64,000 nucleotides of DNA from Burkholderiales bacterium. GTDB taxonomy: Bacteria; Pseudomonadota; Gammaproteobacteria; Burkholderiales; Burkholderiaceae_E. Shown here one piece after another: positions 1 through 64,000 of the stretch. Both the position numbers and the translations under genes were made by a program. Each line of letters starts with the position of its first letter. Position 1 is the stretch's first letter. Below the pieces are notes generated by a model. The model did no database searches, was not told the origin of the DNA, and was given only the letters and a program-made list of their open reading frames with translations. The stretch covers positions 1 through 64,000 of the forward strand of contig JAPLQE010000046.1 of assembly GCA_026399835.1 (NCBI GenBank), read 5' to 3'.

Positions 1-119
1 CGCTCGTCGGCCCGTCCAGCGCGAGAGCCGACCCCTTCGGCGGCCCGTTCGGGGAACGAACGGCGCGAGCCGACGAACGGCAGGTTTCCGTCCGCGGGGC
101 AAGGTCCCCGGGTCGCCGC

Positions 120-701
120 TCAGCCGCCGTGCGCGTCGAAGAGCCGCCGCCAACCTTCGAGCCCGAGCCGGCGCAGCGCCACAATGTTGCGACCGTAGAT
201 CTGCGCGGCATCCGGCGTCGTCGCGACAGCGCGGTCGATGCTGGCCTCGCGCAGCAGGTGCAGCATCGGATGCGGCGAGCGGTTGGTGTGGTTCGCGACG
301 TCGTCGGGCGCGGCGTCGGCAAACTCGTAGCGCGGATGGAAGCTCGCGAGCTGCAGCATGCCCTCGTATCCGAGTTTCCTCAGTGCGCGGTTCGCGTCGT
401 CGAGGAAGAAGCGGTAGTCGATGAAGTCGGTCAGCGCGCGCGGATGGATCAGCAGCGTGGTGTCGATCGCCTGCGGGTCGGCGTCGGCGAGCAGCGCGAG
501 TTCGCGGCGCAGCTCCGCGAGCAGCGTGTCCGCGTCCGACGCAGCGGTGACGGCCCAGCGGATCTGCTGCTTCACGTGCACGGCCTTGGCGAACGGGCAC
601 AGGTTCAGGCCGATGACGGCCGCCTCGAGCCAGTGCCGCGTGGCGTCGACCGCGGCCGTGGTCTCGGCCTCGTCGTCGAAGGGGGTCAGGACGTCGGTCA
701 T
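120..701 (-). CDS. DUF1415 family protein
   Basis: A 193-residue soluble protein whose conserved core near the N-terminus reads LNLCPFAKAVH, followed by IRWAV and later LASFHPRYEFAD and NRSPHPMLHLLRE. These are hallmarks of the DUF1415 family, which is common in beta- and gammaproteobacteria and has no established function. The start is placed at the ATG giving MTDVLTPF; an upstream in-frame ATG at 761 would add a 20-residue tail that looks non-coding and would overlap the probable promoter of the divergent acetyltransferase. No signal peptide or membrane segment is seen. It stands alone on this strand, head-to-head with the GNAT gene. Confidence 0.85.
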   Translation of the reverse strand: MTDVLTPFDDEAETTAAVDATRHWLEAAVIGLNLCPFAKAVHVKQQIRWAVTAASDADTLLAELRRELALLADADPQAIDTTLLIHPRALTDFIDYRFFLDDANRALRKLGYEGMLQLASFHPRYEFADAAPDDVANHTNRSPHPMLHLLREASIDRAVATTPDAAQIYGRNIVALRRLGLEGWRRLFDAHGG

Positions 702-778
702 CGCGGGGCGCAGGGCGGGTCCGTGCATCATGCCATCGCACCCGAGGGCCGGGTCCCGCATGGCATGATCGCTGCGCC

Positions 779-1253
779 ATGTTCGACATCCGCGCCGCCG
801 CCGTGCCGCACGACCTCTCCGTCGTTCGCACCCTCTTCCGGGAGTACGTCGACGGGCTGGGCGTCGACCTGTCGTTCCAGGACGTCGAGACCGAACTGGC
901 CGGCCTGCCCGGCCGGTACGCCGCCCCGTCGGGCCGGCTGCTGCTGGCGTGGCGGGGCGACGAGGCGATCGGCTGCGTGGCGCTGCGCGCGCTCGACGGC
1001 GGCGACTGCGAGATGAAGCGGCTGTATGTGCGCCCGCAGGGCCGCGGCCTGAAGCTCGGCCGCGCGCTGGCCGAGCGCATCGTGGCCGAGGCCCGCGCGG
1101 CCGGCTACGCGCGCATCCGCCTCGACACGCTGCCGACCATGGGCACGGCTCAGGCGCTGTACGGCGCGCTCGGCTTCGTGCAGACCGAGCCGTACGGGCT
1201 CAATCCGATCGCGGGGACGCGGTTCCTGGCGCTGGATCTGCGGCCCGCAGGCC

Positions 1254-1264
<11 letters not shown>
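779..1264 (+). CDS. GNAT family N-acetyltransferase
   Basis: A 161-residue acetyl-CoA-dependent N-acetyltransferase. The acetyl-CoA pyrophosphate-binding loop (motif A) is seen as [14 protein letters not shown] around residues 80-95, preceded by the beta strand CEMKRLYV. The C-terminal strand and helix with [14 protein letters not shown] match the motif B region of small GNAT proteins. The substrate cannot be read from the sequence. It is single, its stop overlaps the convergent carboxyltransferase gene by 11 bp, and it diverges from the DUF1415 gene with a short intergenic region. Confidence 0.88.
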
Positions 1265-2861
<1,597 letters not shown>

Positions 2862-2911
2862 GGCGCTCAGGGTGCGAGGAGTCGGGGGTGCGGACGTCAG
2901 GGTGCGGAGGA

Positions 2912-3419
2912 TCAGGACGCGACGAGGGCCGGCAGCCGCTGCATGTCGTCGAAGACGGCATGGGCGCCGGCGGCGAGCAGGTAGACGTCGGGCGCGGGCT
3001 TGGCGCGCTCGACCATGTCGGCGCCGAAGAGCCGCGAGCCCGGGACGATTCCTGTGACATGCGCGGCGCTGCCCGGGGGCGCGGTCCGCGCCCGAGGCCA
3101 CCGCATGCGGCAGGCCGGCGGCCACCAGCGCATCGATCACCTGCTCGATCTGCGGCACCGCCTTCACCTCGCGGGCGAGCGCCTCGTCGCGCCGCCGCGC
3201 GAAGCCCGCGTACCAGTCGGGCGGCAGCGTGCGGCCGGCGAGCGACTCGATGATCGACAGCTCCTCGCGCAGCGCACGGCCCATGAAGGTGCGCATCGTC
3301 TGCTCGACGGTGAAGGCCAGGCCCAGCTCGTTGAGCATCGCGGTCAGCACGCCGTTGGTGATCGGCTCGCTGTCGACCAGCACGCCGTCGCAGTCGAAGA
3401 TCACCGCGTCGATGCGCAC
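2912..3419 (-). pseudogene. Decayed HAD-superfamily phosphatase
   Basis: The N-terminal half is intact and typical of HAD subfamily IA: GTG start, then [17 protein letters not shown] with the nucleophile DxD, a helical cap, and LPHAVASGA. After about position 3095 the homologous continuation ([18 protein letters not shown], including the lysine loop) is in a different frame, so there is a frameshift. That second frame then jumps from DVYLLAAGA to [15 protein letters not shown], which in this family is the extreme C-terminus. About 40-50 residues, including the acidic motif usually written as EDSxxG, are missing. The gene cannot make an active phosphatase. Its first frame stays open into mccB only by chance. 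It sits 4 bp after the GST stop, inside the leucine operon. Confidence 0.8.
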
Positions 3420-3423
3420 GGCC

Positions 3424-4062
3424 TCAGCCCTTCGCGGGCAGCGGATGCCCCGGCATCAGCGTGTACGGATGCTTCCAGCCCGGCAGCGCCTCCAGGCGCC
3501 GCAGCCAGGCGCCGACCGCCGGATAGGTCTTCCAGTCGACGCCGAACTCCTCGTTGAACCACAGGTAGCCGCACAGCGACAGGTCGGCGATCGAGGGCTT
3601 GTCGAGCGCCACCCATTCACGACCGGTGAGCTGCGTGTCGAGCACCTTGATGGCGGTGAGCGCGCGGGCGCGGAAGGTCTCGACGACCGCCGGGTTCGGG
3701 TCCTTGGACAGCGACATCAGGAAGCGCAGCGTCGCGGTGTAGCTGGTGAGCTTGTGGTTGTCCCAGAGCAGCCAGCGCAGCACCTCGCGCCGCTCCGCCT
3801 CGCCCTCCCAGTCGAAGCGGCCCAGCGTGTGCGCGAGGTAGTCGAGGATCACGCCCGACTGCGACAGGCGCCGGCCGCGGTGCTCGAGCACCGGCACCTC
3901 GCCCATCACGTTGACCGCGCGGTACGCGTCGGTGCGCGTCTCGCCGCCGAAGAAGTCCACGAAGCGCGGCGTCCAGTCGGCGCCGCACAGGTTCAGCATC
4001 AGCGCGGCCTTGTAGGCGTTGCCGGACTGGGCGAAGCAGTAGAGGGTGTAGTCGGCGGCCAT
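3424..4062 (-). CDS. Glutathione S-transferase family protein
   Basis: A 212-residue two-domain GST. The thioredoxin-like N-terminal domain includes [19 protein letters not shown] (glutathione-site region), then [21 protein letters not shown], which holds the cis-proline (VP) and the S-type residue contacting the glutamyl group. The all-helical C-terminal domain ends with the [14 protein letters not shown] segment characteristic of GSTs. The start ATG at 4062 lies 5 bp after the stop of the DapB-like gene, so it is co-transcribed. GSTs occur often in such operons, but the role here (detoxification, isomerisation or none) cannot be read from the sequence. Confidence 0.88.
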
Positions 4063-4067
4063 CGCGC

Positions 4068-4886
4068 TCAGTCCTGCATCACGCGGTCGAGCCCGCGCAC
4101 CACGCCGACCAGCCCCGCCACGCGGCGGATCGCGAGCAGCGCGCCCGGCACGTAGGGCTCGGCGCTGCCGCCGGCCTCGTGGCGCAGGTGCAGCCGCTGG
4201 TCGGCGGCGCCGAAGATGACCTCTACGCCGAGCACGAAGCCCGGCACGCGGATCGCGTGCACCGGGATGCCCGACATCTCGGCGCCGCGCGTCTCGACCG
4301 GCCCGCGCAGCTGCGCGAGCGGCAGCGCGGACGAACGCGCCTCGCCGCGCGCCGCGCCCAAGCGCACGCTGAGCTCGCGCACCGTGCCCGAGGGCACGTC
4401 GGCCTTGCCGGCCTTGGCGTAGTCGATCAGCTCGACGTCGGGCAGCCACTTCACCGCCATCTCGGCGAACTTCTGCAGCAGCACCGCGGTGATCGCGAAG
4501 TTGCCGCAGGCGAGCACGCCGCGCCCGGCGGCGCGTGCGGCGGCGTCGATGCGCGCGTACTCCTCGTCGGACAGCCCCGAGGTGCCGACCACCCCGTGCG
4601 CGCCGGCCTGCAGGGCCGCCAGCACGTTGACGATCGCGATGTCGGGCTTGCTGTACTCGAAGAACACGTCGACGCCCTGCGCGAGCGCCTCGGCGGCGGT
4701 GGCCACGATCGGGGCCGCGCAGTCGATGCCGAGCGCGTCGCCGACCGTCTTGCCCGCGGCGCGCCGCGCGATGCCGGCGACCAGGTGAAGGTCGGGGGCG
4801 GCGACGATGCCGCGCGCCAGGGGGGCGCCGGCCCAGCCGGTGACGCCGGCGAGTGCGACGCGGATGCGGGGGGTGGTGTCGGTCAT
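4068..4886 (-). CDS. DapB-like dihydrodipicolinate reductase family protein with altered active site
   Basis: A 272-residue protein with the fold of 4-hydroxy-tetrahydrodipicolinate reductase. It has an N-terminal nucleotide-binding glycine loop GVTGWAG (residues 14-20), GTSGLSDEE (about 101) in place of the family GTTG segment, GNFAITAVLLQKF (128-140), and PSGT at 165-168. In true DapB the segment before PSGT is a histidine-rich HHRHK motif that supplies catalytic residues. Here it reads YAKAGKADV, so the lysine is kept but both histidines are gone. A role in lysine biosynthesis is therefore doubtful; a paralogue reducing another substrate in the surrounding catabolic operon is an inference. 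It overlaps the dienelactone hydrolase gene by 4 bp. Confidence 0.75.
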   Translation of the reverse strand: MTDTTPRIRVALAGVTGWAGAPLARGIVAAPDLHLVAGIARRAAGKTVGDALGIDCAAPIVATAAEALAQGVDVFFEYSKPDIAIVNVLAALQAGAHGVVGTSGLSDEEYARIDAAARAAGRGVLACGNFAITAVLLQKFAEMAVKWLPDVELIDYAKAGKADVPSGTVRELSVRLGAARGEARSSALPLAQLRGPVETRGAEMSGIPVHAIRVPGFVLGVEVIFGAADQRLHLRHEAGGSAEPYVPGALLAIRRVAGLVGVVRGLDRVMQD

Positions 4887-5548
4887 TGGGCGAGGTGCTG
4901 TCGGAAGAAGGCGAGGGTGCGCGCGAGCGCGGTGTCGGCCGAGTCGGCGTGCCAGTCGGGATGCCCGAAGCGGTTGAAGCCGTGGCCGGCCGGATAGACG
5001 TGGCAGGGCATGTCGGGATGGGTGGTGCTGATGCGCCGCACCGTCTCCATCGTGATGAGCTTGTCGCGCTCGCCGAAGTGCAGCATCGCCGGCGCCTGCA
5101 GCCGCTCGTGCAGGTAGGGCGCGGTGCGCCCGCCGTAGTAGCCGACCGCGGGCAGCCCGAGCCGCGTCGCTGCCAGGTAGGCGACCGTGCCGCCCCAGCA
5201 GTAGCCGACCACGCCGGTGGGCAGCCCCTGGCCGACCTGCAGCGCGGCCGCGCGGATGTCGCGCAGCGGCGCGTCCAGGCCGAGCGCGTCGACCAGCGTG
5301 CGGCCGCGCGCCGTGCCCTCGGGCGTGTAGCCGAGCTCGACGTCCGGCTCGATCCGGTCGAAGAACGCGGGCGCGACCGCGAGGTAGCCGGCCCGCGCGT
5401 ACTGCTCGGCGATCACCCAGCGGATGTGGTCGTTGACCCCGAAGATCTCCTGCGCGACCACCACGCAGCCCTTCGGATCGCCCTCGGGGCGTGCGACGAA
5501 GGCCCGTACCTCGCGGCCGTCGATCGCCTGCAGCATCACGGTGTGCAT
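4883..5548 (-). CDS. Dienelactone hydrolase family protein
   Basis: A 221-residue alpha/beta hydrolase of the dienelactone hydrolase family, close to the usual length. The catalytic triad is visible: Cys117 in GYCWGG, Asp162 in GERDKLI and His189 in AGHGFNR. The N-terminal EIFGVNDHIR segment is also typical. Dienelactone hydrolases open lactones in the modified ortho-cleavage of chloroaromatics, but many members act on other esters. In this leucine/acyl-CoA operon the substrate is unknown. It is translationally coupled (ATGA) to the downstream DapB-like gene and lies 7 bp after the acyl-CoA dehydrogenase stop. Confidence 0.88.
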   Translation of the reverse strand: MHTVMLQAIDGREVRAFVARPEGDPKGCVVVAQEIFGVNDHIRWVIAEQYARAGYLAVAPAFFDRIEPDVELGYTPEGTARGRTLVDALGLDAPLRDIRAAALQVGQGLPTGVVGYCWGGTVAYLAATRLGLPAVGYYGGRTAPYLHERLQAPAMLHFGERDKLITMETVRRISTTHPDMPCHVYPAGHGFNRFGHPDWHADSADTALARTLAFFRQHLAQ

Positions 5549-5555
5549 GTCTGTG

Positions 5556-6710
5556 TCAGCCCTCGTTGGCGAGCGCGCGCCCGATGAGAATCTTCTGGAT
5601 GTCGCTGGTGCCTTCGTAGATCTGGCAGACGCGCACGTCGCGCCAGATCCGCTCGACCGGGAAGTCCGACACGTAGCCGTAGCCGCCGTGCACCTGGATC
5701 GCGTCGGAGCAGACCCGCTCGGCCATCTCGGAGGCGAAGAGCTTGGCCATCGCCGCCTCCTTCAGGCAGGGCTGGCCGGCATCCTTCAGGGCCGCGGCGT
5801 GCAGGATGAGCTGGCGCGCGGCCTCGATCGAGGTGGCCATGTCGGCGAGCCGGAACTGCACCGCCTGGTGCTGGAAGATCGGCGCACCGAACGCCTCGCG
5901 CTCCCGGGCGTAGCGCAGCGCCGCCTCGAAGGCCGCACGCGCCATGCCCACCGACTGCGAGGCGATGCCGATGCGTCCGCCCTCCAGCCCGGACAGCGCG
6001 ATCCGGTAGCCCTGGCCTTCCGCGCCCAGCAGGTTGGCTGCCGGCACGCGGCAGTTCTCGAAGCGGATCTGCGCGGTGTCGGAGGCGTGCTGGCCGACCT
6101 TGTCCTCGAGCCGCGCGACCACGTAGCCGGGCGTGGCGGTGGGCACGAGGAACGCCGAGATGCCGCGCTTGCCGGCGGCCTTGTCGGTCACCGCCATCAC
6201 GATCGCGACGTCGGCGTGCTTGCCCGAGGTGATGAACTGCTTGACCCCGTCGATCACGTACTCGATGCGGCCGTCGGGTCCGGTCTCGCGGCGCGCGGTG
6301 GTGCGCAGCGCCGACGCGTCGGAGCCGACGTGCGGCTCGGTCAGGCAGAAGGCGCCGAGCATCTCGCCGCGCGCCAGCGGCACCAGCCAGCGGTCCTTCT
6401 GCGCGTCGTCAGCGAAGGCCATCAGGATCGAGCAGACCGGGCAGTTGTTGACCGACACCACGGTGGAGGTGGCGCCGTCGCCGGCGGCGATCTCCTCGAG
6501 GATCACCGCCAGCGCGGTGTAGTCGAGGCCCGCGCCGCCCCAGCGTTCGGGCACCGCCACCCCGTAGCAGCCGAGTGCGGCCAGCCCGCGCAGCGCCTCG
6601 GCGGGGAAGGTGGCCTCGCGGTCCCAGCGCGCGGCGTGCGGCGCCACCTGCTCGCTCACGTAGCTGCGGACCGCGTCGCGGACCATGGTCAGCGATTCGT
6701 TCAGGATCAT
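5556..6710 (-). CDS. Acyl-CoA dehydrogenase
   Basis: A 384-residue FAD-dependent acyl-CoA dehydrogenase of typical length. Seen are the flavin-binding segment LTEPHVGSDASAL, FITSGKHADVAIVM, and the C-terminal HGGYGYVSDFPVERIWRD followed by CQIYEGTSDIQK. The glutamate of YEGTSDIQ is the usual catalytic base of short/medium-chain members, unlike the isovaleryl-CoA dehydrogenase upstream. A good ribosome site (GAGGAG) precedes the ATG at 6710. It probably oxidises a short or branched acyl-CoA from the same operon; the exact chain is not determinable. Confidence 0.9.
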   Translation of the reverse strand: MILNESLTMVRDAVRSYVSEQVAPHAARWDREATFPAEALRGLAALGCYGVAVPERWGGAGLDYTALAVILEEIAAGDGATSTVVSVNNCPVCSILMAFADDAQKDRWLVPLARGEMLGAFCLTEPHVGSDASALRTTARRETGPDGRIEYVIDGVKQFITSGKHADVAIVMAVTDKAAGKRGISAFLVPTATPGYVVARLEDKVGQHASDTAQIRFENCRVPAANLLGAEGQGYRIALSGLEGGRIGIASQSVGMARAAFEAALRYAREREAFGAPIFQHQAVQFRLADMATSIEAARQLILHAAALKDAGQPCLKEAAMAKLFASEMAERVCSDAIQVHGGYGYVSDFPVERIWRDVRVCQIYEGTSDIQKILIGRALANEG

Positions 6711-6771
6711 CGTCGTCTCCTCAATCCCCGGGCGGAATCTGCCCGGCGCCCGGCGCCCCGCGGCGGGGCCG

Positions 6772-7206
6772 TCATGCGCCCGGCTGCGGACCCCAGTCGT
6801 GCGGCGGCGCGTCGGGTGCGTCGGGCACCCGTGCGTCGACCTCGATCTCGATCTTGATGCGCGGATCGACCAGGCCGACGATCATCGCGGTGGCCGCCGG
6901 CCGCGCCCGCGCGAATGCCTCGCCGAACAGGGGGGCGGCGCGCTCGAAGAAGGCCGCGTCGGTGAACAGGTAGCGCACGCGCACGACGTCGTCGAGCGTG
7001 CAGCCGGCCTGCGCGAGCGCGCCGGCGATGTTGGCGAGGCACTGCCGGGTCTGCACCAGCAGGTCCTCGTCGATGCTCATCGTCGTGTAGTCGAAGCCGG
7101 TGGTGCCCGAGACGTGCACGTCCCGCCCGTCGACCACTGCACGCGAATAGCCGGCCAGCCGCTCGAAGGACGAGCCGGAGGAGATCAGCCTGCGCGCGCT
7201 CACCAT
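6772..7206 (-). CDS. RidA/YjgF family protein
   Basis: A 144-residue Rid-family protein. Recognisable pieces are VHVSGTTGFDYTT near the start, QTRQCLANIAGALAQAGCTLDDVVRVRYLFTD in the middle (the family's helix and strand), and IVGLVDPRIKIEIEVDA, which carries the position of the conserved arginine used by enamine/imine deaminases. Rid proteins hydrolyse reactive 2-aminoacrylate-type intermediates; some subfamilies act in catabolic operons with other enamines. The start overlaps the SDR gene end by 7 bp, so the two are translationally coupled. Confidence 0.85.
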   Translation of the reverse strand: MVSARRLISSGSSFERLAGYSRAVVDGRDVHVSGTTGFDYTTMSIDEDLLVQTRQCLANIAGALAQAGCTLDDVVRVRYLFTDAAFFERAAPLFGEAFARARPAATAMIVGLVDPRIKIEIEVDARVPDAPDAPPHDWGPQPGA

Positions 7207-7877
7207 GCGATGGGCTGGCCGCGCCAGTCGAAGAAGCCGCCGCTCGGGAACGCGGCGCGGTCGGCCAGCACCGTGCGCAGGCCGGCCACGCTGTCGCCGA
7301 CCGCGACCTCGGCGTTCGGGCCGCCCATGTCGGTGCGGACCCAGCCCGGGTGCAGCGACAGCACCCGTACGCCCATCGGCGAGTAGTCGCTGTGGGCCAT
7401 CTTGGCCACCATGTTCACCGCCGCCTTGGAGACCCGGTAGAGCATGCCGTAGCTCGCCTGCGCCTCGGCGATCGAGCCCATCTTGCTCGAGACGAAGGCG
7501 AGCGTGCCCTGGGCGGGCGCCAGCAGCGGCGCGAGCAGCGGCATCAGCCGCATCGCGCCGAGCACGTTGGTGCGCATCACCAGGTCGAACTGCTCGTCGG
7601 TGGGCGGCGACTGGACGCTGCTGGTGCGCAGCCCGTAGACGCCGGCGTTGACCACCGCCACGTCGAGCCGCTCGCCGTCGAGCTGCCAGCCGATGCCGGC
7701 GATGTCCTCGACGCGCTGCACGTCGAGCTTGAGCGTGTGTGCGCCGAGGTCGCGCAGGCGGACCCGGTCGTCCTCGCCCCGGAAGGTGGCGAAGACGGTC
7801 CAGCCCGCCTCGCGGTACTGGCGCACGAACTCGAGGCCGATGCCCCGCGATGCGCCGAGGATGAGCGCGGTCGGCAT
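7200..7877 (-). CDS. Short-chain dehydrogenase/reductase
   Basis: A 225-residue classical SDR. The N-terminal cofactor loop is GASRGIG (residues 8-14), followed by the NAG motif in AVVNAGVYG. The active site has the serines in FVSSKMGS and the YRVSK tetrad (Tyr-x3-Lys), then LHPGWVRTDMGG. The short C-terminus resembles the sniffer/carbonyl-reductase-like SDRs. Substrate unknown; within the operon it could reduce a 3-hydroxyacyl or ketone intermediate. Confidence 0.87.
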   Translation of the reverse strand: MPTALILGASRGIGLEFVRQYREAGWTVFATFRGEDDRVRLRDLGAHTLKLDVQRVEDIAGIGWQLDGERLDVAVVNAGVYGLRTSSVQSPPTDEQFDLVMRTNVLGAMRLMPLLAPLLAPAQGTLAFVSSKMGSIAEAQASYGMLYRVSKAAVNMVAKMAHSDYSPMGVRVLSLHPGWVRTDMGGPNAEVAVGDSVAGLRTVLADRAAFPSGGFFDWRGQPIAW

Positions 7878-7908
7878 CAGGGACGCCCGCGCCGGGCCGC
7901 GCTGCCGC

Positions 7909-9105
7909 TCACATCAGCTCCACGGCGACCGCCGTCGCCTCGCCCCCGCCGATGCACAGAGAGGCCACGCCGCGCTTGCCGCCGGTCTTCCGGAGCCCGC
8001 CGATCAGCGAGACGATCAGCCGCGCGCCGGAGGCGCCGATCGGGTGACCGAGGGCCACCGCGCCGCCGTGCAGGTTGACCTTCTCGTGCGGCAGGCCGTG
8101 CTCCTTCATCGCGGCCATCGCGACCACCGCGAACGCCTCGTTGATCTCGTACAGGTCCACGTTCGCGGTCGACCAGCCGGTCTTGGCGTACAGCTTGGCG
8201 ATCGCGCCGACCGGCGCGGTGGTGAACCACTGCGGCTCCTGCGAGTGCGTCGCGTGCGCGACCAGCCGGGCGATCGGCTTGACGCCGAGCTTCTCGGCGG
8301 TGGACGCGCGCATCATCACCAGGGCGGCCGCGCCGTCGGAGATCGACGACGAGGTGGCGGCGGTCACGGTGCCGTCCTTGCGGAACGCGGGCTTCAAGGT
8401 CGGGATCTTCTCGGGGTTGGCCTTGAACGGGCTCTCGTCCTTGTCGATCACGACGTCGCCCTTGCGGCCGGCGACGGTGATGCCGGCGATCTCCCAGGCG
8501 AACGAGCCGTCGGTGTTCGCGGTCTTGGCGCGCTCGGTGGAGGTGATCGCGTAGCGGTCCTGCTCCTCGCGGGTGAAGGTGTACTTGCCCGCGCAGTCCT
8601 CGGCGAACTGGCCCATCGACTTGCCGCCGCCGTTCGGGGTCTTCTCGTAGGCATCCTCGAGGCCGTCGAGCGCCATGTGGTCGAACAGCGTGCCGTGGCC
8701 GTAGCGGTAGCCGCCGCGGCCCTTGAGCATCAGGTAGGGCGCGTTCGACATGCTCTCCATGCCGCCGGCGACGACCACGTCCTGGCTGCCGACGGCGAGC
8801 AGGTCGTGCGCGAGCATCGCGGCCTTCATGCCGGAGCCGCAGACCTTGTTGATCGTCGTGGCGCCCACCGACATCGGCAGGCCGGCGCCGAGCGTGGCCT
8901 GGCGGGCCGGGGCCTGGCCCTGACCGGCGGGCAGCACGCAGCCCATGATGACCTCCTGCACCTGCTCGGGCGACAGCCCGGCGCGCTGGACCGCCGCCTT
9001 GATGGCATGGGCGCCGAGCTGGTGGCCGGCGAAGGACGACAACTCGCCCATCATGGCCCCGATGGGCGTGCGGGCGACGGAAACGATGACAACGGGATCG
9101 GCCAT
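7909..9105 (-). CDS. Acetyl-CoA C-acyltransferase (thiolase)
   Basis: A 398-residue degradative/biosynthetic thiolase. All three catalytic sites are visible: the acyl-accepting cysteine in NKVCGSGMKA near residue 89, the histidine in ALGHPIGASGAR, and the C-terminal cysteine in SLCIGGGEATA. It would cleave acetoacetyl-CoA or a 3-ketoacyl-CoA to acetyl-CoA, the final step of leucine and short fatty acid breakdown. Located between the SDR and aceK on the same strand with short gaps, so part of the operon. Confidence 0.92.
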   Translation of the reverse strand: MADPVVIVSVARTPIGAMMGELSSFAGHQLGAHAIKAAVQRAGLSPEQVQEVIMGCVLPAGQGQAPARQATLGAGLPMSVGATTINKVCGSGMKAAMLAHDLLAVGSQDVVVAGGMESMSNAPYLMLKGRGGYRYGHGTLFDHMALDGLEDAYEKTPNGGGKSMGQFAEDCAGKYTFTREEQDRYAITSTERAKTANTDGSFAWEIAGITVAGRKGDVVIDKDESPFKANPEKIPTLKPAFRKDGTVTAATSSSISDGAAALVMMRASTAEKLGVKPIARLVAHATHSQEPQWFTTAPVGAIAKLYAKTGWSTANVDLYEINEAFAVVAMAAMKEHGLPHEKVNLHGGAVALGHPIGASGARLIVSLIGGLRKTGGKRGVASLCIGGGEATAVAVELM

Positions 9106-9122
9106 GACGGGTCTCCTAGGGT

Positions 9123-10934
9123 TCAGGTTGTGGCGTGGGGCTCGGGCGCGGCAGCGCCCGCAGCGGGTGGGGCGGAGTCGCCCGTGAGGGCGGCCTCCAG
9201 CTGATCATAGCGGTTCCGGAATCGGACCGATTCCGGGTAGGGGAAGACGTCGTCGAAGCGGCCGGCGCGCACGTGGGCCTGCTTGCGCTGCCAGAAGGCC
9301 GCGTCGAGCAGGTCGCCGTGGTGGTGCTCGAAGATCCGCCGCACGCGCGGGTCGCCGAGCAGGAAGGTGCCGAACTCCTCGGGGAACACGTCGTGCGGGC
9401 CGACCCGGTACCAGGGCTCGGAGGCCATCTCCTCCTCGGGCGTGCGCGGCTCGGGGATCCGGCGGAACACGCAGTCTGTCACGTAGGCCACCTCGTCGTA
9501 GTCGTAGAAGACCACGCGGCCCTGGCGGGTGACGCCGAAGTTCTTGTAGAGCATGTCGCCGGGGAAGATGTCCGCGGCCACCATCTGCTTGATCGCGTCG
9601 CCGTACTCGATCAGCGCATGCTCGCGCTCGGCGTCGGTGCAGCGCTCGAGGTACATGTTGAGCGGGATCATCCGCCGCTCGATGTACAGGTGCTTGATGA
9701 CCAGCGTGTCGGCGTCCTCCTCGATGATCGAGGGCGCCGTGGCGCGCAGCTCGTCGATCAGCGCGGGGTCGAAGCGGGCCTTCGGGAACGGCACGTCCGA
9801 GTACTCCCAGGTGTCGGCCATGCGCCCGACGCGGTCGTGCATCTTCACGCGCTGGTATTGCGACTGGATGAACTCGCGGCTGACGTCCTTCTTGCGGTTG
9901 TCCTTGATGATCTTGAACACGTACGGGAACGAGGGCAGCGTGAACACGCCCATCACCAGCCCCTTGATGCCCGGCGCGATGACGAACTTGTCGTGCGAGT
10001 GCTTCAGGTGCGAGAGCAGGTCGCGGTAGAACGCGGTCTTGCCCTGCTTGTGCAGCCCGAGCATCGTGTAGAGCTCGGACTCGGGCTTGGTCGGCATCAG
10101 CGACCTCAGGAAGCGCACGTAGGCCGAGGGCACCTCCATGTCGACCATGAAGTAGGCGCGCGAGAAGTTGAACAGCGTCTCGATGCGCTCGGCGCCGTGC
10201 AGCAGCGTGTCGAGGAAGAGCCGCCCGCGCCCGTCCTGCAGGATCGGGATCGCGAAGGGCGTGACCTCGCCGTCGGCCACGTAGCGCCCGATCAGGTAGG
10301 CGCCCTTGTTGCGGTAGAACAGCGTGCGCAGCACGTTGAGCTGGCAGTCGGTCGCCGGCGCGGCGTCTTGCGGCGCGAACTCGCGCATCGCCGCCGTCAC
10401 CAGCGCGAGGTCGCGGTCGATGTCGACGAACGGGCAGGCGAGGCCCAGGTCGACGATCACCTGGCGCAGCGTGCGGCGCAGGCCGAGCGCGGCCGGGTAG
10501 TAGGCGCGAAAGCTCGGCGGATCGCCGTCGAGGTAGTCGGTGGCCACCGCAGGCCGCACGAAGATGAAGTCGTTGTGGAAGTAGGTCCGGTGCAGCAGCT
10601 TGGCGCACACCGAGTTGAAGAAGGTCTCGGCGAGCTCGGGCTGGCGGTGCTCGGAGAGCAGCGCGACATAGTGGCGCTTGACCTGCGCCCAGTTGCCGGC
10701 CGCGAGGTCGGTTGCGCCGAAGACGTCCTCGATGCGGGCCACGGCCTCGCGCACGCGCTCGTCGTAGAAGGCGATCCGCTCGCGGGCGAGCTGCCGGATG
10801 GCGTGCCAGTCGGCCGCCTCGTAGCGGGACTTCGCCTGCTGCGCGTTGTAGCGGAAGAGCGCGTAGTGGCGGTCGAAGCCGGCGAGGATCGCCTGCGCGA
10901 TCGCCAGGGCCTGGTCGGAGGTGCGCTGCGGCAT
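9123..10934 (-). CDS. aceK: Isocitrate dehydrogenase kinase/phosphatase
   Basis: A 603-residue AceK, within the family's usual range. AceK phosphorylates isocitrate dehydrogenase to divert isocitrate into the glyoxylate shunt and removes the phosphate again when TCA flux is needed. The N-terminal regulatory half includes NSVCAKLLHRTYFHNDFIF; the kinase-like half includes the ATP loop GIKGLVMGVFTLPSFPYVFK with its lysine, and VVFYDYDEVAYVTDC, a segment containing the acidic metal/catalytic residues. It lies 13 bp after isovaleryl-CoA dehydrogenase and 17 bp before the thiolase gene, so it is co-transcribed with leucine catabolism rather than with aceBA. Confidence 0.95.
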   Translation of the reverse strand: MPQRTSDQALAIAQAILAGFDRHYALFRYNAQQAKSRYEAADWHAIRQLARERIAFYDERVREAVARIEDVFGATDLAAGNWAQVKRHYVALLSEHRQPELAETFFNSVCAKLLHRTYFHNDFIFVRPAVATDYLDGDPPSFRAYYPAALGLRRTLRQVIVDLGLACPFVDIDRDLALVTAAMREFAPQDAAPATDCQLNVLRTLFYRNKGAYLIGRYVADGEVTPFAIPILQDGRGRLFLDTLLHGAERIETLFNFSRAYFMVDMEVPSAYVRFLRSLMPTKPESELYTMLGLHKQGKTAFYRDLLSHLKHSHDKFVIAPGIKGLVMGVFTLPSFPYVFKIIKDNRKKDVSREFIQSQYQRVKMHDRVGRMADTWEYSDVPFPKARFDPALIDELRATAPSIIEEDADTLVIKHLYIERRMIPLNMYLERCTDAEREHALIEYGDAIKQMVAADIFPGDMLYKNFGVTRQGRVVFYDYDEVAYVTDCVFRRIPEPRTPEEEMASEPWYRVGPHDVFPEEFGTFLLGDPRVRRIFEHHHGDLLDAAFWQRKQAHVRAGRFDDVFPYPESVRFRNRYDQLEAALTGDSAPPAAGAAAPEPHATT

Positions 10935-10947
10935 CGCGGCGCGCCCG

Positions 10948-12159
10948 TCAGGCCGTCTCGGCGAACAGCTCGCGGCCGATCAGCATCCGGCGGATCTCGG
11001 AGGTGCCCGCGCCGATCTCGTAGAGCTTGGCGTCGCGCCAGAGCCGGCCGGTCGGGTAGTCGTTGATGTAGCCGTTGCCGCCCAGGCACTGGATCGCCTC
11101 GCCGGCCATCCAGGTCGCCTTCTCGGCCGAGTACAGGATCGCGGCGGCCGCGTCCTTGCGCAGCGAGCGCACGTCGATCCTGCCCTCGCGCGAGCGGTCG
11201 CACTGCTTGCCGACCTCGTACACGTACGCGCGGCAGGCCATCATCGTGCTGTACATGTCGGCGAGCTTGCCCTGCATGAGCTGGAACTCGCCGATCGGCT
11301 GGCCGAACTGCTTGCGCTCGTGCAGGTAGGGCACGACCACGTCCATGCAGGCGCTCATGATGCCGAGCGGCCCGCCCGAGAGCACCGCGCGCTCGAAGTC
11401 GAGCCCGCTCATCAGCACGTTGGCGCCGCGGCCCACGCCCTTGAGGTCGTCGCCGTCGATGCCGCCGAGCACGTTCTCGGCCGGCACCTCGCAGTCCTGG
11501 AACACCAGCTCGCCGGTGTGGCTGCCGCGCATGCCCATCTTGTCGAGCTTCTGCGCGACCGAGAAGCCCTTGAAGGTCTTCTCGACCAGGAAGGCGGTGA
11601 TGCCGCGCGGACCGGCCTCGAGGTCGTTCTTCGCGTAGATCACCATCACGTCGGCATCGGGGCCGTTGGTGATCCACATCTTCGAGCCGTTGAGCACCCA
11701 GCGGTCGCCGCGGAAGTCGGCGCGCAGCTTCATCGACACCACGTCGGAGCCGGCGTTCGGCTCGCTCATCGCGAGCGCGCCGATCCATTCGCCCGAGACC
11801 AGCTTCGGCAGGTACTTCTCCTTCTGCCAGGTGGTGCCGTTGCGGTTGATCTGGTTCACGCAGAGGTTGGAGTGCGCGCCGTACGACAGGCCGACCGAGG
11901 CCGAGCCGCGCGAGATCTCCTCCATCGCGACGATGTGGGCGAGGTAGCCCATGTCGGTGCCGCCGTACTGCTCGGGCACGGTCATGCCGTGCACGCCGAG
12001 CTCGCCGAGCTTGCGCCACAGGTCCATCGGGAACAGGTCGCTGCGGTCGATCTCGGCGGCGCGCGGCGTGATCTCCGCGGCGGTGAACTGCTGCAGCGAA
12101 TCGCGCAGCATGGCGACGTCCTCGCCGAGGTCGAACTGCAATCCGGGAAGGTTCAGCAT
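10948..12159 (-). CDS. ivd: Isovaleryl-CoA dehydrogenase
   Basis: A 403-residue acyl-CoA dehydrogenase specific for isovaleryl-CoA, the first dedicated step after leucine transamination and decarboxylation. Two features set it apart from other acyl-CoA dehydrogenases: the glutamate in [14 protein letters not shown] lies where this subfamily carries its catalytic base, and the usual YEGTSE site reads [12 protein letters not shown], without the common glutamate. Flavin segments [14 protein letters not shown] and [16 protein letters not shown] are present, as is [20 protein letters not shown] near the C-terminus. It lies downstream of the thioesterase in the putative LiuR-controlled operon (liuA in that nomenclature). 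Confidence 0.95.
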
Positions 12160-12198
12160 CCGGGGTCCCTGCGTTGCGTTGCGTCGGGTGGGGCGGGC

Positions 12199-12678
12199 TC
12201 AGTGCCGGACGTCGTCGCGTCCCTGCACCGTCATCATGGTGGCCTGCATCGTGGCGATGGTCCTGGCGCGGCCGTCGGCGATGGCGATCGCGTCGCCGTC
12301 CACGAATGTTACCGTCCGGCCGGTGCGCCGCACACGGCCCGTGAAGCGGAAGCGCTCGCCCGCGCCCGGCGCGAGGAAGTTGATCTTGAACTCGATGGTC
12401 AGCACGCCGGCATCGGCGGGCATCAGCGTGGACGCCGAGAAGCCGCAGGCCGCGTCGAGCACCGAGGCGATCGCGCCGCCGTGCAGGAAGCCGTGCTGCT
12501 GGGTGAGCTCCGGATCGAAGGGCAGGTCGATCGACACTTCGCCGGGGGCCACGCGGGTCATCTCCGCGCCGATCCTCGACATGAAGCGCTGCCGGGCGAA
12601 CGACGCGCGCACCCGTGTCTCGAAGTGGGGATCAACGGGCGGCGGCAGCGTCGCATCCGGGTTCGGCGTGTCGGGCAT
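12199..12678 (-). CDS. PaaI-type hotdog thioesterase
   Basis: A 159-residue single-hotdog thioesterase. The core helix segment QQHGFLHGGAIASVLDAACG carries the HGG motif and the acidic residue of the PaaI/YbgC-like superfamily, followed by IEFKINFLAPGAGERF. It would hydrolyse an acyl-CoA, possibly salvaging CoA from stalled branched-chain intermediates. It is the first gene of the minus-strand leucine operon, 63 bp from the palindromic operator. Confidence 0.85.
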   Translation of the reverse strand: MPDTPNPDATLPPPVDPHFETRVRASFARQRFMSRIGAEMTRVAPGEVSIDLPFDPELTQQHGFLHGGAIASVLDAACGFSASTLMPADAGVLTIEFKINFLAPGAGERFRFTGRVRRTGRTVTFVDGDAIAIADGRARTIATMQATMMTVQGRDDVRH

Positions 12679-12741
12679 GGCGGTGGGGGCCGGGGGAGGG
12701 GCAGGCCGCAGGAGGGTCGAGGAGAGGCCGGCGGAGCGTAG

Positions 12742-12763
12742 TTGACGTTGACGTCAACGTCAA
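12742..12763. promoter_or_regulatory. Putative LiuR operator (perfect 22-bp palindrome)
   Basis: A perfect inverted repeat with half-sites TTGACGTTGAC and GTCAACGTCAA meeting at the centre. It lies between the thioesterase/ivd operon (start 12678, minus) and the leucine-type ABC transporter (start 12882, plus). A similar site precedes the MerR/LiuR-like gene at 19083. MerR-type regulators bind such palindromes, and LiuR is the known MerR-family regulator of leucine/isovalerate utilisation in proteobacteria. Assignment to LiuR is an inference from the shared motif and gene content. Confidence 0.75.
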
Positions 12764-12795
12764 TGCAAGCCCATGCCGGGTGTCGGGCGCGCGGG

Positions 12796-12825
12796 TTGTG
12801 CCGGTGTCACCGCTGCGGTTAGGAT
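12796..12825 (+). promoter_or_regulatory. Candidate sigma-70 promoter of the liv-type transporter
   Basis: TTGTGC and TAGGAT hexamers separated by 18 bp, about 57 bp upstream of the binding-protein start codon and 33 bp downstream of the palindromic operator. The -10 and -35 are each partial matches, so this is a suggestion only. Confidence 0.4.
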
Positions 12826-12881
12826 CTTCCGAGATTCACCCGACACACGCGGCGCAACGACGCCGCCCGGAGGAGACCCCC

Positions 12882-14171
12882 ATGCGCAGCATCCTGTTCG
12901 CCGCCGCGGCCGTCGTCGCGTCGGTCGTCGCCGGCCCCGTCCTCGCCCAGGGCAAGGAACTGAAGATCGGCGTCATCTACGACCTGACCGGCGCCTTCGC
13001 GGCCGGCGGCTCGAACGCCAGCTACCTCGGCACCAAGTACGCGATCGACATGATCAACGAGCGCGGCGGGGTCGAGGGCTACCGGATCAAGCCGGTCTAC
13101 GCCGACGCGCAGAGCAAGGCCGACGTCGCGATCAACGAGGCCGAGCGGCTCCTGAACCAGGAGAAGGTCGACATGCTGATGGGCGTGTTCTCGTCGGCCC
13201 ACTGCGTGCCGATGGCCCAGAAGGCCGACCAGTCCAAGCGCTTCATGTGGGCCAACGTCTGCGTCGCCTCGGCGGTGCTCAAGGACAAGAACCTGCGCTA
13301 CGTGTTCCGTGCGCAGGTGCACTCCGACCAGTTCGGCGCGGCCTCCTGCGACTTCCTCAAGGAGCAGTCCAAGGCGCGCCTGGGCAAGGAGCCCCGCGAC
13401 CTGAAGGTCGCGATCATCTACGAGGACGGCCCGTACGGCGCGGGCGTGGCCTCGGGGAACGAAGCGACCTGCAAGCAGAACGGCATCCAGATCGCGCTCA
13501 AGGAAGGCTACGCGGCGACCTCGCCCGACCTCTCGTCGCTGGTGACCAAGCTCAAGCGCGCGCGGCCGGACGTGATCCTGCACACCGGCTACAACCCGGA
13601 CATCACGCTGTTCCTGCGCCAGTCCCGCGAGCAGGGCCTGAAGTGGTCGGCGCTGATCGGCCACGGTGCGGGCTACGGCCAGTTCGACAAGCTGTACGCC
13701 ACCTTCAAGGACGACGCGAACTTCATCTACAACGTCGACCCGGTCGCCGCGCAGCTGCTCGATCCGAAGTCGCTCGCACCCGGCCTGGGTGCGGTGACCG
13801 CCGAGATGATCAAGCGCTACAAGGCCGACGTGAAGTCCGACGAGGTGCCGCCGCACGTGTCCATGGGCTTCAACCAGTCGTGGATCTTCTTCACCGACGT
13901 GCTGCCGCGGGCGATCAAGAAGTACGGCGGCGTCGATGCCGAGGCGCTGCGCCAGGCCGCGCTCGAGACGGACATCCCGGTGGGCGGCACCATCCAGGGC
14001 TACGGCGTGAAGTTCTTCCCGCCCGGCACGCAGATGTCCGGCCAGAACGAGCGCTCCTCGCCGGTGGTCATGCAGTACGCCGGCAACGACACCTTCGTCG
14101 TCTGGCCGAGCGCGATCAAGACCCTGGACCCGGTCCTGCCCCTGCCCAAGGGCCACACCTACGCGCCCTGA
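12882..14171 (+). CDS. Branched-chain amino acid-type ABC transporter, substrate-binding protein
   Basis: A 429-residue periplasmic binding protein (LivJ/LivK family). A signal peptide occupies residues 1-22, with cleavage expected after VLA before QGKELKIG. The mature start LKIGVIYDLTGAFA is the classic strand of this family, followed by INERGGVEGY and the receptor-ligand-binding fold. The start ATG has a strong ribosome site (GGAGGAG) 7 bp upstream; longer in-frame starts are rejected because they read through the operator and promoter. It is first in a five-gene transporter operon, separated from livG by hairpins that may favour its higher expression. Leucine or a related hydrophobic ligand is inferred from the opposing leucine operon. 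Confidence 0.92.
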   Translation: MRSILFAAAAVVASVVAGPVLAQGKELKIGVIYDLTGAFAAGGSNASYLGTKYAIDMINERGGVEGYRIKPVYADAQSKADVAINEAERLLNQEKVDMLMGVFSSAHCVPMAQKADQSKRFMWANVCVASAVLKDKNLRYVFRAQVHSDQFGAASCDFLKEQSKARLGKEPRDLKVAIIYEDGPYGAGVASGNEATCKQNGIQIALKEGYAATSPDLSSLVTKLKRARPDVILHTGYNPDITLFLRQSREQGLKWSALIGHGAGYGQFDKLYATFKDDANFIYNVDPVAAQLLDPKSLAPGLGAVTAEMIKRYKADVKSDEVPPHVSMGFNQSWIFFTDVLPRAIKKYGGVDAEALRQAALETDIPVGGTIQGYGVKFFPPGTQMSGQNERSSPVVMQYAGNDTFVVWPSAIKTLDPVLPLPKGHTYAP

Positions 14172-14192
14172 TGGCGGCGGCGCCGGGGTTTC

Positions 14193-14242
14193 GGCGAGCA
14201 CTGCTCGCCGCCGGTGAAGCGGGCCGGGCCTGCCGGCCCGGC
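14193..14242 (+). terminator. Intercistronic double hairpin (attenuator/mRNA stabiliser)
   Basis: Two inverted repeats follow the binding-protein stop: GGCGAGCA and TGCTCGCC around one base (14193-14209), and GCCGGGC and GCCCGGC around six bases (14223-14242). There is no T-run, so full termination is unlikely. Such hairpins after binding-protein genes commonly protect the upstream mRNA or reduce readthrough into the ATPase genes. Confidence 0.55.
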
Positions 14243-14296
14243 ACTCGTGCTCCACGGACGTGAATCCGCCGAAAGGCGGCAGGATAGGCTGTTCCC

Positions 14297-15085
14297 ATGC
14301 TCAGAATCGAGTCGATGACCAAGCGCTTCGGCGGCTTCACCGCCGTCGATCGCCTGTCGTTCGAGCTGCGCCAGGGCGAGATCCTCGGCCTGATCGGCCC
14401 GAACGGCTCCGGCAAGAGCACCACCTTCAACGTCATCGCGGGCCTGTACGCGCCGACCGAGGGCTCGGTGCGCTTCCTGGACCGCGAGATCGGCGGGCTG
14501 CCGCCGAACCGGATCTGCAGGGCCGGCATCGCGCGGACCTTCCAGATCCCGCGACCGTTCCGCAAGCTGTCGATCCTGGAGAACGCGACGCTCGCCGCCT
14601 ACTACGGCGCCTCGGAGCCGGTGACCCGCGGCGAGGCGCAGCGCCGGGCCGAGGACGCGCTGGCGCTGATCGGGCTGCCGTCCGATCCGGGGGCGCGGGT
14701 CGAGGGGCTGGGCGCGGCCGGGCTCAAGAAGCTCGAAATGGCGCGGGCGCTCGCCACGCAGCCCAAGCTGCTGCTCGCCGACGAAAGCCTGGGCGGGCTC
14801 GACGAGACCGAGATGAACCAGGCCGCCGACATGCTGCGCCGCATCCGCGACGAGCGCGGCATCTCCATCGTCTGGGTCGAGCACATCATGGGCGTGCTGA
14901 TGCGGGTCATCGACCGCTGCCTGGTGCTCGACCACGGCGAACTGATCGCCCAGGGCACGCCCGCCGAGGTCACTCGCGACCCCAGGGTGGTCGAGGTCTA
15001 CCTCGGCACCGACGCCGAACAGGTCCAGGCGCAGGTTCGCGAGACCGACGCCGTGCGCGCGGGCGCACGCCAGGAGCGCAGCTGA
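14297..15085 (+). CDS. livG: Branched-chain amino acid-type ABC transporter ATPase LivG
   Basis: A 262-residue cytoplasmic ABC ATPase. The Walker A motif is GPNGSGKST (about residues 35-43), and the Walker B region reads LLLADESLGGLDETE. The signature region LGAAGLKKLEMARALA departs from the strict LSGGQ consensus. The position of the switch histidine is in WVEHIMGVL, and FQIPRPFRKLSILEN is the LivG-type Q-loop region. Its stop overlaps the livF start (TGATG), indicating translational coupling. Confidence 0.93.
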   Translation: MLRIESMTKRFGGFTAVDRLSFELRQGEILGLIGPNGSGKSTTFNVIAGLYAPTEGSVRFLDREIGGLPPNRICRAGIARTFQIPRPFRKLSILENATLAAYYGASEPVTRGEAQRRAEDALALIGLPSDPGARVEGLGAAGLKKLEMARALATQPKLLLADESLGGLDETEMNQAADMLRRIRDERGISIVWVEHIMGVLMRVIDRCLVLDHGELIAQGTPAEVTRDPRVVEVYLGTDAEQVQAQVRETDAVRAGARQERS

Positions 15086-15789
15086 TGCTCGAGCTGAACG
15101 GGGTGAGCGCCGGCTACGGCGCGTTCCAGGCGCTGTTCGACGTGTCGCTGAAGGTGGACGCCGGCGAGGCGGTCGCGGTGATCGGCCCGAACGGCGCGGG
15201 CAAGACGACGCTGCTGCGCGCCATCTCCAAGCTGATCGAGCCGACCTCGGGCTCGCTGTCGATGGAAGGGCGTTCCTACGACGACGTGCCCGCGCACGAG
15301 GTGATCGCGCTGGGCATCGCGCAGGTGCCCGAGGGCCGCCGGCTGTTCCCGCGGCTGTCGGTCGAGGACAACCTGAAGATGGGCGCGTACACGCCGGCGG
15401 CGCGCTCGCGCCACGCCGAGCGGCTGGAGTTCGTCTACACGCTGTTCCCGAAGATGAAGGAGCGCCGGCTGCAGATGGCCGGCACGATGTCCGGCGGCGA
15501 GCAGCAGATGTGCGCGATCGGGCGCGCGCTGATGAGCGGCCCGAAGCTGCTGCTGCTCGACGAGCCGTCGGCCGGCCTCGCGCCGGTCGTCGTCCAGTCG
15601 ATCTTCGGGCTGATGCGCACGATCCGCGAGCAGGGCTACACGGTGCTGATCGTCGAGCAGAACATCCAACAGGTGCTCAAGGTCGTCGACCGCGCCTACC
15701 TGCTCGAGACCGGCCGGATCCGGCAGAGCGGCCCGGCGGCCGAGCTGCTGGCGAGCGACGAGATCCGCCGCGCCTACCTCGGCGTCTGA
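15085..15789 (+). CDS. livF: Branched-chain amino acid-type ABC transporter ATPase LivF
   Basis: A 234-residue ABC ATPase, second of the pair. Walker A GPNGAGKTTLLRAI (about 32-45), the LivF-typical VPEGRRLFPRLSVEDNL, the signature TMSGGEQQMCAIGRALM and Walker B LLLLDEPSAGLAP are all intact. The start is the ATG overlapping the livG stop; further upstream in-frame sequence is the livG gene in another frame. It pairs with LivG to drive transport through LivH/LivM. Confidence 0.95.
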   Translation: MLELNGVSAGYGAFQALFDVSLKVDAGEAVAVIGPNGAGKTTLLRAISKLIEPTSGSLSMEGRSYDDVPAHEVIALGIAQVPEGRRLFPRLSVEDNLKMGAYTPAARSRHAERLEFVYTLFPKMKERRLQMAGTMSGGEQQMCAIGRALMSGPKLLLLDEPSAGLAPVVVQSIFGLMRTIREQGYTVLIVEQNIQQVLKVVDRAYLLETGRIRQSGPAAELLASDEIRRAYLGV

Positions 15790-15799
15790 CAGGACTCCC

Positions 15800-16672
15800 A
15801 TGAGCGACATCTTCGACGTCTACCTCCTCGAGGCGGTCATCAACGGCCTGCTGCTCGGCGGGCTCCTGGCCCTGCTCGCACTCGGGCTGAACCTGATCTT
15901 CGGCGTGATCGACGTCGTCTGGATCTGCTACGCCGAGATGATGATGATCGGCATGTACGTGATCTGGTGGCTGCACGTCGAGCAAGGCTGGCCGCTCTTC
16001 GGCGCGTTCGCGGCGGGCATCGCGTCGATCGCGGTGCTCGGGGCGGCGCTGCACCAGTTCGTCATCCGTCCGGTGCTGGCCGCCGAGCCGATCAACCAGC
16101 TGCTGGTCACCGGCGGGGTGCTGTTCTTTCTGCAGGCGGTGGCGACGGTGGCCTTCGGCGTCGAGTTCCGTAACCTCGGCGTGCGGCTGCCGACCTTCGC
16201 GATCGGCGAGATGAACCTGTCGCTCGCGCGGCTCATCGCCTTCGCGGTCGCGATCGCCGCGATCGGCGGCACCTGGCTGTTCCTGTCGCGCAGCTACATC
16301 GGCACCGCGATCCGCGCGATCAGCCAGGACCGCGGGATCATGCCGCTGATGGGCGTCGACCCGGGCCGCATCTACCTGACCACCTCGGCGCTCGGCGGCG
16401 GGCTGGCGGGCCTGGCCGCCTGCCTGCTGGTGCTGCAGTACGACATCCATCCGGCGATCGGCCTGTCGTTCGGCCCGATCACCTTCCTGATCTGCGTGCT
16501 GGGCGGGCTGGGCAACCTGATCGGGGGCTTCCTCGCTGCGTTCATCTTCGCGCAGTTCATCGCGGTCGGCGGCTTCCTGTTCCAGCTCGAGTGGGGCTAC
16601 GTGATCGCGTTCGTGTTCTTCATCGCGACGATGTTCTGGAAGCCCGAAGGGCTGTTCGCCAAGCGCAGGTGA
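15800..16672 (+). CDS. livH: Branched-chain amino acid-type ABC transporter permease LivH
   Basis: A 290-residue inner-membrane permease with about eight hydrophobic segments. The N-terminus INGLLLGGLLALLALGLNLI is the LivH signature, and RAISQDRGIMPLMGVDPGRIY corresponds to the cytoplasmic loop that contacts the ATPases. It lies 10 bp after livF and 4 bp before livM. Confidence 0.93.
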   Translation: MSDIFDVYLLEAVINGLLLGGLLALLALGLNLIFGVIDVVWICYAEMMMIGMYVIWWLHVEQGWPLFGAFAAGIASIAVLGAALHQFVIRPVLAAEPINQLLVTGGVLFFLQAVATVAFGVEFRNLGVRLPTFAIGEMNLSLARLIAFAVAIAAIGGTWLFLSRSYIGTAIRAISQDRGIMPLMGVDPGRIYLTTSALGGGLAGLAACLLVLQYDIHPAIGLSFGPITFLICVLGGLGNLIGGFLAAFIFAQFIAVGGFLFQLEWGYVIAFVFFIATMFWKPEGLFAKRR

Positions 16673-16676
16673 GCCG

Positions 16677-17648
16677 ATGAACCGATCATGGATCCTGGGG
16701 GGCGTCGGGCTCGCGCTGCTGCTGGCGGCGCCGTTCGCCGGCTTCGGCACCTATCCGCTGCACCTCGCCATCATGGCGCTGCTGTGGGGCTTCATCTACA
16801 CCAGCTGGTCGATCATGGGCCGGCTCGGGATGGTGAGCTTCGGCCACGGCGCGTTCCTGGGCATCGGCGCGTACGGCTCGGTGCTGCTGTGGAACACCTT
16901 CGGCGTGTCGCCGTGGCTCGGGGCGCTCGGCGCGATCGTGCTCACGCTCGCGCTCGCGGTGCTGATCGGCTGGCCGTGCTTCCGCTTCCGGATCGTCGGC
17001 CACTACTTCGCGCTGGTCACGCTGGCGCTGTCGGAGGTGGTCCGCCTGGTGATCGTCGCGCTGCGCGACCACACCGGCGGCTCGCTCGGCATCACGCCGA
17101 AGTCGGCGCTGACCGACGGCGCGACGGTGTCGGTCGGCGCGCTGCAGTTCTCGGACAAGCTGGTCTGGTTCTACCTCGTGGTCGCCTGCTGGCTGTTCGC
17201 GCTGTGGGTCTGGCGGCGGGTGGACCGCAGCATGGACCGGCTGGCGCTCGAGGCGATCAGCGAGGAGGAGGACGCGGCCGCCTCGATCGGCATCGACGTC
17301 TCGCGCACCAAGCTCAAGGTCACGATGCTGTCGGCGGCGATGACCTGCGTGGGCGGCGTGCTCTACGCGCAGTACCAGCTCTACGTGAACCCGGAGACGG
17401 TGTCCGGCATCGGCATCTCGCTGCAGATGGTGTTCGGCGCGATCGCCGGCGGCATGTTCGTGATGCTCGGGCCGACGGTGGGCGCGGTGTTCCTGCTGGC
17501 GCTGTCCGAGACGCTGCGGATCGCGGTCGGCAACACGATCCACGGGCTGGACCTGCTCATCTACGGCGCGCTGCTGGTGCTGTTCATCATCTACCTGCCC
17601 AAGGGGATCCTGGGCACGCTGCTGGCGCGTCTCGAACGTACGGGCTGA
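16677..17648 (+). CDS. livM: Branched-chain amino acid-type ABC transporter permease LivM
   Basis: A 323-residue inner-membrane permease, last gene of the transporter operon. Recognisable are the SFGHGAFLGIGAYGS segment, the LivM-type EEDAAASIGIDVSRTKLK loop that docks with the ATPase, and a hydrophobic C-terminus ending LLIYGALLVLFIIYLPKGI. It converges on the phytanoyl-CoA-dioxygenase-like gene with 20 bp between stops and no obvious terminator. Confidence 0.93.
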   Translation: MNRSWILGGVGLALLLAAPFAGFGTYPLHLAIMALLWGFIYTSWSIMGRLGMVSFGHGAFLGIGAYGSVLLWNTFGVSPWLGALGAIVLTLALAVLIGWPCFRFRIVGHYFALVTLALSEVVRLVIVALRDHTGGSLGITPKSALTDGATVSVGALQFSDKLVWFYLVVACWLFALWVWRRVDRSMDRLALEAISEEEDAAASIGIDVSRTKLKVTMLSAAMTCVGGVLYAQYQLYVNPETVSGIGISLQMVFGAIAGGMFVMLGPTVGAVFLLALSETLRIAVGNTIHGLDLLIYGALLVLFIIYLPKGILGTLLARLERTG

Positions 17649-17668
17649 CGCCGGCTCGGGCCTGCTCG

Positions 17669-18541
17669 CTACGGTTTCTTCACGGCTTCCCGCAAGCGGG
17701 GGGCGTCGTCCCAGATCATCGGGCGCTCGCGTTCGCCGCCGAGGAACTCGATCGGGTCGTGGTTGTCGACGTGCCCGTACTGGCCCTGCCAGACCGACCA
17801 GCCGCACAGCTGCTGGAGCCGGCGCGGCATGCGGCGGGCGAGCTCGCCGGGCACGCCGAGCAGCTGGTTCTCCTGCTGGCGCATCCAGCCCACGCAGTAG
17901 TAGCAGGCGATCGCCCAGCGGCGCGCCTCGGTGCGGTTGGCGCCGCCCGCATGCCACAGCGCGCTGTCGAACAGCAGGATGCTGCCGGCCGGCATCTCGG
18001 CCGCGACCGTGGGGTGGTCGGCGCCGTAGCGGGGTGGCGCGTCGCTGCGGTGGCTGCCCGGCACGATGCAGGTCGCGCCGTTGGCCTCGGTGAAGTCCGA
18101 CAGCGCCCACATTGCGTTCAGTGCGATCGGGGCGCGCGGTCGCGGCAGCGGGATGCGCTGCGTGTCCTCGTGCAGCGGCTGCGCCTCCTGGCCGGGCGCG
18201 AGGGTGATCGCCGACAGCGAGGATAGCAGCAGCTCGGGGTCGAGCACGCGCTCGGCCACCGCCAGCACCAGCGGGTGCAGCGGCACCGGCCAGAAGGCCT
18301 CGTCGCGCGCGAGCAGGTTGTAGATCCGGACGGTGCGGGTTCCCTCGAAACGGGTCTTGGCGAAGCCCGCGCCCGCGTCCGTCTCGAGCCGCTCGAGGGC
18401 CTCGCGCAGCGCGTGCCGCGTGGGCTCGGGGATCGCGTCGCGCAGCACGGTGAAGCCGTGCTCGCGGATCGCGTCGGCGTGCGCGGCAGCGCTTCCCGGG
18501 GTCGCGGGGTCGGGCTGCGGTCCGGGGTCGGGGGCGGGCAT
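17669..18541 (-). CDS. Phytanoyl-CoA dioxygenase family protein
   Basis: A 290-residue protein of the PhyH-type Fe(II)/2-oxoglutarate oxygenases. The metal site is visible as LHEDTQ (His-x-Asp), with the distal histidine in SALWHAGGANRTEARR, which also supplies the arginine expected to bind 2-oxoglutarate. The N-terminus YRE/HGFTVLRDAIPEP is family-typical. Members hydroxylate diverse small molecules, so the substrate is open. It starts 1 bp after the stop of the MerR regulator, so the two are co-transcribed, which places this oxygenase in the putative LiuR regulon. Confidence 0.82.
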   Translation of the reverse strand: MPAPDPGPQPDPATPGSAAAHADAIREHGFTVLRDAIPEPTRHALREALERLETDAGAGFAKTRFEGTRTVRIYNLLARDEAFWPVPLHPLVLAVAERVLDPELLLSSLSAITLAPGQEAQPLHEDTQRIPLPRPRAPIALNAMWALSDFTEANGATCIVPGSHRSDAPPRYGADHPTVAAEMPAGSILLFDSALWHAGGANRTEARRWAIACYYCVGWMRQQENQLLGVPGELARRMPRRLQQLCGWSVWQGQYGHVDNHDPIEFLGGERERPMIWDDAPRLREAVKKP

Positions 18542-18542
18542 G

Positions 18543-19013
18543 TCAGGGACCGGTGCGCCGGCGCGCGCGCGCCGGGTCGCGGGCCGCCGGCGAGGCGCTG
18601 GTCGGGGCGGTGGCCGCGGCCGGGCCGGCCTTCGTGCCCCGCGCCAGCAGCGCCCGGCACCGCGCCTCGTGCGCGGCGATCTCGCCGAGCGTGACCTGCA
18701 GGTCCTCGAGCTGGCGCTCGAGCGTGCCGCGGTGCCCAGCCAGCACCTGCAGGAAGCGCTCGAGCTGTGCCGCGGTGTCGGAGGGCGACTCGTACATGTC
18801 GACCAGGTCGCGCACCTCGGACAGCGACAGCCCGAGCCGCTTGCCCCGCAGCGTGAGCTTCAGGCGCGTCCGGTCGCGCTGCGTGTAGACACGCTGGCGC
18901 CCGCCCGTGCCGGCGCGGGTCGGCGCGAGCAGCCCCTGATCCTCGTAGAAGCGGATCGCGCGGGGCGTGACGTCGAACTCGCGGGCGAGCTCGGTGATCG
19001 TGAACGTGGCCAT
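18543..19013 (-). CDS. liuR: MerR family regulator, LiuR-like
   Basis: A 156-residue MerR-family DNA-binding protein. The N-terminal winged helix reads TITELAREFDVTPRAIRFYE, followed by LLAPTR and the wing region RVYTQRDRTRLKLTLRGKRLG. The next helix (LSLSEVRDLVDMYESP) and a coiled dimerisation helix complete it. The C-terminus lacks the metal-binding cysteine cluster of MerR/CueR types, in line with regulators that sense acyl-CoA or similar metabolites. A palindromic site lies 70 bp upstream and a matching perfect palindrome sits in front of the ivd operon. The LiuR assignment rests on this motif sharing and on gene content. Confidence 0.82.
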   Translation of the reverse strand: MATFTITELAREFDVTPRAIRFYEDQGLLAPTRAGTGGRQRVYTQRDRTRLKLTLRGKRLGLSLSEVRDLVDMYESPSDTAAQLERFLQVLAGHRGTLERQLEDLQVTLGEIAAHEARCRALLARGTKAGPAAATAPTSASPAARDPARARRRTGP

Positions 19014-19082
19014 CGGCTCCGGATGCGGGACGGCCCCGGCGGCGGAACGCGGCCGGGAGGAGACGACGCCGCGCAGGTAGAC

Positions 19083-19102
19083 TGACGTTGACGTAAACGT
19101 CC
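19083..19102. promoter_or_regulatory. Second putative LiuR operator
   Basis: An imperfect palindrome, TGACGTTGACG followed by TAAACGTCC, sharing the ACGTTGACGT core with the perfect site at 12742-12763. It lies between the divergent liuR-like gene and the metallo-beta-lactamase-fold gene, only 14 bp from the latter's start, consistent with autoregulation and control of both transcripts. Confidence 0.65.
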
Positions 19103-19115
19103 GATTCTAGCCGCG

Positions 19116-20174
19116 ATGAATCCCCACGAGCACGAGCTGAGCTATCCGTTCGCTGACACGCTGCCCGAGCCCGGGCGCCGGATCGAGGTCGCGCCGGGCG
19201 TGCACTGGCTGCGCATGCCGCTGCCCTTCGCGCTGAACCACATCAACCTCTGGCTGCTGCGCGACACCTTCCGGGGCCGCGAGGGCTGGACGCTGATCGA
19301 CTGCGGCGTCTCGACCGACGCGCTGCGCGGTCATTGGGAGACGGTGATCGCCGAGGAGCTCGAGGGCCTGCCGATCGTCCGGGTGCTGTGCACGCACACC
19401 CACCCCGATCACGTCGGCCTCGCACGCATGCTCTGCGACCGCTTCGCCGCGCCGCTGTGGATGACCCTCGGCGAGTACGCGATGGGGCGGATCCTGTCGG
19501 TGTCGATGCCCGGCGCCGACCCCGACGCCGGTTACCGCCACTACCGCCGCAACGGCATGGCCGAGGGCCCGCAGCTCGAGGCGCTGGGCTCGCGGGTGCG
19601 CCAGCACTTCCCGTCGCTGGTGCCGGAGATGCCGCAGTCGTTCCGCCGGATCGCCGACGGCGAGTCGATCCCGATCGGCGAGCGCCGCTGGCGCGTGATC
19701 GTGGGCACCGGGCATTCCCCCGAACATGCGGCGCTGTTCAGCGAGGCCGACGGCGTGCTGATCTCCGGCGACATGGTGCTGCCACGCATCTCCACCAACG
19801 TGTCGGTGTTCGACCTCGAGCCCGAGGCCAATCCGCTCACCTGGTACCTCGACTCGCTGCGCCGCTTCGAGCCGTGCCCGCCCGACACGCTGGTGCTGCC
19901 CTCGCACGGCCGGCCGTTCCGCGGCCTGCACCGGCGCATCGAGCAGCTGCGCGAGCATCACGACGAGCGCCTGGCGGTGGTGGGCGCGGCCTGCCGCGAG
20001 CGCGCGCACCATGCGGCGGGCATGGTGCCGATCCTGTTCGGGCGCGAGTTCGACGCCCATCAGATGATGTTCGCGCTCGGCGAATCGCTGGCGCACCTGA
20101 ACGCGCTGTGGCACGACGGCGCGCTCGAGCGCGTGGTCGGCGAGGACGGCGTGGTGAGGTTCTCGGCGGCCTGA
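19116..20174 (+). CDS. MBL-fold metallo-hydrolase
   Basis: A 352-residue metallo-beta-lactamase-fold hydrolase. The first metal motif is CTHTHPDHVG (HxHxDH), with later ligands in GTGHSPEHAALF and SGDMVLPR, and the last histidine in LPSHGRPF. The C-terminal third resembles the winged-helix extension found in LACTB2-like members. Substrate unknown; thioester or ester hydrolysis is plausible given the leucine regulon context. It diverges from liuR across the putative operator. Confidence 0.85.
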   Translation: MNPHEHELSYPFADTLPEPGRRIEVAPGVHWLRMPLPFALNHINLWLLRDTFRGREGWTLIDCGVSTDALRGHWETVIAEELEGLPIVRVLCTHTHPDHVGLARMLCDRFAAPLWMTLGEYAMGRILSVSMPGADPDAGYRHYRRNGMAEGPQLEALGSRVRQHFPSLVPEMPQSFRRIADGESIPIGERRWRVIVGTGHSPEHAALFSEADGVLISGDMVLPRISTNVSVFDLEPEANPLTWYLDSLRRFEPCPPDTLVLPSHGRPFRGLHRRIEQLREHHDERLAVVGAACRERAHHAAGMVPILFGREFDAHQMMFALGESLAHLNALWHDGALERVVGEDGVVRFSAA

Positions 20175-20177
20175 AGC

Positions 20178-22985
20178 TCAGCCGGGCAGCCAGGTGGCCA
20201 GCCGGGCCGCCAGCGCGGCGCGGTCGATCGGCTTGGACAGGTAGTCGTCCATGCCGGCGGCGAGGCAGCCGTCGCGGTCGCCCTCCATCGCGTTCGCGGT
20301 CAGCGCGATCACCGGCGTGCGCGGCAGGCCGCGGGCGCGTTCCATCTCGCGCCAGCGCCGGGTCGCCTCGTAGCCGTCCATCACCGGCATCTGGCAGTCC
20401 ATCAGCACCACGTCCCAGCGCCGCGCCTGCAGGCGCTCCAGCGCCTGCTCGCCGTCGGCCACGACGGTGGATGCGATGCCCAGCCGATCGAGCAGCGCGG
20501 CCGCGAGCATCTGGTTGATCGCGTTGTCCTCGACCACCAGCGCCTCGAATTTCGGTCGCTCCGGCGCGCCGGGGCGCGTCGGGGGCAGCGGCGCGGTCGG
20601 GGCCGGCGGGTTCGCCACGGCGGGCAGTGCGGTCCGCTCGCCGAACCGGCTCGACAATCCGGGCGTGGTCGAGCTCGCGAGCGTGTCGATCGTGCCGTCG
20701 AGCAGCGCGGCGACGGCGCGGGCCCGCAGCGGCCAGGCCAGACGCGGCAGCGTGCCGCCGTCGGGCAGCGGGCGGCGCGCGACCAGTGCGACGCGCGCCG
20801 GCCCGCCCCGGGTTGCGGTGCCGGCGGTCGCGGCCCGGGCGGCGATGGCGACCGCATCGGGCCGCGCGCCGTCGACCAGCATCGGCATGTCGGCGGGCAG
20901 GGCGTCGGGGCCGATGTCCTGCACGACGACGCCCCAGCCGGCGAGCTGCGCGCGCTGGATCGCGTCGAGGCCGACCAGCGCGATCGTGCGTCCGGCGAGC
21001 CGGGCGCGCGGCGCCCGCGGCGTGCTCTTGTCGATCGCCGGATGCCAGCCGATCGAGAAGCGGAACTCGCTGCCCTCGCCCTCGGTCGTGGTCACGCCGA
21101 TCGTCCCGTTCATCAGCTCGACCAGCTGGCGGCTGATCGCCAGGCCCAGCCCGGTGCCGCCGAAGCGTCGGGTCGCCGAGCCGTCGACCTGCGAGAACGG
21201 CTGGAACAGGTCGCGGACCTTGTCGGCGGGGATGCCCGGCCCGGTGTCGCGCACGCGCAGCTCGAGCTGCCGGACCGAGGCCTGGAAGCTCACCACCACC
21301 TCGACGCCGCCGCGCGAGGTGAACTTCACGGCGTTGCCCACCAGGTTGCTCAGGACCTGCCGGAAGCGAACCTCGTCGCCATGCATCGCGCCCGGCACCA
21401 TGCCTTCGATCCGGTAGCCCAGCTGCAGGCCCTTGGATGCGGCGCGGTCCGCGACCAGCTCGAAGGTGTCCTCGAGCGACTCGACCGGGTCGAAATCCGC
21501 CTGCTGCAGCCGCAGCTTGCCGGCCTCGATCTTGGACAGGTCGAGGATGTCGTCGATGATCGTCAGCAGTGCGTGCGCGCTGCGCTGCACGGTGTCGACC
21601 ATCTCGCGCTGCTCGCCAGTCATCGTGGTCTCGCGCAACAGGTCGGTCACGCCGATCACGCCGTTCATGGGCGTGCGGATCTCGTGACTCATGTTGGCGA
21701 GGAACTGGGATTTCGCACGGGTCGAGTCGAGCGCAGCGTCGCGTGCGGCGGACAGTTCGCGCTCGTGCAAAGCCTGTGCGGTCGCGTCGGCGACGAGCGC
21801 CGCGAAGTACGGGGCATCGCCGAGCCGCAGCTCGCTGACCGCGACGTCGGCCGGGAAGCGCGTGCCGTCTCGCCGCATGCCCTCGACGCGACGGCGGCGG
21901 CCGGCAGCGCCGGACGCGGCGGGCGCAAGCGCGTCCTGGGGCAGCAGCGCGAGAGCGGACGTGCCCGGCAGCGTGTGGGGCTCGTGGCCGCACATCAGCG
22001 CGGCGACCCGGTTGCACTGCACGATCCGATGCGCCCGGTCGTAGACGATGACGCCGTCGAGCATGCCGTCGAAGGTCGCGCGCAGCGTACCCTCGCTGAA
22101 TCTCAGGATCGACTCGGTCTCGGCGCGCCGCACCACTTCGCCGCGCAGCTGCAGGTTCGCCGCCTCGCGGTCCTGGGCGATCTGTTCGGCGGCGCGCATC
22201 GAGGCGCGCAGCCCGCGCATCGCCAGCCCCACCAGCAGCAGCGCGGAGGCGATGACCAACGCGCTCATCGCGAGCGCGTCGCGCAGTCCCTCGCGCATGC
22301 GCTGCGCGCCGTCCACGATCGGCCGGCTGAGCTCGATCACGCCGCGCACGTCGCCCACCTTCCAGTCGGTACGCGGCGATCCGGGATAGCGGTTGTGGCA
22401 CTCGACGCAGCTCGCCTGCAGCCGGTCGGCGACCGCATAGCGCAGGACCGGTACGCCATCGACCGTCTCGACGCGGTGGAACGGGCGGTTCGGGTCGGCA
22501 CGCAGCGCGGCCAGCGCGGCGGTCTCGAAGTCGTCGAGCTTGCGGGTGGGGGTGCGCCAGGGGAAGGGCAGCTCGCTGAACAGCCGGACCTTCGAGCCTT
22601 GGTCCTGGCCGCCGAAAAAGTCGCCGAAGTCGAGCATGAAGGTCGCCGGCAGCGGCAGGGACCCGGGCTGCTCGCGGTAGGCGTGGGTGATCGCCAGCCC
22701 GCCGTCGCGCGCGCGCGGCACGATCTCGGCGCTGTAGAAGTTGCGCATCTGCGTGATGGCGCGCGCATGGCGCGCGGCATCCTCGAGCGCGGTCGCCTCG
22801 TGCTGGGCGACCGATTCGCGCACCAGCGACCAGATCACCGAGGCGGCGCCCGCGACCAGCACCAGCCCGCACAGCGCGAGCAGCGTGAGGAAGCGGCGGG
22901 CAGTCACGCCACCGGTCGCGCCCTCGGTCGGGACCTGCGGATCGTGCACCGCGCCGCCGTCGTCGGGAGCGAGGCGGGCAGACAT
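20178..22985 (-). CDS. Hybrid sensor histidine kinase with c-type-haem sensor domain and receiver
   Basis: A 935-residue inner-membrane hybrid kinase. Order: transmembrane helix about 31-53; periplasmic Tll0287-like (DUF3365) domain about 60-235 carrying one c-type haem motif, CVECH, at 193-197; second transmembrane helix about 240-258; PAS domain about 298-405; HisKA with phosphoacceptor His434 in NMSHEIRTPMNG; HATPase with DTGPGIP and GGTGLGLAIS; a degenerate receiver-like stretch about 670-790; and a C-terminal receiver with DVVLMDCQMPVMDGYEA. It likely senses redox state or a gas ligand. No partner response regulator or Hpt protein lies nearby. The gene converges on the MBL gene 4 bp away and begins after a hairpin-rich gap. 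Confidence 0.9.
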   Translation of the reverse strand: MSARLAPDDGGAVHDPQVPTEGATGGVTARRFLTLLALCGLVLVAGAASVIWSLVRESVAQHEATALEDAARHARAITQMRNFYSAEIVPRARDGGLAITHAYREQPGSLPLPATFMLDFGDFFGGQDQGSKVRLFSELPFPWRTPTRKLDDFETAALAALRADPNRPFHRVETVDGVPVLRYAVADRLQASCVECHNRYPGSPRTDWKVGDVRGVIELSRPIVDGAQRMREGLRDALAMSALVIASALLLVGLAMRGLRASMRAAEQIAQDREAANLQLRGEVVRRAETESILRFSEGTLRATFDGMLDGVIVYDRAHRIVQCNRVAALMCGHEPHTLPGTSALALLPQDALAPAASGAAGRRRRVEGMRRDGTRFPADVAVSELRLGDAPYFAALVADATAQALHERELSAARDAALDSTRAKSQFLANMSHEIRTPMNGVIGVTDLLRETTMTGEQREMVDTVQRSAHALLTIIDDILDLSKIEAGKLRLQQADFDPVESLEDTFELVADRAASKGLQLGYRIEGMVPGAMHGDEVRFRQVLSNLVGNAVKFTSRGGVEVVVSFQASVRQLELRVRDTGPGIPADKVRDLFQPFSQVDGSATRRFGGTGLGLAISRQLVELMNGTIGVTTTEGEGSEFRFSIGWHPAIDKSTPRAPRARLAGRTIALVGLDAIQRAQLAGWGVVVQDIGPDALPADMPMLVDGARPDAVAIAARAATAGTATRGGPARVALVARRPLPDGGTLPRLAWPLRARAVAALLDGTIDTLASSTTPGLSSRFGERTALPAVANPPAPTAPLPPTRPGAPERPKFEALVVEDNAINQMLAAALLDRLGIASTVVADGEQALERLQARRWDVVLMDCQMPVMDGYEATRRWREMERARGLPRTPVIALTANAMEGDRDGCLAAGMDDYLSKPIDRAALAARLATWLPG

Positions 22986-23103
22986 CGCACGACCCTATCG
23001 GGCCGCAGGGTCGCAGCGGGAGGGGGTCCGCGCAGCGGACCGCCGCGGCGGACGGGCGGGGGAGTCGGGGCCGGCGGTCCGGTGCACGGGCGGTCCGGGG
23101 CGG

Positions 23104-23127
23104 TTCCGGGCTCGCGCAGCCCCGGAA
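23104..23127 (-). terminator. Hairpin following purT
   Basis: An inverted repeat (TTCCGGGCT and AGCCCCGGAA, one-base bulge, five-base loop) lies immediately after the purT stop on the minus strand. No T-run follows. It may end or protect the purT transcript; a second small hairpin (GGTCCGC and GCGGACC, 23026-23042) lies further on. Confidence 0.45.
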
Positions 23128-23128
23128 T

Positions 23129-24352
23129 TCAGGCCGCCCGGGGCTTCACCCGCGAGGCGGCGAGCTTCGCGTTCGCGCGCGCGGTGTCGATGTCGGCGGC
23201 CCGCGCCAGCGCGACGCCCATGCGGCGCTTCGCGAACGATTCGGGCTTGCCGAAGAGCCGCAGGTCGGTGCCCGGCACCGCCAGCGCCTCGGCTACGCCG
23301 TCGAACACGATGCCGCGTGCCTCGACGCCGCCGTAGACGACCGCGCTGGCGCCGGGCGTGCGCAGCGAGGTGTCCACCGGCAGCCCCAGGATCGCGCGGG
23401 CGTGCAGCTCGAACTCGTTCTGGTGCTGGGTGGCCATCGTCACCATGCCGGTGTCGTGCGGACGGGGGCTGACCTCGGAGAACCAGACCGCGTCGCCCTT
23501 GACGAAGAGCTCGACGCCGAAGAGGCCCGTGCCGCCCAGGTCGTCGACCACCTTGCGGGCGATCTCGCGCGAGCGCTCGAGGGCGAGCGCGTTCATCGGC
23601 TGCGGCTGCCAGCTCTCGACGTAGTCGCCGGCGACCTGCACGTGGCCGATCGGCTCGCAGAACGAGATCGCAGCGCGCCCGTCGGCGCCGCGCGAGCGTA
23701 CGGTGAGCAGCGTGATCTCGTAGTCGAAGTCGACGAAACCCTCGACGATGACGCGTCCCGAGTCGACGCGCCCGCCGCTGGCCGCGTACGCCCATGCCGT
23801 GTCGACGTCCTGCGGGCCGTCGAGCTTCGACTGGCCCTTGCCGGACGAGGACATCACCGGCTTGACCACACACGGGTAGCCGATGCCGCCGTCGATGGCC
23901 GCACGCAGCTCGTCGAGGCTGCTGGCGAAGCGGTACGGCGAGGTCGGCAGTCCGAGCGTCTCGGCGGCGAGCCGCCGGATGCCCTCGCGGTTCATCGTCA
24001 GCCAGGCGGCGCGCGCCGTCGGGATCACGTGGACCGCGCCCTCGCGCTCGAGCTCGACCAGCGTCTGCGTGGCGATCGCCTCGATCTCGGGCACCACGCG
24101 GTGCGGCCGCTCGCGGGCGATCAGCGCGCGCAGCTGCGCGCCGTCGGTCATATCGATCACGTGGGCGCGGTGCGCGACCTGCTGGCCCGGCGCGTCGGCA
24201 TAGCGGTCGACGGCGATCACCTCGACCCCGAGCCGCTGCAGCGCGATCACCACCTCCTTGCCCAGCTCGCCGGCGCCGAGCAGCATCACCCGCGTGGCAT
24301 TCGGGGACAGCGGCGTGCCGATCGATGCGAGGGGGGTCGGATCGGGCGTCAT
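23129..24352 (-). CDS. purT: Formate-dependent phosphoribosylglycinamide formyltransferase
   Basis: A 407-residue ATP-grasp enzyme that uses formate and ATP to formylate glycinamide ribonucleotide, step three of purine synthesis, as an alternative to folate-dependent PurN. Seen are the N-terminal [18 protein letters not shown] nucleotide fold, the ATP-grasp segment [21 protein letters not shown], and the metal region [17 protein letters not shown]. Length matches the family. The ATG overlaps the stop of the upstream fusion gene (ATGA), so it is third in a three-gene operon. Confidence 0.95.
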
Positions 24353-26523
24353 TTGAGCACCTCGAAGAGGTTGTGGTGGTCGTCGGTCCAGGGGCGCTGC
24401 GTGCTCGTGCGCGTGGCGGGCAGCTCCACGCCGCCGGCCTCGCGCAGCTTCGCGGCGAACGCCGCGTCGGGCGTCAGCGCCACCCAGTCCGAGCGGTACT
24501 GCACCGCCTCCTGCGGCGGCTCGTCGGAGAAGCGCACCGCGTGCAGCCCGGCCTCGTCGGCGAGCTGGCGCACGACGCCCGACAGGTCGAGGTAGCGGTT
24601 GGTGATGTGGAACACCACTGCGCCGCGCTCGGCGAGATGGCGCTTGTAGACGGCGAGCGCCTCGCGGGTCAGCAGGTGGACCGGGATCGAGTCGCTGGAG
24701 AACGCGTCGACCGCCAGCACGTCGAACTTCTGCGGGGCCTCGCGCTCGAGCACCAGCCGCGCGTCGCCGAGCGCCGGCTCGATCTTCGCCCGGCTGTCCT
24801 TCAGATAGCTGAAGCGCGCGTTCGCGATGTCGAGCACCACCGGGTTCAGTTCGTAGAGGCGGTAGACGTCGCCCTCGCGGCCGTAGGTCGCGAGCGTGCC
24901 GACGCCCAGCCCGATGACGCCGACCCGCATCGGCGCGCCGCGCGCGGCCTCGATGGTCCGGCCCACGCCCGAGGTCGGGCCGTAGTAGGTGGTGGCGACG
25001 GCACGCTGGTCCGGCGCCATGTACTGCTCGCCGTGCAGGATGACCCCGTGCAGCAGGCGCCGGCTCGCGCCCTTCGACACGTCCCCGACGGCCGCGCCGG
25101 TCACCCGCAGCGTGCCGTAGAAGTTGCGCGACAGCTCGAGCACGTCGCCGCGGATCCAGTGCACGTAGTCGGCGAACAGCGCCGCGCAGACGATCGCCGC
25201 GACCGCGCCGGCGATGCGCAGCGCGCCCCGCGACAGCAGCGCGACCAGCGCCGCGACGATGGTCAGCGCCAGCGGCAGCTCGAAGTACCAGTCGAAGGCG
25301 AGCGGCGCGCCGATGCCCACCAGCAGACCGCCGACCGCGCCGCCGAGCGACACCATCAGGTAGAACCGGGTGAGGTGCGCGGGCGCCGGCTTGCGCGCGA
25401 CCAGCTCGCCGTGGGCGAACATGCACAGCACGAACAGTCCGAGCGCGTAGACCGGCACCGCCTGCTCGATGTGCAGGATCGCCCGCTCGATGCCGAAGCC
25501 TTCGGGCCGCCAGCTCAGGCCGCCGAGCATCGCGACGGTGGCGATCGCCGCGAGCAGCACGTACTGCGGGCGCCAGTACCAGCCCTTGCCGTCGAAGCAC
25601 AGGATGAAGGTGATCAGGTAGATCGACAGCGGCAGCACCCACAGGAACGGGATCGACGCGACGTTCTGCGTGATGTGCGTGGTCACCGCGAGCAGCAGCG
25701 TCGAGCCGAGCGCGGCCAGCAGCAGCCACAGGCCCTGCTCGGCAAGCGATGGCGGTGCCGTCGGATCGCGTGCGAGCCCGATCGGGGCCGCGGCCGCGTC
25801 GTGCGCGGCCTGCATTGCGGCGGCGCCGGCCGAGCGCGCCGGGCCCTTCGCCCCGGTCGCGGGCGGCGCTGCGGCGATGCCCTCCGCATGGGCATCGGCG
25901 GCGGCGATCTCGGCGGCCCCGGCGGCGCCGTCGGCGGTCGCGCCACGACGCACGCCCGTCCACGCCGCGGCGATCGCCAGCAGCACGAAGACCGCGTAGC
26001 CGGCCGACCAGCCCCACGACTGCAGCGCGCCCGAGGCGTTCGGCTCGATCAGCGGCGGATAGCCGAGCAGCGCCAGCATCGAGGCGAGGTTCGACAGTGC
26101 GTACAGCCTGTAGACCTGCGCCGAGCGGAACTGCCGAGTGAACCAGGCCTGCACCAGTGGGCCGGTTGTGGCGAGCATCAGGTAGGGCAGGCCGATCGTC
26201 ACCGTCAGCAGCAGCAGGATGCGCCCGACCGGCTGTGTCGCGTCGGTGGGCTTCATCGCCTCGGACACCGTGATCGGCAGGAACGCGAGGCTCGCGAGCA
26301 GCAGCACCGTGTGCACCGTCGCCTGCGCGCGCGGCGAGAGCTTGCGGATCACCAGGTCGGAGTAGAAGTAGCCGGCGAGCAGCGCGACCTGGAAGAACAC
26401 CATGCAGGTGGTCCAGACGGCGGCCGAGCCGCCGAACCAGGGCAGGATCTGCCGCGCGATGATCGGTTGGACGAGGAACAGCAGGAACGCGGACAGCGCG
26501 ATCGTGGCGGCGTGGAGGATCAT
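24349..26523 (-). CDS. Membrane protein with fused spermidine synthase-like domain
   Basis: A 724-residue two-part protein. The first roughly 450 residues contain about a dozen hydrophobic segments (beginning [20 protein letters not shown]) of the MFS-like type found in fused spermidine synthases. The C-terminal 270 residues form an aminopropyltransferase/methyltransferase fold with [27 protein letters not shown] and [17 protein letters not shown]. An Ala-rich linker lies around residues 200-240. These fusions are widespread in proteobacteria; whether they make polyamines is not settled. Co-transcribed with the glycosylase upstream (27-bp gap) and purT downstream (4-bp overlap). Confidence 0.85.
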
Positions 26524-26550
26524 GGTGGGCGAGGCGCCTTCTCTGTGTCG

Positions 26551-27342
26551 TTATCGGAGTGGAGCGGCGACAGGCGGCGCGAGCCCGAGCGTGGCGAGCT
26601 TCGCGTCGACCGCCTCGGTCCAGCCGCGGTTGGCCGCGGGGCTCGCCGGGCTCGGATGCAGGATCTGCCCGATGTGCACGCCGCGTGCGAACGCACCGTC
26701 GACGAGCTCGCCCTCGAGCACGCCGCGCAGCCGGCGCTCGGCGAACCCGCCCACGCCGATCGCCCACTGCGGCCCGAGCGCGGCGAGCGTGCGGGCGAGG
26801 TGGCGGTCGCAGGCCGCGTACACCGGCTCGAGCTCGGCGGCGGGCAGCTGGACCGGCGTGCGGTTGCGTCCGGAGGCCTCGAGCCACACCAGCGGGCAGT
26901 AGTTGAGGACGAAGGCGTCGGCGAAGAACGATTCGGCGCCGCCCCAGCGGGCCGCGGCCCAGCCCCACAGGCGTCGGCCGCTGACCTCGGAGCGTGTGCA
27001 GGCGAAGCCCTCGATCGGGCGCTTCGGATGAATGCCGGCCGGCTGCCCGACCGGCGCCTCGATGCCCATCCAGCCGCGCACCGCGGCGATCTCGCCGAAC
27101 GGCACGCCGGTCTGCATCATGCCGAACGGACCCGGGTTCATGCCGAGCAGCACGATGCGCTTGCGCGAGTCGCCGTAGCGCCGCACGTAGGCCTCGTAGG
27201 GCGCCCAGGCGTACTGCAGCGGGTCGTAGACGTGGGCCACCGGCGCCGCGAAGCGCAGCGGCGCGAGCTCGGCGGAGAGGTCGCGGGCGGCCTCCAGCAG
27301 GGCGCGTGCGACCGGCGATGCGGCGGGCAGGAGGGTGGGCAT
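26551..27342 (-). CDS. SMUG1-like uracil-DNA glycosylase
   Basis: A 263-residue DNA glycosylase. The uracil-binding segment [18 protein letters not shown] contains the asparagine used by SMUG1 enzymes, and the second active-site loop is [14 protein letters not shown] with its histidine. It removes uracil or oxidised pyrimidines from DNA to start base-excision repair. The ATG at 27342 (MPTLLPAAS) is chosen because in-frame sequence further upstream reads through the terminator-like hairpin at 27436. It is the first gene of the operon with the spermidine-synthase fusion and purT. Confidence 0.9.
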
Positions 27343-27429
27343 GGGGCGCCATCCTACCAATGCGGCCCGCGGAGGTCGGCGGGGACGGTCGGAGAGGGTG
27401 GGCAGCCGTTGGAAAAAGGGCGCCGGAAA

Positions 27430-27459
27430 CGAAAAGGGGCGCGGTCGAGACCGCGCCCC
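27430..27459 (-). terminator. Strong intrinsic terminator
   Basis: A perfect 11-bp stem on the minus strand, GGGGCGCGGTC and GACCGCGCCCC around a two-base loop (27436-27459), followed by TTTTCGTTTCC. It is the only hairpin with a clear T-run seen in the window. It ends a minus-strand transcript that starts upstream of the glycosylase gene. Confidence 0.8.
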
Positions 27460-27554
27460 GGGGCCGCGGGTGGCGGCTCCTGCCTTCGGCGTGGCATCCG
27501 GCCCCGGAGGCATCGTTGCACCCTCGGGTCGAACCGGCCTGCTGGGCCTTCGGA
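27430..27554 (-). ncRNA. Candidate small RNA or regulatory leader upstream of the glycosylase gene
   Basis: The 346-bp gap between the glycosylase start and the cupin gene has no convincing coding capacity. On the minus strand it holds a promoter-like pair, about 125 bp of structured GC-rich sequence, and a strong intrinsic terminator. Internal short hairpins include GGCC and GGCC around CAGCA, and GAGG and CCTC around eleven bases. No known family (6S, SRP RNA, tmRNA, RNase P or the common riboswitches) was recognised. It may be a free sRNA, or a leader whose terminator controls the glycosylase-purT operon 88 bp downstream. Confidence 0.5.
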
Positions 27555-27560
27555 GACCCC

Positions 27561-27589
27561 ACGCTATGCCTCGCGGGGCCCGCGGTCAA
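27561..27589 (-). promoter_or_regulatory. Candidate sigma-70 promoter of the small RNA/leader
   Basis: On the minus strand, TTGACC (27584-27589) and TAGCGT (27561-27566) are separated by exactly 17 bp. Initiation would fall near 27554. The -35 matches five of six consensus bases; the -10 matches three of six. Confidence 0.5.
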
Positions 27590-27689
27590 GCGGCGGCGTA
27601 CGCGTGCACGGCCGGCGCGACGCTACCTCGGCGCTGGCGCATCGGGTACGCTCCCGTCACGCCCCGAACCGCATCGTGCCGGAGACACC

Positions 27690-28226
27690 GTGAACAAGCC
27701 GCTCGACCCGAAGGTCGCCGAGACCGACCGCATCCCGTTCCAGAAGCCGCAGCCCTGGGGCATGGCCCCCGACATGGTCGTGCACGACGTGCTGACCGAC
27801 GACGAGCGGCTGTGGGCCCCCGTCGCGCCCGGCATCTGGTCGCGCCCGCTGCACCTGAACGTCACCGGCGGCTTCTACGTCCACCTGCTCAAGGTCCAGC
27901 GCTCGGGCCTGCTGCAGCGCCACCGCCACTCGGGTCAGGTGCATGCCTACGTGATCCGCGGCAAGTGGCTGTACCTGGAGCACGGCTGGGTCGCCGAGGA
28001 AGGCAGCTACGTGTTCGAGCCGCCCGGCGAGACCCACACCCTGGTGGTGCCCGACGACTGCACGGACATGATCACGATGTTCACCGTGCACGGTGCGCTG
28101 ATGTACGTCGATCCGCAGGGCGTGTCGACCGGCTACGACGACGTGTTCACGCGGATCGACAAGTACCGCGCGCACTTCGAGTCGGTGGGTCTGGGCGGCG
28201 ACTACGTGCGGCGCTTCATGCGCTGA
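27690..28226 (+). CDS. Cupin protein, 2,4'-dihydroxyacetophenone dioxygenase-like
   Basis: A 178-residue cupin. The start is a GTG with GGAG six bases upstream; longer in-frame starts would read through the RNA candidate region. The first cupin motif is HRHSGQVHAYVIRGKW (two histidines and a glutamine/tyrosine pattern) and the second is YVFEPPGETHTLVV with its histidine. This layout resembles the ChrR-like cupin of 2,4'-dihydroxyacetophenone dioxygenases, Fe(II) enzymes that cleave C-C bonds. Many homologues are uncharacterised, so the activity is a family-level guess. It converges on the EAL gene with 43 bp between stops. Confidence 0.75.
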   Translation: MNKPLDPKVAETDRIPFQKPQPWGMAPDMVVHDVLTDDERLWAPVAPGIWSRPLHLNVTGGFYVHLLKVQRSGLLQRHRHSGQVHAYVIRGKWLYLEHGWVAEEGSYVFEPPGETHTLVVPDDCTDMITMFTVHGALMYVDPQGVSTGYDDVFTRIDKYRAHFESVGLGGDYVRRFMR

Positions 28227-28269
28227 CCGGCGTGCCGGTCGATGCGGCGCTCGACCGCTCGCGCGGCGC

Positions 28270-30765
28270 TCAGCGCGAGGCGATCGGCGAGCGCGGGGCC
28301 GGCTGGGCGGCGGGTTTCCTGGGCCGGGGCATGCCGCGCCGGTCCACCCATTGGCCATGGTCGTAGGTGACGGGGAGGGCGGCGACGGTCGTCGCGACCT
28401 CCTCGACGAGGCACACCTGCGGCGTGCGCGCCCCCGGGATCTCCAGCGTCTCGATCGGCACCGGCGAGGCGATCAGCCGGCCCTGCAGGTAGTCGACGCC
28501 GAGCTCGGTGGCCAGCGCCCGCTGCTCGGGCGTCTCGATCCATTCGGCGACCGTGCGCGCGCCGGTCGCCCGCGCGATGCGCACGATGGTGGCCACGATC
28601 TCGCGGTCGAGAGGGTCGTCGACGACCTTGCGGATGAATGAGCCGTCGATCTTCAGCACGTCGGCCCGCAGGCGCTTGAGGTAGTCGAAGGTGGCCAGGC
28701 CGGTGCCGAAGTCGTCGAGCGCGATGGCCAGGCCCATCTCCGAGAGCCGCTCCACGTGGGCGCGGGCGAGCTCGAGGTCGGCGATCGCGCTGGACTCGGT
28801 GATCTCGATCATCAGGCGCCTGGGGTCGACCGCGTGGGCGGCCAGGCAGCGCTTCACGTAGTCGGGGAACTCCGGGTCGCACAGCGTCGGGCCGCAGACG
28901 TTGATCGAGCACAGGTGGGTCGCGTCGTGCAGCGCCCGGTGCGCGGCCAGGTAGGCGACGGTACGCACGAACACCAGCCGGTCGAGCTTGCTGTGCAGCC
29001 CCGCGTGCCAGATCGCCGGCAGGAACTGCTTGGGCTGGAGCATGCGGCCGTCGTCGCCCTCGACCCGGACCAGCACCTCGAAGTGCAGCATGTCGTGCAG
29101 GCGCGGGACGCTCGGCTCGATGCGCTCGGCGTAGAGCCTGATGCGCCCCTCGTTGAGCGCGCGGCTGACCGTCTCGATGGTGCGCAGCTCGGTGCGGTAG
29201 TCGTCGATCAGCGCTGGCGATACGGTCGCGCGGTGGATGCCGGCGGGATCGTTCGCGGCCCGCTGCAGCGCCATCGACAGCGCGGTCAGCACGGCATCGG
29301 AGCCGACGTCGGCGTTCGCCGGCACCTCGACCATGCCGGCGTGATACCGAAGCTGGATCGACTGCTCGCTGGTCTCGAAGCGCTGGCCGCCGAGCGTGGT
29401 GCGCAGCCGCTGCCGGATGCCCAGGCCGTCGACGCGATCGCCGATGGTGAGCACGAAGCGGCCCGACGACGGATGCGCGACCCGTGCGCCCAACGGCTCG
29501 AAGGTGGCGCGCAGCCGGCCCGCGACCGAGCGTTCGAGCTCGGCGGCGGCGGCGCTGTCGGTCAGGTCGCTCCAGCGGGCGATGTCGGGCAGCACGACGC
29601 CGACCAGCCAGAACCGCGTGCGACGTGGGCGCGACAGCAGGGCGTCGACGATGCGGGCGAGGGCGCGCTGGTTGGGCAGACCCGAGAGGTCGCTGCGCAT
29701 CGCCTGGCGGATCAGCGCGCGCGCCGCCTCGCGGCTGTCGGCGCTGACCGAGTGCAGGATCGACTGCATCGAGAAGATGCCGCCGAGCAGCAGCAGCGCG
29801 GCGATCTCGCGCGCCCGGGCGACATCGTCGACGGTCGCCGGCGCGAATGCGGAGGTGTGGGTGGCGGCCATCGCGAAGGCATTCGCCGCCAGCAGCGTCG
29901 CGCCCGGGGCGCCGGAGACCGAGCGTGCGACGAGCAGGCCGAGCAGCAGGTGGGTCACCGCGACCACGCGGCTGAGGTCCTCGTGGCCCATCGCCCGCAG
30001 CGCGGTCGAGGCGAGCGCGCAGGCGACGATCGCACCGGTCGCCAGGATCAGCGACTGGCGCGACGCCCCGGGCACCGCGGGCGGAGGCTCGGGCGCGCGA
30101 ATGCCGGCGGCCTCGAGCCCGCGGGCGCGACGGGCGGCCTCGATGCGGGCGCCGAGCGGCGCCGCGAGCGCGGCGGCGAGCGGCGCGAAGATGGTGGCGG
30201 CGATGACGTCGCCGAACAGCAGGTCGACGAAGTCCGGAGACATCCAGCTGCCGCGGCCGCCCGGCGCCTGGATGCTGCGCAGCACGGCGCCGATCGGCGC
30301 GCAGGCGATCGCCGCCCCGAGCAGGCGCAGCTCGACGCTGCCGACGCCGCGCGGCGGCACCATCGACGCCAGCCGCGACAGCAGTTCCGAGGCGATGCAG
30401 GGCACGAGCACGCCCGCGACGACTGCCCAGCCGGCGTGCCAGGCGCCGCCATGCGCCAGGTCGGCCAGGCCCACGGCCACCATCGCCGACAGGGCGCACA
30501 GCAGCCTCAGGCGCGACTCGCCGCGCGTGTCGGCGCGGCCCGCGTTGCGGCGCGTATCGTCGCTGCCGGCCCCCGCGATGCCCGGTGCGTAGGCGAGCCA
30601 GCCCAGCATGAACGCACCGAGCGGCCACAGGCCGACCGGGCGCCACAGCGACGCCAGCGCGACACCGACCCACCAGGCGAGCAGGGCCGCCGCCGCGGAG
30701 GCCGCGGCGAGGACGACCTCCGGCCGGCGGGCCGCGAGCGCCTCGAGTCTTGGGATCGCTGACAT
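28270..30765 (-). CDS. Membrane-anchored EAL-domain protein with degenerate GGDEF
   Basis: An 831-residue signalling protein. Residues 1 to about 340 hold several hydrophobic segments of a MASE1-like membrane sensor. A GGDEF-fold domain follows (RSDLSGLPNQRALARIVDAL), but its GG[DE]EF site reads SSGRF, so it cannot act as a cyclase. The C-terminal EAL domain keeps the main catalytic positions: FEVLVR (for EAL), INVCGP, IEITESSAI, ALDDFGTG, KIDGSFI and AEWIE. Active c-di-GMP phosphodiesterase is plausible. The ATG at 30765 follows AAGGAG six bases upstream; upstream in-frame sequence has no coding character. It diverges from the Gfo/Idh gene. Confidence 0.87.
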   Translation of the reverse strand: MSAIPRLEALAARRPEVVLAAASAAAALLAWWVGVALASLWRPVGLWPLGAFMLGWLAYAPGIAGAGSDDTRRNAGRADTRGESRLRLLCALSAMVAVGLADLAHGGAWHAGWAVVAGVLVPCIASELLSRLASMVPPRGVGSVELRLLGAAIACAPIGAVLRSIQAPGGRGSWMSPDFVDLLFGDVIAATIFAPLAAALAAPLGARIEAARRARGLEAAGIRAPEPPPAVPGASRQSLILATGAIVACALASTALRAMGHEDLSRVVAVTHLLLGLLVARSVSGAPGATLLAANAFAMAATHTSAFAPATVDDVARAREIAALLLLGGIFSMQSILHSVSADSREAARALIRQAMRSDLSGLPNQRALARIVDALLSRPRRTRFWLVGVVLPDIARWSDLTDSAAAAELERSVAGRLRATFEPLGARVAHPSSGRFVLTIGDRVDGLGIRQRLRTTLGGQRFETSEQSIQLRYHAGMVEVPANADVGSDAVLTALSMALQRAANDPAGIHRATVSPALIDDYRTELRTIETVSRALNEGRIRLYAERIEPSVPRLHDMLHFEVLVRVEGDDGRMLQPKQFLPAIWHAGLHSKLDRLVFVRTVAYLAAHRALHDATHLCSINVCGPTLCDPEFPDYVKRCLAAHAVDPRRLMIEITESSAIADLELARAHVERLSEMGLAIALDDFGTGLATFDYLKRLRADVLKIDGSFIRKVVDDPLDREIVATIVRIARATGARTVAEWIETPEQRALATELGVDYLQGRLIASPVPIETLEIPGARTPQVCLVEEVATTVAALPVTYDHGQWVDRRGMPRPRKPAAQPAPRSPIASR

Positions 30766-30882
30766 CGTCTCCTTGTAGGGGCTGCGCGCGAGCCGCGAAC
30801 GCGCTGACCGTGCCTCGGACGGCGCCAGGCGACGGACGGTCGTTTCGTGTCGCGCCGCGGAGGCTGCGCCGCAGATTTGCGG

Positions 30883-30888
30883 TATAAC
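30883..30888 (+). promoter_or_regulatory. Candidate -10 element for the oxidoreductase pair
   Basis: TATAAC lies 31 bp upstream of the Gfo/Idh start within an otherwise GC-rich divergent region. No convincing -35 hexamer is seen at 16-18 bp spacing. Confidence 0.35.
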
Positions 30889-30919
30889 CCCGCGACGCGA
30901 ACGGAGGGTGCGCCCCGCG

Positions 30920-31903
30920 ATGAAGCGCTTCGGAATGGCGGTGATCGGGCTCGGCGTGGTCGGGCGACGGATGCTGGAGCAGGCCTCGGCCAGCACCGGG
31001 CTGCGGGTGGTGTCTGCCTGGGACCAGTCGTCTGCGGTGCGCGCCTCGGCGGCGGCGGACTTTCCCGGCCTGCCGATGGCGGCGAGCGCGGCCGACGCGA
31101 TCGAGCGGCTCGACGTCGACGTGGTCTACGTCGCCGTGCCGCCGCTCGCCCACGCGGCCCTCGTACGCGGTGCGGTCGCGGCCGGCAAGGCGATCTTCTG
31201 CGAGAAGCCGCTGGGCGTGGACGTCGCCGAGAGCGAGGCCCTGGTCGCCGAGGTCGAGGCCTCGGGGCTGGCGCAGGCAGTGAACTTTCCGTTCGCCTCC
31301 TCGGCCGCCGTCGACGCGCTGCGCCGCACGGCCGCCGAGCCCGCCTTCGGGCTGAGCGCGATCGAGGTCCGCGTGCGCTTCCACCAGTGGCCGCGCGACT
31401 GGCAGGCCGGCGCGACCTGGCTGTCGCGCGCCGACCAGGGCGGTTTCACGCGCGAGGTGCTGTCGCACTTCGTCTGGCTGATCCACCGGCTGCGCGGCGG
31501 CTTCGAGGTGCGCGGCGCGGCGGTCGCCTGGCCGCCCCGGCCGGCCGGCGCCTCTGAGACCGCGGTCGCCGTCGCGCTCGACTGCGCCGGCGTGCCGGCG
31601 ACGGTCAGCGGCATCGTCGGCGGCGCTCCGCCCGATCGCATCGAGACGCGCTTCGTCGGCGCGCGTGACGAGCGCGTGCTGTCCGACTGGTACCGCCTCG
31701 AGATCCTGGACGCCGAGTCACCCGCCGGCCGCCCCGCGCCCGGTCTGCCCGCCGATCCCCGGACCGCTGCCTACCAGCGCCAGCTCGATCAGCTGCACGC
31801 GCTGCTGTCGGGCGCACCGCACACGCTGCCATCCTTCGCCGAAGCCCTCGCCGTACAGCGCGGGGTCGAGGCGATCCTGACCCAACGAGGACGAGACGAA
31901 TGA
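30920..31903 (+). CDS. Gfo/Idh/MocA family oxidoreductase
   Basis: A 327-residue NAD(P)-dependent oxidoreductase. The N-terminal Rossmann loop is AVIGLGVVGRRM, followed by VDVVYVAVPPLAHAALV and the family hallmark AIFCEKPLGVDVAES, whose EKP lysine is catalytic. The C-terminal alpha/beta domain is less conserved. The ATG at 30920 has GGAGG 12 bp upstream; a GTG 12 bp earlier would bury that site. The substrate (often sugar-like) is unknown. It overlaps the quinone oxidoreductase gene by 4 bp. Confidence 0.87.
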   Translation: MKRFGMAVIGLGVVGRRMLEQASASTGLRVVSAWDQSSAVRASAAADFPGLPMAASAADAIERLDVDVVYVAVPPLAHAALVRGAVAAGKAIFCEKPLGVDVAESEALVAEVEASGLAQAVNFPFASSAAVDALRRTAAEPAFGLSAIEVRVRFHQWPRDWQAGATWLSRADQGGFTREVLSHFVWLIHRLRGGFEVRGAAVAWPPRPAGASETAVAVALDCAGVPATVSGIVGGAPPDRIETRFVGARDERVLSDWYRLEILDAESPAGRPAPGLPADPRTAAYQRQLDQLHALLSGAPHTLPSFAEALAVQRGVEAILTQRGRDE

Positions 31904-32904
31904 CGATCCCTGCGACCATGCGATACGTCGACCATGGCACTGGCGGCGGCCCCGAGGTGCTCTCGACCCGGACCGGACCGGTGCCGGAAGTCGGCGCCGG
32001 CGACGTGCTGATCGAGGTCGCTGCGGCCGGCGTCAACCGGCCGGACTGCCTGCAGCGCAGCGGGCGCTACCCGCCGCCGGCCGATGCGTCACCGCACCTG
32101 GGTCTGGAGGTCGCCGGGCGCATCGTCGCGCTCGGCCAGGGCGTGACCGAGTGGAAGGTCGGTGACGAGGTCTGCGCACTGACCAACGGCGGCGGCTACG
32201 CCGACTATGCGATCGCGCCCTCGGGACAGGTGCTGCCGATCCCGAAGGGTCTGACGATGCTGCAGGCCGCGGCGCTGCCCGAGACCTACTTCACGGTCTG
32301 GGCGAACCTGGTCGAGCGCGGCCGTCTGGCCAACGGCGAGACGGTGCTGATCCACGGCGGCTCCTCGGGCATCGGCATGACCGCGATCCAGGTCGCCAAG
32401 TCGCGCGGCGCGCGGGTGCTCTGCACGGTGGGCAACGCCGAGAAGGCGCAGGCCTGCATCGACGTGGGCGCGGACGCAGCGATCGACTACCGCCGCCAGG
32501 ACTACGTCGCCGAGACGCTGCGGCTGACCGGCAACCGCGGCGTCGACGTGATCCTCGACATGGTCGGCGGGCCCTACATCGAGAAGAACCTCAAGCTGCT
32601 GGCGATCGAGGGGCGGCTCGTCCAGATCGCGTTCCTGCAGACCTCGCGGGTCGAGGTCGACTGGCTGCCGCTGATGGTCAAGCGCCTGACGTACACCGGC
32701 TCGACGCTGCGGCCGCGCCCGCCGGCCGAGAAGGCGAGGCTCGCGCAGCAGCTGCGCGAGCACCTGTGGCCGATGCTGGAGGCGGGGCGGGTGCTGCCGC
32801 ACATCCACCGTGTCTTCCCGCTCGAGCAGGCCGCCCAGGCTCACGCGCTGATGGAGAGCTCCGAGCACATCGGGAAGATCATGCTCCTGCTCCGCCCAGC
32901 CTGA
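31900..32904 (+). CDS. Zinc-independent quinone oxidoreductase (PIG3/QOR-like)
   Basis: A 334-residue medium-chain dehydrogenase of the NADPH:quinone oxidoreductase group. It has the GroES-like N-terminal domain (AAGVNRPDCLQRSGRYPPP), no cysteine cluster for zinc, and the cofactor loop LIHGGSSGIGMTAIQVAK. The stretch PETYFTVWANLV is typical of the PIG3 branch. It probably reduces quinones or enones with NADPH. ATGA overlap with the Gfo/Idh gene indicates coupled translation. A tandem repeat array begins 9 bp after its stop. Confidence 0.9.
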   Translation: MTIPATMRYVDHGTGGGPEVLSTRTGPVPEVGAGDVLIEVAAAGVNRPDCLQRSGRYPPPADASPHLGLEVAGRIVALGQGVTEWKVGDEVCALTNGGGYADYAIAPSGQVLPIPKGLTMLQAAALPETYFTVWANLVERGRLANGETVLIHGGSSGIGMTAIQVAKSRGARVLCTVGNAEKAQACIDVGADAAIDYRRQDYVAETLRLTGNRGVDVILDMVGGPYIEKNLKLLAIEGRLVQIAFLQTSRVEVDWLPLMVKRLTYTGSTLRPRPPAEKARLAQQLREHLWPMLEAGRVLPHIHRVFPLEQAAQAHALMESSEHIGKIMLLLRPA

Positions 32905-32912
32905 AGTGGGTT

Positions 32913-33013
32913 GCCGGGTCGCCGGGTCGCCGGGTCGCCGGGTCGCCGGGTCGCCGGGTCGCCGGGTCGCCGGGTCGCCGGGTCGCCGGGTCGCCGGGTC
33001 GCCGGGTCGCCGG
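32913..33013. repeat. 8-bp tandem repeat, 12 perfect copies
   Basis: GCCGGGTC is repeated twelve times without a mismatch (32913-33008), ending with a five-base partial unit. It fills the gap between the convergent qor and terC stops. The unit length is not a multiple of three, and no gene uses it. Slipped-strand copy-number variation is expected for such an array. Confidence 0.97.
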
Positions 33014-33066
33014 CGTCGGTCGGGGCGGTCGCGTTCGGATGGGGCGGGGTGGGCTCCGGTGCGGGC

Positions 33067-33774
33067 TCAGGTCGACGATGATGCGCCGTCGGGCGTGCTG
33101 CTGGCGCCGCCGCGCTTGTAGGCGCGGTAGCCGAAGGTGAACATCGCGAGGGCGGCGCCGATCTGCAGCACGCGGTCGACGGTGACATGGTCGATCACGA
33201 ACTGGTCGAAGATCGGGTCCTTGACGATCATCCCGGCGCCGGTCAGCGCGAGGATCGAGGCGCCGACCGCGGCCATCAGCGGCCAGCGGTCCATCATCTT
33301 GGTCACGAAGCCGCTGCCCCAGACGACCAGCGGGATCGTGACCAGCAGGCCGATGATCACCAGGTCCCACCGGCCGTGTGCGGCGCCGCCGATGGCGAGC
33401 ACGTTGTCCACGCCCATCAGCGCGTCGGCGATGATGATGGTCTTCATCGCGCCCCAGAAGCTGTCCGGGGCGGGGTGCCCGTGTTCGCCGCCGCCTTCCG
33501 AGGGCACGGCGAGCTTGTAGGCGATCGGCAGCAGGAGCGCGCCGCCGATCAGCAGCAGGCCGGGGATCTTCAGCAGCCAGACCACCACCAGCGTCAGCGC
33601 GGTGCGCACGGCGATCGCGCCGATCGCGCCGAAGACGATCGCCTTGCGGCGCAGGTCGGGACGCAGGCGGCTGGCCGCGATGCCGATGACCAGCGCGTTG
33701 TCGCCGGCGAGGACGAGGTCGATGACGATGATGGTGGCGAGGGCCGTCCACCAGGCGGTGTCGAAGAGTTCCAT
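33067..33774 (-). CDS. TerC family membrane protein
   Basis: A 235-residue integral membrane protein of the TerC/Alx family. The first helix contains IIVIDLVLAGDNALVIGIA and a later one IIIADALMGVDNVLAIGGAA; the acidic Asp-Asn pairs in membrane helices (AGDNA, GVDNV) are the family's conserved metal-related residues. A cytoplasmic loop carries a short His/Glu/Gly-rich stretch (GGGEHGHPAP). TerC/Alx proteins are linked to manganese export and metalation of secreted enzymes. The manganese riboswitch in its leader supports this. The ATG at 33774 is chosen because longer forms would start inside the riboswitch. Confidence 0.9.
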   Translation of the reverse strand: MELFDTAWWTALATIIVIDLVLAGDNALVIGIAASRLRPDLRRKAIVFGAIGAIAVRTALTLVVVWLLKIPGLLLIGGALLLPIAYKLAVPSEGGGEHGHPAPDSFWGAMKTIIIADALMGVDNVLAIGGAAHGRWDLVIIGLLVTIPLVVWGSGFVTKMMDRWPLMAAVGASILALTGAGMIVKDPIFDQFVIDHVTVDRVLQIGAALAMFTFGYRAYKRGGASSTPDGASSST

Positions 33775-33784
33775 GGGGTCCCGT

Positions 33785-33920
33785 GCAGAGCCGATCGGCT
33801 GGTCTCGCTCGCAGGCCCGACGGGCTGCCGGCATCTCCGGGGCAGCGCTCGGCCGCCCGGCTTGACGAAGATGTCGCCGGCGCACGATGCGCCGGGTGCT
33901 ACTCCCCAGGCGCCCGACAT
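33785..33920 (-). promoter_or_regulatory. yybP-ykoY (manganese) riboswitch upstream of terC
   Basis: On the minus strand the leader of terC contains the family's conserved GGGGAGTAG (33899-33907). It is followed by a GC-rich hairpin arm (CCGGCGCAT and GTGCGCCGG), then CGACATCTTCGTCAAGC and, further down, GCGAGCGAGACC, matching the second conserved Mn-binding internal loop. This layout and the downstream TerC gene fit the Mn2+-sensing riboswitch, which raises exporter expression at high manganese. Exact helix ends are approximate. A TAGACG / TAATGT pair about 18 bp apart (near 33919-33948) could be the promoter. Confidence 0.78.
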
Positions 33921-34060
33921 TACGTGATTGAAAGGTGAGGCGTCTATCAGAAACCTCACACTCGGCGGGGTTTCGGGGACGCGTGGGCGGGGCATGAACG
34001 CCCTGCCTTCGGCTGAGTGTGAGTGCCTGCTTCGGTCTTGACGACCGATCGGCGAGGGCC

Positions 34061-35167
34061 CTACGTCTGGATCAGCGTCCGATGACGGTGGATGCTCATC
34101 AGCAACCCGGCGCCCACGCCGAGCGTGACCATGGCGGTGCCGCCGTACGACATCCACGGCAGCGGCACCCCGACCACCGGCAGCACGCCGATGACCATGC
34201 CCATGTTGACGAAGCAGTAGGTGAAGAAGCTCATCGTGATCGAGCCGGCCAGCAGCCGCCCGAACACGGTGGCGCCGCTGCCGGCGATCACCAGGCCGCG
34301 CGAGATGATCGCCAGGTACAGCAGCATCAGCACGCCGACCCCGAGCAAGCCGAACTCCTCGGAGTAGACCGCGAGGATGAAGTCGGTGGTGCGCTCGGGG
34401 ATGAACTCGAGGTGGGTCTGCGTCCCCTGCATCCAGCCCTTGCCGGTCAGGCCGCCCGAGCCCACCGCGATCGTGGACTGGATGATGTGGAAGCCCTTGC
34501 CCAGCGGGTCGGAGGTCGGATCGATCAGGGTCAGCACGCGCTGGCGCTGGTAGTCGTGCAGGACCGACCAGAGCACCGGCATTGCCGAGATCCCGGCCAC
34601 GACCAGCCCGATGATGATCTTCCAGCTCAGGCCGGCGAAGAAGATCACGTAGACGCCGGCGGCCAGGACGAGGATCGAGGTGCCCAGGTCGGGCTGCTTG
34701 GCGATCAGGCCGACCGGCACGGCCAGCAGCAGCGTCGCGACCAGGAAGTCACCCCAGCGCAGCATGCCCTCGCGCTGGTTGAAGTACCAGGCGAGCATCA
34801 GCGGTGTCGCGATCTTCAGCAGCTCGGACGGCTGGATCCGGGTGACGCCGATGTCGAGCCAGCGCTGCGCGCCCTTGTTGATGATGCCGAACACGTCGAC
34901 CGCGATGAGCAGTGCGATACCGATCAGGTACAGCGGCAGGGCGAGCCGCATCAGCACCGTGGGCGGCACGATCGCGGCCACCCACATCACCGCGAACGCG
35001 ATGCCGAGGTTGCGGAAGTGCCCCGTGAAGCGGCCGGGGAAGTCGAAGGCCGCGGAGTACATCGTCGCGACGCTGATCAGCACGACCAGCCCCATCGCGA
35101 CCAGCAGCGAGCCGTCGAACACCAGCACGTACTTGCGCACCACCTCCCAGGGCGAGCGGCGCTCCAT
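34061..35167 (-). CDS. rodA: Rod-shape-determining glycosyltransferase RodA (SEDS)
   Basis: A 368-residue SEDS-family peptidoglycan polymerase with about ten membrane helices. It polymerises lipid II in the elongasome together with PBP2. Family segments visible: NKGAQRWLDIGVTRIQPSEL, AKQPDLGTSI, ERTTDFILAVYSEEFG and the C-terminal LPWMSYGGTAMV. The ATG at 35167 gives the usual N-terminus MERRSPW; it lies 20 bp after the mrdA stop. Last gene of the mreBCD-mrdA-rodA operon. Confidence 0.95.
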   Translation of the reverse strand: MERRSPWEVVRKYVLVFDGSLLVAMGLVVLISVATMYSAAFDFPGRFTGHFRNLGIAFAVMWVAAIVPPTVLMRLALPLYLIGIALLIAVDVFGIINKGAQRWLDIGVTRIQPSELLKIATPLMLAWYFNQREGMLRWGDFLVATLLLAVPVGLIAKQPDLGTSILVLAAGVYVIFFAGLSWKIIIGLVVAGISAMPVLWSVLHDYQRQRVLTLIDPTSDPLGKGFHIIQSTIAVGSGGLTGKGWMQGTQTHLEFIPERTTDFILAVYSEEFGLLGVGVLMLLYLAIISRGLVIAGSGATVFGRLLAGSITMSFFTYCFVNMGMVIGVLPVVGVPLPWMSYGGTAMVTLGVGAGLLMSIHRHRTLIQT

Positions 35168-35187
35168 CGAGGCGGCGGAGGTGCCGA

Positions 35188-37140
35188 TCAATTGCGTGCC
35201 GCCTGTGCCGGGGTGAGCGGCTCGGGCTCGATGTTCTCGGGCACGTCGCGCATCTCCGAGTCGTCGATCTCGGGGCGGACCGGGAACGGCTTGGCCGTGT
35301 CCTTGGGCAGCTTGCCGAGCAGCACGTAGTCGAACACCTTGCGGGCGATCGGCGCCGCGGCCTGCGCGCCGAAGCCGCCGTTCTCGACGATCAGCGCGAG
35401 TGCGACCTTCGGATCGTCGGCCGGCGCGAACGCCATGAACAGCGAGTGGTCGCGGTAGCGCTCGGCGATCTTCTTGGCGTCGTACTTCTCGCCCTGCTTG
35501 ATGCCGATCACCTGGGCGGTGCCGGTCTTCCCGGCGGCGACGTACTCGGCGCCGGCGAAGGCGATGCGGCCGGTGCCGACCTTGTTCACCTCGATCATGC
35601 CCTGCTTGACCAGCGCGAGGTACTCGGGCTTGAGCGCGATGCGGGAGCTCTCGACCGGGATGGTGAGCGCCTTGCTGCCGTCGCGCGGGTCGGTGACCGA
35701 CTTGACCACGTGCGGGCGCATCACGGTGCCGCCGGCGGCCAGCGTCGCGGTCGCATGCGCGAGCTGCAGGATGGTGAACGAGTTGTAGCCCTGGCCGATG
35801 CCGATCGACGGCGTCTCGCCCGGCAGCCACTTCTGCTTGTAGCGCTTCATCTTCCAGGCCGAGGACGGCAGGATGCCCGACACCTCGTTCTGGATGTCGA
35901 TGCCGGTGATCTGGCCGAAGCCCCAGGGCTTCATGAAGTCGTGGATCTTGTCCACGCCCATGTCGTAGGCCGCGCTGTAGTAGTAGGTGTCCGACGAGAC
36001 GATGATCGACTTCTTCAGGTCGACCGAGCCGTTGCCGCCGGGCTTGGAGTCGCGGAACCGGTGGCCGCCGAGCAGGAAGTAGCCGGGGTCGCTGATCGTC
36101 GCGCCCGCCGTCCGCGTGCCGGACTCGAGCACCGCCAGCGCCATGAACGGCTTGTAGGTCGAGCCGGGCGGGTAGGTGCCGCGCAGCGGGCGGTTCAGCA
36201 GCGGCTTGTCCTGGTCGTCGTTGAGCTCCTTCCAGGTGACCGGGTCGATGCCGTCGATGAAGAGGTTCGGGTCGTAGGTGGGCTTGGAGACGAAGGCGAG
36301 CACGTCGCCGGTGGCCGGCTCGATCGCGACCAGCGCGCCCTTGCGCTCGCCGTACCATTCCTCGACGAGCTTCTGCAGCCGCACGTCGATCGACAGGATC
36401 AGGTTCTTGCCGGGGGTGGCCGGATTGCGCGACAGCGAGCGCACCGCCCGGCCGCCGGCCGACACCTCGACCTCGTCGAAGCCGGTCTCGCCGTGCAGCA
36501 TCGCCTCGTAGCTGAGCTCGACGCCGACCTTGCCGATGTGCGTGGAGCCGGCGTAGAGCGAGCCGTTGCCGCTGTCGTCGATCTTGCGCTTCTCGTCGGG
36601 CGAGATGCGGCCGATGAAGCCGATCACGTGCGAGGCGGTCTCGCCGAGCGGGTAGTTGCGGAACAGCCGGGCCTTCACGTCGACGCCCTCGAATCGGTAC
36701 CGGTTCGCGGCGATCTTGGCGACTTCCTCGTCGGTCAGCCGCGTCTTGAGCGGCAGCCATTCGGAGTTCTTGGTGTCGTCGTACAGGCGCTTGAAGCGGC
36801 GGCGCTCGCGCGGGCCGATGTCGATGACCTGCGCGAGCTCGTCGATGGTCTTCTCGATGTTGGCGATCTGGCGCGGTGCGAGCTCGAGCGTGTAGGCCGA
36901 CACGTTCTCGGCGAGCAGCACCCCGTTGCGGTCGTAGATCAGGCCGCGCGCCGGCGGCACCGGCACCACCGCGATCCGGTTGTCCTCGGCCTGCGCGTGG
37001 AACTCGGCATGGCGGTAGACCTGCAGCCAGACGAAGCGCGCGACCAGCGCGCCGAACAGCACGGTCACGAACATGATCGCGAACACGAGCCGCCATCGCA
37101 GGCGTGCGATCTCGGCTTCGGCGTTGCGGACCTCGACCAT
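35188..37140 (-). CDS. mrdA: Peptidoglycan transpeptidase PBP2
   Basis: A 650-residue class B penicillin-binding protein. One N-terminal anchor helix (LVFAIMFVTVLFGALVARFV) is followed by the PBP dimerisation domain starting at RGLIYDRNGVLLAENV. The transpeptidase domain carries the SxxK motif in PGSTYKPFMAL, SxN in SSDTYYYSAAYDMG, and KTG in AAGKTGTAQVIG. It crosslinks lateral-wall peptidoglycan during elongation. Its ATG overlaps the mreD stop by one base (TGATG). Longer in-frame extensions read through mreD and were rejected. Confidence 0.95.
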   Translation of the reverse strand: MVEVRNAEAEIARLRWRLVFAIMFVTVLFGALVARFVWLQVYRHAEFHAQAEDNRIAVVPVPPARGLIYDRNGVLLAENVSAYTLELAPRQIANIEKTIDELAQVIDIGPRERRRFKRLYDDTKNSEWLPLKTRLTDEEVAKIAANRYRFEGVDVKARLFRNYPLGETASHVIGFIGRISPDEKRKIDDSGNGSLYAGSTHIGKVGVELSYEAMLHGETGFDEVEVSAGGRAVRSLSRNPATPGKNLILSIDVRLQKLVEEWYGERKGALVAIEPATGDVLAFVSKPTYDPNLFIDGIDPVTWKELNDDQDKPLLNRPLRGTYPPGSTYKPFMALAVLESGTRTAGATISDPGYFLLGGHRFRDSKPGGNGSVDLKKSIIVSSDTYYYSAAYDMGVDKIHDFMKPWGFGQITGIDIQNEVSGILPSSAWKMKRYKQKWLPGETPSIGIGQGYNSFTILQLAHATATLAAGGTVMRPHVVKSVTDPRDGSKALTIPVESSRIALKPEYLALVKQGMIEVNKVGTGRIAFAGAEYVAAGKTGTAQVIGIKQGEKYDAKKIAERYRDHSLFMAFAPADDPKVALALIVENGGFGAQAAAPIARKVFDYVLLGKLPKDTAKPFPVRPEIDDSEMRDVPENIEPEPLTPAQAARN

Positions 37141-37655
37141 CAGATCGGCCGGTTGTCGTCGCGGTCGACGGCGCTGCGCTGCGGGGCGAGCAGCAGCACC
37201 TCGGCCAGCGGCCACAGCAGCGTCGACGACAGGCTCTGAAGGAAGTAGCCGATGCCGGGGAACGGCCCGCCCACGGCCATGCGCACCGCGATCACCACCA
37301 GCTGCGCGAGCAGGAACAGCGGCAGCACGTGCAGCATCTGGCCGCCCAAGCGGAACCACGGCACGCGCCGGTGCATCGACATCGCGCCGTACGACAGCAG
37401 GCTGTAGGCGAGCGCGCGCTCGCCGAACAGCGCCGAGGCGTGTACGTCCATCAGCAGGCCGACCAGGAAGGCGATGCCGATGCCGACCTTGCGCGGCTGA
37501 TGGATGTTCCAGAACACCAGCACGATCGCGAGGAAGTCGGGCACGCCATAGGTGCGGCCCCACGGCAGGATGTTGAGCACGAACGCGACCAGGATCGTGA
37601 ACGCGATGAAGGCCCGGCTCGCCGGCAGCAACAGGTATTCGGGGCGCATCTGCAT
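37140..37655 (-). CDS. mreD: Rod-shape-determining membrane protein MreD
   Basis: A 171-residue membrane protein with about five hydrophobic segments and the MreD pattern FWNIHQPRKVGIGIAFLVGLLMDV in the second and third helices. It links MreC to RodA/PBP2 in the elongasome. It sits 16 bp after mreC and is coupled to mrdA. Length is normal for betaproteobacterial MreD. Confidence 0.93.
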   Translation of the reverse strand: MQMRPEYLLLPASRAFIAFTILVAFVLNILPWGRTYGVPDFLAIVLVFWNIHQPRKVGIGIAFLVGLLMDVHASALFGERALAYSLLSYGAMSMHRRVPWFRLGGQMLHVLPLFLLAQLVVIAVRMAVGGPFPGIGYFLQSLSSTLLWPLAEVLLLAPQRSAVDRDDNRPI

Positions 37656-37671
37656 GGAACGGGTCCTCGGC

Positions 37672-38580
37672 TCAGTCGCGCTTGACGATGCGCTTGCCGC
37701 GCGCGTCGACGCTCGCCTCGGGGGCGGCGGGCACCGGCGGCAGGCCGGTCCGGTCGACCAGCAGCACCAGCAGCATCCGGCTCTGGTCGACGCCGGCGAT
37801 CGGGTCGACGAGCACGCGGGCGAAGTTGCCGGTGCGCCCGCGATCCACCGACACGATGCGCCCGACCGGCAGCCCGGCCGGATACAGGCTGTCGAGTCCG
37901 GAGGTGACGACCACGTCGCCTTCCTTCAGGTCGGCGTTGACCGACATGAAGCGCAGCTCCATGCGGCCGGGCTCGGCGCCGCCGAAGGCGATGGCGCGCA
38001 TGCCGCTGCGCTGCACCTGCACCGGGATCGTCATGTTGCGGTCGGTGATCAGCGTGAGCTCGGCGGACAGCGGGAAGACGCGCGTGATCTGCCCGACGAC
38101 GCCGTTCGCGTCGACCACCGGCTGGCCGCTCGCCACGCCCTGCTGCAGGCCCTTGTCGAGCACCAGCTTGCGGGTGAACGGGTCGCGGGTGTCGTAGAGC
38201 ACCTCGGCCACCACGCTCCGGACCGCGCTGCGGTCGCGCGCGCCGGTCAGCTCGCGCAGCTGGCGGTTCTCCTGGGCGAGCTGCTCGACCTGCAGCAGCA
38301 TCCGGGCGTTGGCGGTCTCGATGCGGCGCAGCTCGGCGTTCTCGGCGCGGAGCCGGTGGACCTCGCCGAAGTAGTCCGACGACAGCGAGAACGCATCGCG
38401 GGGCACCAGCAGCGTGCGCTGCAGCGGGTACAGCACCGTGCCGATGCCCTGACGCATGGCGTTGAGCATGCCCGTCCGAGAGTCGATCACCAGCAGCGCG
38501 ATGCCGAGCAGCGCGAAGAAGACGAGGCGGGCGTTGGCGGACGGGCCCTGCTTGAAGAACGGCGGCGGGCTGCGGTCCAT
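37672..38580 (-). CDS. mreC: Rod-shape-determining protein MreC
   Basis: A 302-residue periplasmic protein anchored by one helix (ARLVFFALLGIALLVID). A coiled coil (about residues 70-110, RLRAENAELRRIETANARM) precedes the beta-barrel domains with DPFTRKLVLDKG and VVTSGLDSLYPAGLPVGRI, both family signatures. MreC activates PBP2. Located 18 bp after mreB. Confidence 0.95.
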   Translation of the reverse strand: MDRSPPPFFKQGPSANARLVFFALLGIALLVIDSRTGMLNAMRQGIGTVLYPLQRTLLVPRDAFSLSSDYFGEVHRLRAENAELRRIETANARMLLQVEQLAQENRQLRELTGARDRSAVRSVVAEVLYDTRDPFTRKLVLDKGLQQGVASGQPVVDANGVVGQITRVFPLSAELTLITDRNMTIPVQVQRSGMRAIAFGGAEPGRMELRFMSVNADLKEGDVVVTSGLDSLYPAGLPVGRIVSVDRGRTGNFARVLVDPIAGVDQSRMLLVLLVDRTGLPPVPAAPEASVDARGKRIVKRD

Positions 38581-38598
38581 GACCCCGCTCTCAGGCGG

Positions 38599-39657
<1,059 letters not shown>

Positions 39658-39757
39658 TTATTGGAGTGGATGGGACTCTCGGGCCGGTATCCGAAGCGGT
39701 CGAGTCGGGTGCGATTCGATCCTGGATGGAGCCGGAATCTCCTCAGAAACGACACGA

Positions 39758-39772
39758 ATCATACCTTATAAT
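39758..39772. promoter_or_regulatory. Overlapping divergent -10 elements for mreB and gatC
   Basis: In an unusually AT-rich patch, a perfect TATAAT lies on the plus strand (39767-39772) and TATGAT on the minus strand (39758-39763). Neither has a good -35 hexamer. They would start the gatCAB transcript near 39779 and the mreBCD transcript near 39751. The plus-strand start point rules out the upstream ATG at 39726 as gatC initiator. Confidence 0.6.
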
Positions 39773-39806
39773 TCCTTCAGTTCACTACGAAAATCGGGGT
39801 TCTCCA

Positions 39807-40094
39807 CTGTCTCTAACAGCTGCCGACGTGGCGCGGATCGCAGAGCTCGCCCGTCTCGAACTCACCCCTGCAGAGGCCGACCGCAGCCTCGTGCAACTGA
39901 ATCGAGTCCTCGAGCTGATCGAGGCGCTCCAGGCCGTCGACACCGCCGGCGTGGCGCCGATGACCCACGCCGGCGACATGGTGTTGCGCCTGCGCCCGGA
40001 CGCCGTGACCGAACCCGATCGCCGAGACGACTACCAGCGGGTCGCGCCGGCGGTCGACCACGGCCTGTACCTCGTGCCGCGGGTGATCGAATGA
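39807..40094 (+). CDS. gatC: Asp/Glu-tRNA amidotransferase subunit C, probable CTG start
   Basis: A 95-residue GatC that wraps GatA and GatB in the amidotransferase making Gln-tRNA and Asn-tRNA. The sequence [19 protein letters not shown] aligns exactly with the usual MSLTxxDVxRIAxLARIEL start of related GatC proteins, and [12 protein letters not shown] and [12 protein letters not shown] are typical. No ATG, GTG or TTG exists at that place: the codon is CTG, with GGGG about 7 bp upstream. The nearest in-frame ATG (39726) precedes the predicted transcription start. The stop overlaps the gatA start (ATGA). Confidence 0.88.
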
Positions 40095-41590
40095 GCGCCT
40101 GGCACGAGCGGCCCCTCGCCGACCTGCGTCGCGCCCTCGACACCGGCGAGACCACCGCCGTCGCGCTCGCCGACCACTTCCTCGGCCGCATCGCGACCTC
40201 TACCCTGAACGCGTTCATCGACGTGCGCCCCGACGCGACGCTCGAAGCGGCCCGCTCGGCCGACGAGCGGCTCGCCCGTGGCGAGCGCGCACCGCTGCTG
40301 GGCGTGCCGATCGCCCACAAGGACGTCTTCGCGACACGCGGCTGGCGCTCCACCGCCGGCTCGCGGATGCTGGCGGACTACGTCAGCCCGTTCGACGCGA
40401 CGGTCGTCGAGCGGCTCGCGGCCGCCGGCGCGGTATGCCTCGGCAAGACCAACTGCGACGAGTTCGCGATGGGCTCGTCGAACGAGCACTCGTTCTTCGG
40501 CCCGGTCCGCAATCCCTGGGACCGCGCGGCCATCCCGGGCGGGTCCTCGGGCGGCTCGGCGGCGGCGGTGGCCGCGGGCCTCGCGCCGCTGGCCACCGGC
40601 ACCGACACCGGCGGCTCGGTGCGCCAGCCGGCGGCGATGTGCGGCATCACCGGCATCAAGCCCACCTACGGGCGGGTGTCGCGCTTCGGGATGATCGCGT
40701 ACGCCTCCAGCCTCGACCAGGCCGGCGCGTTCGGCGCGTCGGCCGCCGAGTGCGCCGCGCTGCTGGGCGCGATGTCGGGATTCGACCCGAGGGACTCGAC
40801 CAGCGTCGACCGGCCCGCCGACGACCACGCCGCCGGGCTCGCCGGCTCGCCGACGCCCGCCGGGCGGGGCGCCGCGCCCGGTCCGTCCACGCCGCTGGCC
40901 GGCCTGCGCGTGGGGGTGCCGCGCGAGTTCTTCGGCGAGGGTCTGGCGCCCGACGTCGAGGCCGCGGTGCGGTCCGCGCTCGCCACGCTCGAGTCGCTCG
41001 GCGCGGTGCTGCGCGAGGTCTCGCTGCCGCGTACCCGCCTCGCCATCCCCGCGTACTACGTGATCGCACCGGCCGAGGCCTCGAGCAACCTGTCGCGGTT
41101 CGACGGCGTGCGCTACGGCCACCGCGCCGCGAACCCCGCCGATCTGCGCGACCTGTACCGCCGCACCCGCGCCGAGGGCTTCGGCGAGGAGGTCCGGCGG
41201 CGGATCCTGGTCGGCACCTACGTGCTGTCGCACGGCTACTACGACGCCTACTACCTGCAGGCCCAGAAGCTGCGGCGCCTGATCGCCGAGGACTTCGCCG
41301 CGGTGTTCGGGCAGGTCGACGTGATCGCGGGCCCGGTGTCCCCGACGGTGGCCTGGGACCTGGGCGAGCGGGCCGACGATCCGGTGCGCGACTACCTGGC
41401 CGATGTCTACACGCTGGGCACCTCGCTCGCCGGCCTGCCCGGCCTGTCGATGCCGGCGGGCTTCGGCGATCGGGGTCGGCCGGTCGGCCTGCAGCTGATC
41501 GGCGACCGGTTCCAGGAGACGCGCCTGCTCGCGGTCGCGGACCGCTTCCAGCAGGCGACGGACTGGCACCGGCGGCGCCCGCCCGAATGA
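40091..41590 (+). CDS. gatA: Asp/Glu-tRNA amidotransferase subunit A
   Basis: A 499-residue amidase subunit that frees ammonia from glutamine for GatB. The amidase Ser-cisSer-Lys triad is visible: lysine in VPIAHKDVF, the glycine-serine stretch [16 protein letters not shown], and the nucleophile region [14 protein letters not shown]. The rest follows the GatA pattern, e.g. [20 protein letters not shown] slightly longer Gly/Pro-rich loop is present around residue 255. Coupled to gatC upstream and to a lipoprotein gene downstream. Confidence 0.96.
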
Positions 41591-42087
41591 CACCGGCGGC
41601 GCGGCGCCCGGGGGCGGACCGCAGGCGACGTCCGTCCGTCGTCGCACCCGCCGTGATCGCGGCGCTCTCGGCCGTGCTGGCGGTGGCCGGCTGCGCGAGC
41701 GGCGGCGGCGGCGCGAGGCCCGCGCCGATCGCGGACCGGGCGATCGACCTTGCGGGCCGGTGCGCCCAGACCGAGGAGGACGGCTTCCGGGAGGACGCCA
41801 GCCTGGTGGTGCGCGCCAACCGGGTCGAGGCGCTGCGCTGGGAGCTGTGGGTCGGCAGGCGCGGAAGTTGCCGGTTCGAGCTCGCCGAGTTCACCCAGGT
41901 GCGCAGCCGCCCGTCGATCGAGCTGGCCGCGCGCGACGGCAGCGCCTGCAGGCTGATGGTCTGGCAGGAGCCGAGGCGCGTGACGCTGGCCCATGCCGGC
42001 TGCGAGGCCCGCTGCACCGCGGGCATCTACGACGAGGCGTGGCCGGTGATGTTCGAGCCGCGCGACGGCAGCTGTGCCACGAGATGA
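41587..42087 (+). CDS. Predicted lipoprotein inserted between gatA and gatB
   Basis: A 166-residue protein of unknown function. An Arg-rich N-terminus and a hydrophobic stretch lead to the lipobox VAGC, with the lipidated cysteine at residue 36. The mature part has five further cysteines (for example [29 protein letters not shown]) that could form disulfides in the periplasm. No catalytic motif is recognised. Its ATG overlaps the gatA stop (ATGA) and gatB follows 10 bp after its stop, so it is translated from the gat operon. Confidence 0.75.
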
Positions 42088-42097
42088 AGAGGATGCG

Positions 42098-43591
42098 ATG
42101 ACAGCTTGGGAAGTCGTGATCGGGCTGGAGACGCACGTCCAGCTCGCCACCCGCTCGAAGATCTTCTCGGGCGCGTCGACCGCGTTCGGTGCGCCGCCGA
42201 ACACGCAGGCCGGCCCGGTGGACCTGGCGCTGCCCGGCGTGCTGCCGGTGTTCAATGCCGCCGCGCTCGACTGCGCGGTGAAGTTCGGCCTGGCGGTCGG
42301 CGCGCAGATCGCGCCGCGCTCGGTGTTCGCGCGCAAGAACTACTTCTATCCGGACCTGCCCAAGGGCTACCAGATCAGCCAGTACGAGATCCCGGTGGTG
42401 CAGGGCGGATCGCTGCCGATCGTCTGGGAGCAGGGCGGCGAGCCGCGCGAGCGCGTCGTGCGACTGACCCGCGCGCACCTCGAGGAGGATGCCGGCAAGT
42501 CGCTGCACGAGGACGCCATGCGCGCGCTCGGCGGCGCCGCGCTCGCCGGCATGTCGGGCATCGACCTGAACCGCGCGGGCACGCCGCTGCTCGAGATCGT
42601 CACCGAGCCCGACATGCGCTCCTCGACCGAGGCGGTGGCCTACGCACGCGCGCTGCACGGCCTGGTGACCTGGCTCGGCATCTGCGACGGCAACATGCAG
42701 GAAGGCTCGTTCCGCTGCGACGCGAACGTCTCGGTGCGCCCGGTCGGGCAGGCCGAGTTCGGCACGCGCTGCGAGATCAAGAACCTCAACTCGTTCCGCT
42801 TCATGCAGCAGGCGATCGAGTACGAGGTGCGCCGGCAGGTCGAGCTGATCGAGGACGGCGGGCGCGTCGTGCAGGAGACGCGCCTCTACGATCCCGACCG
42901 CGACGAGACCCGCTCGATGCGCTCCAAGGAGGATGCGCACGACTACCGCTACTTCCCCGATCCGGACCTGCCGCCGCTGGTGGTCGAGCCGGCGCTCGTC
43001 GAGCGCATCCGCGCGGGGCTGCCCGAGCTGCCCGGCGCCATGCGCGAGCGGCTGCAGCGCGACCTCGGCCTGTCGGCGTACGACGCGGTGACGCTGACCT
43101 CGAGCCGGGCGGTCGCCGGCTACTTCGAGGACACGGTCGCGGCGCTCCCGGACGCGGCCGCGCAGGCCAAGCTCGCCGCGAACTGGACGATGGGCGAGGT
43201 GGCCGCGCGCCTGAACCGCGAGGGCCTGGAGATCGGCGCCTGCCCGGTCTCGCCGGTGCAGCTCGCCGCGCTGATCGGGCGCATCGCCGACGGCACGGTC
43301 TCCGGCAAGATCGCCCGCGAGGTGTTCGCGGTGATCTGGGACGAGCGGCGCACCGAGCCGGATGCGGCCGACCGTGTGATCGAGGCGAAGGGCCTGAAGC
43401 AGATCAGCGACACCGGCGCGCTCGAGAAGATCGTCGCCGAGGTGCTCGCCGCGAATCCGAAGTCGGTCGAGGAGTTCCGCGCCGGCAAGGAGAAGGCCTT
43501 CAACGCGCTGGTCGGGCAGGCGATGAAGGCGACGAAGGGCAAGGCCAACCCGCAGCAGGTGAACGACCTGCTGCGCAGGAAGCTCGGCTGA
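42098..43591 (+). CDS. gatB: Asp/Glu-tRNA amidotransferase subunit B
   Basis: A 497-residue GatB, which phosphorylates the tRNA-bound glutamate or aspartate and amidates it. Signatures: [13 protein letters not shown] at the start, [15 protein letters not shown], the acidic [13 protein letters not shown], and the C-terminal tRNA-binding YqeY-like domain ending [10 protein letters not shown]. The start ATG has AGAGGA upstream. Normal family length. Confidence 0.97.
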
Positions 43592-43601
43592 GGCGCCGGC
43601 G

Positions 43602-44066
43602 ATGCGCGTTCGCCGCCGTGGGCTGATGCTCGGTGCGGCCGCCGGCGCGCTGCTGGCGGCCTGCACCGCGCCGCTCCCGCTCGATGCCCCGCCGGTCTCG
43701 GAGCTGCCCGCGCCGGTGCCGGACTGGATCGCGCTGCGGGTCGGCGAGGCCGACGATGGGCGCCGCGTCGAGCTGCCGGTCGGCGACTCGATCGCGGTGG
43801 CCGTGCGCGTGCCTTCGGCCGCGGGCCTGGGCTGGATCGTGGTCGGTCAGCCGCCGGTGCTGGTGCAGACCGGCCGCTACAGCGCTCCGGTCTGGCCGCC
43901 GGGCGCGCCGGGCAGCGCCGCGCTGCCGACGCCGCTGTGGCAGGTGTTCGTCTTCGAGGCCCGTCGCGTCGGCGAGGGCGAGCTCGCGTTCGAGCTCGAC
44001 GGCGCCGCGGGTGCCTCCCGGGCGCGCCGTCTGGGCATCCGGGTGGCGGTGGTGCCGGCGCGCTGA
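43602..44066 (+). CDS. Predicted lipoprotein with chagasin-like (I42) domain
   Basis: A 154-residue protein. The lipobox LAAC places the lipidated cysteine at residue 21. The mature domain has the layout of proteinase-inhibitor I42/chagasin proteins: VELPVGDSIAVAVRVPSAAG followed by LGW, where the inhibitory NPTTGYxW loop would be, and PLWQVFVFEARRVGEGELAF, matching the VFxFxA strand and turn. The key NPTTG loop is not conserved, so protease inhibition is uncertain. It follows gatB by 10 bp and may share its transcript; a bidirectional hairpin follows. Confidence 0.6.
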   Translation: MRVRRRGLMLGAAAGALLAACTAPLPLDAPPVSELPAPVPDWIALRVGEADDGRRVELPVGDSIAVAVRVPSAAGLGWIVVGQPPVLVQTGRYSAPVWPPGAPGSAALPTPLWQVFVFEARRVGEGELAFELDGAAGASRARRLGIRVAVVPAR

Positions 44067-44125
44067 GCGGGCACGCTTCCCGGCCCGTGACGACACGGGG
44101 CGATCGGGCACGACGATTGCTGGCA

Positions 44126-44153
44126 CTCCGGTTCGAGCACCTCGACACCGGAG
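44126..44153. terminator. Bidirectional hairpin between convergent genes
   Basis: A 12-bp stem (CTCCGGTTCGAG and CTCGA-C-ACCGGAG, one bulged C, three-base loop) lies between the stops of the chagasin-like gene and pyrE. No T-run, but its place between convergent genes suits termination of both. Confidence 0.55.
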
Positions 44154-44194
44154 CAGCCGTGAGCAGACGTACCGACCCGGCGGGCCGCGCGGAT

Positions 44195-44881
44195 TCAGGT
44201 CCGGCCGGTGACGCCGTAGCGCGTGCGGTAGGCCGCGATCGCGTCGCGGTGCGCGCGGTGCGGCGCCGCATGCGCGTCGGCCGCATCGAGGAACCCGAGC
44301 AGGTCCTCGAGGGAGGCGATCGACAGCACCGGGATGCCGTAGAGCCGCGCGACCTCCTGGGTGGCCGAGGTCGCGGTGGGCGCGTCGGCGGTGCCGCCGC
44401 GCTCCTGGCGGTCGAGGGCGATCAGCACCGCGGCCGGCGTCGCGCCCTGCGCACGGATCAGTTCCACCGACTCGCGCACCGACGTGCCCGCCGAGATCAC
44501 GTCGTCGACGATGACCACGCGGCCCCTGAGCGGCGCGCCCACCAGCAGGCCGCCCTCGCCGTGGTCCTTCGCCTCCTTGCGGTTGAACGCGAAGGACACG
44601 TTGCGGCCCGCGGCCGCGAGCGCCACCGCGGTGCTCGAGGCGAGCGTGATGCCCTTGTAGGCCGGCCCGAAGAGCATGTCGAAGCCGCACTCGCCCTCGC
44701 GCTCGGCACGCAGCAGGCGCTGCGCGTAGAAGCCCGCGAGCGCGCCGAGCCGCTCGCCGTCGTCGAAGAGCCCGGCGTTGAAGAAGTAGGGCGACTCCCG
44801 GCCCGCCTTCGTGCGGAAGCTGCCGAATCGCAACACGCCGGCGCCCAGCGCGAAGCGGATAAACTGCTGACGCTCGTCCAT
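44195..44881 (-). CDS. pyrE: Orotate phosphoribosyltransferase
   Basis: A 228-residue enzyme that joins orotate and PRPP to make orotidine monophosphate in pyrimidine synthesis. The PRPP-binding motif is [17 protein letters not shown]-terminal [34 protein letters not shown] and [13 protein letters not shown] are strong PyrE signatures. The ATG at 44881 gives the common [12 protein letters not shown] start. It diverges from xthA with a 19-bp gap, so the two promoters must overlap or lie inside the neighbouring genes. Confidence 0.96.
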
Positions 44882-44900
44882 GGGCCGCGACTCTACCACC

Positions 44901-45677
44901 ATGCTCCGCATCGTCTCCCTGAACCTCAACGGCATCCGATCGGCCTGCCGCAAGGGCTTCCTCGACTGGATCGCGGCGCAGGATGCCGACGTGGTCTGCG
45001 TGCAGGAGGTCAAGGCGCACGACGCCGACCTCGACGACACGATGCGCGCGCTCGGGCCGGGCACCGGGCACTTCCATTTCGCGCAGCAGAAGGGCTACAG
45101 CGGCGTCGGCCTCTACGCCCGGCGCGCGCCGCGCTCGACCCGCATGGGGTTCGGCTGCGAGGAGTTCGACGCCGAGGGCCGCTACGTCGAGGCGGACTTC
45201 GGACCGTACACGGTGATCTCGGTCTACGTGCCCTCGGGCGCGTCCTCGCCCGAGCGGCTGGCCGCGAAGTTCCGCTTCATGGAGCGCTTCGAGCGTCACC
45301 TGATCGAGCTCCGCTCGAGCGGCCGCGAGGTGGTGCTCTGCGGCGACTGGAACGTCGCCCACAAGGAGATCGACCTGCGCAACTGGAAGAGCAACCGGAA
45401 GAACTCCGGCTTCCTTCCGGAGGAGCGCGCCTGGCTCACGCGTCTGTTCGACGATCACGGCTGGGTCGACGTCTTTCGCCGCCTCGACGAGGCGCCCGAG
45501 CGCTACACCTGGTGGAGCAACCGCGGCCAGTCCTGGGCGAAGAACGTGGGCTGGCGGCTGGATTACCAGATCGCGACCCCCGGCCTCGCCCAGTCGGCGA
45601 CGCGTGCCGAGATCTACACCGCGCAGCGTTTCTCCGACCACGCGCCGCTGACGATCGACTACTCGATCGCGGCCTGA
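44901..45677 (+). CDS. xthA: Exodeoxyribonuclease III
   Basis: A 258-residue endonuclease/exonuclease/phosphatase-fold enzyme that cuts at abasic sites during base-excision repair. Active-site pieces: [23 protein letters not shown] (metal-binding glutamate), [31 protein letters not shown] and [12 protein letters not shown] with the catalytic histidine. The ATG at 44901 is used; one 21 bp earlier overlaps pyrE's own start and adds a non-conserved extension. Confidence 0.94.
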
Positions 45678-45849
45678 GCGGGCCGCGAGCCGCCCGCGCA
45701 CGTTGCTCCGTCGCCCCGGGGCCGGGGCCCGGCCGACGCTCGTCCCCCCGATTCCCGCGTTCGTCGGGCAGGACCGCCCCAAACGGCCGCCGCCGCCCGG
45801 CGCGCGCTTACTCTGCGCCGACCCCATTTGCACTTTGGCGGAGATTCAC

Positions 45850-47172
45850 ATGCGACACGCGAGATTCGGACGGACCGTGCTTCTGGCGTCCTGTCTGGTG
45901 GCCCTGACCGCGTGCGGCGGCGGCGACACGACCCAGACCGGCGACGGCTCGGCGGCCACCGCAGACGCGGCCGCCACGGCCGCTGCCGCAGCCGCAGCCG
46001 CCTCGTCCCCGACGGGTAGCCCGACGGGCACCCCGACGGGCACCCCGACGGGCACCTCTTCCGCGCCGGCGTCGTCGCCGGCGCCTGCGCCTGCACCGGC
46101 CGGATCGCTGGCGCCGGTCGCGCCCAAGACCGTCGTTCTGAACACCTCCCTGCAGTCGCCCTGGGGCATGACCTTCCTGCCCGACGGCCGGATGCTGGTC
46201 ACGCAGCGCGGCGGCAGCCTGGTCATCCTGTCGGCCGACGGCCGCAGCGTGGCGGCGACGGTCAGCGGCGTGCCCGCGGTCAGCACGGCCGGGCAGGGCG
46301 GTCTGCTCGACGTCGTGCTGGACCCGGATTTCGCGGCCACGCCCTGGGTCTACTTCTCCTTCGCGGAGCCGGGCACCGGCAGCGAGGCCGGCATGGTGGG
46401 CACCGCGGTCGGCCGCGGGCGCCTCGTTGGCACGAGCCTGCAGGACGTGGCGGTGATCTTCCGGCAGGTCCCGAAGGTCGCCGACTCGGGCGTGCATTTC
46501 GGCAGCCGCATGGCATTCCGGTCCGACAAGACGCTGTTCGTGACCCTCGGCGAGCGCGGGCAGGGCAGCCCCGCGCAGGACGTCGCCACCTCGCTCGGCA
46601 AGGTGGTCCGGATCAACCGCGACGGCTCCATTCCAGCGGGCAACGCGTCGCCCCCGGGCGGGCGGCCCAGCCTGTGGAGCTGGGGCCACCGCAACCCGCA
46701 GGGTGCGGCCGTGCATCCCGAGACCGGGGCGCTGTGGGTCAACGAGCACGGCCCGCAGGGCGGCGACGAACTCAACATCGTGACCGTCGGCGGCAACTAC
46801 GGCTGGCCGAACGTCAGCTACGGCTGCCAGTACGGCGATCCGGTGGGCAACGGCTGCGCGATCGGCGGCGGGCAGCACGCCCCGGCGTACATCGAGCCGA
46901 TCAGCACCTGGACGCCGACCTCGGTCGCGCCCGCCGGCCTGATCTTCTACACCGCCACCAAGTTCCCCCAGTGGCGCGGGAACATCTTCTTCGGCGCGCT
47001 CGCCGGCACGGCGCTCTGGCGCGTGCAGCTCGACACGGCCGGCCGCCGCGAGGTCGCCCGCGAGCGACTGTTCGCCTCGCTCGGCGAGCGCATCCGCGAG
47101 GTCCAGCAGGGCCCCGACGGCTACCTCTACCTGCTGACCGACAGCGGCAAGCTGATCCAGGTCCGCGACTGA
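45850..47172 (+). CDS. PQQ-dependent sugar dehydrogenase-like lipoprotein
   Basis: A 440-residue secreted beta-propeller of the aldose sugar dehydrogenase (Asd/YliI) family. The lipobox ALTAC puts the lipidated cysteine at residue 22. A low-complexity linker (Ala-rich, then repeated Pro-Thr-Gly) runs to about residue 90. The propeller begins at LQSPWGMTFLPDGRMLVTQR and shows GQGGLLDVVLDPDF, HFGSRMAFRSDKTLFVTLGE, SWGHRNPQGAAVHP, WVNEHGPQGGDELNIV and GGNYGWPNVSYG, family signatures that include PQQ- and calcium-site residues. It would oxidise sugars in the periplasm if PQQ is available. Confidence 0.9.
   Translation: MRHARFGRTVLLASCLVALTACGGGDTTQTGDGSAATADAAATAAAAAAAASSPTGSPTGTPTGTPTGTSSAPASSPAPAPAPAGSLAPVAPKTVVLNTSLQSPWGMTFLPDGRMLVTQRGGSLVILSADGRSVAATVSGVPAVSTAGQGGLLDVVLDPDFAATPWVYFSFAEPGTGSEAGMVGTAVGRGRLVGTSLQDVAVIFRQVPKVADSGVHFGSRMAFRSDKTLFVTLGERGQGSPAQDVATSLGKVVRINRDGSIPAGNASPPGGRPSLWSWGHRNPQGAAVHPETGALWVNEHGPQGGDELNIVTVGGNYGWPNVSYGCQYGDPVGNGCAIGGGQHAPAYIEPISTWTPTSVAPAGLIFYTATKFPQWRGNIFFGALAGTALWRVQLDTAGRREVARERLFASLGERIREVQQGPDGYLYLLTDSGKLIQVRD
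46009..46056 (+). repeat. 12-bp coding repeat (four units) in the sugar-dehydrogenase linker
   Basis: Four units of CCGACGGGCACC (the first has a GTAGC variant end) encode repeated Pro-Thr-Gly-Ser/Thr. It is in frame, so copy-number changes would lengthen or shorten the linker without breaking the gene. Confidence 0.9.
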
Positions 47173-47184
47173 TCGCAGGCCCCG

Positions 47185-47217
47185 CGACGCTCCGGGCCGC
47201 GGCGGCCCGGGGCGTCG
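47185..47217. terminator. Bidirectional hairpin between convergent genes
   Basis: A 14-bp stem, CGACGCTCCGGGCC and GGCCCGGGGCGTCG with one T-G wobble and a five-base loop, lies just after the sugar-dehydrogenase stop and 4 bp before the protease stop on the other strand. Confidence 0.65.
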
Positions 47218-47221
47218 CCGA

Positions 47222-48220
47222 TCACTTGATCGGCGGACCCCAGTTCGACGCGTAGGGCGGCAGCGCCTCTGGCGCGACACCCTGGGCGCGCGCGTACAGC
47301 GGCATCACCTTCGGGAGCGCCGCGCCGATCGTGTCGATCCGCGTGGCGTGCGCCGGGTGGGTCGACAGGAACTGCGGCGGCTGGCCCTGGCCGCCGGCCA
47401 GCGACGACATCTTCTGCCACAGCTTGATCGCGGCACGCGGGTCGTAGCCGGCGCGCGCGGCGATGTCCATGCCGACGAGGTCGGCCTCGGCCTCGTCGCC
47501 GCGGCTGAACTTGAGCAGCGTCAGCTGCGAGGCGCCCGAGGCGAGCTGCCCGCCCAGGTCGCCGTAGCCGAGGATCTGGGAGAAGACCGAGGCCCCGACG
47601 GTGGCGATCTGAGCGAGCCGCGCCTGCCCCTCGCGCTCGCGGCCGTGCTCGAGCAGCGCGTGCGCCATCTCGTGGCCCATGATCATCGCGATCTCGTCGT
47701 CGGTGAGCCTGAGCCGGTCGATGATGCCGGTGTAGAACGCGATCTTGCCGCCGGGCATCACGAAGGCGTTCACCTGCTTCGAGCCCAGCAGGTTCACCTC
47801 CCAGCGCCAGGCGTCGCTGCGGTCGCTGAAGCGCCGGGAATGGGGGATCAGCCGCTCGGCGATCGTCTTCAGGCGCAGCAGCGGCGGGTAGTCGGGCGGG
47901 GCGAGCGCGCCCTGGGACGAGGCCTGCTTGAGCAGCTGGCCGTACTGCGCCTGCGCCTGCGCCTCGACCCGCTGCGCGCTCGCCAGCGACGCGATGCGGC
48001 TGCGCTGGGGCACCGCGATGCCCTCGTCCTGCGACAGCGCCTCGCGCTTGCGCGCATCCGCCTGGCCGTCGGGCATCGTGCGCGATGCGGCGGCGCCCGG
48101 CTGCTGCGCGCGTGCCTCGCGCGGCGCCGGCACCAGTGCGATGACACAGGCGAGCACCGCCGCGGCCGCGCGTGCCGCCGCGTGCGCATCGGACCACCAC
48201 GGGCGAAGCGAGCCGTTCAT
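47222..48220 (-). CDS. M48-family zinc metalloprotease
   Basis: A 332-residue secreted protease. A long signal peptide ends near residue 39 (EARA before QQPG). The zinc motif HEMAH is at 183-187 within MIMGHEMAHALLEHGRE, and the third ligand Glu245 lies in EAEADLVGMDIAARAGYDP. The fold matches LoiP/YcaL-like periplasmic M48 proteases, which remove damaged outer-membrane proteins; there is no tetratricopeptide tail as in BepA. It diverges from the AmpG-like gene. Confidence 0.9.
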   Translation of the reverse strand: MNGSLRPWWSDAHAAARAAAAVLACVIALVPAPREARAQQPGAAASRTMPDGQADARKREALSQDEGIAVPQRSRIASLASAQRVEAQAQAQYGQLLKQASSQGALAPPDYPPLLRLKTIAERLIPHSRRFSDRSDAWRWEVNLLGSKQVNAFVMPGGKIAFYTGIIDRLRLTDDEIAMIMGHEMAHALLEHGREREGQARLAQIATVGASVFSQILGYGDLGGQLASGASQLTLLKFSRGDEAEADLVGMDIAARAGYDPRAAIKLWQKMSSLAGGQGQPPQFLSTHPAHATRIDTIGAALPKVMPLYARAQGVAPEALPPYASNWGPPIK

Positions 48221-48303
48221 GGCCGCAGCCTAACAACCCCCGTTCCCGAGCGCCACCGCGCAGCGTCGCGCGTCCGGACGCGCTGATACACTCGCCCGAC
48301 CTC

Positions 48304-49773
48304 ATGTCCGCCGCCCGCGCCTCCCTCGCCCCGCTCGCCCAGGTGTTCGCTTCCGGGCGGATCGCGGCGATGCTCGGCCTCGGCTTCGCGAGCGGGCTGC
48401 CGCTGGCGCTGTCCTCGGGCACGCTGCAGGCCTGGCTCACCGTCGAGGGCATCGACATCAAGACGATCGGCATCTTCGCGCTCGCGGGGCTGCCGTACAC
48501 CTTCAAGTTCGTCTGGGCGCCGCTGCTCGACCGCTTCGAGCCGCCCTTCCTCGGCCGGCGCCGCGCCTGGCTGCTGATCACCCAGCTGCTGCTCGCGCTC
48601 GCCTGCTTCGGCATGGGCAGCTTCGATCCGAAGACCTCGATCGGCATGCTCGGCGTGATCGCGGTCTCGATCGCCTTCCTGTCGGCCTCGCAGGACGTGG
48701 TGTTCGACGCCTACCGGGCCGACCTGCTCGAGCCCGCCGAGCGCGGGGCGGGCGCCGCGGTGTCGGTGCTCGGCTACCGCCTGGCGATGCTGGTCTCGGG
48801 GGGCCTCGCGCTGATCCTCGCCGACCAGTGGCTGGGCTGGCCGAACACCTTCCGGGTGATGGGCGTGCTGTTTGTCGTGATGGCGGGCATCACGCTGCTC
48901 GCGCCGCGCACGCCGACCGACGACGCGCGCATCCGCAGCGACGCCCGCCGCGAATGGCGCGGCTTCGTCGCGATGGTGGTGGCCGGCGGCCTGGCCTGGT
49001 GGCTGCTCGACGCCGCGACGCGCGCCCTGCTGCCCGAGCGACCGGACCGCTTCGCCCGGCTCGGGGCCGACACGGTGGCGCTGATGGGGGCGTTCGGTGC
49101 CGCGCTGTGGGCGGCGCGTCGCGCCGGGTTCCCGTCCTTCGTCGAACCCTGGGACGCGTTCTTCACGCGTCGCCGCGCGATCGGACTGCTCGCGCTGATC
49201 GTGCTCTACAAGCTCGGCGACGCCTTCGCTGGCAGCCTGTCGACCGCCTTCCTGATCCGCGGCGCCGGCTTCACCGCGACCGAGGTCGGCGCGGTCAACA
49301 AGGTGCTGGGGCTGATCGCGACCATCGTCGGGGCGCTCGCCGGCGGCGCGCTGCTCGCGAAGATCAGCCTGTGGCGGGCCCTGATGTGGTTCGGCGTGCT
49401 GCAGGCGGTGTCGAACTTCGGCTACTGGCTGCTGGCGGTCAGCCCCAAGAGCTACGCGCTCATGACCGCCGCGATCGGTGTCGAGAACCTGTGTGGCGGG
49501 CTCGGCACCGCCGCCTTCGTGGCCTTCCTGATGGCCCTGACCGACAAGCGCTTCACCGCCGCGCAGTACGCGCTGCTGTCGGCGCTGGCCGCGGTCGGCC
49601 GCGTCTACGTCGGGCCGGCCTCGGGCGTGATGGTCGAGGCCTTCGGCTGGCCAACCTTCTTCCTGGTCACGGTGGTCGCCGCGCTGCCCGGGCTGGTGCT
49701 GCTGTGGATGCTGCGGCGCGACGTGGACGCGCTCGACGCGCCGCCGCCGGGCACGGCGACCGACGACGCCTGA
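48304..49773 (+). CDS. ampG: AmpG-like muropeptide permease (MFS)
   Basis: A 489-residue inner-membrane transporter with twelve or more hydrophobic segments. The N-terminal GLGFASGLPLALSSGTLQAWL, the loop APLLDRFEPPFLGRRRAWL, and ASQDVVFDAYRADLL are AmpG signatures. AmpG brings anhydromuropeptides released during wall turnover back into the cytoplasm and can influence beta-lactamase induction. The start ATG gives MSAARASLAPLAQVF; upstream in-frame sequence lies in the divergent promoter region. Confidence 0.88.
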   Translation: MSAARASLAPLAQVFASGRIAAMLGLGFASGLPLALSSGTLQAWLTVEGIDIKTIGIFALAGLPYTFKFVWAPLLDRFEPPFLGRRRAWLLITQLLLALACFGMGSFDPKTSIGMLGVIAVSIAFLSASQDVVFDAYRADLLEPAERGAGAAVSVLGYRLAMLVSGGLALILADQWLGWPNTFRVMGVLFVVMAGITLLAPRTPTDDARIRSDARREWRGFVAMVVAGGLAWWLLDAATRALLPERPDRFARLGADTVALMGAFGAALWAARRAGFPSFVEPWDAFFTRRRAIGLLALIVLYKLGDAFAGSLSTAFLIRGAGFTATEVGAVNKVLGLIATIVGALAGGALLAKISLWRALMWFGVLQAVSNFGYWLLAVSPKSYALMTAAIGVENLCGGLGTAAFVAFLMALTDKRFTAAQYALLSALAAVGRVYVGPASGVMVEAFGWPTFFLVTVVAALPGLVLLWMLRRDVDALDAPPPGTATDDA

Positions 49774-49882
49774 GCCGCGCGGCTGCCGTTCCGCCGCCGG
49801 CGTGGCCCCGCCACGCCCCCCTTGCTATAGTGGCCGGATCCGTCTGCGCCGAGCAGCGCGCCCGACCCCCTGGAGCCCCGCC

Positions 49883-51244
49883 ATGAACGACATCGCCCGC
49901 ACGAAGGACCTCGCCCAGCCTGTCGACATCGATGCCGGCCAGGACATGGAAGCCTTCTGGATGCCGTTCACCTCGAACCGGCACTTCAAGTCGGCGCCGC
50001 GGATGCTCGCCCGCGCCGAGGGCATGCACTACTGGACGCCGGACGGCCGCCGGATCCTCGACGCGGTCGCGGGCCTGTGGTGCACCAACGCCGGCCACTG
50101 CCGCACCCCGATCGTCGAGGCGATCCAGCGCCAGGCCGCGACGATGGACTTCGCGCCCACCTTCCAGATGGGCCATCCGCTGGCCTTCGAGCTGTCGAAC
50201 CGGCTCCTCGAGATCCTGCCGCCCGAGTTCGGCCAGGTCTTCTACACCAACTCCGGCTCCGAGGCGGTCGACTCGGCACTCAAGATCGCGCTCGCCTACC
50301 ACCGGATGCGCGGCGAGGGCCAGCGCACCCGCCTGATCGGCCGCGAGCGCGGCTACCACGGCGTGGGCTTCGGCGGCATCTCGGTCGGCGGCATCGCCGG
50401 CAACCGCAAGCACTTCGGCTCGATGCTCGCCGGCGTCGACCACCTGCCGCACACCCACGACCTGGCGCACAACGCGTTCACCAAGGGCCAGCCCGCCTGG
50501 GGCGCGCACCTCGCCGACGAGCTCGAGCGCATCGTCACGCTGCACGATCCGTCGACCATCGCCGCGGTCATCGTCGAGCCGGTGGCCGGCTCCACCGGCG
50601 TGCTGATCCCGCCGGTCGGCTACCTGCAGAAGCTGCGCGAGATCACCGCCAAGCACGGCATCCTGCTGATCTTCGACGAGGTCATCACCGGCTTCGGGCG
50701 CCTGGGCTCGCCGTTCGCCTCGCAGCACTTCGGCGTCGTGCCCGACCTGGTCACCGTCGCCAAGGGCATCACCAGCGGCACCGTGCCGATGGGCGCGGTG
50801 TTCGCGCGCCGCGGCATCTACGAGACCTTCATGCAGGGCCCGGAGAAGTCGATCGAGCTCTTCCACGGCTACACCTACTCGGCGCATCCGCTGGCCTGCG
50901 CGGCCGCGATCGCCACGCTCGACGTCTACCAGGACGAGGGCCTGCTCACGCGCGCCGCGACGCTCGCGCCGCACTGGGAGGAGGCGGTGCACTCGCTGCG
51001 CGACTGCCCGAACGTGATCGACGTGCGCAACATCGGCCTGATCGGCGCGATCGAGCTCGCGCCGCGCGCGGGCGCGCCCGGCACGCGTGCGTTCGATGCC
51101 TTCACGCGCGCGTTCCACGAGCAGGACCTGCTGGTCCGCACGACCGGCGACATCATCGCGATGTCGCCGCCGCTGATCGTCCAGCCCTCGCAGATCGACG
51201 AGATCGTCGAGAAGCTGCGCCGCGTGCTGACCACGCTCGACTGA
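49883..51244 (+). CDS. Omega-amino acid:pyruvate aminotransferase
   Basis: A 453-residue class III PLP-dependent aminotransferase. The start motif EAFWMPFTSNRHFKSAPR is typical of beta-alanine/omega-amino acid:pyruvate transaminases. Further marks: TNSGSEAVDSALKIALAYHR (PLP phosphate site), LIFDEVITGFGRLGSPFAS with the PLP-binding aspartate, and VTVAKGITSGTVPMGAV with the Schiff-base lysine. It would convert beta-alanine or similar amines to semialdehydes. The ATG at 49883 follows TGGAG ten bases upstream. Confidence 0.92.
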   Translation: MNDIARTKDLAQPVDIDAGQDMEAFWMPFTSNRHFKSAPRMLARAEGMHYWTPDGRRILDAVAGLWCTNAGHCRTPIVEAIQRQAATMDFAPTFQMGHPLAFELSNRLLEILPPEFGQVFYTNSGSEAVDSALKIALAYHRMRGEGQRTRLIGRERGYHGVGFGGISVGGIAGNRKHFGSMLAGVDHLPHTHDLAHNAFTKGQPAWGAHLADELERIVTLHDPSTIAAVIVEPVAGSTGVLIPPVGYLQKLREITAKHGILLIFDEVITGFGRLGSPFASQHFGVVPDLVTVAKGITSGTVPMGAVFARRGIYETFMQGPEKSIELFHGYTYSAHPLACAAAIATLDVYQDEGLLTRAATLAPHWEEAVHSLRDCPNVIDVRNIGLIGAIELAPRAGAPGTRAFDAFTRAFHEQDLLVRTTGDIIAMSPPLIVQPSQIDEIVEKLRRVLTTLD

Positions 51245-51280
51245 CGCGGCACGACCGGGCGGCTGGAACAGGGCGGCCAG

Positions 51281-52078
51281 ATGGCCCGCGTCCACGCCGC
51301 CCGCGCGATCGACCAGTCCCGGCGCTACCGGGTCCGCGAAGTCGGACCCGATGCGCCGCTGCGCTGGCTGGCCGCCGGCTGGAAGGACTTCACCCGATGC
51401 CCGGGCGCGGGGCTCGCGCACGGGGCCGCCGTCGCCGTCTTCGGCCTCGCCCTGGTGGTGCTCGGACACCGGCACTTCTGGGGCCTGTCGGGGGCGCTGT
51501 CGGGGCTGCTGCTGGTGGCGCCGATCCTCGCCACCGGGCTCTACGCGATCAGCGCCGCCCTCGAGCGCGGCGAGCGGCCGGGGCTGCGCACCGCGCTCGC
51601 GGCCTGGGCGCCGCGCGACGGGCGCCTGATGCTCTTCGGCGTGCTGCTGGCGGCGGCCGGCACCTGCTGGGTGCTGACCTCGGCCTCGCTGATCACCACC
51701 TTCGCCGACGGTCCGGTCGCCGAGCCGCTCGACTTCGTGCGCCGGGTGATGCTGGCCGAGGGCTCGATGCTGTTCGAGGCCTGGCTGGTGCTGGGCGGCG
51801 TGCTCGCCGCGCCGGTCTTCGCCTCGACGGTGGTGGCGGTGCCGATGCTGATGGACCGGCCGGTCGGGGTGCTCGCCGCGGTGCTGACCAGCTGGCGGGT
51901 CGTGCTCGGGCAGCCCTTCACGATGGCGGTCTGGGCGGCGACGCTGGCGCTGCTCACGCTCGCCGGGCTGTTCAGCGCGATGCTCGGGCTGGTGGTGATC
52001 GTGCCCTGGCTCGGTCACGCGAGCTGGCACGCCTACCGCGAGCTCGTCGAGCCGGTGCCCGTCGGCGCCGCGGACTGA
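51281..52078 (+). CDS. DUF2189 membrane protein
   Basis: A 265-residue integral membrane protein with about six hydrophobic segments. The N-terminal VREVGPDAPLRWLAAGWKDF and the GLYAISAALERGERP loop are characteristic of DUF2189. Function unknown. Four bases separate it from the next gene, so they are probably co-transcribed. Confidence 0.85.
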   Translation: MARVHAARAIDQSRRYRVREVGPDAPLRWLAAGWKDFTRCPGAGLAHGAAVAVFGLALVVLGHRHFWGLSGALSGLLLVAPILATGLYAISAALERGERPGLRTALAAWAPRDGRLMLFGVLLAAAGTCWVLTSASLITTFADGPVAEPLDFVRRVMLAEGSMLFEAWLVLGGVLAAPVFASTVVAVPMLMDRPVGVLAAVLTSWRVVLGQPFTMAVWAATLALLTLAGLFSAMLGLVVIVPWLGHASWHAYRELVEPVPVGAAD

Positions 52079-52082
52079 AGCG

Positions 52083-52298
52083 ATGCCCTTCGGTCTGACC
52101 GAGGCTCAGGTCGCGTGGTTCGGGCTGACCTTCGGCGTCGGCGCGTTCATGCTGTACATGGTGTTCATCATCCTGCAGCTCGCGCACGAGTCGAAGGCCG
52201 GCAAGTTCGGCACCTTCGTGCTGTTCCTGGCGCTCGGATTCGGCTTCATCGGATTCATCGCCAAGGGCATCATCAAGTGGATGCTCGGCGGGCACTAG
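52083..52298 (+). CDS. DUF2788 small membrane protein
   Basis: A 71-residue protein with two hydrophobic helices, the first containing FGVGAFMLYMVFIILQLA and the second FVLFLALGFGFIGFIAKGI, joined by a short KAGKFG loop. This matches DUF2788, a small family of unknown function in proteobacteria. It follows the DUF2189 gene by 4 bp. Confidence 0.85.
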   Translation: MPFGLTEAQVAWFGLTFGVGAFMLYMVFIILQLAHESKAGKFGTFVLFLALGFGFIGFIAKGIIKWMLGGH

Positions 52299-52346
52299 CA
52301 TCGGTGCCGGTGCCGGTGCACGGCTCTGCACGATGAGGACGGGACG

Positions 52347-53087
52347 ATGAGGATCGCGGCGATCAGCGACATCCACGGCAACGCGCTCGCGCTCGAGGCC
52401 GTGCTGGCCGATGCGCGCACGCGCGGCTACGACCGGCTCGTGCAGATCTGCGACGCGCTGTCCGGCCCGCTGTGGCCGCGCGAGACCGCCGAGATCCTGC
52501 GCGGGCTCGACGCGGTGCACGTGCGCGGCAACCACGACGTCTCGCTGTACGCACCCGAGGTCCATGCGCCCGGCCGCGCCGACCGGTACGCGCTCTCGGT
52601 GCTCGACGCCGACGCCATCGACTGGGTCCGCGGCTGGCCGCGCACCCATGCGATCGGCGAGGACGTGCTGTGCTTCCACGGCGCGCCGCACCACGAGGAC
52701 TTCTACCTGCTGGAGGAGGCGCCGGACGGCTACCCGCGGATCCGCCCGCCGGCCGACATCGCGCGCGACCTCGGCGAGGCGCGCGCCCGGGTGATGGTCT
52801 GCGGACACTCGCACACGCAGCGCGTGGTCGAGCTGCCCGACGGGCGGATCGTGGTCAACGACGGCAGCGTCGGCCTGCCGGCGTACGCCGAGCCGCTGCG
52901 GGGCACGACGGCCTTCGTGCAGGCGGGCAGCCCGCATGCCCGCTACGCGATGATCGACGTCACGCCGAGCGCGGTCTCGGTGTCGCTGGTGATGGTCGGG
53001 TACGACTGGCGCGCGGCGAGCGCGCGGGCGGCGGAACTGGGGTTCCCGCTGTGGGCGGGGTGGCTGTCGGGGTTCTCGCGGGGCTGA
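52347..53087 (+). CDS. Metallophosphoesterase family protein
   Basis: A 246-residue calcineurin-like phosphoesterase. Metal motifs: SDIHGN at the N-terminus, VRGNHDVS, CFHGAPHHED and CGHSHTQR. The second motif, normally GDxxxGP, reads CDALSGP, so the glycine is replaced by cysteine but the aspartate ligand is kept. Substrate unknown. The ATG follows a GGGACG stretch; it is the last gene before the Bug-type operon. Confidence 0.87.
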   Translation: MRIAAISDIHGNALALEAVLADARTRGYDRLVQICDALSGPLWPRETAEILRGLDAVHVRGNHDVSLYAPEVHAPGRADRYALSVLDADAIDWVRGWPRTHAIGEDVLCFHGAPHHEDFYLLEEAPDGYPRIRPPADIARDLGEARARVMVCGHSHTQRVVELPDGRIVVNDGSVGLPAYAEPLRGTTAFVQAGSPHARYAMIDVTPSAVSVSLVMVGYDWRAASARAAELGFPLWAGWLSGFSRG

Positions 53088-53233
53088 TCGCGGCGGGCAG
53101 CTCGAGGGACGCGTTCCGTACCGCGCCCCGGTCCGCGGCATGGACGGCGAGGCGGCGCTAGGATCGGACACAGGGGCCCGAGACGCCCCGCGACGGTCGC
53201 CCCCGCGCCCGTCCCCCGACAGGAGACGCTTCG

Positions 53234-54223
53234 ATGGATCGATCCCGCCGCCGCACCCTGCAGGCGCTCGCCGTGCCGCTCGTGCCGTCCGCCCTGGTCT
53301 CGCCCGCCGCCCGCGCGCAGTCGCCCGCGTTCCCGTCGAAGCCGCTCGTCATCGTCGTGCCGGCCACGCCGGGCGGCATCCTCGACCTGTCCAGCCGCCT
53401 GATCGCCGGCGAGCTGTCGAAGCGGATCGGCCAGCCGGTCACCGTCGACAACAAGGCCGGCGGCGGCCAGGTGATCGGCATGCAGGCGATGCTGCGCGCC
53501 GAGCCCGACGGGCACACCCTGGTGATGGGCAGCATCGGCCCGAACGCCGCCAACTACTCGATCTTCCAGAAGCTGCCGTACGCGCCCGCCGACTTCGCGC
53601 CGGTCGCGCACGTGGTGTCGATGCCGAACGTGCTGCTGGTGCATCCGTCGGTGCCGGCGAACACCGTCGCCGAGCTGGTCGCGCTCGCCAAGGCCCGGCC
53701 GGGCTCGCTGTCGATCGCCTCCTCGGGCACCGCGACCTCGAGCCACCTGGCCGGCGAGATGCTGAAGATGCGCGCGGGCATCGACCTCGTCCACGTGCCG
53801 TACAAGGGCGCGGCGCCCGCGCTCACCGACCTGCTCGGCGGCCAGGTGCAGGTGATGGTCGACAACCTCGTGACGGCGCTGCCGCACGTGAACTCCGGAA
53901 AGCTGCGGGCGCTCGCGGTCACCACCGCGCAGCGCGCGGCCGAGCTGCCGGCGGTGCCGACCGTGGCCGAGTCCGGCTACCCGGGCTTCGAGGTGGTCGT
54001 CTGGGTGGGCCTGCTGACCTCGTCGAAGGTGCCTTCGCCGATCGTCGAGCGGCTGCACTCGGAGATCGCCCAGGTGCTCGCGATGCCCGACGTGCGACGG
54101 CGCATGGCCGAGATGGGTGGCGCGAGCCTGCCGATGACGACCGCGCAGTTCGGCGCGTTCATCGCGGCCGAGACCGAGAAGTGGGGCGTGGTGGTGAGGC
54201 AGGCCGGGATCCGCGCGGAATGA
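53234..54223 (+). CDS. Bug/TctC-family extracytoplasmic substrate-binding protein
   Basis: A 329-residue periplasmic binding protein. The N-terminus has RSRRRTLQALA followed by a hydrophobic stretch and ARAQ, which could be a Tat- or Sec-type signal with cleavage near residue 28. The mature part shows KPLVIVVPATPGGILDLSSR, the two-glycine carboxylate loop of the family, and HVPYKGAAPALTDLLGGQVQ. Burkholderiales encode many such proteins without membrane partners, as here. Co-translated (ATGA) with the acyl-CoA synthetase, suggesting a shared organic-acid substrate. Confidence 0.92.
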   Translation: MDRSRRRTLQALAVPLVPSALVSPAARAQSPAFPSKPLVIVVPATPGGILDLSSRLIAGELSKRIGQPVTVDNKAGGGQVIGMQAMLRAEPDGHTLVMGSIGPNAANYSIFQKLPYAPADFAPVAHVVSMPNVLLVHPSVPANTVAELVALAKARPGSLSIASSGTATSSHLAGEMLKMRAGIDLVHVPYKGAAPALTDLLGGQVQVMVDNLVTALPHVNSGKLRALAVTTAQRAAELPAVPTVAESGYPGFEVVVWVGLLTSSKVPSPIVERLHSEIAQVLAMPDVRRRMAEMGGASLPMTTAQFGAFIAAETEKWGVVVRQAGIRAE

Positions 54224-55845
54224 GCGCGCCCGCGGCCGTCGCTGCCGTGGACGTGCTCGCCCGCCACGCGGCGGCGCGGCCGACGGCGATCGCGGCGGTC
54301 ATGGCCGGCTCGGGCCGCTCGATCGACTGGCGCACGCTCGAGTCGCGCTCGCGACGCATCGCGTGGCGGCTGGTCGAGGCGGGGCTGCGCCAGGGCGACG
54401 GCATCGCGATCCTCGCCGAGAACCGGCTCGAGTGGTTCGAGTGGATGTGGGCGGCGCGCCGCGCCGGCCTCTACTACACGACGCTGAGCACGCACTGGAA
54501 GGCCGACGAGGTGGCGTACGTGCTGCGCGACTGCGGTGCGCGGGCGCTGTTCGCGACCGCTGCGACGGTGGCGGTCGCGGCGCAGGCGGTGGCCGCGATG
54601 GCTGCGGCACCGGCAGGCGCTGCCGCGACGCAGGGCGTGCCGGTCGTCTCGCCCGCCGGCCTGCTCGGCATCGCCGCCGACGGCGCCGCGCCCGGCTTCG
54701 AGGGCCTCGAGACCTGGCTCGCCGCGGCGCCCGCGGATGCCGCGCTGCCCGCGCGCCTGGAGGGCGCCGACTTCCTGTACTCGTCGGGCACGACCGGCCG
54801 CCCCAAGGGCATCCGCCGCCCGCTCGAGCAGCTCGCCTCGGTCGACCTGCAGCGCGGCGACCTCGCCTGGAAGCGCTTCGATGCCGACGCGATCTACCTG
54901 TCGACCGCGCCGATGTACCACTCGGCGCCGGTGCGCTGGACGATGCAGGCGCTGCGCGGCGGCGCCTGCTGCGTGGTGCTCGAGCGCTTCGACGCAGAGG
55001 CCGCGCTGATCGCGATCGAGCGGTTCCGAGTCACGCATGCGCAGTTCGTGCCGACGATGTTCGTGCGGCTGCTGCGCCTGCCCGCCGAGGTGCGCGACCG
55101 GCACGACCGCGCGAGCCTGCGCTTCGCGATCCACGCGGCCGCGCCGTGCCCCGTCGAGGTCAAGCGCGCGATGATCGACTGGTGGGGGCCGGTCCTGCAC
55201 GAGTACTACAGCGGCACCGAGGCGGTCGGGCGCACGTCGATCTCCTCGGCCGAATGGCTGGCGCGCCCGGGCTCGGTCGGGCGGCCGGAGCTGGGCACGC
55301 TGCACATCGTGGGCGAGGACGGCGCCGAGCTCGGCCCCGGGCAGACCGGGCATGTCTGCTTCTCGGGCGTGCCGCGCTTCGAGTACCACGGCGACCCGGA
55401 GCGCACGCGCGCGGCTTACGATGCGCTGGGCCGCGCGAGCATCGGCGACGTCGGTCACGTCGACGCCGGTGGCTACCTGTTCCTGACCGACCGCGCCTCG
55501 CACATGATCATCACCGGCGGCGTCAACGTATACCCGCAGGAGACCGAGAACCTGCTGATCGGCCATCCGGCGGTGGCCGACGTGGCGGTGATCGGCGTGC
55601 CGGATGCGGAGTTCGGCGAGGCGGTGAAGGCGGTGGTGGTGCTGCGCGACGGCGTGGCGCCGTCGGAGGCGCTCGCCGCGGCACTCGTCGCCTGGTGCCG
55701 CGAGCGGCTGTCAGGGATCAAGTGCCCGCGGACGGTGGACTTCGTCGCGGCGCTGCCGCGCACGGAGGCGGGCAAGCTGATGAAGCGGCTGCTGCGGGAC
55801 GGCTACGCCCGGCCCACCCAGTTGTCGACGCGCAGCCCGGGATAG
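54220..55845 (+). CDS. AMP-dependent acyl-CoA synthetase
   Basis: A 541-residue ANL-superfamily ligase. The phosphate loop is LYSSGTTGRPKGIRRP, followed by EYYSGTEAVG (adenine/aryl motif), the hinge region LFLTDRASHMIITGGVNVYP, and the C-terminal lysine in PRTEAGKLMKR. It activates a carboxylic acid to its CoA thioester; substrate unknown. Its stop lies inside the convergent vapC gene (43-bp overlap), and its last residues (GYARPTQLSTRSPG) look unconserved. Confidence 0.9.
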   Translation: MSAPAAVAAVDVLARHAAARPTAIAAVMAGSGRSIDWRTLESRSRRIAWRLVEAGLRQGDGIAILAENRLEWFEWMWAARRAGLYYTTLSTHWKADEVAYVLRDCGARALFATAATVAVAAQAVAAMAAAPAGAAATQGVPVVSPAGLLGIAADGAAPGFEGLETWLAAAPADAALPARLEGADFLYSSGTTGRPKGIRRPLEQLASVDLQRGDLAWKRFDADAIYLSTAPMYHSAPVRWTMQALRGGACCVVLERFDAEAALIAIERFRVTHAQFVPTMFVRLLRLPAEVRDRHDRASLRFAIHAAAPCPVEVKRAMIDWWGPVLHEYYSGTEAVGRTSISSAEWLARPGSVGRPELGTLHIVGEDGAELGPGQTGHVCFSGVPRFEYHGDPERTRAAYDALGRASIGDVGHVDAGGYLFLTDRASHMIITGGVNVYPQETENLLIGHPAVADVAVIGVPDAEFGEAVKAVVVLRDGVAPSEALAAALVAWCRERLSGIKCPRTVDFVAALPRTEAGKLMKRLLRDGYARPTQLSTRSPG

Positions 55846-56216
55846 CCGGCGAAGTCGGCCTCGTTGTTCGTGACCAGCGTCGCATCGAGGGCGAGCGCGT
55901 GGGCCGCGATCAGACGGTCCAGCGCATCGCGCCTGCGGTCGCGGGATGCGGCACGTATCGGTCCGTAGGCTGCCGCCGCTGCATCGTCGAACGGTGCGAC
56001 GGGGACCTCGGCCACGAAGCGAGACAGCGCCCGGCGCAGCGCGGGCCGGCGGGCGGGCTCGGCGCGGGCGACCCCGTACGCGAGCTCGGCCATCGTCACC
56101 GCCGAGATCACCACGTCGCCGACCCAGCACTCGGCGAAGCGTGCGGCGACCTCGGGCGGCTGGTGCTTCATCAGGTAGATGCAGATGTTCGTGTCGAGCA
56201 GGTAGCGCGGCGTCAC
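55803..56216 (-). CDS. vapC: VapC-type PIN-domain toxin
   Basis: A 137-residue PIN-domain RNase. Acidic metal ligands are visible: Asp8 in RYLLDTNICIYLM, Glu44 in AVTMAELAYGV, Asp100 in RRDALDRLIAAHALA and the Asp/Asn stretch in LVTNNEADF. It is expected to cleave tRNA or rRNA when freed from VapB. Its ATG overlaps the vapB stop by 4 bp. The 3' end overlaps the acyl-CoA synthetase gene, a sign of insertion beside an existing gene. Confidence 0.92.
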   Translation of the reverse strand: MTPRYLLDTNICIYLMKHQPPEVAARFAECWVGDVVISAVTMAELAYGVARAEPARRPALRRALSRFVAEVPVAPFDDAAAAAYGPIRAASRDRRRDALDRLIAAHALALDATLVTNNEADFAGYPGLRVDNWVGRA

Positions 56217-56449
56217 AGCGTGTCCCGCTCGCCCTCTTCATGGCGTCCACGCCCCGTCGCCATGAAGTCGGGCCCGAGCGCCTTGAGCGCGCCCAGCACG
56301 TTGCCGATCCGGCGCCGGGCAGGCCGGATCCGGAGCTCGTCCCCGTGCCGTTCGATCTCGAGCTCGAGTTCGGTGCCCGGATAGGCAAGCTCCGCGGGGA
56401 TGCGGATGGCCTGGGAGTTGCCGTTCCGGAAGAGGCGGGTGGTGGTCAT
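56213..56449 (-). CDS. vapB: VapB-type AbrB/MazE-like antitoxin
   Basis: A 78-residue antitoxin. The N-terminal swapped-hairpin DNA-binding fold reads TTTRLFRNGNSQAIRIPAEL, the common VapB pattern, followed by ELEIERHGDEL. The acidic C-terminal tail (GRHEEGERDTL) would contact the toxin. The ATG at 56449 is chosen over an upstream TTG at 56464. Palindromic sites immediately upstream indicate autoregulation. Confidence 0.9.
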   Translation of the reverse strand: MTTTRLFRNGNSQAIRIPAELAYPGTELELEIERHGDELRIRPARRRIGNVLGALKALGPDFMATGRGRHEEGERDTL

Positions 56450-56466
56450 GGGTGGCTTGCGCAAAA

Positions 56467-56521
56467 GATGTACATGTACATCCTATCAAGATCGAATCAA
56501 TGTGTACATCCACGGATGTAC
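56467..56521 (-). promoter_or_regulatory. vapBC promoter with two palindromic operators
   Basis: Two inverted repeats share the GTACAT core: a perfect 16-bp palindrome GATGTACATGTACATC (56467-56482) and GTACATCC / GGATGTAC with a 2-bp spacer (56504-56521). On the minus strand, TGTACA and TAGGAT separated by 17 bp form a promoter whose -35 overlaps the distal operator and whose -10 abuts the proximal one. This fits repression by the VapBC complex. The stretch is AT-rich against its surroundings. Confidence 0.75.
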
Positions 56522-56577
56522 TAGTCCGGGAGTCGTACTTCGGGGTGCGATCGTCCGGCCGGATGACCGGATCCGGG

Positions 56578-57444
56578 TCAGCCGGTCGCGCCGCCCATCG
56601 CGCGCGACACCGCCTGCGCCGTCTCCTTCAGCGCCGGCAGCACCCGCCCCCTCAGGTCGTCCATCGTCACCCGGGACGCATGCGTGCCCACGTTGAGCGC
56701 AGCGATCACGCTGCCGCCCGGTCCGTGCACCGGCACCGCGGCCGAGCGCAGGCCGGGTTCGAGCTCCTGGTCGAGGATGGCGAAGCCCTGGGTGCGCACC
56801 TTCGCGATCGCGCGGCGCAGCGCGGCGGCGTCGGTGAGGGTGCGTTCGGTGCGGGCCTCGACGGCCCCGAGCGCGGCGAGCCGCCGATCGAGCTCGGCGC
56901 CCGGCAGCGCGGCGAGCAGCACGCGGCCCATGGAGGTCAGGTGCGCGGGCAGCCTGGAGCCCAGGCCGAGCGTGATCGACATGATCCGCGTGCGGGTGGG
57001 CACGCGCGCGACGTAGACGATGTCGTCGCCGTCGAGCACGGCGGCCGAGCAGCTCTCGTGCAGGCGCTCCACCAGCTCGACCATCACCGGTTGCGCGGCG
57101 CCCCACAGTCCGGTGCCGTGCAGGTACGAGAAGCCGAGCTCGAGCACCTTGGGGCGCAGGCGGAAGAGGCGCGCGTCGGCCTCGGCGTAGCCGAGCTCGA
57201 CCAGGGTGTGCAGCAGCCGGCGTGCCGCCGCCCGCGAGACCTCGGCGCGGCGGGCGACGTCGGACAGCGTCAGCGCGGGATTCGCCGCGTCGAACGCGCG
57301 GATCACCGCGAGGCCGCGTGCGAGCGACTGGACGAACTCGCCGGACGCGTCGTCAGCCGCCGCGGCGCGCCGCGCCGAAACCGCCGCCCCGCGCGTTGAC
57401 AGCCCTCCGGGCATCGGGTCCAATCGCCGATTGCGTTCGCTCAT
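56578..57444 (-). CDS. IclR-family regulator, PcaR-like
   Basis: A 288-residue transcriptional regulator. The N-terminal winged helix shows FVQSLARGLAVIRAFD and LTLSDVARRAEVSRAAARRL, and the C-terminal effector domain contains RIMSITLGLGSRLPAHLTSM and ALNVGTHASRVTMDDL. These match the PcaR/PobR branch of IclR, which controls protocatechuate/3-oxoadipate genes. It diverges from pcaI with 56 bp between starts. The ATG giving MSERNRRLD is taken as start; an upstream codon at 57480 would leave almost no promoter region. Confidence 0.88.
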   Translation of the reverse strand: MSERNRRLDPMPGGLSTRGAAVSARRAAAADDASGEFVQSLARGLAVIRAFDAANPALTLSDVARRAEVSRAAARRLLHTLVELGYAEADARLFRLRPKVLELGFSYLHGTGLWGAAQPVMVELVERLHESCSAAVLDGDDIVYVARVPTRTRIMSITLGLGSRLPAHLTSMGRVLLAALPGAELDRRLAALGAVEARTERTLTDAAALRRAIAKVRTQGFAILDQELEPGLRSAAVPVHGPGGSVIAALNVGTHASRVTMDDLRGRVLPALKETAQAVSRAMGGATG

Positions 57445-57500
57445 CGCACAAGTGTGCGCCAGGCGAACACGTCGGCGCAAGCCCGAGGAGACGCACCCCC

Positions 57501-58166
57501 ATGATCGACAAGACCGTGAAGACGCTGGCCGACGCGCTCGCCGGCGTGCGGGACGGCGCCACCGTGATGATCGGCGGCTTCGGCGGCGCCGGGCAGCCGA
57601 CCGAGCTCGTCGAGGCGCTGATCGAGCAGGGCGCGCGCGATCTGGTCATCGTCAACAACAACGCCGGCAACGGCGAGACCGGGCTGGCCGCGCTGCTCAA
57701 GGCCGGCCGCGTGCGCAAGCTCATCTGCTCGTTCCCGCGCCAGGCCGACTCGCATCACTTCGATGCGCTGTACCGCGCCGGCAAGCTCGAGCTCGAGCTG
57801 GTGCCGCAGGGCAACCTCGCCGAGCGCATCCGCGCGGCGGGCGCGGGCATCGGCGCGTTCTTCACGCCGACCGGCTACGGCACGGACCTGGCCGCGGGCA
57901 AGGAGACGCGCCGCATCGACGGCCGCGACTACGTGCTCGAGCATCCGATCCGCGCCGAGCTCGCGCTGATCCGCGCCGAGCGCGGCGACCGCTGGGGCAA
58001 CCTGGTCTACCGCAAGGCCGCGCGCAACTTCAATCCGATCATGGCCACCGCCGCGGCGCTCACCGTCGCGCAGGTGGCCGAGATCGTCGAGCTCGGTGCG
58101 CTCGATCCCGAGCACATCGTGACGCCCGGCATCCATGTGACGCGCGTCGTGCGCGTCGCCCGCTGA
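57501..58166 (+). CDS. pcaI: 3-oxoadipate CoA-transferase, subunit A
   Basis: A 221-residue CoA-transferase alpha subunit. The glycine-rich MIGGFGGAGQPTELVEAL and VIVNNNAGNGETGLAAL are signatures of the PcaI/CatI type. With subunit B it moves CoA from succinyl-CoA to 3-oxoadipate. GAGGAG lies 11 bp before the ATG. Its stop is 10 bp before pcaJ. Assignment to 3-oxoadipate rather than acetoacetate rests on sequence style, the IclR neighbour and the ring-cleavage dioxygenase downstream. Confidence 0.9.
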   Translation: MIDKTVKTLADALAGVRDGATVMIGGFGGAGQPTELVEALIEQGARDLVIVNNNAGNGETGLAALLKAGRVRKLICSFPRQADSHHFDALYRAGKLELELVPQGNLAERIRAAGAGIGAFFTPTGYGTDLAAGKETRRIDGRDYVLEHPIRAELALIRAERGDRWGNLVYRKAARNFNPIMATAAALTVAQVAEIVELGALDPEHIVTPGIHVTRVVRVAR

Positions 58167-58176
58167 GGAGACCCGC

Positions 58177-58821
58177 ATGGCCTACGAGAAGCTCAGCCGC
58201 GACGCGATGGCCGCGCGCGTGGCGCGCGACATCCCCGAGGGCGCGTACGTGAACCTCGGCATCGGGCTGCCGACCCTGGTGGCCAACCACATTCCGCGCG
58301 ACCGAGAGGTCTTCCTGCACAGCGAGAACGGCATCCTGGGCATGGGCCCGGCGCCGGCCAAGGGTGCGGAGGACTGGGACCTGATCAACGCCGGCAAGCA
58401 GCCGGTCACGCTGCTCACCGGCGGCGCGTTCTTCCACCACGCCGACTCGTTCGCGATGATGCGCGGCGGCCACCTCGACATCTGCGTGCTCGGCGCGTTC
58501 CAGGTGTCGGCGGGCGGCGACCTCGCGAACTGGCACACCGGCGCGCCCGACGCGATTCCGGCGGTCGGCGGCGCGATGGACCTCGCGATCGGCGCGAAGG
58601 CGACCTTCGTGATGATGGAGCATGTCACCAAGGCCGGCGAACCGAAGATCGTCGCGCGCTGCACGTATCCGCTCACCGGCATCGGCTGCGTGCGGCGCAT
58701 CTACACCGACCTCGCGGTCATCGAGGTCACGCCGCAGGGCCTGCGCGCGATCGAGTGGGTGGCGGGGCTCGACTTCGAGACCCTGCAGTCGCTCACCGCT
58801 GCGCCGCTCGCACGGCCGTGA
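58177..58821 (+). CDS. pcaJ: 3-oxoadipate CoA-transferase, subunit B
   Basis: A 214-residue CoA-transferase beta subunit. The catalytic glutamate is Glu50 in LHSENGILGMGP, which forms the CoA thioester intermediate. GIGLPTLVANHIP precedes it, and GGAMDLAIGAKATFVMMEH follows, typical of PcaJ/CatJ. Its stop overlaps the Rieske gene start (TGATG). Confidence 0.92.
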   Translation: MAYEKLSRDAMAARVARDIPEGAYVNLGIGLPTLVANHIPRDREVFLHSENGILGMGPAPAKGAEDWDLINAGKQPVTLLTGGAFFHHADSFAMMRGGHLDICVLGAFQVSAGGDLANWHTGAPDAIPAVGGAMDLAIGAKATFVMMEHVTKAGEPKIVARCTYPLTGIGCVRRIYTDLAVIEVTPQGLRAIEWVAGLDFETLQSLTAAPLARP

Positions 58822-59198
58822 TGCCGCAGGACTGGCGCGCGCGTCCGAACGCGCCCGCGGCGGGCACGCCGCTCGCGGCGCTCGACGAGGTGCCCGCCGA
58901 CAACGGCCTGGAGCGTGTCTTCGGCGAGGGCCCGCGCGCCTTTCGCGTCGTGCTCTTCAAGGTCGAGGCCGGCGTCCGGGCCTATGTCAACGAGTGTCCG
59001 CACGTGCGCATCCCGTACCACTTCTCGTCCGACGTGTTCTGCGTCTACGAGATCGAGGGCCGGCGCGACCTGATGTGCGCGCACCATACGGCGATGTTCC
59101 ACCTCGACGACGGCCACTGCTACGACGGCCCCTGCAAGGGCGAGCGGCTGCTGGCGGTGGACGTCGCGGTCGAGGACGGCGCGGTGCGGATCGCCTGA
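58821..59198 (+). CDS. Rieske [2Fe-2S] protein
   Basis: A 125-residue single-domain Rieske protein. The cluster ligands are Cys59-x-His61 (ECPHVRIPY) and Cys86-x2-His89 (LMCAHHTAMF), followed by DDGHCYDGPCKGERL. This resembles small NirD/ferredoxin-like Rieske proteins of aromatic operons. No oxygenase alpha subunit lies nearby, so the electron acceptor is unknown. It is coupled to pcaJ upstream and 39 bp ahead of the dioxygenase. Confidence 0.87.
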   Translation: MPQDWRARPNAPAAGTPLAALDEVPADNGLERVFGEGPRAFRVVLFKVEAGVRAYVNECPHVRIPYHFSSDVFCVYEIEGRRDLMCAHHTAMFHLDDGHCYDGPCKGERLLAVDVAVEDGAVRIA

Positions 59199-59237
59199 GC
59201 GCGCCGCGCTCCCGGGCCCCACGACGAGGAGACGACG

Positions 59238-60152
59238 ATGAGCGCCGCGAATGCCGAGGGCACGGAGCACCACCCGATCACCGAGGCGGTGCTCGCGCGG
59301 CTGGCGTCGACGCCCGACGCGCGCACGCACGCGCTGATGGCCGCGCTGGTGCGCCACCTGCATGCCTTCGCGCGCGAGACGCGGCTCACCGAAGCCGAGT
59401 GGTTCCAGGCCGTCTCGTTCCTCACCGCGGTCGGCCAGACCTGCACCGACCGGCGACAGGAGTTCATCCTGCTGTCGGATGTGCTCGGCCTGTCGATGCT
59501 GGTCACCGACCAGAACCATGCGACGCCGCCGGGCGGCACCGAGCCGACGGTGTTCGGCCCCTTCCATGTGCCCGGCGCGCCGCGCTTCGCGCTGGGCGAG
59601 GACATCTCGGGCGGTGCTGCGGGCGAGCCGTGCTGGGTGCAGGGCCGCGTGCTCGGGCCGCGCGGCGAGCCGGTGCCGCATGCGGAGATCGACGTCTGGC
59701 AGGCCGATGCCGAAGGCTTCTACGACGTGCAGCGCGAAGGGCTGGCGCAGGCCCAGGCGCGCGGCGTGCTGCGTGCGGACGCCGACGGCGGCTTCCGGTT
59801 CTGGACGATCGTGGCCGAGGCCTATCCGATCCCGACCGACGGCCCGGTCGGCCGCCTGCTCGAGGCCACGGGCCGCCATCCGTGGCGGCCCGCGCACCTG
59901 CACTTCATGATCGCCGCGCCGGGCCACGAGCGGCTGATCACCCATGTGTTCCGCCGCGGCGGGCGCTGGCTCGATTCCGATGCGGTGTTCGGCGTGCGCC
60001 CCTCGCTGATCGCCGACTGGGTCCGTCGCGAGCCCGGCACCGCGCCCGACGGTTCGCGGCGCGACGCGCCGTACTGGACGCTCGACTTCGACTTCGTGCT
60101 TCAACCCGCCGCCGCGTCTGCGCCGGCCCGCCCCGAGGAGACTTCCGCATGA
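59238..60152 (+). CDS. Intradiol dioxygenase, hydroxyquinol 1,2-dioxygenase-like
   Basis: A 304-residue Fe(III) intradiol ring-cleavage enzyme. The N-terminal helical linker domain (RQEFILLSDVLGLSML) is typical of catechol/hydroxyquinol dioxygenases. The iron site is visible as tyrosines in AEGFYDVQ and EAYPIPTDGPVG and histidines in WRPAHLHFMI. EPTVFGPFHVPGAP is the form common in hydroxyquinol 1,2-dioxygenases, which make maleylacetate from benzene-1,2,4-triol. Catechol 1,2-dioxygenase is the alternative. Its stop overlaps the next gene by 4 bp. Confidence 0.88.
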   Translation: MSAANAEGTEHHPITEAVLARLASTPDARTHALMAALVRHLHAFARETRLTEAEWFQAVSFLTAVGQTCTDRRQEFILLSDVLGLSMLVTDQNHATPPGGTEPTVFGPFHVPGAPRFALGEDISGGAAGEPCWVQGRVLGPRGEPVPHAEIDVWQADAEGFYDVQREGLAQAQARGVLRADADGGFRFWTIVAEAYPIPTDGPVGRLLEATGRHPWRPAHLHFMIAAPGHERLITHVFRRGGRWLDSDAVFGVRPSLIADWVRREPGTAPDGSRRDAPYWTLDFDFVLQPAAASAPARPEETSA

Positions 60153-60529
60153 CCGACTCCCACACCGTCGCCGAGCTCGAGTCGATCGACGACCGGCGCG
60201 CCGCCGCCATCATCGCGAAGGACCGTGCCACGCTCGAGGCGCTGTTCGCCCCCGACATGATCTACGTGCACTCGTCGGCGACCGCCGAGGACCGCGCGAC
60301 CTTCGTCGAGCGCGCCTGCACCGGCCACTACGACTACACCGCGCTGATCCCGCTCGCCCGCGCCTGGCGCGTGTGGGGCGACACCGCGCTGTGCAACGGC
60401 GACGTGCGCATCCGCGTGACGGTCAAGGGCACGCCCAAGGAGTTCGTCAGCCGCTACCTGCAGGTCTGGCGCCGCGGGCCCTCGGGCTGGCAGATGGCAT
60501 CATGGCAATCAACCCCCGTGCCCGCCTGA
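60149..60529 (+). CDS. SnoaL/DUF4440-like (NTF2-fold) protein
   Basis: A 126-residue NTF2-like protein. The N-terminal helix IDDRRAAAIIAKDRATLEAL and the strands LFAPDMIYVHSS and RYLQVWRRGPSGWQMASWQ are the DUF4440/SnoaL pattern. Such proteins act as small hydrolases, isomerases or binding modules; the role here is unknown. It is translationally coupled to the dioxygenase. Confidence 0.82.
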   Translation: MTDSHTVAELESIDDRRAAAIIAKDRATLEALFAPDMIYVHSSATAEDRATFVERACTGHYDYTALIPLARAWRVWGDTALCNGDVRIRVTVKGTPKEFVSRYLQVWRRGPSGWQMASWQSTPVPA

Positions 60530-60581
60530 GAGGCTGCGCACGGGGCATCCCTTGCCATCCATCCTTTCCGGACTATTCCCC

Positions 60582-61172
60582 ATGATCGATTCGCACGCGA
60601 TCGAGACGCTGTTCACCACGGCCCGCACGCAGAACGGCTGGCTCGACACACCGGTCACCGACGCCGAGCTGCGCGCGGCCTTCGACCTGATGAAGATGGC
60701 GCCGACCTCGGCCAACACGCAGCCCGCGCGCTTCGTGTTCCTGCGCACGCAGGCGGCGAAGGAGCGGCTGAGGCCGATGCTGTCGCCGGGCAACGTCGAC
60801 AAGACGATGAGCGCCCCGGTGGTCGCGATCGTCGCGCACGACCTCGACTTCCACGAGCACCTGCCGAAGGTCTTCCCGCACAACACGACGATGAAGGCCG
60901 GCTTCGACGGCCCCGAGAAGCTCGCCGCGCGCACGGCCTTCGCGTTCCGCAACGGCACGCTGCAGGGCGCCTACTTCATGCTGGCCGTACGTGCGGTGGG
61001 GCTCGATGTCGGCCCGATGTCCGGCTTCGACAGCGCGCGCGTCGACGCGGAGTTCTTCCCCGACGGCCGCTTCAAGTCGAACTTCCTGTGCAACCTCGGC
61101 CATGGCGACCCCGCCAAGGTGATGCAGCGGCTGCCGCGCTTCGCGTTCGACGACGTCTGCCAGCTGCTGTAG
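60582..61172 (+). CDS. Malonic semialdehyde reductase-like nitroreductase (RutE/HadB)
   Basis: A 196-residue flavoprotein of the nitroreductase fold. The start DSHAIETLFTTARTQNGWLD and MKMAPTSANTQPARFVFL (FMN phosphate region) match the RutE/HadB subfamily, as does GLDVGPMSGFD. RutE reduces malonic semialdehyde formed in pyrimidine breakdown; no other rut gene is here. It follows the aromatic operon by 52 bp on the same strand. A reductive role in that pathway is speculative. Confidence 0.85.
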   Translation: MIDSHAIETLFTTARTQNGWLDTPVTDAELRAAFDLMKMAPTSANTQPARFVFLRTQAAKERLRPMLSPGNVDKTMSAPVVAIVAHDLDFHEHLPKVFPHNTTMKAGFDGPEKLAARTAFAFRNGTLQGAYFMLAVRAVGLDVGPMSGFDSARVDAEFFPDGRFKSNFLCNLGHGDPAKVMQRLPRFAFDDVCQLL

Positions 61173-61925
61173 GTGCTCTCGGATCCTGCGTTCTGGGCGG
61201 TCTCGGTTCCGGCGGTGCTGCTCGCCGGCTTCTCCAAGGCGAGCGGCAACGGACTGGGCATGCTCGCGGTGCCGCTGATGGCGCTGGCGATGTCGCCCGC
61301 GGTGGCCGCGGCGATCATGCTGCCGATCCTGATCTCGATGGACGCGCTCGGGCTGTGGGCCTGGCGCGGCCGCGCCGACGCCGACACGCTGCGCTCGGTG
61401 CTGCCGGGCGCGATGCTCGGCATCGTGATCGGTGCGCTCGCGTTCTCGGTGCTCGACGTGCGCTGGGTCAAGGGCATCCTGGGTGCGGAGTCGGTCGCCT
61501 TCGCGCTGCACCGGATCGTCGCCCGCCAGGCGATCGCGGCCGCGCCGCCGCGCGCCGCGTCGCGGCTGGCCGGCGGCTTCTGGGGCGCGGTGTCGGGCTT
61601 CACCAGCACGCTCGCGCATGCCGGCAGCCCGCCGCTGATGCAGTACCTGCTGCCGCTCAAGCTCGACAAGGAGCGGCTGGTCGCGACCACGGTGATCTTC
61701 TTCACCGTGGTCAACGTGGTCAAGCTCGTGCCCTATGCCGCGATCGGGCTGCTCGACGTGCCGGGGCTGACGGCTTCGCTCGCGCTCGCGCCGCTCGTGC
61801 CGCTCGGCTATTGGGGCGGGCTGCGGCTGGTCAAGGTGCTGCCCGAAGCGATCTTCTATCGCCTGCTGGTCGGCTCGCTGCTGCTGATCGGGATCAAGCT
61901 CCTGTACGACGCGTTCGCCGGCTGA
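61173..61925 (+). CDS. TauE/SafE-type membrane permease
   Basis: A 250-residue membrane protein with about eight hydrophobic segments. LLAGFSKASGNGLGMLAVPLM at the N-terminus and a matching half later (GFTSTLAHAGSPPLMQYLL) form the inverted repeat of the TauE/SafE family, which exports sulfite, sulfoacetate or other organic anions. The start is a GTG directly after the RutE-like stop with no spacer and no clear ribosome site, so translation is probably coupled. Confidence 0.87.
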   Translation: MLSDPAFWAVSVPAVLLAGFSKASGNGLGMLAVPLMALAMSPAVAAAIMLPILISMDALGLWAWRGRADADTLRSVLPGAMLGIVIGALAFSVLDVRWVKGILGAESVAFALHRIVARQAIAAAPPRAASRLAGGFWGAVSGFTSTLAHAGSPPLMQYLLPLKLDKERLVATTVIFFTVVNVVKLVPYAAIGLLDVPGLTASLALAPLVPLGYWGGLRLVKVLPEAIFYRLLVGSLLLIGIKLLYDAFAG

Positions 61926-61937
61926 GGCCCTCAGGCG

Positions 61938-61964
61938 CTTGAAAAGCAGGGGGACGGTGCATAG
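61938..61964 (+). promoter_or_regulatory. Possible heat-shock (sigma-32) promoter of hsp20
   Basis: CTTGAAA (61938-61944) is a perfect sigma-32 -35 element. A weak -10 (GTGCAT against CCCCAT) follows after 12 bp. It lies 60-90 bp upstream of the Hsp20 start. Confidence 0.4.
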
Positions 61965-62026
61965 ATGGGGTGCATGGACGCGGTTCCCCCGCGGCCCGAT
62001 CCCCCCCCGATTGCTTGGAGAGCGAC

Positions 62027-62479
62027 ATGACCAAGATCTCGATCTACGATCCGTTCGCCGACGTCTTCCCGACCCTGTTCCGCAACCTGTTCAACGAGGG
62101 CGCGGGCGAGGCGCGCGGCGCCGCCCAGGGCACCGGCAGCGCTCAGCAGCAGGCCGTGCCGATGCGCGTCGACGTCTCGGAGGCCGACCGCGCCTACGTC
62201 GTGAAGGCCGACCTGCCCGGCGTGCCGAAGGAGGCGATCCACGTCGACATCGACGGCAACCGCGTGACCATCCGCGCCGAGATCAAGCGCGAGACCGAGC
62301 AGAAGGATGGCGAGCGCGTGCTGCGCAGCGAGCGTTACCACGGCGCCTTCGCCCGCAGCTTCGCGCTGACCGACGAGATCGACGACGAGCAGGCGAGCGC
62401 GCGGTTCGACAACGGCGTGCTGGAACTGACGCTGCCGAAGAAGGCGGTGGCCGGCGCCAAGCGGCTGTCGATCCAGTAG
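62027..62479 (+). CDS. Hsp20/alpha-crystallin small heat-shock protein
   Basis: A 150-residue small chaperone that holds unfolding proteins. The alpha-crystallin domain runs from about residue 45 (VPMRVDVSEADRAYVVKADL) through PGVPKEAIHVDIDGNRVTI to the C-terminal FDNGVLELTLPKK, the family's A-x-x-x-n-G-v-L motif. The terminal LSIQ resembles the IxI-type anchor. A TTGGAG ribosome site lies 8 bp before the ATG. Confidence 0.93.
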   Translation: MTKISIYDPFADVFPTLFRNLFNEGAGEARGAAQGTGSAQQQAVPMRVDVSEADRAYVVKADLPGVPKEAIHVDIDGNRVTIRAEIKRETEQKDGERVLRSERYHGAFARSFALTDEIDDEQASARFDNGVLELTLPKKAVAGAKRLSIQ

Positions 62480-62535
62480 GGATCGCGGGCCGGCCCGGAG
62501 CGCCCCGGCGCCCCGGCGCTTCACGCCGACCGGAC

Positions 62536-62567
62536 CGGCCCGCCGCATCGCACGATGCGGCGGGCCG
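62536..62567. terminator. Strong bidirectional hairpin after hsp20
   Basis: A 14-bp perfect stem, GGCCCGCCGCATCG and CGATGCGGCGGGCC around two bases (15 bp with the flanking C-G pair), ends 5 bp before the stop of the pseudogene on the other strand. No T-run; probably terminates hsp20. Confidence 0.65.
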
Positions 62568-62572
62568 TGTCG

Positions 62573-62949
62573 TCAGTAGACGAAGACCGAGCCGCTGACG
62601 CCGGGCGTGGACGCCTGGATCGGCAGCGGCGGGCCGACCGCGAGCGCGGTGTCGTCGGCGCTCAGCGCGACGTGCTGGCCGAACTGGTCGCCGGTGGCGG
62701 TGTTCGACGCCTTCATGTACGCCTGCTGCGATCAGGCCGTGCCGCTGCGCTTGACGCAGGCCTGGCGCGTCCACGCGCTGCCCGAGCGGGCGAAGACGTA
62801 GACCGCCGCGGCTGCCGCGGGATCGTCGGTCGCAGCGCCACCGCCCCACCGCCGCCGCAGCCCGCCAGCAGCAGCACGGTCGCGGCGGCGAGGCAGGCGA
62901 ACGGCGCACGCAGGCGTGACCGGGGCGGAACGGAGGGCAGGAACGTCAT
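62573..62949 (-). pseudogene. Remnant of an FG-GAP-repeat lipoprotein gene
   Basis: The first frame encodes a lipoprotein signal (FACLAAATVLLLAGCGGGG). Shortly after the lipobox the homologous sequence continues in another frame as AAAVYVFARSGSAWTRQAC. That frame meets an in-frame TGA (62732-62734) and then resumes as QQAYMKASNTATGDQFGQHV and SGSVFVY before a final stop. VYVF-type strands and GDQFGxxVALS are the repeat units of FG-GAP/integrin-like surface proteins, normally several hundred residues long. One frameshift, one internal stop and severe shortening make this a decayed gene. The rest of the 62480-63106 gap holds only the hairpin and probable promoter DNA. Confidence 0.8.
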
Positions 62950-63106
62950 GGTGTGTCGACTCGGTCGGACGGGCAGCGGTCGCTCACCGTCCCGCGCGCG
63001 CGGGCGAGGCTTCAAGGTGCGCGCGTCCGCCTGGACGGCCGCGACCGACGACCGGTCCCGGGCGGGCGGCGGTATCCTCGGAGCCGTCGTCTCCGGAGGC
63101 CGACCC

Positions 63107-64000
63107 ATGAACGCACCCCAGACCGCCGCGCGCCTCGCGCCCGCCGACATGCAGGACACGCAGGACACGCAGGACGCACTGGGCCGCGCGCTGGCCGACG
63201 CCGTCGACCGCTATGTCGCCCGCCGCCCGACGAGCGAGCGCCTGCAGCGCGAAGCCGCCGAGGTGCTGCCCGGCGGCAACACCCGCAGCGTGCTGTTCTT
63301 CCCGCCGTTCCCGCCGTACATGGCGGGCGGCGAGGGCTGCCGCCTGACCGACGTCGACGGCCACGTCTACCTCGATGCGCTCGGCGAGTTCACCGCGGGT
63401 CTCTACGGGCACTCCGACCCGGTGATCCGCGAGGCGGTGGAGCAGGCGCTGCGCGGCGGCCTGAACCTGTCCTCGCACACGCCGGGCGAGGCGGCGCTGG
63501 CCCGCGAGATCCGGGCGCGGATCCCGTCGATCGAGCGGCTGCGCTTCACCAACTCCGGCACCGAGGCCAACCTGCTCGCGCTCGCCGCCGCGGTCGCGCA
63601 CACCGGGCGGCGCACGGTGCTGGTCTTCGAGGGCGCGTACCACGGCGGCGTGCTGTCGTTCCCGGCGGGCGCGCCCGCGAAGGTCAACGTGCCGCATGCG
63701 TTCGCGCTCGCGCCCTACAACGACCTCGAGGCCGCGCACGCCGCGCTCGAGCCGCACCGCGGCGACGTGGCCGCGATCCTGGTCGAGCCGATGCTGGGCT
63801 CCGGCGGCTGCATCCCGGGCGACCCGGCGTTCCTGCACGGGCTGCGCGCGCTCGCCGATTCGCATGGCGCGCTGCTGGTGCTCGACGAGGTGATGACCTC
63901 GCGCCTGTCGTACGGCGGACGCCAGGCGCTGCTCGGCCTGCGTCCCGACCTCACCACGCTCGGCAAGTACTTCGGCGGCGGCATGTCGATCGGGGCCTTC
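63107..64000 (+). CDS. Glutamate-1-semialdehyde aminomutase-like class III aminotransferase (partial)
   Basis: The first 298 residues of a PLP enzyme that runs off the window. EVLPGGNTRSVLFFPPFPPY and the LTDVDGHVYLDALGEFTAGL segment resemble HemL-type aminomutase-like aminotransferases. TNSGTEANLLALAAA is the PLP phosphate site, LVLDEVMTSRLSYGG contains the PLP-binding aspartate, and TLGKYFGGGMSIGAF includes the Schiff-base lysine. The N-terminus has a DTQDTQD repeat from a 9-bp DNA repeat. GGAGG lies 9 bp before the ATG. Proper HemL is less likely because of the FPPFPPY insertion and long N-terminus. Confidence 0.88.
   Translation, partial: MNAPQTAARLAPADMQDTQDTQDALGRALADAVDRYVARRPTSERLQREAAEVLPGGNTRSVLFFPPFPPYMAGGEGCRLTDVDGHVYLDALGEFTAGLYGHSDPVIREAVEQALRGGLNLSSHTPGEAALAREIRARIPSIERLRFTNSGTEANLLALAAAVAHTGRRTVLVFEGAYHGGVLSFPAGAPAKVNVPHAFALAPYNDLEAAHAALEPHRGDVAAILVEPMLGSGGCIPGDPAFLHGLRALADSHGALLVLDEVMTSRLSYGGRQALLGLRPDLTTLGKYFGGGMSIGAF

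Follow-up and report, generated by a model that had tools for sequence, protein, structure and literature searches.

A lineage-specific structured RNA of Burkholderiales, usually encoded upstream of SMUG1 and probably a stand-alone small RNA

We identified a structured RNA family that is real, specific to one taxonomic family of Burkholderiales, and absent from Rfam 15. One member lies in the window, the 64,000-nucleotide stretch of DNA analyzed here, in the gap between a divergent cupin gene and a gene for a SMUG1-type uracil-DNA glycosylase. Judged on its sequence, the RNA is very likely a free small RNA (sRNA), and we consider it probable that it is a stand-alone, structured regulatory sRNA that acts in trans, is restricted to this family, and has its own sigma-70-type promoter and intrinsic terminator. 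A poorly studied Burkholderiales lineage thereby gains a covariation-supported RNA family, and because that lineage includes the named isolate Zeimonas arvi, expression and function are directly testable. The features of the locus are as follows.

27584..27589, minus strand: −35 box TTGACC of the RNA promoter, read in the window sequence and unchanged in genus mates G008 and G011
27561..27566, minus strand: −10 box TAGCGT after a 17-nt spacer, read in the window sequence and unchanged in G008 and G011
27432..27554, minus strand: small RNA gene of about 123 nt, with 123/123 positions identical in G008 and 112/123 in G011; member of a family of 22 loci
27483..27553, minus strand: central imperfect hairpin of the MFE fold; its counterpart in genus g8 shows covariation
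27463..27477, minus strand: 3′ hairpin GCCGC-CACCC-GCGGC, loop consensus YACYC, supported by loop counts and both-sided stem changes
27432..27459, minus strand: intrinsic terminator with a 10-bp stem and TTTT, found by terminator scan and aligned in all relatives
27351..27356, minus strand: TAGGAT, likely −10 box of the glycosylase gene; same motif in G008, G011, and the RNA-less G005
26551..27342, minus strand: SMUG1-type uracil-DNA glycosylase gene (Pfam UDG, 9.6e-9; PDB 5h93, Geobacter SMUG1, 3.6e-77)
27690..28226, plus strand: divergent cupin gene (ChrR-type cupin; Pfam Cupin_7, 8.3e-20)

The initial annotation had placed a TTGACC-17-TAGCGT promoter, about 125 bp of structured sequence, and the only clear T-run terminator of the window in a 346-bp gap, and all of these held up. 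We measured the gap at about 347 bp from the cupin start (27690) to the glycosylase start (27342). The promoter is present on the minus strand and its hexamer pair recurs across loci; by consensus it is weak (8/12), under the threshold of the promoter scan, which does not report it. The 5′ end of the RNA was inferred from the position of the −10 box (±3 nt). The fold of the RNA shows a moderate gain in stability over shuffled sequence (z-score −2.15; 2 of 200 shuffles were equally stable). Among the terminator candidates of the scanned window, this one stands far above the rest, with a stem (27459-27436) of 10 pairs, 9 of them G-C, a loop of 4, and TTTT at 27435-27432; the remaining candidates have 5- to 9-bp stems without a real T-run, and their counts are near shuffle level. 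Elsewhere in the window, positions 32908-33018 hold a tandem array of the 8-mer GGGTCGCC (13.8 copies, 98% match), close behind a quinone-oxidoreductase-like gene.

A DNA search recovered the element in 2 of 11 genus mates. The copy in G008 is fully identical, against 90% and 81% identity in the flanking intergenic DNA, and the copy in G011 aligns without gaps at 91.1%, against 72% and 23% in the flanks (the 23% reflecting mostly a deletion); the surrounding DNA thus diverges faster than the element. Weak DNA matches in other genera had the 3′ end and the TTGAC promoter in common. From the 3′ module we built a first covariance model, R1, which gave 21 strong matches and one weaker match in the taxonomic family and, in an order-wide search, matches outside the family down to 3e-9. 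We inspected the nine best of these outside matches singly and found ordinary G+C-rich terminators without the 3′ hairpin. A second model, R2, built from 13 sequences with more hairpin diversity, detected the RNA in 22 of the 74 family genomes (7 of 16 genera), always as exactly one copy, with E-values from 1e-14 to 5e-6, which like all the covariance-model E-values are rough. In a sample of 399 Burkholderiales genomes, R2 found no copy beyond the family, and the outside matches of R1 were gone. Because R2 includes sequences that R1 had found, the strongest independent evidence comes from two features that are part of neither model, the recurring promoter and the location ahead of SMUG1. Among the named records that carry the RNA are Zeimonas arvi and several Lautropia and Burkholderiaceae metagenome assemblies.

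Of the 22 loci, 21 retain the promoter. Among 21 distinct tabulated loci, 19 have TTGAC paired with TAnnnT at a spacing of 17-18 nt, and one more has CAGACT as its −10 box; counted separately, a −35 box TTGAC[C/G] occurs in 20 of the 21 and a −10 box TAnnnT in 19. Beyond the tabulated set, locus L070 has TTGACT...TAAGGT. The RNA ranges in length from 123 nt in the window genus to about 183 nt and is ordered, 5′ to 3′, as an optional 5′ hairpin, a long central hairpin, the 3′ hairpin, and the terminator. The extra 5′ hairpin of the longer versions varies in sequence with its pairing kept. The base of the central hairpin reads UCC-GAC...CGA-GGA in most copies and CC-GAA...GAA-GG in the window, forming a purine-rich 3x3 internal loop (GAA/GAA in the window and GAC/CGA in other species). 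The 3′ hairpin follows the consensus AGCCGC-YACYC-GCGGCU with a near-invariant loop (CACTC 14, TACTC 4, CACCC 3). The G019 copy (L070, also L006) has a further hairpin, GGGCCGCCTCGCGCGGCC, that separates the conserved 3′ hairpin from the terminator.

Covariance analysis in relatives, a check proposed with the initial annotation, revealed both-sided compensatory changes above shuffled controls in three alignments. The 3′ module, from which the inserted hairpin of one row was manually cut out, had 4 such pairs vs. 0.8 in shuffles (reached in 0/500), and slid versions had 0-1. A full-length alignment of one g8 group had 6 both-sided pairs vs. 2.3 shuffled (2/500), with one slid version reaching 4, and one of another g8 group had 6 vs. 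2.8 (3/500), with slid versions at 0-1. These alignments are small (5-13 sequences) and their members related, so the counts support the structure but are not probabilities.

No known RNA family had been recognized at this locus, and the Rfam search agreed: the window RNA had no credible match in Rfam 15 at gathering or relaxed thresholds, and among the loci of 19 relatives no family exceeded its gathering threshold for the RNA. We rejected 6S RNA, as there was no RF00013 match and 6S lies at another locus in the RNA-positive genomes G008, G011, G017, and G018. A search for 6S in the window’s own genome found none, possibly owing to an assembly gap or divergence; all 11 genus mates have an RF00013 match, some weakly. 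The bacterial small SRP RNA was likewise rejected, with no RF00169 match at the locus and the genome’s SRP RNA encoded on contig C63. A small open reading frame was rejected on inspection: the ATG at 27513 is missing in G011, and the frames differ among relatives. Literature searches returned nothing on this RNA.

The initial annotation had left two options, a free sRNA or a regulatory leader governing a glycosylase/spermidine-synthase/purT operon. The free sRNA is supported by the conserved promoter and terminator, the covarying helices, the single copy in each of 22 species, and the lack of an Rfam match. As a leader, the RNA would have its promoter drive SMUG1, its terminator serve as a regulated or constitutive attenuator, and the short RNA be the attenuated product. 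The gene order speaks for this: SMUG1 follows the RNA immediately on the same strand in 20 of 22 copies, across genera and though the upstream genes differ, a linkage that exceeds what a free sRNA needs. Moreover, in most of g8, SMUG1 starts shortly after the terminator, often within only 20-60 nt of the T-run, and this stretch is CT-rich and has no visible −10 box. SMUG1 does not, however, always follow the RNA without a promoter of its own; usually it has a putative leaderless one. In the window, TAGGAT ends 8 nt before the glycosylase ATG; in genus g1, in L055 (G070), L054 (G034), and L060 (G088), in G025, and in the RNA-less G005, TAnnAT-like boxes likewise stand about 8 nt before the SMUG1 ATG. 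Such a box near the ATG suggests, in the absence of a ribosome-binding site, a leaderless SMUG1 mRNA from its own promoter. Across family SMUG1 genes we noted this arrangement, a TAnnAT about 8 nt before the ATG and no ribosome-binding site, in the window (27343-27356, minus strand), L055, L054, L060, L148, and L152. At L152 (G005:C44), in a genus mate without the RNA, a secreted or outer-membrane-like open frame fills the gap between cupin and SMUG1.

Adjacency to SMUG1 holds in 20 genomes and is broken in two. Independence of the RNA from SMUG1 rests mainly on G025, where the RNA, with promoter and terminator, lies beside a cupin gene and is followed by a convergently oriented acyl-CoA synthetase gene; this genome encodes SMUG1 on another contig, behind a TAACAT box of its own. 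In G019, the RNA and SMUG1 are separated by a YhhN-like gene. Conversely, SMUG1 is present in 66 of 74 family genomes, 44 of which have no detectable RNA, so most SMUG1 genes do without one. Nor did we find a conserved antiterminator partner for the 5′ arm of the terminator: partners differ between sequences, and the alternative pairings gain mostly 4-9 kcal/mol (two reach 12-16) vs. 14-23 for the terminator. The SMUG1 boxes, G025 and G019, the RNA-less SMUG1 genomes, and the lack of an antiterminator together favor a free RNA, and we regard the leader as unlikely. The operon-leader proposal is mostly unsupported, with read-through in g8 as a possible exception, and the speculation that it senses a purine or polyamine signal is not supported: within reach of the loci read, a spermidine-synthase gene stands behind SMUG1 at RNA-positive loci only in g1, G034, and G070. 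Most of g8 lacks a visible promoter for SMUG1; there, the simplest source of its mRNA would be transcripts that start at the RNA promoter and read through. A dual-purpose RNA, at once a free trans-acting sRNA and, through partial read-through, a setter of SMUG1 level in g8 (Zeimonas and relatives), is a possibility to which we give a low probability. If true, an sRNA regulon and base-excision repair would be coupled in g8 through a single promoter; the strong SMUG1 linkage itself raises the testable question of whether a DNA-repair gene is fed by sRNA read-through.

Two further readings differ in what they ask of the RNA itself. It could work by binding protein, as a CsrB- or 6S-like sponge or scaffold, instead of by base pairing. 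The strong conserved fold, the conserved loop, the purine-rich 3x3 internal loop, and the scarcity of long unpaired stretches would suit such a role; on inspection, however, repeats of GGA are missing and its GGA motifs are not kept from one genus to the next, and 6S RNA is already encoded elsewhere in the four RNA carriers named above, which makes this reading improbable. More doubtful still is that the locus is a mere terminator next to promoter-like sequence, without RNA function and kept by common descent. The weakness of the consensus matches taken alone and the modest fold z-score are what it has in its favor. Against it stand the slower change than in the flanks, the compensatory changes, and the single-copy recurrence over seven genera with the same loop core, and we give it very little credence.

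For the preferred reading, a free trans-acting sRNA, we infer a mechanism. The RNA would be transcribed from its own sigma-70-type promoter, would end at its own intrinsic terminator, and would most likely act in trans by base pairing. The most conserved unpaired element is the YACYC pentaloop, which a rigid G+C stem presents immediately ahead of the terminator, and it is the best candidate for the seed or contact. At its variable positions C and U are the only bases that occur, which is what pairing with a target G would lead one to expect; C-to-U changes at both Y positions would keep pairing with the G of a purine-rich (GRGUR) target, and a purine-rich ribosome-binding site would fit as such a partner. 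The T-run, at 3-5 U, is short and not ideal for Hfq, which counts against a free sRNA.

Compared with known systems, the RNA shares with riboswitch and attenuator leaders a promoter, a structured RNA, and a terminator ahead of a gene. It differs from them in having no alternative antiterminator, no large invariant aptamer-like block, and no constant downstream gene. Its longer versions resemble 6S RNA (RF00013) in length and in their long imperfect hairpin; 6S, however, occupies another locus in RNA carriers, and the new RNA has a separate 3′ hairpin and terminator. Betaproteobacteria_toxic_sRNA (RF02278) and anti-hemB (RF02837) are, like it, short betaproteobacterial intergenic sRNAs with a hairpin and a terminator, but they have a CUCCUCC single-stranded motif and otherwise different sequence, and the RF02278 model did not match the new RNA in any relative scanned. 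G070 does carry a copy of RF02278 (L055:311-369, plus strand), which scores 50.4 bits, slightly above threshold; it precedes the promoter of the new RNA by about 115 bp, so that two sRNA genes stand in tandem. Finally, apart from its short T-run and the lack of a match to any described Rfam 15 family, the RNA resembles the general class of trans-acting bacterial sRNAs with a terminator-proximal seed hairpin, sharing with them a sigma-70-type promoter, a length of 120-180 nt, several hairpins, an intrinsic terminator, and a small exposed C-rich loop.
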